40,409 bases of DNA from Planctomycetota bacterium (GTDB lineage: Bacteria > Planctomycetota > Planctomycetia > Gemmatales > Gemmataceae). The stretch covers positions 1 through 40,409 of the forward strand of contig VGYC01000052.1 in the NCBI GenBank assembly GCA_016873095.1, read 5' to 3'. How positions within the stretch are numbered: the first letter of the stretch is position 1; each line of letters starts with the position of its first letter. Shown here piece after piece: positions 1 to 40,409 of the stretch. The notes below the pieces were generated by a model that worked only from the letters and a program-made list of their open reading frames with translations, was not told the origin of the DNA and searched no databases. The translations under genes and the position numbers were made by a program.

Positions 1-67
1 GGGACAGGCAAAACTCCGGAGAATCGTAGGGGCTGTACAGTAGTCAAAATCAAGCCCGCGGCGATAA

Positions 68-1915
68 TTGAGGCAGAATTTGGCGATTTCGCCCTGGGAT
101 TCGAGCCCGGCCGTGCCCCGCTGGCCCCTTTTTGTCGTGGCGGAAAAGATTCTCGGCGAGGACGAGCCGCTGCCGCACGACTGGGCGGTGCAAGGCACGA
201 CCGGCTACGAGTTCCTCAACGCCGTCACCGGCATTCTGGTTGATCAGGCCAATTGCCAGGAATTCGAGGAGTTCTATGCCCAGTTCATCGGCCGCAAGAT
301 CGTCTTCAATCGCTTGCTCATCGACTGCCAGAAGATGATCTTGCTGATCTCCATGGCCAGCGAGCTGAATGCGCTAAGCCAGCAGCTGGATCGAATTTCC
401 GAACGCAACCGTCATTATCGCGATTTCACGTTGAACAGTCTGACATTCGCCATCCGCGAAGTGATCGCCTGCCTGTTCATATACCGCACCTACATCACCG
501 GCCCGGACGCGGTGTCGCTGCGCGACCGGATGTTCATTGAAGGCGCCGTCGAGGAGGCCAAGAGGCAGAATCCTCGGACGGCGGAGTCGATCTTTGACTT
601 CATCCGGGACACGCTCTTGCTCCGCAACATCGCGGACTTTCCCGCAGAGGACCAGCCGCGGCTGATCGAATGGACCATGAAGTTTCAGCAACTCACCGGC
701 CCCGTTCTGGCCAAGGCCATGGAAGACACGGCGTTCTACATCTACAACCGGCTGGTGTCGTTGAACGAAGTTGGTGGACATCCTCACTGCTTTGGCATGT
801 CGGTGGTGGACTTCCACAGTCAAAACGCAACGCGGCGGGAACGCTGGCCGCATTCCATGCTGGCGACATCGACCCACGACACCACGCGAAGTGAAGATGT
901 TCGGGCCCGACTGAACGTGCTCTCGGAGATGGCCGCAGACTGGCGTGCCGCCGTCGAGCGCTGGAGCCAGCTCAATGAATCGAAAAAAACGCTGGTGAAT
1001 GGCATGCTTGCTCCCGAGCGCAACGACGAGTACTTGCTGTACCAGACACTGGTCGGCGCCTGGCCGCTCGAACAAGTCATCTGTCATCGCCTGCCAGAAT
1101 TCCGGGAACGGATTCTGGCCTACATGCAAAAAGCCACCAAGGAGGCCAAGGTCCACACGAGCTGGATCAATCCCAATGAAGAGTATGACGAGGCGGTGCG
1201 CGAGTTCGTGTCGCGGCTGCTTCCCGCCCGGCCGGACGACGCTTTCCTGGTGGATTTCCTGCAGTTTCAGCAGCGTGTGGCCTACTTCGGTCAGTTCAAC
1301 TCGCTGGCACAAACGCTTCTCAAGCTGACCTGTCCCGGTGTGCCGGATCTGTATCAAGGCAGCGAGTTGTGGGACTTCAGCCTGGTCGATCCGGACAATC
1401 GCCGACCGGTTGATTTCGCCCGGCGACAGGCGCTGCTGGCCGAACTGAAAGAGGCAATATCGCGCGCCGGCCAGAATGTCTTGCCGTTGCTCGCCGCCTT
1501 GCTTCGTGACTGGCACGACGGCCGAGTCAAGCTGTTCCTGATCCATCGGACCTTGAATTTCCGCCGGCAATACGAAGAGCTGTTCTCGGTGGGTGATTAC
1601 TCGCCGTTGACGGTTCGGGGCGCCAAGCAGCAACACGTGTGCGCCTTCAGCCGACGCTTCGGTGATCGAGCCATCGTGGTGGCGGTGCCGCGCTTGATCG
1701 CCAGACTTGGCGGCGGCGGTGCAGTTCCTCCGCTGGGGCTTCCCATGTGGCACGACACGCATGTGCTCCTGCAGCCCACGGCGGCTCCATGCCGCTTTCG
1801 CAATATCTACACGGGCGAGATACTCGATCCCGTCGAGCACGACGGTTCCTTGACCCTTGCCATGGGCAGCCTGCTGTGCCACTGGCCGGTGGCGCTGCTG
1901 GAGCGCGTTTCATGA
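68..1915 (+). CDS. treY: Malto-oligosyltrehalose synthase (TreY), 5'-truncated
   Basis: This is the C-terminal two thirds of a GH13 malto-oligosyltrehalose synthase, which converts the reducing-end alpha-1,4 bond of maltodextrins to alpha-1,1 in the TreY/TreZ trehalose pathway. Recognisable blocks are VVAEKILGEDEPLP followed by GTTGYEFLNAV (residues 23-52) and STHDTTRSEDVRARL (about 268-282). By family knowledge E26 of the AEKIL block is the general acid and D271 the third catalytic carboxylate. The nucleophile Asp and the first part of the barrel (roughly 230-300 residues) are missing. The frame opens with TTG at 68 directly after in-frame stops at 41 and 65, and residues 1-19 do not look like TreY. 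The copy is therefore broken by a frameshift, rearrangement or assembly join near its 5' end and is probably inactive as it stands. Family assignment is very secure; the start codon is not. Confidence 0.85.
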   Translation: MRQNLAISPWDSSPAVPRWPLFVVAEKILGEDEPLPHDWAVQGTTGYEFLNAVTGILVDQANCQEFEEFYAQFIGRKIVFNRLLIDCQKMILLISMASELNALSQQLDRISERNRHYRDFTLNSLTFAIREVIACLFIYRTYITGPDAVSLRDRMFIEGAVEEAKRQNPRTAESIFDFIRDTLLLRNIADFPAEDQPRLIEWTMKFQQLTGPVLAKAMEDTAFYIYNRLVSLNEVGGHPHCFGMSVVDFHSQNATRRERWPHSMLATSTHDTTRSEDVRARLNVLSEMAADWRAAVERWSQLNESKKTLVNGMLAPERNDEYLLYQTLVGAWPLEQVICHRLPEFRERILAYMQKATKEAKVHTSWINPNEEYDEAVREFVSRLLPARPDDAFLVDFLQFQQRVAYFGQFNSLAQTLLKLTCPGVPDLYQGSELWDFSLVDPDNRRPVDFARRQALLAELKEAISRAGQNVLPLLAALLRDWHDGRVKLFLIHRTLNFRRQYEELFSVGDYSPLTVRGAKQQHVCAFSRRFGDRAIVVAVPRLIARLGGGGAVPPLGLPMWHDTHVLLQPTAAPCRFRNIYTGEILDPVEHDGSLTLAMGSLLCHWPVALLERVS

Positions 1916-2040
1916 CCGCTGTGCTTTAGAATTCGCGACTCGTGCCGCGCGTGGCTCGGTTGACGGACGGCTCATGCGACACAGGCTCGCTGATCGAACG
2001 CCGATTGACATTTCTTGCGCGAACGATTAGCGTCGATGGT

Positions 2041-3117
2041 ATGAAGCAAGTCCTCTTCTACATTCCCGGTACAGAGATTCCGATCTACGGTTACGGCATG
2101 ATGCTGTTCCTCGCGTTCGTGTTCTGTCTTTGGCTGGCAAAGCGGCTGGGGCGGCGCGAAGGGATCGAGCCCAAGAGCATCGAGGACATGGCCATCTGGA
2201 TATTCATCTTCGGCATCCTAGGGGCACGGATTACCTATTGCGTCCAGTTCGGCTGCGACTTTTTGGGCTTTTTCCGGATCTGGGATGGAGGTCTCGTTTT
2301 CTACGGCTCGGCCATTGGCGGCCTGGTGGGTTATATCCTGGCCTACATTTTCGTGCTGCGCAAGCATCACATCTCGAGCTGGAAGATGGCCGATGTCATC
2401 GCCCCCTGCGCCGCTCTGGGGCTTTGCCTGGGACGGGTCGGCTGTCTGCTCAATGGCTGTTGCTATGGCAACGTCGCCTGCGCTGATTGCCCGGCCATTT
2501 CCTTTCCGCTGTCGAGTCCGCCGCGCGTGGCCATGGTGGAACGCGGCTACCAGACGGCGGCCGGATTCACGCTCGAGGCGGGCCAGACGGTCGGCGCCGT
2601 CGAACCGCACTCCCCTGCCGAAAAAGCCGGCCTCAAGGCAGGAGACCGAATCGTCAGGATCAACGGCGTGGAAGTGGACAGCAATCTCGCGGTCAACGCC
2701 GCCCTGGGTCGCGACTGGCAACGCGGCAAGAACGACCTGGCGATGACGGTGCGCCGGCCGGGCGGCGGCCCTATCGATCTACCTGCCTTCACGCACGATA
2801 CCATCGGTCTGCACCCGACGCAGGTTTATGAATCGATCAGCACCGGTCTGCTCTTCTTCGTTTTGCTCTTCTTCTTCCCGCTGCGCCGGCACGATGGCGC
2901 AGTCATGGTCTTGTTCATGCTTGGCTATGCCGTGCACCGCTTCCTGAACGAGATGCTGCGCACGGACACCGATCCCGTGGCCTTCGGCCTGACGCTGTCG
3001 CAGAACGTGAGCGTTGTCGTGCTGCTGGCCGCCGTGTTGCTCGGCCTGTGGGTGCGCTACCGCCCCACGCGGCCGTCGACACCACAGACACCTCAGGCGA
3101 CCCCGCTGCCGGCCTGA
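2041..3117 (+). CDS. lgt: Prolipoprotein diacylglyceryl transferase with internal PDZ domain
   Basis: Lgt transfers diacylglycerol from phosphatidylglycerol to the lipobox cysteine of prolipoproteins in the cytoplasmic membrane. Family blocks seen in the 358-aa product are WDGGLVFYGSAIGG (81-94), GRVGCLLNGCCYG (131-143), LHPTQVYES (257-265) and RFLNEMLRTD (300-309), set among several hydrophobic segments. Y88 stands where E. coli Lgt has His103; Tyr here is known in other lineages. Residues about 172-245 (VGAVEPHSPAEKAGLKAGDRI and onwards) are a PDZ domain inserted between the Lgt signature and the HPTQVYE block, on the side expected to face the periplasm. Five cysteines lie at 135-150. The frame is open 33 codons further upstream, but family alignment favours the ATG at 2041 (MKQVLFYIPG). 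The stop is 15 nt from the convergent hemP stop. Confidence 0.9.
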   Translation: MKQVLFYIPGTEIPIYGYGMMLFLAFVFCLWLAKRLGRREGIEPKSIEDMAIWIFIFGILGARITYCVQFGCDFLGFFRIWDGGLVFYGSAIGGLVGYILAYIFVLRKHHISSWKMADVIAPCAALGLCLGRVGCLLNGCCYGNVACADCPAISFPLSSPPRVAMVERGYQTAAGFTLEAGQTVGAVEPHSPAEKAGLKAGDRIVRINGVEVDSNLAVNAALGRDWQRGKNDLAMTVRRPGGGPIDLPAFTHDTIGLHPTQVYESISTGLLFFVLLFFFPLRRHDGAVMVLFMLGYAVHRFLNEMLRTDTDPVAFGLTLSQNVSVVVLLAAVLLGLWVRYRPTRPSTPQTPQATPLPA

Positions 3118-3132
3118 CGAATCGACTGTCTC

Positions 3133-3306
3133 CTACTTTTGCAAGATGAGCCGATTGCGGCGAGTGATTTGCAGCCGGTAGCGCACGCCGGCATGCTCGA
3201 TCCAGACCTCGCGCTGGCCGTGAAACAGTGCGGCTGCCTGGATGATGGGTGGCGGCTCCGCGGGCTTTGCGACATTTTCATCCGGCTTGGGTTTGCTGTC
3301 ATCCAT
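3133..3306 (-). CDS. hemP: Hemin uptake protein HemP family, 57 aa
   Basis: This is a very short gene on the minus strand. The product has a disordered charged N-terminus (residues 1-20) and then a HemP/HmuP-like core: LFHGQREVWIEHAG followed by YRLQITRRNRLILQK at the C-terminus. HemP family proteins share this pattern (LF.G..EV.I.H.G..YRLR.T..GKLIL.K). They are small, usually Fur-regulated, and are linked to haem or iron uptake, in some bacteria as activators of haem-receptor genes; the biochemical role is not settled. The start ATG (3306) is preceded by GAGG with 5 nt spacing. Upstream is a perfect TTGACA -35, and a Fur-like box fills the promoter spacer. It is divergent from the DUF1559 operon. 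The homology is short, but the motif, ribosome site and regulation all agree. Confidence 0.85.
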   Translation of the reverse strand: MDDSKPKPDENVAKPAEPPPIIQAAALFHGQREVWIEHAGVRYRLQITRRNRLILQK

Positions 3307-3327
3307 TGCGACCTCGGCGTGTCAAGC

Positions 3328-3356
3328 ATTCTTATTCTATTGAGAATGAATGTCAA
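3328..3356 (-). promoter_or_regulatory. hemP promoter with Fur-like operator
   Basis: On the minus strand there is a perfect TTGACA -35 (3351-3356), a 17-nt spacer and AAGAAT as -10 (3328-3333). The spacer and the -35 edge hold ATTGAGAATGAAT (plus strand 3339-3351), inside the near-palindrome ATTCT-ATTG-AGAAT (3334-3347), which resembles a Fur box of the GAGAATGA type. A repressor bound here would block RNA polymerase, the usual Fur arrangement. Fur itself is not encoded in the window, so the regulator is inferred. Confidence 0.65.
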
Positions 3357-3434
3357 CATTTTTCGAAAACTTCAATATAAGAAGGTTTTCGCATTTGTTG
3401 CTTGCCGCCCGCTGGCAGCATCCCTATAACGATT

Positions 3435-3463
3435 TTGTGGTAATAAGATTCATTCTCAATAAC
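3435..3463 (+). promoter_or_regulatory. Second Fur-like box and probable promoter of the DUF1559 operon
   Basis: ATTCATTCTCAAT at 3448-3460 is the exact reverse complement of the 13-bp box in the hemP promoter. Reading rightward, TTGTGG (3435-3440) and AATAAC (3458-3463) form a weak -35/-10 pair with 17-nt spacing, so this box also lies in a promoter spacer. It points toward the DUF1559 gene that begins about 95 nt downstream. The box is clear by internal symmetry with the first one; the -35/-10 assignment is tentative. Confidence 0.5.
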
Positions 3464-3557
3464 TGAGGCTGCTTCGCTTCCGTCAGGGGAAGGCGGATTT
3501 CCCGGCTGAACCGTATGCCATGCACCTCACAATCCTTCGTCGAAAGGAGTGTGTCGC

Positions 3558-4499
3558 ATGCGCGCACGGTCATCTCGTCTTGGTTTCACCCTGATCGAGT
3601 TGCTGGTGGTGATTGCGATCATCGCGATCCTGATCGCTCTGCTGGTTCCGGCGGTGCAGAAGGTGCGGCAGGCGGCCGACCGCACCCAGTGCCAGAACAA
3701 CATCAAGCAGATCGCCCTGGCCACCCACGGCTACCATGACAGCTTCAAGCAGTTTCCGCTGGCCACCTCCGGCGCCCCCAATTACTTCAGCGGCATGACG
3801 CAGATCATGCCCTTCCTGGAGCAGGAGGCCATCTCGAAGCGCTGGGACGCGACCAAGGGGCCGAGCGACGACTCGACCATCGGCACGCTCGGCTATTCCA
3901 ACAAGTCCTTGAGCACGCAGCTGGTGCCCACCTACACGTGCCCGAGCATGAACCCGCCGCTGGTGGCGTTGAGCAAAAACATTGCCTACAGCAGCTACCT
4001 GTTCAATGCCGGCACTTTCTACGAGTTCGGCTTTCAAGGCATGACCGCCAAGGATTTTGATGGAGTGGTCGTTCCCAGCACGTCGGTGAGCGGCGCGACG
4101 CGCGTGCGCATGACCGACGTGGCCGATGGAACGTCGAACACCTTCTTGCTCGGCGAGTGCGATTTCAAGCTCAGGAATTCGCCTGGAAACAACTCGAAGA
4201 CGCTTGGCACGTCCGGACCGCGCTGGGCCTATGCCTACACCGGCTACAGCTGGACCACGACGTTCGGCAAGTTCAATGAGCATCAGGCGTTCAGTGCTGC
4301 CGAGGCAGCGGCGCTCGGGTGCTTCAATCAGTACGAGTGCGGCGGCCCGGGCAACTTCCGCAGCGAGCACCACGGCGGCGGGCACTTCGGCATGACCGAT
4401 GGCTCCGTCCAGTTCATCTCCGAATCGATCACCAAGGCCACCTACCGGGCACTGTCCACGCGCTTCGGCAACGAACCGGTGTCGGTGTTCAGCAACTGA
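3558..4499 (+). CDS. DUF1559 pseudopilin-like protein
   Basis: The 313-aa product starts with a type IV prepilin-like signal: RLGFTLIE followed by a long hydrophobic helix (residues about 8-29), with the expected prepilin peptidase cut after the Gly. The C-terminus has the planctomycete H-x9-DG signature (HHGGGHFGMTDGSVQF), with another family motif near DVADGTSNTFLLGE. These are hallmarks of the large DUF1559 family, abundant in planctomycetes and thought to be exported and surface-associated; no biochemical function is established. AAAGGAG (3543-3549) is spaced 8 nt from the ATG at 3558, which is preferred over a GTG at 3549. It heads a rightward run with the lipoprotein and DUF4198-kelch genes and sits behind a Fur-like box. 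Confidence 0.92.
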   Translation: MRARSSRLGFTLIELLVVIAIIAILIALLVPAVQKVRQAADRTQCQNNIKQIALATHGYHDSFKQFPLATSGAPNYFSGMTQIMPFLEQEAISKRWDATKGPSDDSTIGTLGYSNKSLSTQLVPTYTCPSMNPPLVALSKNIAYSSYLFNAGTFYEFGFQGMTAKDFDGVVVPSTSVSGATRVRMTDVADGTSNTFLLGECDFKLRNSPGNNSKTLGTSGPRWAYAYTGYSWTTTFGKFNEHQAFSAAEAAALGCFNQYECGGPGNFRSEHHGGGHFGMTDGSVQFISESITKATYRALSTRFGNEPVSVFSN

Positions 4500-4519
4500 C
4501 CGGCAACCAACGGGAGCCA

Positions 4520-4801
4520 ATGACCATGCACAAGACAGCTGCCACGATGCTTGTCGCCGTCGTGCTCGCCATGGCCACCGTGACCGGGTTGACCGGTTGC
4601 GGCGAGCACTCGCCCGCAAGCACGACGACGACCGCTGATACCTCTCCCCTGTCGCTCGAGGATTGGCGGAAGATCACCGAAGCACACATCCGGCACGATC
4701 CGGATACCCTGGAGCGATTGAAAAAAGGCAATCTCGATCTACAAACCCAGGAAGGCTGGGAGGCCTTCGAACGCGAGGAGTTGACAAGGGCAGGCAACTG
4801 A
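4520..4801 (+). CDS. Small lipoprotein
   Basis: This 93-aa protein has a hydrophobic signal segment ending in a lipobox, V-T-G-L-T-G-C with the lipidated Cys at residue 27. A short Thr-rich linker follows, then a charged, probably helical tail (LEDWRKITEAHIRHD and onward). GGGAG (4512-4516) precedes the ATG at 4520; an internal ATG two codons on is also possible. It lies 20 nt behind the DUF1559 stop. Small lipoproteins following a DUF1559 gene are common in planctomycetes and may act as partners of the pseudopilin-like protein, but the role here is inferred from position only. No enzymatic motif is visible. Confidence 0.8.
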   Translation: MTMHKTAATMLVAVVLAMATVTGLTGCGEHSPASTTTTADTSPLSLEDWRKITEAHIRHDPDTLERLKKGNLDLQTQEGWEAFEREELTRAGN

Positions 4802-4884
4802 TTCTTTGATGATCTCGCGGCAATGTTTCCGAACACCTGACTGCGAACGCGAAACGCAAACGAGTTTCTTGACACGAGGTAACC

Positions 4885-6618
4885 ATGAAGCGACTGCTTG
4901 TCTCGATGTGTGCGGTGCTGCTGACGGCGGGGTCGGCCTGCGCCCATTTTGTCTGGATCATTCCCGATGGAGCGACGGCCGCCAAGGTCGTGTTCAGCGA
5001 TGAGCTGGAGCCGGACGACCGGGTGTCGATCGACAAGATCGCCGCCACCAAGCTGATGGCCATCGACGCGGCCGGCAAGCCAGCGCCGCTGGACTGGACC
5101 AAGGGCAAACATTGCCTGCAGGTGAAGCTGCCCAAGGGTGTGGCGGCCATCGGCGGCGGCTGCGCCTACGGCGTCATCCAGCGCGGCGAGAGCAAGCCGT
5201 ATCTGCTGGCTTACCATGCGAAGTACCTCAAGGGCGATCTGAAGACGCCGTCGTGCGGCAAGCTGCCGCTGGAAATCATCATCGTCGAGCCGGGCAAGGT
5301 TCGCGTGCAGTTCCAGGGTAAGCCGCTCGCCGGCGCGGAAGTGGTCGCCATGGGACCGGGCGACAGCAAGGCCAAGGCCACCAGCGACGCCCAGGGCGAG
5401 GCCAAGATTGCCATGTCGGCTGGCCTGCACGGCATTCGCGCCAAGCACACCGAAAAGAAGGCCGGCGACCACAACGGCAAGAAATACGACGAGATCCGCC
5501 ATTACGCGACGCTGGTCTTCGTGATCGCCGGCAAGACCTCCATCGCTCCGGAGATCGAGCAGACGACGTCCGCCAGCGACGACGCAGCTCCGGTAATAAA
5601 GTCGGCCAAGGTGTCGCTGCTGCCGCCGCTGCCCAGGGCGGTTTCCAGCTTCGGCGCCGCCGCCGTCGATGGCCAGGTCTACGTTTATGGCGGCCACGCC
5701 GGCAAGGCCCATACCTACTCGACCGATAGCGTCATCGGCACCTTCCAGCGGTTGTCGCTGTCCAACCCGAAGGAATGGGTCAGTCTGCCGGCCGGCCCAG
5801 CGCGACAGGGCCTGGCCCTGGTTGCGCACGGCCGCAAGCTGTACCGCATCGGCGGCATGTACCCCAAGAACAACCCGGACGAGAAGACATCGATCCACTC
5901 CGTCGCCGACTGCGCCTGCTTTGATCCGGGCGTGGGCAAATGGCAGGCGGCGCCCGACATGCCTTCGGCGCGCTCGTCGCACGACGCCGTGGTCGTCGGC
6001 GACAAGATCGTCGTGGTGGGCGGCTGGCAACTCAATGGCAGCAAGGGCAGCGTCTGGCACGACACGGCCCTGATCCTCGACTTGTCCGCCGCGAAGCCGA
6101 GCTGGCAAGCTGTCAAGCAGCCGTTCAAACGCCGCGCTCTCACCGCCGCCGTTCACGACGGCAAGGTCTATGTGATGGGCGGGCTCATCGGCGGCGACAA
6201 GAAAGGCAACCTCAAGAAGGCCGCCGCCACCCAGGACAAGGCCCAGGATGTCGCACAGAAGAAAGAGAAGAGCAAGGTTCGGCAGACGGGCATGGGCGGC
6301 ATGACCCTGGAGGTCAACATCTTCGACCCGAAGACCGTCGCCTGGACCAAGGGCCCGGAGATTCCCGGCCCGATGCGCAACGCCTTCTCACCGGCCGCCT
6401 GCTCCACCGGCGGCAAGCTGTATCTGAGCACCTCCGATGGCTACCTGTATCGCCTGAGCGCCAAGGGCGATGCCTGGGAAACCGTGGGCGAGATCAAGCA
6501 GCGCCGCTACGTCCATCGACTCGTCCCCAACGGCGCGCAACGCATCGTCGTGCTGGGCGGCGCCTCCCAGACCGGCCCGGTCGCGGTCACCGAAGAGGTG
6601 ACGCTGACGAGCCGCTGA
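4885..6618 (+). CDS. Exported DUF4198 - kelch beta-propeller fusion protein
   Basis: The 577-aa protein begins with a signal peptide (residues 1-20, ending ACA) directly followed by HFVWIIPDG, the typical mature start of DUF4198 proteins (family linked to nickel/cobalt uptake contexts). The DUF4198-like part runs to about residue 215 and includes a carboxypeptidase-regulatory-like stretch (GKPLAGAEVVAMG). From about 245 there are six kelch-like blades, for example DGQVYVYGGHAG, GRKLYRIGGMYP, GDKIVVVGGWQL and DGKVYVMGGLIGG, with a final GGKLYLSTSDGYLYRL; a Lys/Gln-rich loop interrupts the fourth. It is therefore a periplasmic or surface protein with a predicted propeller. GAGGT precedes the ATG. 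It is the last gene of the putative Fur-controlled operon, which suggests metal handling; the ligand is unknown. Confidence 0.88.
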   Translation: MKRLLVSMCAVLLTAGSACAHFVWIIPDGATAAKVVFSDELEPDDRVSIDKIAATKLMAIDAAGKPAPLDWTKGKHCLQVKLPKGVAAIGGGCAYGVIQRGESKPYLLAYHAKYLKGDLKTPSCGKLPLEIIIVEPGKVRVQFQGKPLAGAEVVAMGPGDSKAKATSDAQGEAKIAMSAGLHGIRAKHTEKKAGDHNGKKYDEIRHYATLVFVIAGKTSIAPEIEQTTSASDDAAPVIKSAKVSLLPPLPRAVSSFGAAAVDGQVYVYGGHAGKAHTYSTDSVIGTFQRLSLSNPKEWVSLPAGPARQGLALVAHGRKLYRIGGMYPKNNPDEKTSIHSVADCACFDPGVGKWQAAPDMPSARSSHDAVVVGDKIVVVGGWQLNGSKGSVWHDTALILDLSAAKPSWQAVKQPFKRRALTAAVHDGKVYVMGGLIGGDKKGNLKKAAATQDKAQDVAQKKEKSKVRQTGMGGMTLEVNIFDPKTVAWTKGPEIPGPMRNAFSPAACSTGGKLYLSTSDGYLYRLSAKGDAWETVGEIKQRRYVHRLVPNGAQRIVVLGGASQTGPVAVTEEVTLTSR

Positions 6619-6620
6619 TC

Positions 6621-6690
6621 TCGTTTAACGGGGAGCCGCCCGGCGACCGGGCGCCGGGCGGGACCGGTCGCTCTGCTCCCCGCTAAACGA
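6621..6690. repeat. Long inverted repeat just after the kelch gene
   Basis: A 16-bp arm (TCGTTTAACGGGGAGC, 6621-6636) pairs with GCTCCCCGCTAAACGA (6675-6690) with one mismatch. Between the arms lies a second G+C palindrome around 6637-6662. It starts 2 nt after the stop codon and has no T-tract, so it may be a repetitive hairpin element that also protects or ends the transcript. Confidence 0.7.
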
Positions 6691-6709
6691 TTCGGGAATG
6701 TCTCACCTC

Positions 6710-6739
6710 TTGACAAACCACGGACAGCGACTGGATGAT
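6710..6739 (+). promoter_or_regulatory. Probable sigma70-type promoter of the first kinase gene
   Basis: TTGACA (6710-6715), an 18-nt spacer and GATGAT (6734-6739). The -35 is perfect and the -10 matches 4 of 6. Its position, downstream of an in-frame ATG at 6698 and 36 nt before the ATG at 6776, supports the later start codon. Confidence 0.45.
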
Positions 6740-6775
6740 GTAGATTCATCGATCCGGAAACCGCTGGGTTTGCTC

Positions 6776-9346
6776 ATGTCCGATACTGATATCCTTGCCG
6801 AATTACTCGAGCGCTGGCAGGAGGCGCGCGGTGAGGGGAGCAATGTGTCCGCTGAGGGAAGATGTGGGGCGCGCACGGACCTGATCGCACCGCTGAAGGC
6901 GCAGATGAAATGGCTCCACGCCATGGAAGGTTTCCTCGCCCCGGAAGCCGCCGCCGATTCTTCCCCGAAAGCCGATACCGAGCCCAGCGGCTGCACGAAC
7001 CAATCGGGCCCATCAGGCATGATGCTCCCCGGCTACGAAGTACTTGGCGAACTGGGTCGCGGCGGCATGGGTGTCGTCTACAAGGCCCGGCAGATCGGCC
7101 TCAATCGCCTGGTGGCACTCAAGATGATCCTTGCGGGCGGCCACGCCAGCGTCCAGCAACGCACTCGCTTTCAGGCCGAGGCCAAGGTCATCGCGCGCTT
7201 GCAGCATCCGCACATCGTGCAAGTGTTCGACATTGGCGAGCACCAGGGAATGCCATTCTTCTCACTCGAGTTGGTCGAGGGGGGCAGCCTGGAGAAGCAG
7301 CTTGCCGGCAACCCGCTGCCGCCTCGCGACGCTGCCGTGCTGCTCGCCATCCTCGCCGGAGCCATGCAGGCCGCCCATGACCACGGCATCACCCATCGCG
7401 ACCTGAAACCAGCAAACATCCTGCTGGCGCGAATCGATGAACGCAGAATGATAAATGATGACATCGAAAGATCAAAGCCGGATTCTTCCGTTCATCATTC
7501 TTCATTCATCGTTCATCATTCCCCAAAGATCACCGACTTCGGCCTGGCCAAGCATCAGGAGGACCTTGGCATGACCCAGAGCGGAAGTATTTTTGGGACG
7601 CCAAGCTACATGGCGCCGGAGCAGGCCGCGGGGCATAGCCGGCAGATAGGCCCGGCGGCCGACATCTACGCGCTGGGCGCGATTCTCTACGAGATGCTCA
7701 CAGGCCGGCCGCCGTTTCGCAGCGCCACGATCTATGACACGCTGCAGCAGGTGCAGACGGCGGAGCCGGTGCCGCCGTCGCGCTTGCAGGCGACGGTGCC
7801 GCGCGATCTCGAAACCATCTGCCTCAGGTGTCTGCGCAAGGAGCCGCAGCGCCGCTATGCCAGTGCCCAGCAGCTGGCTGACGACGTGCGCCGCTTCCTG
7901 GCTGGGGAACCGATCCATGCCCGGCCGGTCTCCACGTGGGAGCGGGCCGTGAAGTGGGCGCGGCGGCGGCCGGCCATCGCCGCGCTTTCCGCGCTGCTGT
8001 TTGTCGTCACTGCCGCTGGCTTCGGCCTGGTCACCTGGAAATGGCAAGAAGCCGAGTTCAACCGCGAGGCCGAGGCCACGGCGCGCCACCAGGCCGAAAC
8101 GGCCGAGCAGGCCGCCGAAGCACTCGCCGCGAAGGAGAGGACCGCGCGCCTCGATGCCGAAAAGGCCGAAACCGCTGCTGTGCGGGCGCGTGATCGCGCT
8201 CAGGCAGAAGCCAGGAGCCGACAGCAGGTGGCCTCCTTTCTCGTCAAGCTCTTCGAGGTCTCCGATCCGCTCGGCTTGCAGGGGCATGCCTTTCGCGCCG
8301 GCAGCGAGGAAGGGCAGAAACTGGCGGCCCGGCAGATCTTGCTGCGCGGCGCCGACAAGATCACGCGCGAACTCAAGGACCAGCCCGCCATCCAGGCCAC
8401 CCTCATGGACGCCATCGGAAACGTCATGCGCGGCATCGGCCTCTTCGAGAAAGCCGAACCCTTGTTGACCAGCGCACTGGAAATCCGCCGCAAGCTCCTG
8501 CCTGCCGACGATCCCGATCTTGCCGCCAGCCTGTTCCATCTCGGCTGGCTCTACCAGGATCGCGGGCTGTTTCCCAAGGCAGAGCAGTTTTACCGCGAAG
8601 CCCTGGCAATCTACACGCGCCGTCTTGGCGCCGACGATCCGGACACTTCAGCCTGCCAATTCAACCTGGCGTGGATACTCGCCATGCGCGGCAAGTACGC
8701 CGACGCAGAGGATCTGTTTCAGCGGATCGTCAGCCAGCGCGCGCGGTCGCAAGGCAACCAGCATCGCGACACTGCCATCGCACGCATGGCGCTGGCGGGC
8801 GCCTATCTGGAACGAGGAGAAACCGTTCAGGCATTGCCGCTGATCGCTGCTGCGCTGCCGATCATCCTCGAAAAGGAAGGCAAGGGCAGCGTCGCCGAGG
8901 GGGCCGTGCAGTTTCAGCAGGGAGTCGTGTCCTTCATGTTCGGCGACACCAAGAGCGCCGAGAAGTCGCTGCTGCGCGCCCTGGCCACGGCCCAGCAACA
9001 CCTGGGCGAGGGACATGCCTATGTGTCCGCGCCGCTGATCCAACTCGGCCTGATCATGGAGCGGACCAACGACTTCGAGAAGGCGGAAAAATACTACCGC
9101 CAGACAGTGGCCATCGTGCGCAATACCATCGGTCTGGAGCATTACAAGTCGCTGATGCCCATCGAGCATCTGGCGCCGCTTCTGGCCCGGACTGGAAAAG
9201 CTGCCGAGGCGGAGCGACTTTTTCAGGAACTCGTGGATGTTCGCCGCAAGAAGCTGGGTGACGACCCGGTGCTGGCTGAGGGACTGGAACGCTACGCCGC
9301 GTTCGAGGGGGCCCTGGGCAAGGCGTCCCTGGCGGAGTCACTCTAG
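6776..9346 (+). CDS. Ser/Thr protein kinase with TPR repeats, cut short by an in-frame TAG
   Basis: This is a planctomycete-type PknB-like membrane kinase. The N-terminal segment (ILAELLERWQEARGEG and onward) matches the usual pre-kinase region, which supports the ATG at 6776. Kinase motifs: glycine loop LGRGGMGVVYKAR (about 91-103), VALKM, HRDLKPANILL (about 207-217), ITDFGLAK and GTPSYMAPEQA. Between NILL and DFG is an insert of about 30 residues (rich in His and Ser, SSVHHSSFIVHHS) encoded by low-complexity DNA at 7430-7527. A transmembrane helix (about 399-421), a charged coiled coil and TPR-like repeats follow. Translation stops at TAG 9344-9346 although the same frame continues with TPR coding to 10348. 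The kinase core has all catalytic residues, so an active but C-terminally shortened protein is possible. Confidence 0.85.
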   Translation: MSDTDILAELLERWQEARGEGSNVSAEGRCGARTDLIAPLKAQMKWLHAMEGFLAPEAAADSSPKADTEPSGCTNQSGPSGMMLPGYEVLGELGRGGMGVVYKARQIGLNRLVALKMILAGGHASVQQRTRFQAEAKVIARLQHPHIVQVFDIGEHQGMPFFSLELVEGGSLEKQLAGNPLPPRDAAVLLAILAGAMQAAHDHGITHRDLKPANILLARIDERRMINDDIERSKPDSSVHHSSFIVHHSPKITDFGLAKHQEDLGMTQSGSIFGTPSYMAPEQAAGHSRQIGPAADIYALGAILYEMLTGRPPFRSATIYDTLQQVQTAEPVPPSRLQATVPRDLETICLRCLRKEPQRRYASAQQLADDVRRFLAGEPIHARPVSTWERAVKWARRRPAIAALSALLFVVTAAGFGLVTWKWQEAEFNREAEATARHQAETAEQAAEALAAKERTARLDAEKAETAAVRARDRAQAEARSRQQVASFLVKLFEVSDPLGLQGHAFRAGSEEGQKLAARQILLRGADKITRELKDQPAIQATLMDAIGNVMRGIGLFEKAEPLLTSALEIRRKLLPADDPDLAASLFHLGWLYQDRGLFPKAEQFYREALAIYTRRLGADDPDTSACQFNLAWILAMRGKYADAEDLFQRIVSQRARSQGNQHRDTAIARMALAGAYLERGETVQALPLIAAALPIILEKEGKGSVAEGAVQFQQGVVSFMFGDTKSAEKSLLRALATAQQHLGEGHAYVSAPLIQLGLIMERTNDFEKAEKYYRQTVAIVRNTIGLEHYKSLMPIEHLAPLLARTGKAAEAERLFQELVDVRRKKLGDDPVLAEGLERYAAFEGALGKASLAESL
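7430..7527. repeat. Low-complexity repeat element inside the kinase domain
   Basis: The stretch is markedly A+T-richer than the surrounding gene. It holds GAATGATAAATGATGA (7446-7461) followed by several TTCATCATTC-like units (7491-7521), which can pair with the first arm. It reads through in frame and adds about 30 residues between the catalytic loop and the DFG motif. Similar in-frame inserts at this site are, to my knowledge, seen in other planctomycete kinases. Confidence 0.65.
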
Positions 9347-10348
9347 CGCGATGCCATCGCCGTCTTCCGCAAGACGGCCGTCTATCGTCTGGGCCCGTAC
9401 AAGAGCAGCCTCGCCGGCCTGGCGACGATCCTGCTGGCACGCAGGCAAGCCGCAGACGCCGAGCCGTTGCTGAAGGAAGCGCTGGCACTGGAACAACGGC
9501 CGACCAACCAGGGGCGCGACGCACGATTGCCCGCGCTCCTGGGTGAAACGTACATCCAGCTAGGCAAGGACAAAGCCGCCGAACCGTATCTCAATGGTGC
9601 CATCGCGCTGTACCGAGCCAGCAACGCGCAGGCGCGCGGACTGCTCGCGCCGCTGCGGCTTCTGGGCGATGTTCAGCGTCGCCGCGGCGACTATCCGGCC
9701 GCCACTAAGCATTATCGCGACGCCTACAACCTCGCCAGGGTCCAGTTTCCCAGTGCGCCGCAAGTGCTCCTCAGAGATGCTGACAACCTGACCAGTGTCC
9801 TTCTCGAGCAAAAGCAAATCAAGCAAGCCGAGCAGGTCTGGCGTGATACTGCGGCCCATGTGAAACGCAACAAGGGCCGAGCCGCCACGCTGGCCGAGTG
9901 TCTGAAGAGCCTCGCGCTCCTGCGCCTGGCGTCGGGCAACGAGGCCGGTTATCGCGATGCCTGCCGGGAACTCACAGCATTCGCCGACAGCCCGCTGCGT
10001 GCCGCAATCTGGGCCTGGTCGCTGGCGCCGCACAAGGCCGACGACTTGCAGCCGATCCTGACGATGGCACGCAAGTCCCTGGGCGACAGCAATAACGCTT
10101 CGGACCGCGCGCTCCTGGGTGCGCTTCTACATCGCGCCGGCAACAGCCGCGAGGCGCTCAAGTATCTGCAATCTAGTAGCAAGCAACCGAGCATCTGGCA
10201 GAGTTGCTTCCTGGCCCTGGCGTACCGAGCGCTGGACGAAAAAGGCAAGGCCGACGAGCATCTGCAAGCGGCATTTCGGACCACGACTGCCCACTGGCGC
10301 GCACGCCTGGTCTGCGAACTGCTTTGCCGCGAGGCCGGGAAAGGCTGA
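9347..10348 (+). pseudogene. 3' part of the interrupted kinase-TPR gene
   Basis: Directly after the TAG at 9344-9346 the same reading frame stays open for 333 codons and continues the TPR pattern (RDAIAVFRKTAVYRLG, then AEPLLKEALALEQR, YLNGAIALYRASNAQ, RRRGDYPAATKHYRDAYNLAR and others). Kinases of this family normally reach 1,100-1,250 residues, and the joined product would be about 1,190. The sequence before and after the stop shows no other damage, so the interruption is recent, a sequencing error, or read through. A TTG at 9467 could in principle start a separate 293-aa protein, but no good ribosome site is seen. It is marked as a pseudogene piece because it lacks its own start. Confidence 0.7.
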
Positions 10349-10489
10349 GTGGGATTCTTCCAACCACTCCCGACAGGCCTCCGATACTCTGGTCCCAGTC
10401 CGTGCGTTCCGCGCGTGGCTTGACAAGCGCATGCTTCCTCCGGAAGATATCTCCCCCAGCGTACTTCCCGGAAAATACGGACGCACAAC

Positions 10490-11737
10490 ATGCCACGCGA
10501 CAAAGTCATCCTGGCCTACAGCGGCGGACTCGATACCTCGGTGATGGTGCCGTGGCTGGGGGAGAAGTACAACCTCGACGTGGTGGCGTTCACCGTGGAC
10601 CTGGGCCAGGGCGAGGACATCGAGAAGATCCGGCAGAAGGCGCTCAAGACCGGGGCGGTGGACGCGGTGGCCATCGACGCTCGCAACCTGTTCGTTGACC
10701 TGTTCGTCTGGCCGGCGCTGATGGCCGGCGCGATGTACGAGGGCAAGTATCCGCTGGCGACCGCGCTGGGCCGGCCGCTCATCGCCAAGCTGATGGTCGA
10801 TACCGCCAAGGAACACAACGCCACGGCCGTCGCCCACGGCTGCACCGGCAAGGGCAACGACCAGGTGCGTTTCGATGTCACCTTCCAGACCTTGGCGGCG
10901 CATCTCAAGATCATCGCCCCGGTGCGCGAATGGAAGATGACGCGCGACGAGGAGATTCGCTTCGCCCAGAAGCACGGCATCCAGGTGGAGGCGACGCAGG
11001 AAAGCCCGTACAGCGTGGACCTGAACATTTTCGGCCGCAGTTGCGAGGCGGGCGTGCTCGAGGACCCCTGGGATGAGCCGCCGGAAGAGGCCTACGCGTG
11101 GACGACGGACCCGTGCAAGGCGCCCAACGAGCCGGCCTATGTCGAGATTGAATTCGAGCAAGGCCGACCGGTGGCGCTCAACGGCCAGCGCATGGACGGC
11201 GTGCCCCTCATCGAACGACTAAACGATATAGGCGGCAAACACGGCGTGGGCCGCATCGACCACGTCGAGAACCGCCTGGTCGGCATCAAGTCGCGCGAGG
11301 TGTACGAGGCGCCGGCCGCCATGATCCTGCACGAAGCGCATCGCGAGCTGGAGTTTCTGTGCCTGTCCAAGCAAGCACAGCGCTTCAAGACCTTGGTTTC
11401 GCAGGAATATGCGGATATAATTTACAATGGTCTGTGGTTCAACCCGTTCCACCAGGACCTGTTTCAGTTCGTCCTGAGCAACCAACGCTACGTGACGGGA
11501 TTCGTGCGGGTGAAGCTCTTCAAGGGCAAGGCCACGGTCGTTGGCCGGAAGAGCGAGTTCAGCCTCTACAGCAAGAAGCTGGCCACCTACGAGACGGGGG
11601 ACCAGTTCGACCACGAGTCGGCCGTCGGCTTCATCAAGCTGCATGGCCTGGGCCAGCAGACGCAGGCCAAGCAGCAACTTCTGAAGCACGGCGGCTTCGA
11701 GCTGCCGGGATTGCTGAGGCACGAGGACAAGAAATAA
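10490..11737 (+). CDS. argG: Argininosuccinate synthase
   Basis: This enzyme joins citrulline and aspartate with ATP to form argininosuccinate in arginine synthesis. The 415-aa product has the N-terminal ATP-pyrophosphatase P-loop (ILAYSGGLDTSVMVPWL, residues 7-23) and the family blocks AHGCTGKGNDQVRF and NIFGRSCEAGVLEDPW, with normal length and C-terminus. It starts at ATG 10490; no strong Shine-Dalgarno is visible. It stands alone between the broken kinase and the HTH-EIIA gene, with no other arginine genes in the window. Confidence 0.97.
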   Translation: MPRDKVILAYSGGLDTSVMVPWLGEKYNLDVVAFTVDLGQGEDIEKIRQKALKTGAVDAVAIDARNLFVDLFVWPALMAGAMYEGKYPLATALGRPLIAKLMVDTAKEHNATAVAHGCTGKGNDQVRFDVTFQTLAAHLKIIAPVREWKMTRDEEIRFAQKHGIQVEATQESPYSVDLNIFGRSCEAGVLEDPWDEPPEEAYAWTTDPCKAPNEPAYVEIEFEQGRPVALNGQRMDGVPLIERLNDIGGKHGVGRIDHVENRLVGIKSREVYEAPAAMILHEAHRELEFLCLSKQAQRFKTLVSQEYADIIYNGLWFNPFHQDLFQFVLSNQRYVTGFVRVKLFKGKATVVGRKSEFSLYSKKLATYETGDQFDHESAVGFIKLHGLGQQTQAKQQLLKHGGFELPGLLRHEDKK

Positions 11738-11821
11738 CCAAAGTCCATTTGATTGTTGTTGAGATTTGAGATTTGTTTGTGACTTGGTTCTTGCGATTTG
11801 TGATTTCTTGTGAGGTCAAGT
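11738..11821. repeat. Low-complexity T/G-rich spacer between argG and the HTH-EIIA gene
   Basis: The gap consists of slipped short units such as GAGATTTGAGATTTG, GCGATTTGTGATTTC and TTGTTGTTGAG, strongly skewed in strand composition and much poorer in G+C than the flanks. It resembles the simple-sequence intergenic fillers common in planctomycete genomes. No promoter was confidently seen in it. Confidence 0.5.
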
Positions 11822-12508
11822 GTGGACAGCGAAATGATGGATCTGGAGCAGGTCGCCAACTACTTGCAGCGCGACGCCCGCGAGGTAAGCAAGCTGGCCA
11901 GCCGCGGCCATCTGCCGGGGAGGAAGATTTCCGGCGAATGGCGGTTCGCGCGCACCGAGATCAACTACTGGATCGAAACGCAACTGCACGACTACACGGA
12001 TGAACAACTGACTGCCCTGGAAGACACGTCCGGCGAGCCGCTCGTGTGTGCGCTGCTGTCGGAGGCGACCATGGCCGTGCCGCTTCCCGCCGGCACGCGC
12101 GCTTCGGTCCTCAAGGAACTGGTCAATCTCGCCGAGCAGACCTGGCAAGTCTACGATCCCGAGGCGATCCACACGGCCATCCGCCAGCGCGAGGACATGG
12201 GCAGCACGGCGCTAACCAACGGCGTGGCCATCCCGCATCCGCGCCGGCCGTTGCCCGCTGCGCTGGGCGAATCCGTGATCGCCTTCGGCCGGACCGGCTC
12301 CGCCATCCCCTTTGGCGGCGACCACGGTTGCCTGACCGACATCTTCTTTCTCGTCTGCTGCCGCGACCACAAGACCCACCTGGGCGTGCTGGCCCGGCTG
12401 GCGCGGATGATGCTCCGCGACGGCTTCGTCGCCGAGTTACGCGCTGCCGAAAGTGTCGCCGAAGCCTATCGCATCATCGCGAACGCGGAAGGTGAGCTGC
12501 TTTCGTGA
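11822..12508 (+). CDS. HTH (excisionase-like) DNA-binding domain fused to PTS EIIA (PtsN-like) domain
   Basis: The 228-aa product has an N-terminal MerR/excisionase-type helix-turn-helix (MDLEQVANYLQRDAREVSKL then GHLPGRKISGEWRFAR, residues about 6-46) and a C-terminal fructose/nitrogen-type EIIA domain (about 75-225). The phospho-accepting histidine is probably H139 in TNGVAIPHPRR. EIIA-Ntr domains take phosphate from NPr/HPr and usually regulate rather than transport; joined to DNA binding this suggests a phosphorylation-controlled transcription factor. A GTG at 11822 follows GAGGT with 5-nt spacing; ATGs at 11834/11837 are alternatives. It converges with the second kinase gene, 12 nt apart. 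No sugar-specific EIIB or EIIC gene is nearby. Confidence 0.85.
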   Translation: MDSEMMDLEQVANYLQRDAREVSKLASRGHLPGRKISGEWRFARTEINYWIETQLHDYTDEQLTALEDTSGEPLVCALLSEATMAVPLPAGTRASVLKELVNLAEQTWQVYDPEAIHTAIRQREDMGSTALTNGVAIPHPRRPLPAALGESVIAFGRTGSAIPFGGDHGCLTDIFFLVCCRDHKTHLGVLARLARMMLRDGFVAELRAAESVAEAYRIIANAEGELLS

Positions 12509-12520
12509 TACTGTTTGCCA

Positions 12521-15500
12521 TCAATTCCCAGCATGCTGGCAGAGCTTTGCCACCTCCAGCCAGAAGTGTTGCCAGGCCTGGCGTTCCACGGACGGGAGCT
12601 TCGCGAGCAGCGCAGGGTCGCGCACGCTCGCCAGGTCAGGGTCGGTCAGCCAGGGGCGCAGGTCATCGAGGGGCTCGGCCCTGGCCTTGTCGCGCGTCCG
12701 CACGCGCTCAGCAACGGCGGCCTGCAGCCAGGTTCGTACTTGCCCGCGAAGTTCGGCGCGGTCTGAGTCAGTGAGTGGCTTCGCGGTCGTATCGGCGCCG
12801 GCAGCGGCCAGTGCGGCGGCGCAGGCGGCGTCCGGTCGACTCGCCTTCAGGTCATTCGGCCAGGCGCTTAGCTTGTCTGCGCCGGCAAAAGCCGCGGCGT
12901 AGAAACGCGCCGCCGCCGCATATTGCTTTTTGGCGAAGCACAGGGCTCCCAGTTGTAGTTGTTCACGCCCGTCCGCGGGCGCGATGTCGCCGCGCAGGAA
13001 GGCCGGCAGTTTCTTCTCCAGGGCAATGGAGCGCTCGGCGTCGCGCACCCACTGGGCCGAGACGAGGTCCCAGCCCTTGTGCTTGACGTTGAGCTGGTGT
13101 CCGCGCCGCAGGGCCGCAAGCGCTTCGGTGAACTCACCGTGCTGCCGCAGGGTGTGTCCGAGGTTGCACCAGCCGATGGCGTAGTTACCGTCCAGCTCGA
13201 CAGCCTTGCGCAGGCAGGTGACCGCCTCGGCGAATTGTTTCTGCTCGCGCAACGCGACGCCCAGGTTGTTGTGCGACACGACATAGTGCGGCCTGAGCTT
13301 GACGGCGCGGCGATACTGTTCCACGGCCTCGTCCAGCCGCTTGCGTGCCTGCAATGCCGCTCCCAGGTTGATGTGGCCCTCAACGCTGTCGTCATGCGCG
13401 ATTGCCTGGCGGAAATGACGAATCGCCTCGTCGGATTTGCCTTGCTCATTGAGGATCATGCCCAGGTTGTTGTGAGCGCCGCGACTGTGCGGGTCTAGCT
13501 CGACGGCCCGGCGATAGGCCGCGACGGCCTCGTCCAGCTTGCGATCGGCCTGGAGCAGGACGCCGACGTTGTAATAGGCGACGGCCGCCTCCGGGCGCAC
13601 GGCCAGGGCGGCACGGAAGGCGCCGATCTGCTCGGCGCGGTTGCGGCTGGCAATGCCAAGCTGGAAGTGCAGCCAGAAATCGCGCGGATAGCAGATGAGC
13701 GCGCGCCGCAGCAACGCCACGGCGTCCGCCGCCGCGCGCAGATCGCTCAGCCGCTGGGCGACGGCCGCCAGCAATTGCGGCGATTGCCCCGCGCAGTCCA
13801 CCTCTCGGGCCAACGATTTGAGCCTTGCTGCGTTCTCCCATTCATCGGCCTGGCGAACGCGGTTGCGCCAGGGGTCGGAATCTGCCGCCCGCGCCGCTTC
13901 CAGCAGCCGACCACGCAACCTGGCGTCGCCCGTGCCCAGCGCCCAGTAGTCCAGGCCGGCGACGAGCGGCCAGCGAATCGGTGAACGGCGGACACGTTCA
14001 GCGATGGACTTTGCCGGTTCACGTTCGACGTCGAAACCGGCCTCGTTAAATGTGCTTGCCACCTTTGGCGCGGCCTTGCTAAAGCTGATCACGCCATCCA
14101 CCAGGTCGGACGATTCCAGTCGAATCTTGTCGAGCGTGAAGGCAAGCTGTCGATCCTTGTCGTCGTCGTCCAGGGCGCGCGCCAGAGCTGCCACCCGGCC
14201 GCGCAGTTCAAGCGACATCAAGTCCGGGTCGCCGGCAGCCAGTCGATCGGCTCGCTTCCAAGCTGCCCGGGCCGATTGCAGCAAGCCGCGCCAATCGTCG
14301 CCATCGCTCAACTGCGCGGCGTCGCGGCTCGTTGCCAGCCGCCGGTGCAGAGCGTTGCGCTGGCGCTCGGCTTCATCGAGTGCGCTGGCCACCTCCAGTT
14401 CCAGATGACCGCGACGTGCGGTCGCGGCGGCATCGCGCCGCGCCTGGTCTGCCGCGTACCAAAGCGCCGCCAGGCCGAAACCGACCACGAGCAAGACCAC
14501 CGCGGCAGCCAGGCCCACAGCCAGCCGGCGACGCTTACGCTCCTCGCTCGCCTTGACCTCCGCCTCGACACGCGCCACCCGTGCCTGTTGCAAACGGTCT
14601 TGCACCGAGGCCAGGTAACCGGCGACGGCCCGAGCAACTTCTCCGGCGTCGCGCGGTCGGTCTTCCTTGCGAGACGCCAAGCAGGATTTCGCCAGCTGCA
14701 CCAGTTCGCTGTCGGCGCCGCACCCCTCTAGCCGTGCGTACGCGTCCGCCAGCTTGCCCTGCTGCGCCTGTTCTAGCAGCAGCGCCATCTGCTTTCCCTG
14801 GTAGGGTGGCCGGCCGCTGAGAATCGTGCACAGAATGGCGCCGAGGCCAAAAACGTCGCAGCGTTCGTCGAGCGCCGGCACATCGCCGCGCGCCTGCTCC
14901 GGTGACATGTAGGCGAATGTCCCAAGTACCTGGCCCATTTGCGTGCGCGAATCGTCGTTCGACTCGGCGCCATCTTCGGTCGCCGCCGCGTGTTCGGCTG
15001 GCTGACCGGTATCGGCAGGAACCTCGTCGTCCGCCGGGGCACGCTGCAGGCGCTTGGCCAGCCCCCAGTCCATGACCTGCACCTCGCCAAAAGCGCCGAC
15101 CATGATGTTGTGCGGCTTGAGGTCGCGGTGGATGATGCCCTGAGAATGGGCGTAGGCCAGTGTCTGGGCGACCTGCTCAAAGACCTTGAGAAAGCGAATG
15201 TGCTCCGTAGCCGGCGTCGCGCGTTCCTTGAGAAGGTCCGCCAGGGTGCGACCTTCGATCAGCTTCATGCTGAAAAAGGGTCGGCCATCGGCGAGTCGGC
15301 CAATGTCGTGCGCTGGCGGGATGCCCGGATGCTGCAATTGACCGGTGATGGCGGCTTCATCCAGAAAGCGCCGCTCACAGTCGGCTGAGCCCGAGGCCCG
15401 CGTCAGCAGCATCTTGACGGCCAGCATCCGGTCAAAGTCCCTGTCCAGTGCGCGCAGGACCACGCCCATACCGCCACGGGCAATCTCGCCGACGATTCTG

Positions 15501-16234
15501 TAGCGATTGCCGGGCAGCTCACGACCCGTCAACGGATGCTCGCCAGCGGTTCTTTCGGTTGGGGCAACCGCGTCCTGGTCGGTCGATAGCTCGCTAATTG
15601 CCGGCGCGAGGCCCGGGAAACGCCCTTGATATTCTTCTGGAGTTGGTCGAGTGCCATGACGCTTGCGGATACGAAACTCTTGTGCAGCGAGCCGGCGCGT
15701 ACAATCCGCGCGCCGCAAGGCCGGGAAGCGCTGCAGATAGTCTTCCACGCGTGCCGGCGCTATCCTGGTGTCCGTGCCCTCCGCCGTGCTCCAGGCCTTC
15801 CATTGAAACTCGATCTCGATGTGCACCAACTCTTCAAGGGTGGCGAGATAACGCGGATCGTCGGCGGCGGGCAGAAACTGCTCGATCGATTGCGGTGCGC
15901 CCTCGCTCCAAGCCGACTCGAAGCTGCGGCGGGCCTGCTCATCCAGCGCATCGGGCATGCCACTCGCGGACCACGGCTCCCAGCGCCTCGTCGCTACCGC
16001 CGACATCTCCGAATTGCCCGCAAGCGGTCTGAGACAGGCGCTCTGGAAACCAGTCGTGGAAACTGCCTCGCAGCTTTGCTTGCCGCGCAGGGCTTCCGTG
16101 CAGCGGGGACATTGCTCCAGGTGCCCTGCGGCGGCCGTCTGCTCTTCCACTGATAGGATGCCGAGCGCGAATGCTTCGAGCATTCGCGCCGGAAGACAAT
16201 TCGTCCTGACAGGTTCCGGTGTCGAATCCGACAT
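12521..16234 (-). CDS. Ser/Thr protein kinase with zinc-finger-like N-terminus and TPR repeats
   Basis: This 1,237-aa membrane kinase is on the minus strand. In order: a zf-HC2-like anti-sigma-type finger (H38, C42, C45 in GHLEQCPRC); the planctomycete pre-kinase helical region (about 95-215); a kinase domain with IARGGMGVVLRALD (251-264), K274 in LAVKM, IIHRDLKPHNIM (368-379), VMDWGLAK (387-394, DWG in place of DFG as often in this phylum) and GTFAYMSPEQARGD; a transmembrane helix about 570-592; a coiled coil; then TPRs (for example AYYNVGVLLQADRKLDEAVAAY) to near the C-terminus. It starts at ATG 16234; the frame stays open upstream into tandem repeats, but a good promoter lies just before 16234. 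It likely senses an envelope signal through the C-terminal half; the substrate is unknown. Confidence 0.9.
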   Translation of the reverse strand: MSDSTPEPVRTNCLPARMLEAFALGILSVEEQTAAAGHLEQCPRCTEALRGKQSCEAVSTTGFQSACLRPLAGNSEMSAVATRRWEPWSASGMPDALDEQARRSFESAWSEGAPQSIEQFLPAADDPRYLATLEELVHIEIEFQWKAWSTAEGTDTRIAPARVEDYLQRFPALRRADCTRRLAAQEFRIRKRHGTRPTPEEYQGRFPGLAPAISELSTDQDAVAPTERTAGEHPLTGRELPGNRYRIVGEIARGGMGVVLRALDRDFDRMLAVKMLLTRASGSADCERRFLDEAAITGQLQHPGIPPAHDIGRLADGRPFFSMKLIEGRTLADLLKERATPATEHIRFLKVFEQVAQTLAYAHSQGIIHRDLKPHNIMVGAFGEVQVMDWGLAKRLQRAPADDEVPADTGQPAEHAAATEDGAESNDDSRTQMGQVLGTFAYMSPEQARGDVPALDERCDVFGLGAILCTILSGRPPYQGKQMALLLEQAQQGKLADAYARLEGCGADSELVQLAKSCLASRKEDRPRDAGEVARAVAGYLASVQDRLQQARVARVEAEVKASEERKRRRLAVGLAAAVVLLVVGFGLAALWYAADQARRDAAATARRGHLELEVASALDEAERQRNALHRRLATSRDAAQLSDGDDWRGLLQSARAAWKRADRLAAGDPDLMSLELRGRVAALARALDDDDKDRQLAFTLDKIRLESSDLVDGVISFSKAAPKVASTFNEAGFDVEREPAKSIAERVRRSPIRWPLVAGLDYWALGTGDARLRGRLLEAARAADSDPWRNRVRQADEWENAARLKSLAREVDCAGQSPQLLAAVAQRLSDLRAAADAVALLRRALICYPRDFWLHFQLGIASRNRAEQIGAFRAALAVRPEAAVAYYNVGVLLQADRKLDEAVAAYRRAVELDPHSRGAHNNLGMILNEQGKSDEAIRHFRQAIAHDDSVEGHINLGAALQARKRLDEAVEQYRRAVKLRPHYVVSHNNLGVALREQKQFAEAVTCLRKAVELDGNYAIGWCNLGHTLRQHGEFTEALAALRRGHQLNVKHKGWDLVSAQWVRDAERSIALEKKLPAFLRGDIAPADGREQLQLGALCFAKKQYAAAARFYAAAFAGADKLSAWPNDLKASRPDAACAAALAAAGADTTAKPLTDSDRAELRGQVRTWLQAAVAERVRTRDKARAEPLDDLRPWLTDPDLASVRDPALLAKLPSVERQAWQHFWLEVAKLCQHAGN

Positions 16235-16283
16235 GCGCGATCGCGGGGTTGGATGCAGCACGAGGTCGTTCAGCAACAACTCT

Positions 16284-16313
16284 ATCATATCTTCGGTGCG
16301 GGATTGGTAGCAA
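16284..16313 (-). promoter_or_regulatory. Probable promoter of the second kinase gene
   Basis: On the minus strand, TTGCTA (16308-16313), an 18-nt spacer and TATGAT (16284-16289). The -10 matches 5 of 6. It lies about 50 nt before the ATG at 16234, which supports that start and argues against translation of the open frame further upstream. Confidence 0.5.
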
Positions 16314-16428
16314 GTCTGGCAGGACGCCGATGATGAGTTTCGCGGCGCGGCAACGGCGCTGGCCCAGCGCGCATGCAACGCCTTGCAGTGGCGGCGTTCG
16401 CTCAGCGGTGGATGGAAGTGATCGAACA

Positions 16429-16504
16429 GTGGGAAAACCGGAGGGGAAAACCGCAGGAGGGGAAAACCGCAGGAGGGGAAAACCGCAGGAGGGGAAAACC
16501 GCAG
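16429..16504. repeat. 16-bp tandem repeat, four perfect copies plus a partial one
   Basis: The unit GAGGGGAAAACCGCAG occurs four times without a mismatch at 16441-16456, 16457-16472, 16473-16488 and 16489-16504, preceded by a 12-nt degenerate copy at 16429-16440. It lies in the 495-bp gap between the kinase start and the CFA synthase start, upstream of both genes. The rest of that gap shows no other gene. Confidence 0.9.
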
Positions 16505-16729
16505 GTGTCTGAAACCTTTTCCAGACATTTTGGGCTCATCCGGCAAATGCGGGGGTTGCTTCAGGTTTCGGTGCGGTGGCAGCGCATCCTTTCAGGCGGG
16601 CATCTTCTCGGGCCAGCACATGATCACGCGAGTCCTCCATTCGCTCGCCCCGCTTGCCCCGCCTTGCATCCCCGCTAATCTAATCTCTTGAAACGGACTG
16701 ACCCTTCTCCCGGTTCAAGGAGAGTAACC

Positions 16730-18028
16730 GTGGCCACCGCGCAGAAGACGATGGATCCGCAGGTCGAGGCGCAGCTTCGGCTGTTTCAGGAGATGGCCGA
16801 CGGCTACGAGCCGCGCGACTTCGCGGTGCGGATGTGGGACGGCACCACCTGGGAACCCGCGTCGGGGCAGCCGGCCAGCTTCACGCTCATCCTCAATCAT
16901 CCGGGGTCGCTGCGCAAGATGTTCTGGCCGCCGCGACCGCTCACCACGGGCATGGCCTACATCTACGACGATTTCAACGTGGAAGGGGACCTGGTTTCCT
17001 TCTGCTTCTTCTGCCGGCATCTCACCGATCTCAAGACACGCTCATCGCTGTGGCGGCGGCTGCGGTTGGGCTGGCGGCTGTGGAACCTGCCGCGCGTCGA
17101 ACGGCCACGCACTGGCCGGCAGGCGGCACAGATGTCCGGGCAAGTGCATTCCATCGAACGCGATCGCGCCGCCATTCTCTACCACTACGACACTTCCAAT
17201 GAGTTCTTCGAGAAGGCCCTGGGGCCGCGCGTCGTCTACACCAGCGGCGTCTGGGACAACCCCGACGAGGACCTGGAGACTGCACAGACGCGCAAGCTCG
17301 ATTACCTGTTCCGCAAGCTGCGCTTGAAGCCCGGCGAGCGACTGCTCGATATCGGCTGCGGCTGGGGCGCCCCGCTCATCCACGCCGTCAAGAACTACGG
17401 CGCCATCGGGCACGGCGTGACGCTGAGCAACAAGCAGGCCGAGTGGGCCCGTATCAAGGTCCGGCAGGCCGGCATCGAGGAGCGCTGCAAGATCGAGGTC
17501 CGCGACTATCGCGAGCTCGACGAGCGCGAGCCGTTCGACAAGATCGTGATGATGGAGGTGGGCGAGCACTTCGGGGCCGACCAGTTCGAGGGCTACTTCA
17601 AGAAGTGCTTCGACCTGCTGAGGCCGGGCGGGGCCTTGATGATCCAGCAGATCACGCTGTTCGGCCACGCCGGCATGCCGGCCGCCCGCGAATTCAGTCA
17701 GCACTATGTCTTCCCGGACGGCGAGCTGGTCCCCGTCAGCCTGCTGTGCCGCGACGCCGAGAAGGCGGGCTTCGACGTCCGCGACGTGGAGAGCATCCGC
17801 GAGCACTATCCGCTCGCGCTCAAGCACTGGCTGGCCAACGTCGAGGCCAACCACGACGAGCTGGTGCGCATCACCGACGAGGCGACCTATCGTACCTTCC
17901 GCCTGTATTTCGCCGGCGCCCGCTTCGGTTTCCTCACCAATGTCTACAACCTGCACCATCTCCTCGTCGTCAAGCCGGACAACTGCGACAGCGGCATGCC
18001 GCTGAGCCGCCGCGACTGGTATGCGTAG
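16730..18028 (+). CDS. cfa: Cyclopropane-fatty-acyl-phospholipid synthase family methyltransferase
   Basis: This SAM-dependent enzyme adds a methylene (or methyl) group to unsaturated acyl chains of membrane phospholipids. The 432-aa product shows YTSGVWDNP (the family's YSCGYW-like block), the SAM loop RLLDIGCGWGAP, GHGVTLSNKQAEWAR, IVMMEVGEHFG and HYVFPDGEL, in the usual order. The length fits the family. A GTG at 16730 preceded by AAGGAGA with 5-nt spacing is chosen; a TTG 14 codons upstream is less likely. A remnant of a second copy lies 800 bp downstream. The exact product (cyclopropane versus other methylated fatty acid) cannot be told from sequence. Confidence 0.92.
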   Translation: MATAQKTMDPQVEAQLRLFQEMADGYEPRDFAVRMWDGTTWEPASGQPASFTLILNHPGSLRKMFWPPRPLTTGMAYIYDDFNVEGDLVSFCFFCRHLTDLKTRSSLWRRLRLGWRLWNLPRVERPRTGRQAAQMSGQVHSIERDRAAILYHYDTSNEFFEKALGPRVVYTSGVWDNPDEDLETAQTRKLDYLFRKLRLKPGERLLDIGCGWGAPLIHAVKNYGAIGHGVTLSNKQAEWARIKVRQAGIEERCKIEVRDYRELDEREPFDKIVMMEVGEHFGADQFEGYFKKCFDLLRPGGALMIQQITLFGHAGMPAAREFSQHYVFPDGELVPVSLLCRDAEKAGFDVRDVESIREHYPLALKHWLANVEANHDELVRITDEATYRTFRLYFAGARFGFLTNVYNLHHLLVVKPDNCDSGMPLSRRDWYA

Positions 18029-18306
18029 GAGCGGCTGAAAGAATCAAACCACGGATCAAACGGATAACACGAATAGAGAATACAAAGAGTTTTCCAATCC
18101 GTGCTATTCGTACTTACAAACGTTCGATTTTGTCGCAGCGCGCCAGGAATTCCCAACGCTGGATTGAAGTCCTGCTTTGCACCGCGAAGACGCGAAGAGC
18201 GTCAAGAGATCCAAGTCGATGTTTCTTGGCGCCCTTTGCGTCTTCGCGGTGCGCTCTTTCTCGCACAACAAGGTCTGGAACGCGCGCAGATGTTTTAAGA
18301 CGTTGA
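17897..18306. repeat. First copy of a ~400-bp direct duplication
   Basis: The last ~43 codons of the CFA synthase gene plus about 275 bp downstream are repeated at 18703-19109, offset 804-806 bp, with scattered substitutions and 1-2 nt indels. The non-coding part contains an ACGGAT-type repeat stretch and a long hairpin (18180-18251). Confidence 0.85.
18180..18251. repeat. Imperfect 28-bp-arm hairpin (CGCGAAGACGCGAAG family), copy 1
   Basis: The arm starting CACCGCGAAGACGCGAAG at 18180 pairs with the arm ending GCGTCTTCGCGGTG at 18251, with a few mismatches. It sits about 150 bp past the cfa stop. The same element recurs in the duplicated segment, and closely related sequences are, as far as I know, common intergenic repeats in several phyla. 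Confidence 0.7.
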
Positions 18307-18540
18307 CTGTTTGTGGGTTGCGACGAACAGTTCGCGTTCTTCGCGCTGGCGATAAACCAGAAAATCCCTGGTCCACAAAATCATGAAAATCATGACCGCG
18401 AACTCAAGGCCATCAGTGACCGGCGGCAAGTACGTCACGAGACTTTCCTGGCTACCCACAACATCCGGGAGAAACAACCCGAAAAAAACAATCGGGGCCA
18501 GCGCCAAAGCCAACCGTTGTATCTGTCGTTTGCAGGTCAT
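18295..18540 (-). CDS. Possible small membrane protein, 81 aa
   Basis: This short open frame lies on the minus strand between the two copies of the duplication. It predicts two hydrophobic segments, LALALAPIVFFGLFLP (about 10-25) and FAVMIFMILW (about 47-56), and a charged C-terminus (YRQREERELF). Composition looks more like coding than the neighbouring spacer, but no family is recognised and no strong ribosome site is seen. Its last four codons lie in the duplicated sequence. It may be a remnant or chance open frame. Confidence 0.4.
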   Translation of the reverse strand: MTCKRQIQRLALALAPIVFFGLFLPDVVGSQESLVTYLPPVTDGLEFAVMIFMILWTRDFLVYRQREERELFVATHKQSTS

Positions 18541-18702
18541 GCCGTAAGTCTATCCGAAGTTTTTAGCCTTCTCCAGCGAATTCGCGGAACAGGCCGTAAC
18601 CCCGACTGCCTGTCTCGGCTCTCGTTGAAGCATGCCGCCACTGGAAGTGGACAACCCCCGATTACAACCCAGTAGCGAGTGGTATTGAAGCATGCCGCAT
18701 CC

Positions 18703-18834
18703 TTTCGCCTGTATTTCGCCGGCGCCCGCTTCGGCTTCCTCACCAATGTCTACAACCTGCACCATCTTCTGGTGGTGAAGCCCGACAACTGCGACAGCGG
18801 CATGCCGCTGAGCCGCCGCGACTGGTATGCGTGA
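18703..18834 (+). pseudogene. Remnant 3' end of a second CFA synthase gene
   Basis: The segment encodes RLYFAGARFGFLTNV through SRRDWYA and a stop, identical in protein to the C-terminus of the CFA synthase at 16730-18028. All nucleotide differences in this stretch are silent: Gly GGT/GGC, Leu CTC/CTT and CTC/CTG, two Val GTC/GTG, Pro CCG/CCC; the stop changes from TAG to TGA. Silent-only divergence implies that the second copy was once a working gene before most of it was lost. Nothing upstream (18541-18700) resembles the rest of the gene. Confidence 0.85.
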
Positions 18835-18983
18835 GAGCGGCTCAAAGAATCAAATTACGGATCAAGCGGATCACACGGATAGAGAATACAAAGAGTTTTC
18901 CAATCCGGGTATCCGTACTACAAACGTTCGATTCTGTCGCGGCGCGCCAGGAATTCCCCACGCTGGATTGAGGTCCTGCTTTG

Positions 18984-19055
18984 CACCGCGAAGACGCGAA
19001 GAGCGCCAAGAGATCCAAGTCGATGTTTCTTGGCGCCCTTTGCGTCTTCGCGGCG
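18984..19055. repeat. CGCGAAGACGCGAAG-family hairpin, copy 2
   Basis: Same element as at 18180-18251, again about 150 bp after the cfa stop-equivalent. The left arm carries GCGCCAAGA where copy 1 has GCGTCAAGA, which improves pairing with the right arm's TCTTGGCGC. This may be compensatory or chance. Confidence 0.7.
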
Positions 19056-19209
19056 CGCTCTTTCTCGCACAACAAGGTCTGGAACGCGCGCAGATGTGGT
19101 AAGACGCTGCCTGCAACTCTGGCGGGTGAAGGGGGCCTCAATGACTGTGCGCGTGTACTACTCCTCGAGTGATTTCTTTGCAGCGTGCAAAGATTTCATG
19201 GCGATTCGA

Positions 19210-19311
19210 ACCACGGATTTCACGGATGGCACGGATAAAGAAGACAGGGCTAGCGGACGATTGACTGGCTTCTTGATTTCTTGATCCGTGGCCATCCGTG
19301 AAATCCGTGGT
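19210..19311. repeat. ACGGATTTCACGGAT-family inverted repeat
   Basis: A 27-nt arm (19210-19236, ACCACGGATTTCACGGAT and onward) pairs with a 28-nt arm at 19284-19311 (ending GAAATCCGTGGT), with a single extra G as the only difference; the loop is about 47 nt. It lies in the gap between the cfa duplication and the cyclophilin stop. The remainder of 18835-19449 contains only repeats and no supported gene. Confidence 0.8.
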
Positions 19312-19449
19312 CGCCTTGTCTTACGCATCTTCCTGATCGTAGTTGCGGCTCGGCCGCGCTATGCAATACTCGCAGGCGCAACGCAATCGATCGCCACGTT
19401 GCCCAGCGATCTTGAGAACTTACGTCTCGATCAGCCGTACAAGGATACA

Positions 19450-20340
19450 CTACGGCATCCGAACCTGAATCGTGCGGCTTTGCACCGCGCCTGCAGTGGA
19501 GCGAACGCGGATGTCGTAAGACCCGGCTTTCAGGGCGCGGGCCTTCCACAGCACCAGGCCGGGGCCGTCGCCGACCGCGACCGGCTGCATTTCTTTCCCT
19601 TCGATGCGTTCGACGCCTGGCGGCAGTTCCAGCGTCAGGGCCTGGCCGGAGCCCGGAAACTCCAGATGTGCGGTGATGGTGAAGGTCTTGCCCGCCCTCA
19701 GCGAGCCGGCAATGGCCAGCGCGAACTCACTGGCGCGGCGCATGGAGCGGATGACCACCGGCTCCAGCGGGACATTCTGCAGGGCGCCGCGGTTGCCGGT
19801 CGGGACCTTCTTGATCGTGTCCACGACGTCCATGCCGTCGATGACCTTGCCGAAGACGGCGTAGCCCTGCTTGTCGGCCGCCCGGGCCTGATCGAGATAG
19901 GCGTTGTCCTTGACGTTGATGAAGAACTGCGTCGTGCCGCTGTTGGGCTGGACCATGCGGGCCACGGCGATGGTCCCGCGGGCATTGGACAGGCCGTTGC
20001 TGGCCTCGTTGATGATCGGCTTGTGCGTCGCCTTCTTCTCCTTCATGTCGGCGGTATGGCCGCCGCCCTGGATCATGAAGTTATCGATGACGCGATGAAA
20101 GATGAGCCCATCGTAAAACTTGTTATCAACATAGCGCAGGAAGTTCCGGACCGTGACCGGCGCCTTGCCGGCAAACAGCTCGAGCTTGAACTTTCCGTGC
20201 GTGGTGTCCACCACGACGATCGGGTTGACACCCTGCGCGATACCAGGGACTGCCGTGATGGCGAGGATGAGGAACACAGTCGCCGGCACAGAACCTGTCG
20301 CAGCCGCTTGCGCTAACTTCGTCTTGAGGATGCCAAGCAT
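19450..20340 (-). CDS. Exported peptidyl-prolyl cis-trans isomerase, cyclophilin type
   Basis: The 296-aa product has a hydrophobic signal segment (about residues 18-36, ending GIAQ) and then a bacterial cyclophilin domain (about 38-200) with FYDGLIFHRVIDNFMIQGG, GTTQFFINVKDN and YAVFGKVIDGMDVVD. It should catalyse proline isomerisation in protein folding outside the cytoplasm. A C-terminal domain of about 90 residues, rich in beta-strand-like sequence, follows and is not part of the usual cyclophilin; it is not recognised. The ATG at 20340 has GGAGG spaced 6 nt upstream and is preferred to one 10 codons earlier. Divergent from the di-haem oxidoreductase. Confidence 0.92.
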   Translation of the reverse strand: MLGILKTKLAQAAATGSVPATVFLILAITAVPGIAQGVNPIVVVDTTHGKFKLELFAGKAPVTVRNFLRYVDNKFYDGLIFHRVIDNFMIQGGGHTADMKEKKATHKPIINEASNGLSNARGTIAVARMVQPNSGTTQFFINVKDNAYLDQARAADKQGYAVFGKVIDGMDVVDTIKKVPTGNRGALQNVPLEPVVIRSMRRASEFALAIAGSLRAGKTFTITAHLEFPGSGQALTLELPPGVERIEGKEMQPVAVGDGPGLVLWKARALKAGSYDIRVRSTAGAVQSRTIQVRMP

Positions 20341-20385
20341 GTCCGCCTCCAGCGCGCAAGAATTGAGCATTCGCCTGCACGCTCG

Positions 20386-20413
20386 ATTGTAGCAGTATCA
20401 AATAGCTTGTCAC
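20386..20413 (-). promoter_or_regulatory. Probable promoter of the cyclophilin gene
   Basis: On the minus strand, GTGACA (20408-20413), a 16-nt spacer and TACAAT (20386-20391), each matching 5 of 6 consensus bases, about 45 nt before the ATG. Confidence 0.5.
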
Positions 20414-20501
20414 GAGCGGACGAACGAAATGATCCGGCACGGACACGTCCCGCGGGGGCAGGACGGTCGCGGGCCAACCCTGAACCCGGCAAGAAAATGC
20501 T

Positions 20502-20530
20502 TGCAATTGCTACGAAAGTGGTTGACAATG
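20502..20530 (+). promoter_or_regulatory. Probable promoter of the di-haem oxidoreductase gene
   Basis: TTGCAA (20502-20507), a 17-nt spacer and GACAAT (20525-20530), 30 nt before the ATG at 20561. Confidence 0.4.
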
Positions 20531-20560
20531 CCGTGAGGCTGACGAGGGAAGGAGTCAAAC

Positions 20561-21859
20561 ATGAAGTGGGCTCGGCACATCTGGATTTACCTGGTCGGCT
20601 TCCTGGCATTGCTTCCCGCGGGACTGCGAGCGCTCACCTGGCAGGAGGTGCCGGCGCACGACCTTGACGGCGCGGCAGTGGCAGCCGGCAAGATGCTGTT
20701 CACCCACGAATGGACGCCGAACGATCCGCTGTCTCCCAGAGGCGACGGGCTCGGGCCTGTTTTCAATGCCGTCTCGTGCGTCGCCTGTCATGAGCAGGGC
20801 GGTCTTGGCGGCAGCGGCGGCTTCGAGCACAACGTCACCATGTTCACCTTGCAGCCGACTCGCCCTGGCGAGATGATGCGCAGCGGCGTGGTTCACTCCC
20901 AGGCCAACGATGGCTTCGCCGAATCGCTCAAGCAGGTGCACGCTGACTTGCCGGACATTGCTCAACCTGTGCTGCGGCCATTCACGACGCGATCCGGGAT
21001 GCGCGGGGCCGGCTTCGATTTTCGGCTGCCGACCGGCATCGGCGTCTCGCAACGCAACACGCCAGCGCTGTTCGGCGCCCGCCTCATCGACGAGATCACC
21101 GACCGCGACATCATCGCCCAGGAGAGAAAGCAACGCCTGCGCTGGGGCCTGTCGCCGACAGGCGGCGAAAGCAAACCAGTTGGACGCGCGCTGCGACTTG
21201 CCGACGGCCGGATCGGACGATTCGGCTGGAAGGCGCAGAGCCCGACATTGCTGGCCTTCGTCCAGGCAGCGTGCGCCAACGAGCTTGGCCTGGGCAATCC
21301 CGGCCAGCCGCAACCGCGGCCGCTGGGACGGCCCGACTACCAGCCGGTTGGCCTGGACCTGACCGACAAGCAATGCCGGGACATGACGACGTTCATCGCC
21401 TCGCTCCCCAAGCCGGTGGAGCGTGCGCCGGAGGACTCGGCTGCGCGTCACGAGGCCGAGATGGGACGCACGCTCTTCATGAAGATCGGCTGTGCGGACT
21501 GTCATACGCCTGACCTCGGCTCGGCTGAAGGCATCTACAGCGATCTGCTGCTGCATCGCATGGGGCCGGATCTGGAGGGGGGCGGGTTCTACTACGGCGA
21601 GGTCATCGCGCGCACGAGTCCGACGGCGCCGCCGGCAGTCCCCGTGCAAGGCCCGCTGGCGGATGAATGGCGGACGCCGCCGCTGTGGGGCGTGGCCGAT
21701 TCGGCGCCATACCTGCACGACGGCCGGGCCGCCACGTTGCCAGACGCGATCCAGCTTCACGGCGGCCAAGGCGCTGCCTCCGCCCGTGCCTTCAGCGCCC
21801 TGGCGCCGGCCGCGCAGGCCCAGGTCATCGCTTTTCTGAAAACCCTGCAAGCGCCTTGA
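20561..21859 (+). CDS. Di-haem oxidoreductase (DHOR / thiol oxidoreductase-like) family protein
   Basis: The 432-aa exported protein has an N-terminal signal peptide (to about residue 25) and two c-type haem sites: CVACH (about residues 73-77) and CADCH (about 311-315). The surrounding sequence (LGPVFNAVSCVACHEQGG at the first site, a GLDLTDKQ..DMTTFIASLP linker, and WRTPPLWGVADSAPYLHDGRA near the C-terminus) is typical of the DHOR family (COG3488). The final block resembles that of cytochrome c peroxidase-related proteins. A periplasmic electron-transfer role is expected; the substrate is unknown. A GAAGGAG-type site precedes the ATG. Confidence 0.92.
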   Translation: MKWARHIWIYLVGFLALLPAGLRALTWQEVPAHDLDGAAVAAGKMLFTHEWTPNDPLSPRGDGLGPVFNAVSCVACHEQGGLGGSGGFEHNVTMFTLQPTRPGEMMRSGVVHSQANDGFAESLKQVHADLPDIAQPVLRPFTTRSGMRGAGFDFRLPTGIGVSQRNTPALFGARLIDEITDRDIIAQERKQRLRWGLSPTGGESKPVGRALRLADGRIGRFGWKAQSPTLLAFVQAACANELGLGNPGQPQPRPLGRPDYQPVGLDLTDKQCRDMTTFIASLPKPVERAPEDSAARHEAEMGRTLFMKIGCADCHTPDLGSAEGIYSDLLLHRMGPDLEGGGFYYGEVIARTSPTAPPAVPVQGPLADEWRTPPLWGVADSAPYLHDGRAATLPDAIQLHGGQGAASARAFSALAPAAQAQVIAFLKTLQAP

Positions 21860-21884
21860 GATGCTCTCCTGGCGAGCGCTGAAC

Positions 21885-22934
21885 ATGTCTATTCGCTTCT
21901 ATTGCGGTTGCGGGAAACACCTGCGAGCGCGCGACGAGCTGGCCGGCATGCGCACCGCGTGCCCGGTGTGCGGGCAAATGGTCGGCATCCCTTCGCTGCA
22001 AGCGTTGCATCGCGGCGCGGCGGGTCCCGTCAGTGTCGAGGAATGGGAAGCGCGCCGCCGCCTCGTGCCCGTGGAAGCTCCCGCGGCCAATGCGGCGGAA
22101 CCCGCGACGACCGTCGAGACGGAAGACACACCACGCCGACGCTTCCGCGACTTGCTGCGCGGCAGGGGTCGGCGCGGCAAGACAACACAGCGCCGCATGA
22201 GGGCGCTCGAGAAGCGCTGGTTTCAGTGTCTCGCCTTTCCGTTCCAGGCCAGGCACCTGATTCTGATTCTGGCGGTTGCCTTCACGGCCATGTCGGTGGT
22301 CGCCGTGGTGCATGCCCCGGTGGCCATCGACATGAGCCTGCAAGGCGACTGGCGCTGGCTGTACTGGGGGCTCATTCCGCTGGTTGTCGGCGGCTATCTC
22401 AGTGGCTTTTTTCACTGCGTGCTGGCATCGGCGGCAGCCGGCGATGTCGGCTTCGTGCGCTGGCCGGATGTGCAAGACTTGCTTCGCAGCTTGCTGATCT
22501 GGCTCGTCACGTTTCTGGCTGGTCCAACGCTCTTCCTTGGCGCGGCGCTGCTGTTCTGGTTCAATTCCGGTGACTTCGCCTGGATCGACTGGCTGATCGC
22601 CGGCGAGCTGATCGTCGTGGGCGTGGGTTACTGGCTGCTGTCGCTGGTGGCAGTCCATCAGGCCGATCGGCTGCGCGACGCGACCCCGCAGCACGTGGCC
22701 GAACTCGTCCGCCGCCTGGGCTGGCGCATCCTCACGGCAGCCACCGTTGCATCGCTGGCTGTCCTGGGCCACGCCGTTACGGCGACCGTCGCCATTGCAG
22801 CGCTGCACGACAACTTCGGCTACGGATTGGCCCTGCTGTTCATCATGTGGCTCAGCGGGTTCTTCTTCGCGACCTTCTTTTTCCGACTTCTCGGCCTGTG
22901 GTGCTACCGCTCGCGCGTGGAGCCGATGCCATAG
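21885..22934 (+). CDS. Zinc-ribbon multi-pass membrane protein of unknown function
   Basis: The 349-aa product begins with a short treble-clef or zinc-ribbon motif, FYCGCGKHLR then TACPVCG (C-x-C...C-x2-C within residues 5-30), a form common at the N-terminus of planctomycete membrane proteins. A charged linker (to about 115) precedes about five to six hydrophobic segments, for example LILILAVAFTAMSVVAVV, GLIPLVVGGYLSGFFHCVL and ILTAATVASLAVLGH. No enzyme family is recognised. It starts 25 nt after the oxidoreductase stop and is probably co-transcribed with it. A frame extension to an ATG at 21861 is possible. Convergent with purC. Confidence 0.75.
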   Translation: MSIRFYCGCGKHLRARDELAGMRTACPVCGQMVGIPSLQALHRGAAGPVSVEEWEARRRLVPVEAPAANAAEPATTVETEDTPRRRFRDLLRGRGRRGKTTQRRMRALEKRWFQCLAFPFQARHLILILAVAFTAMSVVAVVHAPVAIDMSLQGDWRWLYWGLIPLVVGGYLSGFFHCVLASAAAGDVGFVRWPDVQDLLRSLLIWLVTFLAGPTLFLGAALLFWFNSGDFAWIDWLIAGELIVVGVGYWLLSLVAVHQADRLRDATPQHVAELVRRLGWRILTAATVASLAVLGHAVTATVAIAALHDNFGYGLALLFIMWLSGFFFATFFFRLLGLWCYRSRVEPMP

Positions 22935-23006
22935 GACAATGGCACAGCCTGCGATCCGAGGCTGCGAGTCCGTAGCGACGCTGATGAGCGGAATCCGTCC
23001 GCGGTA

Positions 23007-23897
23007 TCACCTCCAATGAAAAGCGCCTCCGGTCAGATTTTCGTAGGCCTCGATGTACTTGGCCCGCGTCTGCTGAACCACGTCATCCGGCAAGGGCGGA
23101 GGCGTGCTGTTCTTGTCCCAGCCAGTCGATTCCAGCCAGTCGCGTACGAACTGCTTGTCGAATGAGGGCTGACTGCGGCCCGGCTGGTATGCGTCGGCCG
23201 GCCAGAATCGTGAACTGTCTGGCGTGAGGACCTCGTCAATCAGGATCAGCTCATCGTCAAACCAGCCCCACTCGAATTTCGTGTCTGCAATGATGATGCC
23301 ACGCTGGGCGGCGTAGTCGGCACCCAGCTGGTACACTTCGAGACTGCGGCGCTTGAGTTCGTTTGCCGTTGATTGGCCAACCCGGTTCGCCATCTCGGCA
23401 AACGTGATGTTGATGTCGTGGCCCTGCTCTTCCTTGGTCGAGGGTGTGAAGATCGGCTCGGGCAGCTTGGAATTCTCGACCAGGCCGGCCGGCAACGGAA
23501 TCCCGCAAACCGTGCCGCTTTTCCGATATTCCTTCCAGCCGGAGCCTGCCAGGTAGCCGCGAACCACGCACTCGATCGGCGCCACCCGCGCCTTTCGAAC
23601 CAGCATGCATCGGCCTTCGAGCCCCTGCCCGGTCACGTCGAACGGCAGGTTCATGTCGGCCAGGTCATCCGTGAGCAGGTGATTGGGCACGTGCAGCGAG
23701 TGGAACCAGAAGAGGCTAAGCTGCGTCAGCACGCGGCCCTTGTCCGGAATGCCGCTGGGCAGCACCCAATCGAATGCGCTGATGCGGTCGCTCGCGACGA
23801 CGAGCAGCGCCTGCCCGAGGTCGTAAATGTCACGGACCTTGCCGCGCCGAACGGGATAGGCGCCAAGATTCGTCTCCAGAACCGCCCTGTTTGCCAT
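23007..23897 (-). CDS. purC: Phosphoribosylaminoimidazole-succinocarboxamide synthase
   Basis: This enzyme makes SAICAR from CAIR, aspartate and ATP in purine synthesis. The 296-aa product shows the family blocks [12 protein letters not shown] (17-28), [31 protein letters not shown] and [12 protein letters not shown], with the longer-type length of about 300. The ATG has AAAGGAG spaced about 5 nt. It lies 36 nt downstream of accC and on the same strand as purE, so the three are probably one transcript. Confidence 0.97.
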
Positions 23898-23933
23898 CGT
23901 TGCTCCTTTGCAAGGGGATTGGTCAAGGAATTG

Positions 23934-25343
23934 TCACGCTGCAAAATCTGCTTTTTTCCGCTCCGCAGGCTGGTTTCCGCCCGAGGGAAGCTGGGAAGCG
24001 GCGTTGTGCCAGGTCCGCTCGATGAATGTGGTGTCCACCGCACCTTCCGCGAAGCTGGGGTGATTGAAAATCTCGCGATGAATGGGGATGGTGGTCTTGA
24101 TACCCTCGACCACAAATTCGGCCAAGGCCCGGCGCATGCAGGCAATGGCCTCCGCCCGGGTGGGTTGATAGACGAGCAGCTTGGCCACCATGGAATCATA
24201 ATTGGGCGGCACCATGTAGCCTGGCACGACATGTGTGTCCAAGCGTACGCCTGGTCCGCCCGGCGCCTGCCAGCGAGTGATCACGCCAGGCGACGGGCGA
24301 AAGCCGGCAGCAGGATCTTCGGCGTTGATGCGGCACTCCATGGCCGCGCCGTTCGTCTGGATGTCTTCCTGGCGAAAGCGCAAGGGCTCCCCGGCAGCAA
24401 CCCGAATTTGCTCGCGTACCAGGTCGATGCCCGTGATCAGCTCGGTAACCGGATGTTCGACCTGGATGCGGGCATTTACTTCGATGAAATAGAATCGATG
24501 CTGCTGGTCGACCAGGAATTCGCAGGTGCCAGCGTTGTAGTAGCCGCCGGCGCGAGCAAGACGCACTGCTGACAGGCAAATGTCCTCGCGTACCGAATCC
24601 GGCAGGTTCGGGGCAGGCGATTCCTCGACCAGTTTCTGGTGGCGGCGTTGAAGCGAACAATCACGTTCCCAGAGGTGGACCACGTTGCCGTGCTTGTCGC
24701 CCAGCAGCTGGACTTCGACGTGACGCGGCCGTTCGATGTATTTTTCCAGGTAGACGCCGCCATCCTTGAAGGCCTTCTCAGCTTCCTGCTGGGCGGCCAC
24801 AAGGCCTGTCTTCAGGCTTTCCTCATCATGGGCCACGCGCATGCCCTTGCCGCCGCCTCCTGCTGCCGCCTTGATGAGCACCGGGTAGCCCATCCCGCGT
24901 GCCAGTCGCACTGCCTCCTCTTCACTGGTAATCAAGCCCTCACTGCCGGGAACAACCGGAACCTTGGCCTCCAGAGCGAGCTTGCGCGCCTCACTCTTGT
25001 AGCCCAGTCGTCGCATCGCCTCCTCCGGAGGCCCGATGAACTCGATATTGCACGTCCGACACACCTCGGCGAAGTGAGCATTCTCTGAAAGAAAGCCAAA
25101 GCCGGGGTGGATGGCATCCACGTTGGCAACCTCGGCGGCGCTGATGATGCGTGGGATGTTGAGATAGCTTCCGGCCGCAGCGGCCGGCCCGATGCAGATG
25201 GCCTGGTCCGCCAGTTTGAGATAAGGCGCGTCGCGGTCGGCCTCGCTGAAGACGGCCACGACCTCGATATCGAGGTCGCGGCAGGCACGAATGACGCGCA
25301 GTGCAATCTCTCCGCGATTGGCGACGAGAATCCGTCTGAACAT
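23934..25343 (-). CDS. accC: Acetyl-CoA carboxylase biotin carboxylase subunit
   Basis: This is an ATP-grasp enzyme that carboxylates biotin on AccB in the first step of fatty acid synthesis. The 469-aa product has [20 protein letters not shown] at the N-terminus, the Gly-rich ATP loop [44 protein letters not shown] and [12 protein letters not shown] (ARI in place of the common TRL). The C-terminus carries about 20 extra residues. AAGGGAG lies upstream of the ATG at a somewhat long distance. The biotin carrier gene is not adjacent; instead it sits between purE and purC. It is not PurK: the biotin carboxylase blocks are unmistakable. Confidence 0.97.
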
Positions 25344-25406
25344 GGAGAAGCCAACTCCCTTCGCTTGCCGACCACAGGCCGGCGTTCATGAAATCCATGG
25401 CACGGG

Positions 25407-25904
25407 CTACTTTGCGGCACGCAGCCGTTCGTTCTTGGCCCGCGATTCATCTGCCAGCCGTTTCTTGAATTCGGCGAAGCGCTGGCGCAGCTCCGGGGCG
25501 CTCGTGGCCAGGATCTGCACGGCCAGGAGGCCGGCATTGCGACCGGCGCCAATGCCCACCGTGGCAACAGGCACGCCGGGCGGCATCTGCACAATGGAGT
25601 AGAGCGCATCCAGGCCTTGCAGCGCCTTGCTCACGATCGGCACACCGATGACCGGCAGTGTCGTGTGCGCCGCGACAACGCCCGGCAGGTGGGCCGCGCC
25701 GCCCGCCCCAGCGATGATCACCCCCAGTCCGCGTCGCTCGGCAGAGCGGGCGTACTCTGCTGTATCGTCAGGCGTCCGATGAGCCGACAAGACGTGCATC
25801 TCACAGCCAATGCCAAACTCAGTCAGGGCATCAGCGGCCTGGTTCATCGTCTCCTGGTCGGAATCGCTGCCCATCAAGATGCCGACCTTCAACTGGCTCT
25901 TCAT
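25407..25904 (-). CDS. purE: N5-carboxyaminoimidazole ribonucleotide mutase
   Basis: PurE forms CAIR in purine synthesis. The 165-aa product has [16 protein letters not shown] (8-23), [15 protein letters not shown] and [21 protein letters not shown], covering the CAIR-binding residues. The ATG at 25904 is preceded by AAAGGG at a normal distance; the open frame extends 24 codons further but with no family similarity. No purK is seen, so CAIR supply depends on a partner elsewhere. Upstream member of the purE-accC-purC run. Confidence 0.95.
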
Positions 25905-26027
25905 TCGTATCCCTTTCGTAATGAGAAATCGGTTTCGAGGCCAGGGCAACGCTGCCAGACAACACAACTGCCACACAGCTGGGCGTCGTGATCAGTTCTT
26001 CCGTAATGTTGCTTTGAACGAGACCGC

Positions 26028-26381
26028 TCAATGAGTCGCCCAGACCTTGCGGGTCTTTCCGATGGCTTTGCGAAGTTCTTGTGCCGCCTCAGTTTCGTGC
26101 TCGAGGAACCGGGTTGCCTCCATCAACCAGCAAGCAATTTCCGGCTGGCGCAGCTGGTAAAAAACCTGGCGCCCCTGCCGCCGCTCCGAGACAAGCCGGT
26201 TCGCGCGCAACAGCATCAGATGCTGTGACACCCCGGAATGGCTGATGCCCAGTGCTTGCTGCAGCGAGTTCACGTCGCGCTCGGCATCGCGCAACTCTTC
26301 AACAATGCGGATCCGGTGCGGGTGCGAAAGCACTCCCAGGAACTCCGCGATTCCCTTGGCGACCAAGGCACGGTGCGGCAT
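26028..26381 (-). CDS. ArsR-family transcriptional regulator
   Basis: This 117-aa winged-helix protein has the ArsR core FLGVLSHPHRIRIVEELRD, a recognition helix ISHSGVSQHLMLLRANRLV and the wing RRQGRQVFYQL. The C-terminal helix contains a single cysteine and no CXC or paired metal-binding motif, so the effector cannot be assigned. The ATG follows GGAGG with short spacing. It is divergent from the enolase-superfamily gene, with two palindromes in the shared gap, and lies 123 nt upstream of purE on the same strand. Confidence 0.9.
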   Translation of the reverse strand: MPHRALVAKGIAEFLGVLSHPHRIRIVEELRDAERDVNSLQQALGISHSGVSQHLMLLRANRLVSERRQGRQVFYQLRQPEIACWLMEATRFLEHETEAAQELRKAIGKTRKVWATH

Positions 26382-26410
26382 GGCCTCCGACCTTCCCTTT
26401 TTTTCAACTA

Positions 26411-26447
26411 ATTCAAATGTCTGAATATCATAACATCGATAAGTTAT
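26411..26447. promoter_or_regulatory. Twin palindromes in the ArsR / enolase divergent region
   Basis: ATTCA-N6-TGAAT (26411-26426, also readable as ATTC-N8-GAAT) and ATAAC-N8-GTTAT (26430-26447) lie side by side in an A+T-rich patch directly upstream of the ArsR gene. Both have the spacing usual for ArsR dimers. TATGAT and TATAAC on the minus strand could serve as -10. These are likely operators for self-control, possibly also for the rightward gene. Confidence 0.5.
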
Positions 26448-26633
26448 AAATATGGAATGTGACCGTCAAGGCCAATCTCCACAGCTCGCAAAAAAAATAC
26501 GGACAAGCTTCCGCCCTGCGAAATTCGTTTTGATCGATCGCGCTGCGGACGACGCGAATAGGCGGACAAGCGCGCCGCTTGTTCTACGTAATTCGCCTTG
26601 CCCGCCGGTCCCGGGAACGCTAGCAAAGCAGCA

Positions 26634-27989
26634 ATGAAACCCAGCGACATCCGTATCGATGACGTCTCGTTCTCCTACGAGGATTTCCGCTATCGCACAC
26701 CGATCAAGTTTGGCGGGACGGCACTGGATCGCGTCACGCTCTTGAACGTCACCTGCCGGGTCACGACGCGCGGCGGCAAGTCGTCGGCCGGCTTTGGCTC
26801 GATGCCGCTGTCCAACGTCTGGGCCTTTCCCTCGCGGACGTTGACATACGATCAGACTCTGGCCGCCATGCGCGCGCTGTCGGAGCGCATCGCGAAGTTG
26901 ACCGCCAGCTGCAAGGACTTGGGCCATCCCATCGACCTGACTTGGTCGCTGGAGCCTGAATACATCAAGGCTGCGGCGGCCGTCGATGTGGCGCTTGCCC
27001 TTCCGGAGAAGATTCCAGTGCTGGCGACCCTGGTTTGCGCCAGTCCGTTCGACGCCGCACTGCACGATGCCTGCGGCAAGGTTCACGGCCTCAACTGCTA
27101 CCACACCTACAGCCCCGAGTTCATGAACCACGACCTGGAGCACTATTTCGGAGCGGAATTCAAGGGGGAAAGCCTCGACCGTTATGTCCGGAGAGCGCCG
27201 CAGCGGCGCATGCCGCTCTATCATCTGGTCGGCGCACTCGACCCGCTGGAGCATGCGGATGTCGTCAAGCCGGTCGCCGACGGCTTGCCGGAGACGCTCG
27301 AGGAGTGGATTCCTTTCAACGGCCTGACGCATATCAAGATCAAGCTCAACGGCGACGACCTCGCCTGGGACGTGGAGCGTGTCGTGCGCGTGAATCGCGT
27401 GGCCGAGCGTGGCCAGGACCAGCGCGGAGTGACGACCTGGCACTACTCCCTCGATTTCAACGAGAAGTGCGGCAACGTCGGCTACCTCATCGAGTTCTTG
27501 CGGCAAGTACAAGCGCAGACGCCGGCCGGCTTCGAGCGAATCCAGTACATCGAGCAGCCGACGCGCCGCGACCTCAAGGCAGACCGGACCAACGTCATGC
27601 ACGAGGCTTCCAGGCTGCGGCCCGTGGTCATCGACGAGGCGCTGATCGACCTGGAGAGCTTGCTGCTGGCGCGCGCGATGGGCTATACCGGGGCCGCGCT
27701 CAAGGCGTGCAAGGGGCAGAGTCAATCGTTGCTGCTGGCGGCGGCGGCGCAGAAGTTCGGCATGTTCCTGTGCGTGCAAGACTTGACGTGCCCGGGCGCC
27801 TCGCTCATCCATTCGGCGGGCCTCGCCGCGCATGTCCCCGGCGTGGCCGCCATCGAGGCCAACTCGCGGCAATACGTCCCCATCGCCAACGAACCATGGG
27901 TAGAGCGCTTTCCCGGTATCTTTCGCGTCACGGATGGCACCATGGCGACAGGGGAACTGACAGGAGTCGGCCTGTCCGCCGTGCCATGA
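26634..27989 (+). CDS. Enolase-superfamily (mandelate racemase / muconate lactonising type) enzyme
   Basis: The 451-aa protein has an enolase-type capping domain and a barrel with plausible superfamily residues: KIK in [11 protein letters not shown] (acid/base lysine), metal-ligand candidates D in [10 protein letters not shown] in YIEQPTRRD and D/E in VVIDEALID, and a late lysine in [11 protein letters not shown]. Such enzymes abstract a proton alpha to a carboxylate with Mg2+; the substrate is not predictable here. It is longer than the typical 350-400. ATG at 26634. The stop overlaps an ATG of the GNAT gene (ATGA), suggesting coupling. It is divergent from the ArsR gene, which may control it. 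Confidence 0.88.
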
Positions 27990-28543
27990 CTTCCGCACGC
28001 GTGTCGCTGCGACCGCTGGCCTCACCGATGCAAAAGCTCACGATTCGTCCCGAGACGGTGGCTGACTTCGCTGCCATTGGTGAAGTCAATCAGCTTGCAT
28101 TCGGGCGCGATGACGAGGCGCGGCTGGTTGATGCCTTGCGCGCGGGTGCATTCACCAGGCTGTCGCTCGTTGCGGAGTTCGCTGGCCAGATCGTCGGCCA
28201 CATCTTTTTCAGTGACCTGCCGATTGTTGGCGTCGACAAGACCGTGGCTGCCCTGGCGCTGGCGCCGATAGCGGTGCTGCCTGAATTCCAGAAGCGTGGC
28301 ATCGGGTCGGAACTGGTCCGCACGGGACTGGACCGTTGCCGCGCCGATGGCCAGCGGATCGTCATGGTCCTGGGGGATCCGCACTTCTATTCCCGATTCG
28401 GATTCTCGGCGGCGATGACGGCGCGATTGCAGTCCATTTACGCGGGGGAAGCTTTCATGGCGCTGGAGTTGACGCCGGGGGCGCTGGACGGAGTCGCGGG
28501 TCGCGTCGAGTACCCTCCTCCGTTCAGCGAGCTTTCGGCCTGA
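27986..28543 (+). CDS. GNAT family N-acetyltransferase
   Basis: The product (185 aa from 27986, 171 aa from an ATG at 28028) has the GNAT fold: [17 protein letters not shown] at the start, [22 protein letters not shown] containing the acetyl-CoA pyrophosphate loop (Q-x-x-G-I-G), and [14 protein letters not shown] near the end. It most resembles the YhbS-like group; acceptor unknown. The ATGA overlap with the previous gene suggests translational coupling, although the conserved domain begins near the second ATG. It converges with the ABC-CPBP gene, 13 nt apart. Confidence 0.9.
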
Positions 28544-28556
28544 GCGAAACTCGCCC

Positions 28557-30743
28557 TCACGCTGCCGTCCGATATGGTGCCCGGTACAGACGCCACAGGA
28601 GAGCGAGACCCAGGAACATGCAGGCGGAGATCACGAACGGCCAGATGCCGGCGAGCCAGGCGGGCACGCCGGTTTGCACTGTGTACAGACTGACGATCAA
28701 CGCGCCGTTGTGCAGCACGTGAAAGACGATGGGCGGCAGCAGGCTCTTGCCGCGGACGGTGAGCAACCCCAGCACCACGCCCAGGAAGAACGCCGGCAGG
28801 AACTGAAAGACGTTCATGTGGTAGAGGGCGAACAGGAAGGCGCACAGCAAGATGGCGTTGCGCGGCCGCATGGCGCGCAGCAGGCCGCTCAGGATGAAAC
28901 CGCGACACGCCAACTCCTCGCATATCGAGCCCAGCAAGCCGAAGACCAGCAGGTAGGCGATCATCGACGGCTGCTCGCCGCGCGGCAGGTTGCCGAGATT
29001 GCGCAGCTCGTGAATCAGCGGTTGCCGATCCTCCAGCAAGCGCGGCAGATTTGGATAGCTCTGCAGGACCGTGTTTGTCAACCAGGCCAGTGGCGGCAGA
29101 AAGAGCAGCGCCAGCACGGCCGCGACGCTCATCTCCCGGCCCTGATGCCAGCGCAGGCGCAGCGCCTGCGCCGGCTGCGTGTTCAGCATGACCGCCATCA
29201 GCAAGGCCGGGGCGGCCACGAAGGCCAGCAGGCTGACCGCCGTGTGCGCCAGCACCGGCACACGCGACCCCAGGCCCTGGCCCAACCAGCGCAGCCCCAT
29301 GATGACGGCGAAGCAAAAAAACGCTTGCCCGGCCGTCGGCAACGCCTCCTTGTCGCGAAACAGCCGCCGCAGCCACAGGCGAATATCCAGCCGTTCTGCC
29401 TCGCGAAACAGCACCTCCTCGCGCTGAAACTGAAAGATTGCCCAGCGCAACGACACCCAGCTGTACAGCGCGATCGGCGCCAGCACCGGGATGAAATACA
29501 GCCAGGGCACCTGATCGAGCGTCGGCGCCATCATGAGCCGCTGCATCAGCAACGCCACGCCGGTGACGGGGACCAGGCTATAGAAGGGGCTCAGCTCCAC
29601 GCCGGGCGCCAGCGTCAAGAAGATGAGCGGCATGGTGACGATGAATAGCGGCATCAGGTAGTACTGCCCCTCTTTCGAGCTGCGCGCATAGGCGCCGATG
29701 GCCAGGCTGACGGCGCTGAAGAACGCCGACAACGGCAGCGCCAGCAAGACACACCAGAACAGCGCCCCAAGTGACACGCCGCCTTGCAGGAAGCGCGAGC
29801 CAAATTGCCAGGTGGTGAAGCCCAAGCTGGCCAGGTTCATGAGCGAGGTCGCAAAGCTGAACAGCCAGATGGTGAGAAACTTGCCGAGGACGATCTCCTC
29901 GCGGCCGGCGGGGCTGATGAGCAGTGTTTCCATGGTGCCGCGTTCCTTCTCGCCGGCACAGAGATCGACGGCCGGGTACAGTGCTCCGGCCAGCGACCAC
30001 ATCACGAGCATGAACGGGAACACGCGGATGAGCAGGACGAGCAGGCGTTCCGGCCGGTCGGGCGAGGCGCCGGGCAGGCGCACGTCGAACGGAGCGTCAA
30101 GCTCGTTGGGCAAGCCCTTGCGGGCGAGCCGCACTTTTTTGAGATCGCTCTTCCAGTTTTCCAGCAGCGGCAACAGCCGGGCGTAGGCTTGCCGGCCTCG
30201 ATCATCGTCGCGCGGCGAAGTGATCTCGACAAATGGCAGGGCCGGGCCTGGCCTGGTGAGCGATGCAAAAAAGTCCGCCGAAGCCGACACCAGCAGGTCG
30301 ACCGGTTCGTCTGCCGGCGACAGTTGCTTTGCATCGACAAAAACAATCTTCAACTGTCCAGGATCGCCGGCGACGAACGTGCCGCCCTGGATCACCTGGG
30401 GAAAATCGAGGAAGCGCTCGGCGGCGGCGGTGAATGCCGGCAGCACGACAGCCTGTTCGATGCCAGACCAGGGCGTCGCCGCAAGCCAGCCGAGTGCCGC
30501 CGTCGGGCTGCGGCCGGCGCCGGACGGATGCCGTTCCGGAAAATCGGTCGTCAGCCCCGGACCACGGACAAAGCCGACGATGCTGGGCCGTTCGCGAAAA
30601 CTCAGGGCAAACTGCAGCACCGCATAGCCGAGCACCGGGTAGAGCAAGAGCGGCAGCACGACGATCATGAACAAAGTCCGGCGATCGCGCAACTGATCAC
30701 GCAACTCCCGCAGCCAGATCAAGCGGACTATGCTCCAGCGCAT
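28557..30743 (-). CDS. ABC-2 type permease fused to CPBP (CAAX-like) intramembrane protease
   Basis: The 728-aa product starts like NatB-type ABC-2 permeases (LIWLRELRDQLRDRRTLFM then a first membrane helix, a large soluble loop to about residue 235, then AGEKERGTMETLLISPAGREEI and further helices). From about 480 the protein is a CPBP metalloprotease-like domain: EE-x3-R in CEELACRGFI (E609, E610, R614), H642 in LYHMN and H675/H678 in FHVLHN, in membrane helices. CPBP proteins include CAAX-processing and bacteriocin self-immunity enzymes. The ATPase partner expected for a NatAB-like transporter is not in the window. It begins 21 nt after the SWIM gene and may be co-transcribed. Confidence 0.9.
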   Translation of the reverse strand: MRWSIVRLIWLRELRDQLRDRRTLFMIVVLPLLLYPVLGYAVLQFALSFRERPSIVGFVRGPGLTTDFPERHPSGAGRSPTAALGWLAATPWSGIEQAVVLPAFTAAAERFLDFPQVIQGGTFVAGDPGQLKIVFVDAKQLSPADEPVDLLVSASADFFASLTRPGPALPFVEITSPRDDDRGRQAYARLLPLLENWKSDLKKVRLARKGLPNELDAPFDVRLPGASPDRPERLLVLLIRVFPFMLVMWSLAGALYPAVDLCAGEKERGTMETLLISPAGREEIVLGKFLTIWLFSFATSLMNLASLGFTTWQFGSRFLQGGVSLGALFWCVLLALPLSAFFSAVSLAIGAYARSSKEGQYYLMPLFIVTMPLIFLTLAPGVELSPFYSLVPVTGVALLMQRLMMAPTLDQVPWLYFIPVLAPIALYSWVSLRWAIFQFQREEVLFREAERLDIRLWLRRLFRDKEALPTAGQAFFCFAVIMGLRWLGQGLGSRVPVLAHTAVSLLAFVAAPALLMAVMLNTQPAQALRLRWHQGREMSVAAVLALLFLPPLAWLTNTVLQSYPNLPRLLEDRQPLIHELRNLGNLPRGEQPSMIAYLLVFGLLGSICEELACRGFILSGLLRAMRPRNAILLCAFLFALYHMNVFQFLPAFFLGVVLGLLTVRGKSLLPPIVFHVLHNGALIVSLYTVQTGVPAWLAGIWPFVISACMFLGLALLWRLYRAPYRTAA

Positions 30744-30764
30744 CAGCTTTGTCTTTGGTTACGT

Positions 30765-32213
30765 TTACAGCGTGAGTCGCACAAGCGCCGCGCGCGTGAC
30801 GATGCTCAACGGCTTGATGCGCAGCTTGCGAGTGTCGCGGTCATGGCGAAAGCGAGCGATCAGCGTGTTGTTCTCGAGGGCATCTCCCGGCAAGAGCGAA
30901 AGCAAGTGGCAGCTCGGCGGCTCGTCGGTCATGCCGGCGTCGGTCAGCGCCAGACGCTCGCCGGCGGCGTCCTCGGCGACGAGCGTGTCGCCGCTGCGAG
31001 CTAGCCTCTTGAAATGGAGCGCGTGGATCGGTTGCTTGTCGGCCAGCGGCTCCTTCAGGTGCGTCTTGACTTCCTTGACTACGGCGGCAAAGTCCGGTCG
31101 GCCGTGGTGCCGGATCCGCTCCAGGTCGCGCGCCTCGAGTGGCCGGGGCAACATCCCTTCCCAGCGCACGCGCGGGTTGATATCCCCGGGGTACACGCAC
31201 AGCTCCTTCACCTGGGCGACATGGAAGAAGCTGTCGTCGCTCTTAATGAACCTGGCCGCCTTGTAGGGGCGGTAATTCTGCGTGAGGCGAATCCGGCCAT
31301 TGCCCAGCGTCATCCACACACCGGTATCGACGTACTCCTGCCGGGCGATGTCGTCGTGTGTGTTGAAGGCGAGCTGCACCAGCTCGGCATCGGTCTCCAC
31401 TAGGCCGCAGTCCTTCAGCTCGCGCAATTGCCAGGCATGCCCCAGCCAGGCGGCGATGCCGGAGTCCGTCTCCGGCTTGAGTTCAGGGTCGTCGAGCCGC
31501 TTTCGCAAATAGGCCCTTCCTCTCTTGACCAGGGAGTGCAGGCGGCTGAGCTGGTCGAGGGCCTCGCTGTAGATGCGCTCGCGCTGCGCGGACTTGTCGG
31601 CGAACTTGCCGTCGTCGCCGCTGAAGAGCTTGGTGTAGTTGTGCAAGGCGGCCTGGGCGCCGGGCAGGTAGGCGTTGCCGAGTTGCCTGGCCTGCTCCTC
31701 CATCTCGCGGGCCAGCTTGGCGTTCATGTTGCCGATGCCGAGCCGGACGAGATCATGCGTCAGCCGCTCCAGCACGTCGATGCCATCGAGCTGGGCCTTG
31801 ATTTTCTTGGCGAGAGCGGACTTGTTGACTTGACGGGGCCTGTCAACCGCGACCTGCTTCTTCTCGACGCGCGCCTGCGCCTTGTCACGCTTGGCCTGTA
31901 CGTCCGCCGGTACGTCGGCCGTGGTGAACTTCTTGCCCTGGGCGTAGGCGTACATGAGGCCCAGGCAGTGCTTGCACGGGAACTGCCGGCTTGGGCAGTT
32001 GCAGCGGTGCGTCGGCTTGTCGGGCTGGATGAAATCGCACGAGCAGCGGTACGGCTCCTTGCCGCTGCCTTGGCATTCGCCGAACAAGATGGATTCATCC
32101 TCGGAGACGTGGAACCTGCTGAACTTGCTTTTCAGCACGAGGCCACGGCCATTCTTGATGGCCTCCGCATTCGGCGCCGCCGAATCGACATAGGCTTCGT
32201 CGATCGAGATCAT
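30765..32213 (-). CDS. SWIM zinc finger protein
   Basis: The 482-aa protein carries a SWIM finger C-x-C-x6-C-x-H (C71, C73, C80, H82 in CNCPSRQFPCKH) after another Cys pair (CSC at 57-59). The remainder is helical with no catalytic motif recognised; a segment near 305-350 (WMTLGNGRIRLTQNYRP) may be beta-rich. SWIM proteins of this type are often next to MoxR ATPase and VWA genes in bacteria, but none is present here. SWIM fingers bind DNA or proteins; the role is unknown. It lies directly upstream of the ABC-CPBP gene on the same strand. Confidence 0.85.
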   Translation of the reverse strand: MISIDEAYVDSAAPNAEAIKNGRGLVLKSKFSRFHVSEDESILFGECQGSGKEPYRCSCDFIQPDKPTHRCNCPSRQFPCKHCLGLMYAYAQGKKFTTADVPADVQAKRDKAQARVEKKQVAVDRPRQVNKSALAKKIKAQLDGIDVLERLTHDLVRLGIGNMNAKLAREMEEQARQLGNAYLPGAQAALHNYTKLFSGDDGKFADKSAQRERIYSEALDQLSRLHSLVKRGRAYLRKRLDDPELKPETDSGIAAWLGHAWQLRELKDCGLVETDAELVQLAFNTHDDIARQEYVDTGVWMTLGNGRIRLTQNYRPYKAARFIKSDDSFFHVAQVKELCVYPGDINPRVRWEGMLPRPLEARDLERIRHHGRPDFAAVVKEVKTHLKEPLADKQPIHALHFKRLARSGDTLVAEDAAGERLALTDAGMTDEPPSCHLLSLLPGDALENNTLIARFRHDRDTRKLRIKPLSIVTRAALVRLTL

Positions 32214-32264
32214 GGGGGCAATTTAAGACCTGGAAGAAGAGGCGTCCATTGTTTGGCGGGGGCC

Positions 32265-32289
32265 AGGCGACCGGTCCTCCTGGTCGCCT
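32265..32289. repeat. Short hairpin between LEPR-motif and SWIM genes
   Basis: AGGCGACC (32265-32272) pairs with GGTCGCCT (32282-32289), loop 9 nt. There is no clear T-tract on either strand. It follows the LEPR-motif gene on the minus strand and could end its transcript. Confidence 0.45.
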
Positions 32290-32313
32290 AGCGGCTCCGC
32301 CAAGCTCGTTGCG

Positions 32314-32715
32314 TTACACCTTGATGGTTGGTCCGAGGACGGGCGTCGAGGACGGCTTGACCCAGATCTGGCTGGTTCGTGTGCAATACCCGCGGTTTTG
32401 CCAGTACTGGGCGCGTTTGTTGGCCTGCTGCTTGTTTGTGTAGATCTCGGTTTGCTTGCAAAACTGCTGGCCTGCCCAGGTCTTGTAGTGCGTGACATAG
32501 TACAAGTAATGGCCTGGCTTGTACTGCTGTACCTGCTGTGGCTGCTGGGGCTGCTGCGCCTGGGCGAGTTGCGGCATTGCCGGCGCCATCTGCGTATTTG
32601 ACAGGACGCGGCGTTCTTCGAGTCCTTCCATCTCGAGCCGTACTCGACGTCGCTGCGCGACGGCGGGACGCGGGCTGGATTGAAACATGCGGGCCAATAG
32701 AGTCGAGAGATTCAT
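32314..32715 (-). CDS. Small secreted protein with LEPR-XLL-like N-terminus
   Basis: The 133-aa product begins MNLSTLLARMFQSS and carries RLEMEGLEERRVLS (about 27-40), matching the planctomycete N-terminal LEPR-XLL / L-E-x-L-E-x-R-R-V-L-S pattern found on exported proteins. A Gln/Pro-rich linker (about 52-66) leads to a compact C-terminal part with aromatic residues and two or three cysteines (YLYYVTHYKTW, YTNKQQANKRAQYWQNRGY). GGAG with 6-nt spacing selects the ATG at 32715. Function unknown; likely secreted or cell-surface. Confidence 0.75.
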   Translation of the reverse strand: MNLSTLLARMFQSSPRPAVAQRRRVRLEMEGLEERRVLSNTQMAPAMPQLAQAQQPQQPQQVQQYKPGHYLYYVTHYKTWAGQQFCKQTEIYTNKQQANKRAQYWQNRGYCTRTSQIWVKPSSTPVLGPTIKV

Positions 32716-32831
32716 GGGAGTCTCCATTAGAGTGAACGGTTTGTATCGTCGCCGAAGCTGCCACCAGCGGCGCCTTCACAGTCAATACGGCGACGTTGCC
32801 ATGCTGTGACAGAACATTCCGCCCCACGGTG

Positions 32832-32880
32832 GAGCCGACAGGCGACCTGTCCCTTGCGGCGTCCGGTTGCCTGTCGGCTC
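32832..32880. repeat. Inverted repeat in the LEPR-motif / DUF4139 divergent region
   Basis: GAGCCGACAGGCGACC (32832-32847) pairs with GGTTGCCTGTCGGCTC (32865-32880), 16-bp arms with one G-T type mismatch and a 17-nt loop. It lies between two divergent gene starts and shares the AGGCGACC core with the hairpin at 32265-32289. A putative -10, TACACT (32954-32959), follows before the DUF4139 start, without a good -35. Confidence 0.7.
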
Positions 32881-33000
32881 GCCGCTGATCGCATCCCTTG
32901 CACATTTCGCGCAAGCCCTCCGCTTTCCCATCGTTCCAGAGAAGGCCATCCGCTACACTCAGTGGCAGTACTATCTGGTCCATCTTTGGAGGGTCGATCC

Positions 33001-35751
33001 ATGACGTCCACGCGTCGAAGAACCGTCCTGGCAACCGTGACGGCCGCCGTCTTGCTGGCGGCCGGAATTCTCTGGGGCACGCATTCATCCGGCCAGCAAG
33101 GCCAGGCGCCGGTCAACGGCAAGCCGGCGGAGGGGCCGCTGCCGATCAAGCAAGTCGTCCTCTTCAACAGCGGCGTCGGCTACTTCCAGCGCGAGGGCGA
33201 GGTGGACGGCAACGCCCGCGTCGAGCTCACTTTCCCGGTCGGCGACATCAACGATCTCCTCAAGAGCCTCGTCCTCCAGGACCTCGGCGGCGGCAAGGTC
33301 AGCACTGTCAGCTACGATAGCCAGGACCCCATCGACAAGACGCTACGCAGCTTCGCCCTCGACCTCACCGGCAATCCCACCTTCGGGCAGATCCTCAACC
33401 AGGCTCGCGGCGAGAAGATCGAGATCACGCTTCGCGACAAGGCCCCGCCGTTCAGCAAGGTTACCGGCACCATCGTCGGCATGGAGTCGCACCGCAAGCA
33501 GGTCAAGGACCAGGTGTTCGAGGCGGAACTGCTGAACATCACCAGCGCCGGCAAGGGTCTGCAGAGCATTCGCATGGAGGAAGTGCTGGGCGTGCGCTTT
33601 CTGAATCAGACGCTGGACCGCGAATTTCAGCGGGCCTTGCAGGTGCTGGCCGCCTCGCACGACGTGCAGAAGAAGACCGTGAGCCTCGGCTTCAACGGAG
33701 CCGGCAAGCGATCGGTCAAGGTCGGCTACGTCGTCGATCGGCCCATCTGGAAGACGACCTATCGGCTGCGCATGGAGAAGGACCGCAAGGTGTACATGCA
33801 GGGCTGGGCGCTCGTCGAGAATCCGTCCGATGACGACTGGAACAACGTCCGCATGGTGCTAGTCTCCGGCCGACCCATCTCCTTCAAGATGAACCTGTAC
33901 GAACCGCTGTATATCCCGAGGCCGACCGTCGATCCGGATTTGTATGCATCGCTGCGGCCGCCGGTGTATGGCGGCTCGATCAATCCCAGTGATGCCAAGG
34001 CCGGCCAGGAGCCGGTCCAGCAGAAGGGAGGCGACGTTGTGGCTGCACCGAAAAAGCTGCCGGGAGGCGAGACCCCGCAACAGATGCTCATGAACCCCAA
34101 CTTCGGAAACATGGGTGGCTTCAGCTACAACCCTTACATGCCGATGAACAGCTTCATGGGCGGCGGACTCAACAACATGGGCGGCTTCGGCGCCATGAAC
34201 ATGGGCGGCTTCGGCCAGGGCGGCGGGCAGTTCGGTCAGTTCGGCAACCGCTACCAAAACAATGAAGCCTTCAATTTCGATAATTCACGCTACCTTCAGA
34301 ACAACAAGCTCTCCTACGAGGAACTGCAACAGCGCCGCCTGCAGCAGCGCGAGGTCAAGGAAGACGCCAAGAAGCGCGGCGCCGCCATCGCCGGCCTCAA
34401 CTTCAAGGAAGGCATCGCCTCCGTCGCCTCGGCGGAGGAAGTCGGTGATTACTACCGCTATGTCCTCGATCAGCAGATCAGCCTGGCCCGGCAGAAGTCA
34501 GCCATGCTGCCCATCCTCGACCAGACCATCGAGGGACACAAAGTCTCCATCTACAACGAAAGTGTGCAGGCGAAGTACCCCCTGCTTGGCCTGCGGCTCA
34601 AGAACACCGCCGGCCAGCCGTTGACGCAGGGGCCAATCACCGTCTACGAAGACGGCTCTTACGCCGGCGACACCCGCATCCTCGACTTGCAGCCGAACGA
34701 GGAGCGTCTGCTTAGCTATGCGCTCGACCAGGGGACCGAGGTCAAGACAGAGGTGAAGTCGAGCCCCAGCCCGGACATGAATTTCAAGATCGGCGGCAAC
34801 AGCCTGGCTGCCCGCTACAAGCTGCGCGAGACCAGGACCTACATCGCCAAGAACCGGTCGGGCATCGAGCGCACGCTCATCGTCGAGCATCCGATCCGGC
34901 CGCAGTGGAAGCTGATCAATCCGATGAAGCCGGCGGAGAAGACGCGCGACATCTATCGCTTCGAAGTCAAGATCGCTGCCGGGCAAACCGCAAAGCTCGA
35001 AGTCGTCGAGGAACAGGCCCGCGTCGATCAGGTGGTGCTCACGAATCCCAAGGATGCCAAGCCCTTCTACGCGGTCGGCCTGGGCATCGAGGTCAAGCAG
35101 GTCGTGCAGACGGACGAGCCGAAGCTGACCGAGCTGAAGATCGTCAAGGGCAACCTTTATCCGCGCATGAAAGTCCGCGAGACGACGGCCTACTATGTGC
35201 AGAACCTGTCCGACCAGGAGCGGAAGTTCGTCGTCGATCACGTGGTCCGGCCGGAGTGGGCGCTGCTCGGCCAGGACGGCATCGCCAAGCGCGGCCCGGA
35301 CGTGTTCCGCTTCACGCTCGAGGCGAAAGCCGGCAAGACTGCCGATCGGCAGGTCGTCGAGGAGAAGATTCTTGCCAGCAAGGCGCAGAGTGTCAAGGAC
35401 ACTCGGGAGCTCACCTTGCAGGAATATCTCGCCAGCCCGATTGCCAGCGGCGACGTGAAGGCGGCGCTGAATCGCTACATCGACCTGTCCGGCAAGCTGC
35501 GCGACAACCAGCACAAGCTCAAGGAAGCCGACAAGCAACTCACCGCCCTGAGCACCGACCAATCGCGGCTGCGCGAGAACTTGAAGATCATCCCGCAAAC
35601 GTCGGAGCCCTACAAGAAATTCTTGGAGAAAATCGTCACCCAGGAAACCGAGATCGACACGCTGCAACGGCAGATCCGGCAACTTCAGGGCAGCGTGCAG
35701 AGCCAGGAAAAGGAAGTCGCCAAGCTTTTGGCAAGCATGAACGCGGCGTAA
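33001..35751 (+). CDS. DUF4139 domain protein with Gly/Met/Asn-rich insert
   Basis: The 916-aa exported protein has an N-terminal hydrophobic segment (about 9-25), an N-terminal DUF4140-like region (VVLFNSGVGYFQREGEV and onward), and a DUF4139 beta-rich body interrupted at about 350-430 by a low-complexity segment (repeats around GGFG, NMGG, FMGGGLN). Two similar strand-rich modules follow (RETRTYIAKNRSGIERTLIVEH and RETTAYYVQNLSDQERKFVVDH), then a C-terminal coiled coil (about 830-916). DUF4139 proteins have no established biochemical role. GGAGGG precedes the ATG at 33001, which is preferred over upstream ATGs in the open frame. A terminator follows. Confidence 0.88.
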   Translation: MTSTRRRTVLATVTAAVLLAAGILWGTHSSGQQGQAPVNGKPAEGPLPIKQVVLFNSGVGYFQREGEVDGNARVELTFPVGDINDLLKSLVLQDLGGGKVSTVSYDSQDPIDKTLRSFALDLTGNPTFGQILNQARGEKIEITLRDKAPPFSKVTGTIVGMESHRKQVKDQVFEAELLNITSAGKGLQSIRMEEVLGVRFLNQTLDREFQRALQVLAASHDVQKKTVSLGFNGAGKRSVKVGYVVDRPIWKTTYRLRMEKDRKVYMQGWALVENPSDDDWNNVRMVLVSGRPISFKMNLYEPLYIPRPTVDPDLYASLRPPVYGGSINPSDAKAGQEPVQQKGGDVVAAPKKLPGGETPQQMLMNPNFGNMGGFSYNPYMPMNSFMGGGLNNMGGFGAMNMGGFGQGGGQFGQFGNRYQNNEAFNFDNSRYLQNNKLSYEELQQRRLQQREVKEDAKKRGAAIAGLNFKEGIASVASAEEVGDYYRYVLDQQISLARQKSAMLPILDQTIEGHKVSIYNESVQAKYPLLGLRLKNTAGQPLTQGPITVYEDGSYAGDTRILDLQPNEERLLSYALDQGTEVKTEVKSSPSPDMNFKIGGNSLAARYKLRETRTYIAKNRSGIERTLIVEHPIRPQWKLINPMKPAEKTRDIYRFEVKIAAGQTAKLEVVEEQARVDQVVLTNPKDAKPFYAVGLGIEVKQVVQTDEPKLTELKIVKGNLYPRMKVRETTAYYVQNLSDQERKFVVDHVVRPEWALLGQDGIAKRGPDVFRFTLEAKAGKTADRQVVEEKILASKAQSVKDTRELTLQEYLASPIASGDVKAALNRYIDLSGKLRDNQHKLKEADKQLTALSTDQSRLRENLKIIPQTSEPYKKFLEKIVTQETEIDTLQRQIRQLQGSVQSQEKEVAKLLASMNAA

Positions 35752-35777
35752 GTCGACACTTCCCAGGACGGCCTCGA

Positions 35778-35813
35778 GAACATGGCGCGGTCTGGCCGCG
35801 TCATGTTCTTTTT
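35778..35813 (+). terminator. Rho-independent terminator of the DUF4139 gene
   Basis: GAACATGGCGCGG (35778-35790) pairs with CCGCGTCATGTTC (35796-35808) across a 5-nt loop, one mismatch, followed by TTTTT (35809-35813). It lies 27 nt after the stop codon. Confidence 0.85.
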
Positions 35814-35844
35814 CATTCTTGCGACCACGCCGGCAATCGCAACC

Positions 35845-35850
35845 TATAAT
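35845..35850 (+). promoter_or_regulatory. Probable -10 element of the glmS promoter
   Basis: A perfect TATAAT, about 130 nt before the glmS start and just after the terminator. The best -35 (TTGCGA at 35819-35824) would be 20 nt away, longer than usual, so only the -10 is called. Confidence 0.4.
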
Positions 35851-35979
35851 TGAAGGTCCGGAATAGAGGTATCGGCCCGACTCCTTTCCCATCGATACCA
35901 CTTGCGGAGGCTCCCCGTGCGCTCTGGCCTGAGCGCTGTGGCCTGCGCGCTCTGGTTTTATCGGCTGAGAGGATCGTCC

Positions 35980-37806
35980 ATGTGCGGCATTGTGGGTTAC
36001 ACCGGCTACCGGGAGGCGGAGCCCATCCTCCGGGATGGCCTGAAGCGGCTTGAATATCGGGGCTACGACAGCGCCGGGCTGGCGACCGTGACCGGTTCGG
36101 GATTGTGCCTTCGCAAGAGCGTGGGCAAGATTGCCGATCTGGCCGACGTCTTGCAGCGACAGCCGGCGCCGGGGACCTCGGGGATCAGCCATACACGCTG
36201 GGCCACGCACGGGGAGGCGACGCTGGCCAACGCCCACCCACACCTGGGGGGCGACGGCGAGGTCGCCGTCGTCCACAACGGCGTCATCGAAAACCATGCC
36301 GAGCTGCGCAGCCAGCTTCAGGCGGACGGCTTCACCTTTCGCAGCCAGACCGATTCCGAGGTCATTGCCCACCTGATCGCCAAGTATCTCGACGGCGATC
36401 CCGTCGAGGCGGTCCGCAGGGCCGTCAGCAGATTACGGGGCACGTACGGGCTGGCAATGATCAGCCCGCGTTTCCCCGGCGTGCTGGTCGGCGCACGCCT
36501 GGGAAGTCCGCTGGTCGTCGGCCTCGGCAGCAACGAGAATTACCTGTCTTCCGATGCCAGCGCCCTGCGCGGCTACACGGAGGACGTGGTTTATCTGCTG
36601 GACCGCCAGCTATGCGTCCTCACGCCGAACAGCGGGAACGTGTTGAGCGTGGAACTCGCGCCAGCCGAACCGGTCGTGCATCGCCTGAACTGGGACATGG
36701 AAGATGCCAGTCGTGGTGAGTACGAGCACTTCATGCTCAAGGAGATTTGCGAACAGCCGGAGGTGATCGACCGGGCCATGGCCGGCCGGCTCGATGAGGT
36801 CGATAGCACGGCCCACTTCGGCAACCTGAGCCTCGATCCACAGAAGCTCAACCAGATCGATCGCGTCATCATGACAGCCTGCGGCACGAGCTATCATGCC
36901 GCGCTGATCGGCGAGTATCTCATCGAGAGCCTGGCCCGATTGCCGGTCGAGGTCGAGTATGCCAGCGAGTTTCGCTATCGCAATCCGCCACTGGATCGGA
37001 AATCGATCGTGCTGGCGATCTCGCAGTCGGGCGAGACGGCCGACACGCTGGCTGCCCTGCGCGAATCGAAGCGCAAGGGACTGCCCACGCTGGCGCTGTG
37101 CAATGTGGTCGGCAGCAGCATTGCCCGCGAGGCGGACTGTACCATCTATCTCCACGCGGGTCCCGAGGTCGGCGTGGCCAGCACCAAGGCTTTCACCGCC
37201 CAGGTCACCGTGCTCACCCTCTTGGCGCTGCATCTTGGGCGGTTGCGAAACCTGTCGGCGTCGGCGGGCACGCGCATTCTCGACGAACTGCAGCAGATGC
37301 CCGATCTTGTGCGACAGACTCTGGACTGCCACGACGAGGTCAAGCGTATCGCTCGCAAGTATCACCACGTGTCCAACGTTCTCTACATGGGCCGGCAATA
37401 CCTGTTTCCGGTGGCCCTCGAAGGAGCGCTCAAGCTGAAAGAGATCAGCTACATCCACGCCGAAGGCTATCCGGCCGCCGAGATGAAGCACGGGCCCATC
37501 GCCCTGGTCGATGAGGACACGCCCTCTGTGTTTCTGGTGCCGCAGTGTCCCAGCTACGACAAGACGATGAGCAATCTGGAGGAGGTCAAGGCACGGGGCG
37601 GACCGGTCATTGCCGTCGCTTGCCCGGAGGACGAGCGCATCGCCGGTCGGGCGGACGACGTGATCCTGATCCCGCGTGTCGCGGAGCACTGGCAGCCACT
37701 GGTGGCCGTCGTCCCGTTGCAGCTACTCGCCTACGAAATCGCCCTGTTACGCGGCTGCGACATCGACAAGCCGCGCAACCTGGCGAAGAGCGTGACCGTG
37801 GAGTGA
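35980..37806 (+). CDS. glmS: Glutamine-fructose-6-phosphate aminotransferase (isomerising)
   Basis: This enzyme makes glucosamine-6-phosphate from fructose-6-phosphate and glutamine, the entry to UDP-GlcNAc. The 608-aa product starts MCGIVGYTGYREAEP; the cysteine after Met is the amidase nucleophile, which fixes the start at 35980 (GAGAGGA upstream). Other blocks: HTRWATHGEAT, HNGVIENHAELR, and two SIS domains with TACGTSYHAALIGEY, SQSGETADTLAALRE, EVGVASTKAFTAQV and the C-terminal DKPRNLAKSVTVE. Length and ends are normal. The GlmU-like gene follows after 2 nt. Confidence 0.98.
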   Translation: MCGIVGYTGYREAEPILRDGLKRLEYRGYDSAGLATVTGSGLCLRKSVGKIADLADVLQRQPAPGTSGISHTRWATHGEATLANAHPHLGGDGEVAVVHNGVIENHAELRSQLQADGFTFRSQTDSEVIAHLIAKYLDGDPVEAVRRAVSRLRGTYGLAMISPRFPGVLVGARLGSPLVVGLGSNENYLSSDASALRGYTEDVVYLLDRQLCVLTPNSGNVLSVELAPAEPVVHRLNWDMEDASRGEYEHFMLKEICEQPEVIDRAMAGRLDEVDSTAHFGNLSLDPQKLNQIDRVIMTACGTSYHAALIGEYLIESLARLPVEVEYASEFRYRNPPLDRKSIVLAISQSGETADTLAALRESKRKGLPTLALCNVVGSSIAREADCTIYLHAGPEVGVASTKAFTAQVTVLTLLALHLGRLRNLSASAGTRILDELQQMPDLVRQTLDCHDEVKRIARKYHHVSNVLYMGRQYLFPVALEGALKLKEISYIHAEGYPAAEMKHGPIALVDEDTPSVFLVPQCPSYDKTMSNLEEVKARGGPVIAVACPEDERIAGRADDVILIPRVAEHWQPLVAVVPLQLLAYEIALLRGCDIDKPRNLAKSVTVE

Positions 37807-37808
37807 AC

Positions 37809-39101
37809 ATGAGAGCATGTATTGTCGAGGATCGCGGCGTCGCTCTGCTCGAACCGCTGACGCTGACACGGGCTGCCTTCGACCTGTGGTGCGGCGCCTC
37901 GTCGTTGCTGGACCGGCAACGCCGGACACTGCCGGTCGATGAACTCGGCGTCCTGGTGCGCCCGGAGCTGGCCGGCCTGTGCCGCCGCGACCACCCCGGT
38001 TTGGTCGTCAACGACCTCGGCTGGCTCAATCGAGGGCCGGTGATCCTTGTCAACGCCCGCTGGCTTCCGGGCGCGACGTCGGTCGCGGACTGGCAAACGC
38101 CGCGCGTCGGTTTGGTGGACGACGAGCTGGCGTACGTCATCTTGCCTCGGCCAGCGCTTGCCGCAGAAGTGCTCGACCAGCTGGCCGACCTGCCGTTGGC
38201 GGACCTGGCCGAGAGCTGGACGGAAACTCTGCCGAGCAGCCAGGCCGGCGGAGCGATGATTCGCTATCCCTGGGACCTGGTCGAGCGCAACGGCGCGGAA
38301 CTCTCCCGCGATGCCGAGCTGTTTCAGGGCTGGCAGCGCGACTGGTCAAAGACTGCGTCCCTGGCCGTGCTTGGTCCCGCCGAGCAATTCCTGGCACACC
38401 CGGAGACCACCATCGAGCCCTTCGTGACCGTGGATACGCGCCCCGGTCCGGTCATCATCGATCGCGGCGCCGTGATCCAGTCGTTCAGTAGCCTGGCAGG
38501 CCCATGCTACATCGGCCCGGACAGCTGGATCGTTGGCGCCAAGCTTCGCGGCGGAACCATCGGCCCCGGCTGCCGCATCGGCGGCGAGGTCGAGGCCAGC
38601 ATCGTGCAGGGCTTCTCCAACAAGTATCACGACGGCTTCCTGGGCCATTCCTACGTGGGCGCATGGGTCAACCTCGGCGCCGGCACGCAGACCAGCGATC
38701 TCCGCAACGATTACGGCCAGATTCGCGTCGTCATCGGCAATGAACGCCTGGCGACCGGCTTGACGAAGGTCGGCGTCTTTCTGGGCGATCACACCAAGAT
38801 CGGCCTGGGAACGCTGCTCAACAGCGGCACAGTCGTCGGCGCTTTTTGCAACCTGCTCCCCTCCGGCGGATTGTTGCCGCTGGTCGTGCCCTCGTTCTGT
38901 CTGGTCAAGAACGGTCAGCTATCGGAGCGGCAAGATCTCCGCCAGGCCTTTGCGACGGCGGCCACGGTGCTGCGGCGTCGCGGCCAGGAACTCAACGACA
39001 CACACATCGAACTCTTCCTGACGCTCTACGACCAGACTGCCGCCAGCCGCCAGCGCCTGATCCGCGAAAGCGACACGCGCCGCTGGCGAAAGAGCGTGTG
39101 A
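37809..39101 (+). CDS. GlmU-like putative sugar-1-phosphate nucleotidyltransferase with left-handed beta-helix
   Basis: The 430-aa product has an atypical N-terminal nucleotidyltransferase-like domain (MRACIVEDRGVALLEPLTLTRAAFDLWCG; the NTP_transf_4-like group) and a C-terminal left-handed beta-helix (about 200-375) with hexapeptide repeats such as VIIDRGAVIQ, CYIGPDSWIVGAKLRGGTIG and VFLGDHTKIGLGTLLNSG. The classical GxGTRM loop of GlmU is not seen. It starts 2 nt after glmS, so the two are almost certainly one operon, and a role in amino-sugar nucleotide synthesis is likely though unproven. Known relatives are annotated as putative sugar nucleotidyltransferases. Confidence 0.88.
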   Translation: MRACIVEDRGVALLEPLTLTRAAFDLWCGASSLLDRQRRTLPVDELGVLVRPELAGLCRRDHPGLVVNDLGWLNRGPVILVNARWLPGATSVADWQTPRVGLVDDELAYVILPRPALAAEVLDQLADLPLADLAESWTETLPSSQAGGAMIRYPWDLVERNGAELSRDAELFQGWQRDWSKTASLAVLGPAEQFLAHPETTIEPFVTVDTRPGPVIIDRGAVIQSFSSLAGPCYIGPDSWIVGAKLRGGTIGPGCRIGGEVEASIVQGFSNKYHDGFLGHSYVGAWVNLGAGTQTSDLRNDYGQIRVVIGNERLATGLTKVGVFLGDHTKIGLGTLLNSGTVVGAFCNLLPSGGLLPLVVPSFCLVKNGQLSERQDLRQAFATAATVLRRRGQELNDTHIELFLTLYDQTAASRQRLIRESDTRRWRKSV

Positions 39102-39448
39102 CGGTGGCGCTCGCTTGCCCCAACGCCGTGGTTGCCGGTGGACATGGCCCTGGTTGCCGCATTGCGCGACAGAGTGCTTTCAGCCCCGTTCTACCGTTCT
39201 ACCGGGCTAGAAAAAATGCTTGCCAGGCACCGCGCCGCACCGCTACACTCCATCCATGCCGGCAAGCAGGCAAACTGCCGGCCCATCGAATCCCCATATA
39301 TAGTCTTGTAGCTGCAAGGGCCCGCGGTTCAGTTCAACAGAATCGATTCTGAGCCGCCCCCAAACTTCTTTCACACGAGCCGCCTCGTTGCCAGCGGCGG
39401 CTTTGGATCGATTTCTGAACGTTAGGAGAAGCAAAAAGGAGACGAAAC
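39102..39448. other. 347-bp intergenic region, promoter and hairpins only
   Basis: No gene is supported in this gap. It holds a duplicated TTCTACCG (39188-39203) inside an AGCCC...GGGCT stem, a promoter candidate (39220-39249), a second small hairpin around 39257-39281 (GCCGGCA/TGCCGGC) and a leader of roughly 190 nt before the next gene. Confidence 0.5.
39220..39249 (+). promoter_or_regulatory. Probable promoter of the GyrI-like gene
   Basis: TTGCCA (39220-39225), an 18-nt spacer and TACACT (39244-39249), preceded by GC. It would give a 5' leader of about 190 nt before the ATG at 39449. Confidence 0.45.
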
Positions 39449-40021
39449 ATGACTGCGCGCACGCGTTTGGTAGGCATCGTCCTTGCAACGTTGCTGGGCG
39501 GCATTTCGCTTTGTCAAGGCGAGCTGTCCGGGCAGGAGAAGAATCCCGTTCCAAAGATAGGGGAGATGATGCTTCAAACAATCCCCCCGAAGCAATACGT
39601 ATCCGGTGGGTTCGAGACCAATTTCAAGAGCATGGTCGAGCCGGTGGTCAAGACGCTGACTGCTCTGGGCGATGGGGCCAGAGAGAAGAAGCTGGGACTG
39701 CGTGGCCCCGTACTGCATTTCTACTACGGGGCGCCGCATCGGACGCCAGATAAGGCGTTCAAGATGGAAACAGGCTTTTTCGTCCCGGAGGGGACCAAGG
39801 CATTCGGGGACTTCAAGGTGCGGGAGTTGCCAGAATTCAAGTGCGCAAGCATCCTGTACGTCGGACCCGGCCGGCGCATCGGCGATGCCTGGCAAGAACT
39901 CTACCGCTCCCTTCGCGCCAAAGGGCTCACTCCGACAGACGAAGAACGCGAACTGTACCTGTACTGGGAGGCAGGCGAATCCCCAAATAACATCGTTCAG
40001 GTTCAGGTAGGAGTGAAATAG
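39449..40021 (+). CDS. Exported GyrI-like (effector-binding domain) protein
   Basis: The 190-aa product has a signal peptide (hydrophobic stretch 8-22) followed by a GyrI/AraC-effector-binding-like domain (about 38-190): FYYGAPHRTPDKAFKMETGF, a GRRIGDAWQELYRSL helix, and YLYWEAGESPNNIVQVQVGV at the end, which fits the family's terminal E...P strand. These domains normally sit in the cytoplasm in regulators (AraC, MerR/BmrR) or as SbmC/GyrI and bind small hydrophobic molecules; export is unusual. AAAAGGAG precedes the ATG. No partner gene is adjacent. Confidence 0.8.
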   Translation: MTARTRLVGIVLATLLGGISLCQGELSGQEKNPVPKIGEMMLQTIPPKQYVSGGFETNFKSMVEPVVKTLTALGDGAREKKLGLRGPVLHFYYGAPHRTPDKAFKMETGFFVPEGTKAFGDFKVRELPEFKCASILYVGPGRRIGDAWQELYRSLRAKGLTPTDEERELYLYWEAGESPNNIVQVQVGVK

Positions 40022-40193
40022 GCGTGGCGTTGCTATGAACTATGAACGTATGACTTGCGAGAAGTCCGGGACTGGAGGCGAAAGCCGGAGGGTATGCTGT
40101 CAATGGAGTCCTGGAAACCCTACAAGCGGCGGCAAGCCAAGGCCGCCTGAGATTTTGCGAAGCGCGAAACTGCGAACTGAAAACGGCACTTTG

Positions 40194-40253
40194 GGGTGCC
40201 ATGCTCACCGCTTTGGGTGAGCATGGCCACGCAAGGCCGTGGCCATGGCACCC
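40194..40253. repeat. REPIN-like nested double hairpin
   Basis: Two adjacent palindromes, CATGCTCACC/GGTGAGCATG (40200-40225) and CATGGCCACG/CGTGGCCATG (40222-40247), share a CATG and are enclosed by an outer stem GGGTGCCATG/CATGGCACCC (40194-40203 with 40244-40253). The arrangement is that of paired REP hairpins. It lies in the 388-bp tail of the window, which otherwise shows no complete gene. Confidence 0.75.
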
Positions 40254-40316
40254 AACCCGAGATTCTAGCTTTGACGAGGCACTATTGACTGCTGCGCGGC
40301 CAAAGCAACCTTAATG

Positions 40317-40409
40317 TTATGCGACCAAGCGGAAGCCGGACTTGGCCAAGAATGAAACCAGCAAATGTCGATTCTTTCGCAAGTACAACAACTCGTCGAT
40401 GACTTCTTC
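40317..40409 (-). CDS. Possible C-terminal end of a gene running out of the window
   Basis: On the minus strand the frame from the window edge reads 30 sense codons (ending LLVSFLAKSGFRLVA) and stops at 40317. The overlapping plus-strand ATG at 40365 also opens a 15-codon frame to the edge (MSILSQVQQLVDDFF). Only one can be real and the fragment is too short to decide; no family is recognised. Confidence 0.3.
   Translation of the reverse strand, partial: EEVIDELLYLRKNRHLLVSFLAKSGFRLVA

Follow-up and report, generated by a model that had tools for sequence, protein, structure and literature searches.

A silently diverged second copy of the 3′ end of cfa in a planctomycete genome

Elements such as the phages in icd leave unrelated DNA flanked on each side by a 3′ gene end, the two ends being protein identical but silently different. 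Homology-facilitated illegitimate recombination (PMC3240628) and partial duplications made by transformation (PMC3784515) have also been documented in bacteria. Here, we describe a locus in a genome of the family Gemmataceae (Planctomycetota) in which the 3′ end of cfa is present twice. As in the merodiploids and the products of homology-facilitated illegitimate recombination described before (PMC3784515, PMC3240628), part of a gene is directly repeated, with one homologous and one nonhomologous side; in those systems, however, the event was observed directly and involved a known donor, while here it has to be read from one contig. The icd-type integrations share with this locus a protein-identical but silently different 3′ end found twice around unrelated DNA, although the cfa site differs from them in that it has no integrase, that the insert is tiny, and that the homology continues well past the gene. 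All positions refer to the window, that is, the whole stretch of DNA analyzed (40,409 nucleotides), and the features are collected in Table 1.

Table 1. Positions of the features at the cfa locus
Feature	Position	Strand	Remarks
Intact cfa, cyclopropane-fatty-acyl-phospholipid synthase, CMAS family	16730..18028	+	Start set at GTG 16730
Repeat copy 1	17895..18309	+	Last 43 cfa codons with the stop, then 281 bp downstream
Dispersed hairpin element in copy 1	18170..18262	unassigned	Fold -56.1 kcal/mol, z -9.1
ORF of 81 codons	18295..18540	-	Two hydrophobic stretches; no homologue found
Unique stretch between the copies	18310..18700		391 bp; G+C 53%
14-bp word TTGAAGCATGCCGC	18625..18698		Twice, 60 bp apart; second ends 2 bp before copy 2
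Repeat copy 2, cfa 3′ end remnant	18701..19113	+	Codons 18703-18834, stop TGA, and 279 bp downstream
Hairpin element in copy 2	18974..19066		Loop shortened as in copy 1; fold -54.9 kcal/mol, z -7.9

The intact gene and its repeated 3′ end

The open frame of the intact gene begins at TTG 16688, while the alignments with orthologues begin at 16730. Its product matched the Pfam family CMAS (PF02353) across the whole catalytic domain (E value of 8.5e-76, profile positions 3 to 272 of 273), which identifies it as a member; the CfaB-type NCBIfam model gave an E value of 1.3e-83, yet under its curated cutoff. The remnant corresponds to the last 43 codons of this gene and, devoid of the methyltransferase domain, it cannot function as an enzyme. 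Orthologue alignment yielded 28 loci, the nearest at 54 to 62% identity (59 to 62% for the three closest), and a scan of named genomes with the protein alone detected no relatives. By its nearest named relatives, the present genome belongs to the planctomycetes. In the collection searched, the genus of the present genome consists of one genome. Within the genome itself, paralogues of cfa are located on contigs C85 (49% identity), C45 (44%), and C53 (34%), the first two of them (C85:338-1600 and C45:229-1482; L098 and L099) less than 400 bp from the contig start. Between a large minus-strand frame and cfa, a tandem array of about four copies of the 16-bp unit GGAGGGGAAAACCGCA occupies positions 16440 to 16503. 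The first ca. 97 bases of the window recur at 97 to 100% identity in ten or more further contigs, in many cases close to the contig end, so that the contig begins inside a multicopy element.

Base-by-base alignment showed that positions 17895 to 18309 recur in direct orientation at 18701 to 19113, with 93 to 95% identity and a spacing of 804 to 806 bp. The repeat consists of two blocks, 17895-18101/18701-18907 (93% identity, spacing of 806 bp) and 18115-18309/18919-19113 (95% identity, spacing of 804 bp), and exact words common to both copies reach 49 bases. Given that no second repeat of equal size and identity exists within the 40-kb window, this one is not due to chance; copy 2 is a homologous direct copy of part of the neighboring gene, with which it shares ancestry. 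The initial annotation had reported that the last ca. 43 codons of cfa plus ca. 275 bp are repeated 804 to 806 bp downstream, as the alignment bears out, and that unrelated sequence lies between the copies, which is also the case, but at 18310 to 18700 (ca. 391 bp) rather than at the proposed 18307 to 18702.

Downstream of the stop codons, the two copies differ by 18 substitutions and two single-base gaps over 279 aligned intergenic bases, a divergence of 6.5%. Both flanks include a hairpin, which in copy 1 is possibly the cfa terminator, belonging to a family with arms of ca. 29 bp (GCACCGCGAAGACGCGAAGAGCGCCAAGA...) that is represented in the genome by at least a dozen members (contigs C3, C115, C165, C39, C270, C99, C56, C4, C212, and C6). 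The shortened loop common to copies 1 and 2 was absent from the 11 other genomic copies aligned; therefore, both descend from one stretch and not from two insertions. On the same grounds, the shared 3′ flank was judged not to stem from a dispersed repeat inserted independently at each site, since only the hairpin is dispersed and the loop deletion is present in both copies. Compared to the rest of the family, derived bases are found at 18168 and 18202 in copy 1 and at the site matching 18250 in copy 2, so change occurred in both lineages. Matches of the hairpins to microRNA models were weak, far under the gathering scores, and were discarded; a literature search for interspersed palindromes in planctomycetes found nothing. 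A second dispersed element lies farther downstream (19141 to 19389), with copies of about 150 to 235 bp that are 84 to 97% identical on contigs C105, C185, C347, C186, C4, and C13, and it holds a very stable inverted repeat (19204 to 19314, z -12.5).

Probable protein-level constraint on both stretches

The 43 shared codons have identical translations and seven differences, all of them at third positions and silent (17899, 17929, 17962, 17965, 17968, 17971, and 17977 in the coordinates of copy 1), while the stop codon is TAG in copy 1 and TGA in copy 2. Of the silent changes, five are clustered within a run of six codons (P = 0.004 under random placement) and may represent a single event. As donors of this cluster, the C85 and C45 paralogues were considered and rejected, as their bases do not match.

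How strongly this pattern speaks for constraint depends on the null chosen, with P values from about 3e-5 to 0.06. If both copies had been free to drift, seven silent changes out of seven would have a P value of 3e-5 to 2e-4, according to the transition rate. Along similar lines, changes were concentrated at third codon positions compared to positions 1 and 2 (Fisher P = 3e-4), and the latter had changed less than the intergenic DNA (P = 0.01). With the remnant free throughout and only the upstream gene constrained, P was 0.001 to 0.002 when all seven events were counted and about 0.05 when the cluster was counted once (three events); by the intergenic clock, the chance of zero change at positions 1 and 2 on a free copy was about 0.06. 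The seven-of-seven silent differences thus indicate protein-level constraint on both stretches, less strongly if the cluster is taken as a single event, and judging from the codons, it is likely, if not overwhelmingly so, that during most of their divergence both stretches encoded protein.

The claim of the initial annotation that all sense differences are silent was confirmed by the alignment, and the count that it proposed between the copies gave seven synonymous and no nonsynonymous differences in 43 codons. Its conclusion that both copies were under protein-level selection probably holds for most of the divergence, but this does not require two genes in one genome, because two alleles in sister lineages yield the same pattern.

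Origin of the remnant and of the DNA that precedes it

The stretch between the copies has no second copy in the genome and no match in plasmids, and it is unlike both the region upstream of cfa and the rest of the window. The ORF that overlaps it gave nothing above the cutoff in Pfam, PHROGs, or NCBIfam and no match with a credible E value across 95 genomes of the family, and it may not be a gene. The only exact matches to TTGAAGCATGCCGC in the genome are the two sites listed in Table 1. No integrase, mobility-gene, or phage family of Pfam or PHROGs matched the open frames of the insert. At its downstream end, the joint at 18700/18701 lies outside any word common to both copies.

An integrative element that entered the 3′ end of cfa, restored the gene with its own silent variant, and then decayed, leaving the 391 bp behind, would explain why a protein-identical, silently different 3′ end flanks unrelated DNA on both sides. 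We consider this very improbable, given an insert of only 391 bp with no second copy and no integrase or phage family match, and a duplicated stretch that extends 280 bp beyond the stop. Even less credence is given to the idea that small pieces of DNA recurrently enter the cfa 3′ end and its hairpin, each restoring the end of the gene through a silent variant of its own, with the orphan 81-codon membrane-protein frame as cargo.

The reading that we favor, tentatively and at slightly less than an even chance, is that the downstream piece is the dead 3′ end remnant of another version of cfa that had diverged from the intact one, the two being alleles of sister lineages that later recombined. In this scenario, each of the sister lineages would have kept a single functional cfa under ordinary purifying selection while the two versions diverged. 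Transfer of DNA from one lineage to the other would then have been followed by recombination with homology at one end and an illegitimate joint at the other, or alternatively by a single crossover involving a small molecule; the recipient would have been left with an intact cfa, 391 bp of unrelated DNA, and a surplus 3′ end together with the hairpin that follows it. The repeat, its silent-only differences, the common ancestry of the copies, the changes in both of them, and the unrelated joint at 18700/18701 are observed, whereas divergence in different genomes and the type of recombination are inferred. No function is evident for the remnant.

Several observations support this reading. The seven-of-seven silent differences and the two intact stop codons are what two selected alleles predict. 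The unique 391 bp before the joint, which comes neither from the body of cfa nor from its upstream region, is not predicted by a plain tandem duplication. Relatives carry a single cfa at the locus. Finally, 14 intergenic sites have G/C in copy 2 and A/T in copy 1 against 2 with the reverse (P = 0.004), an imbalance that supports separate genomes because copies within one genome share a mutation spectrum; this hint of different genomic backgrounds was seen post hoc and is missing from the few coding changes.

A tandem duplication of the whole gene within the genome, with two working copies that diverged under selection until the second recently lost its first ca. 390 codons and acquired unrelated DNA in their place, is possible but less probable. 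The silent-only differences, the direct orientation and close spacing, and the common ancestry of the flanking hairpins all agree with it, and the paralogues on C85, C45, and C53 indicate that the lineage tolerates several cfa genes. Nevertheless, the intact tandem pair assumed by the initial annotation found no support: the three nearest orthologue loci (59 to 62% identity) and about 30 further loci, all distant, have a single cfa, the DNA that follows copy 1 differs from the cfa upstream region, and the genome contains no other fragment of a second copy at comparable identity. Neither an intact pair in these distant relatives nor repeated upstream DNA at the joint was found. Since these relatives are too distant and even the nearest orthologues lack conserved synteny, they speak neither for nor against an older pair in the genus. 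In addition, a plain tandem duplication leaves upstream DNA between the copies, so a further replacement step is needed, the pair must have evaded conversion and loss until the intergenic DNA had diverged by 6.5%, and the breakage must be recent enough for zero codon decay. Divergence as sister-lineage alleles followed by recombination is preferred because it explains the same data in fewer steps.

We also examined whether the contig could be an assembly artifact that joins two strains of a metagenome, each of which contributed one version of the cfa 3′ end. Nearly all named relatives are metagenome assembled, the present genome (8.36 Mb) is in 548 contigs with 3.3% contamination, and the copies diverge at about the strain level, with identical words as long as 49 bases. 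However, such a chimera is unlikely because the joint is in no common word and the ca. 31 kb of the contig tested has no second version at 90 to 97% identity in the bin, barring short dispersed repeats; the 391 bp is also single copy in the genome.

Against recombination between sister-lineage alleles, it counts that no donor genome is known, with the genus being a single genome in the collection, that a long-lived tandem pair with recent loss yields the same codon pattern, and that documented illegitimate events of this type occur only rarely (in E. coli conjugation, at 3e-10 per recipient cell [PMC3240628]).

The cfa remnant is genuine but unremarkable, a recombination scar that belongs to the known class of partial gene copies. 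It also carries a caution, namely, that silent-only differences between a gene and a remnant show that both were once coding and not that two genes existed in one genome. If the copy 2 allele were found in a sister lineage, the scar would be the trace of a recombination event in a planctomycete genus for which sampling is poor.
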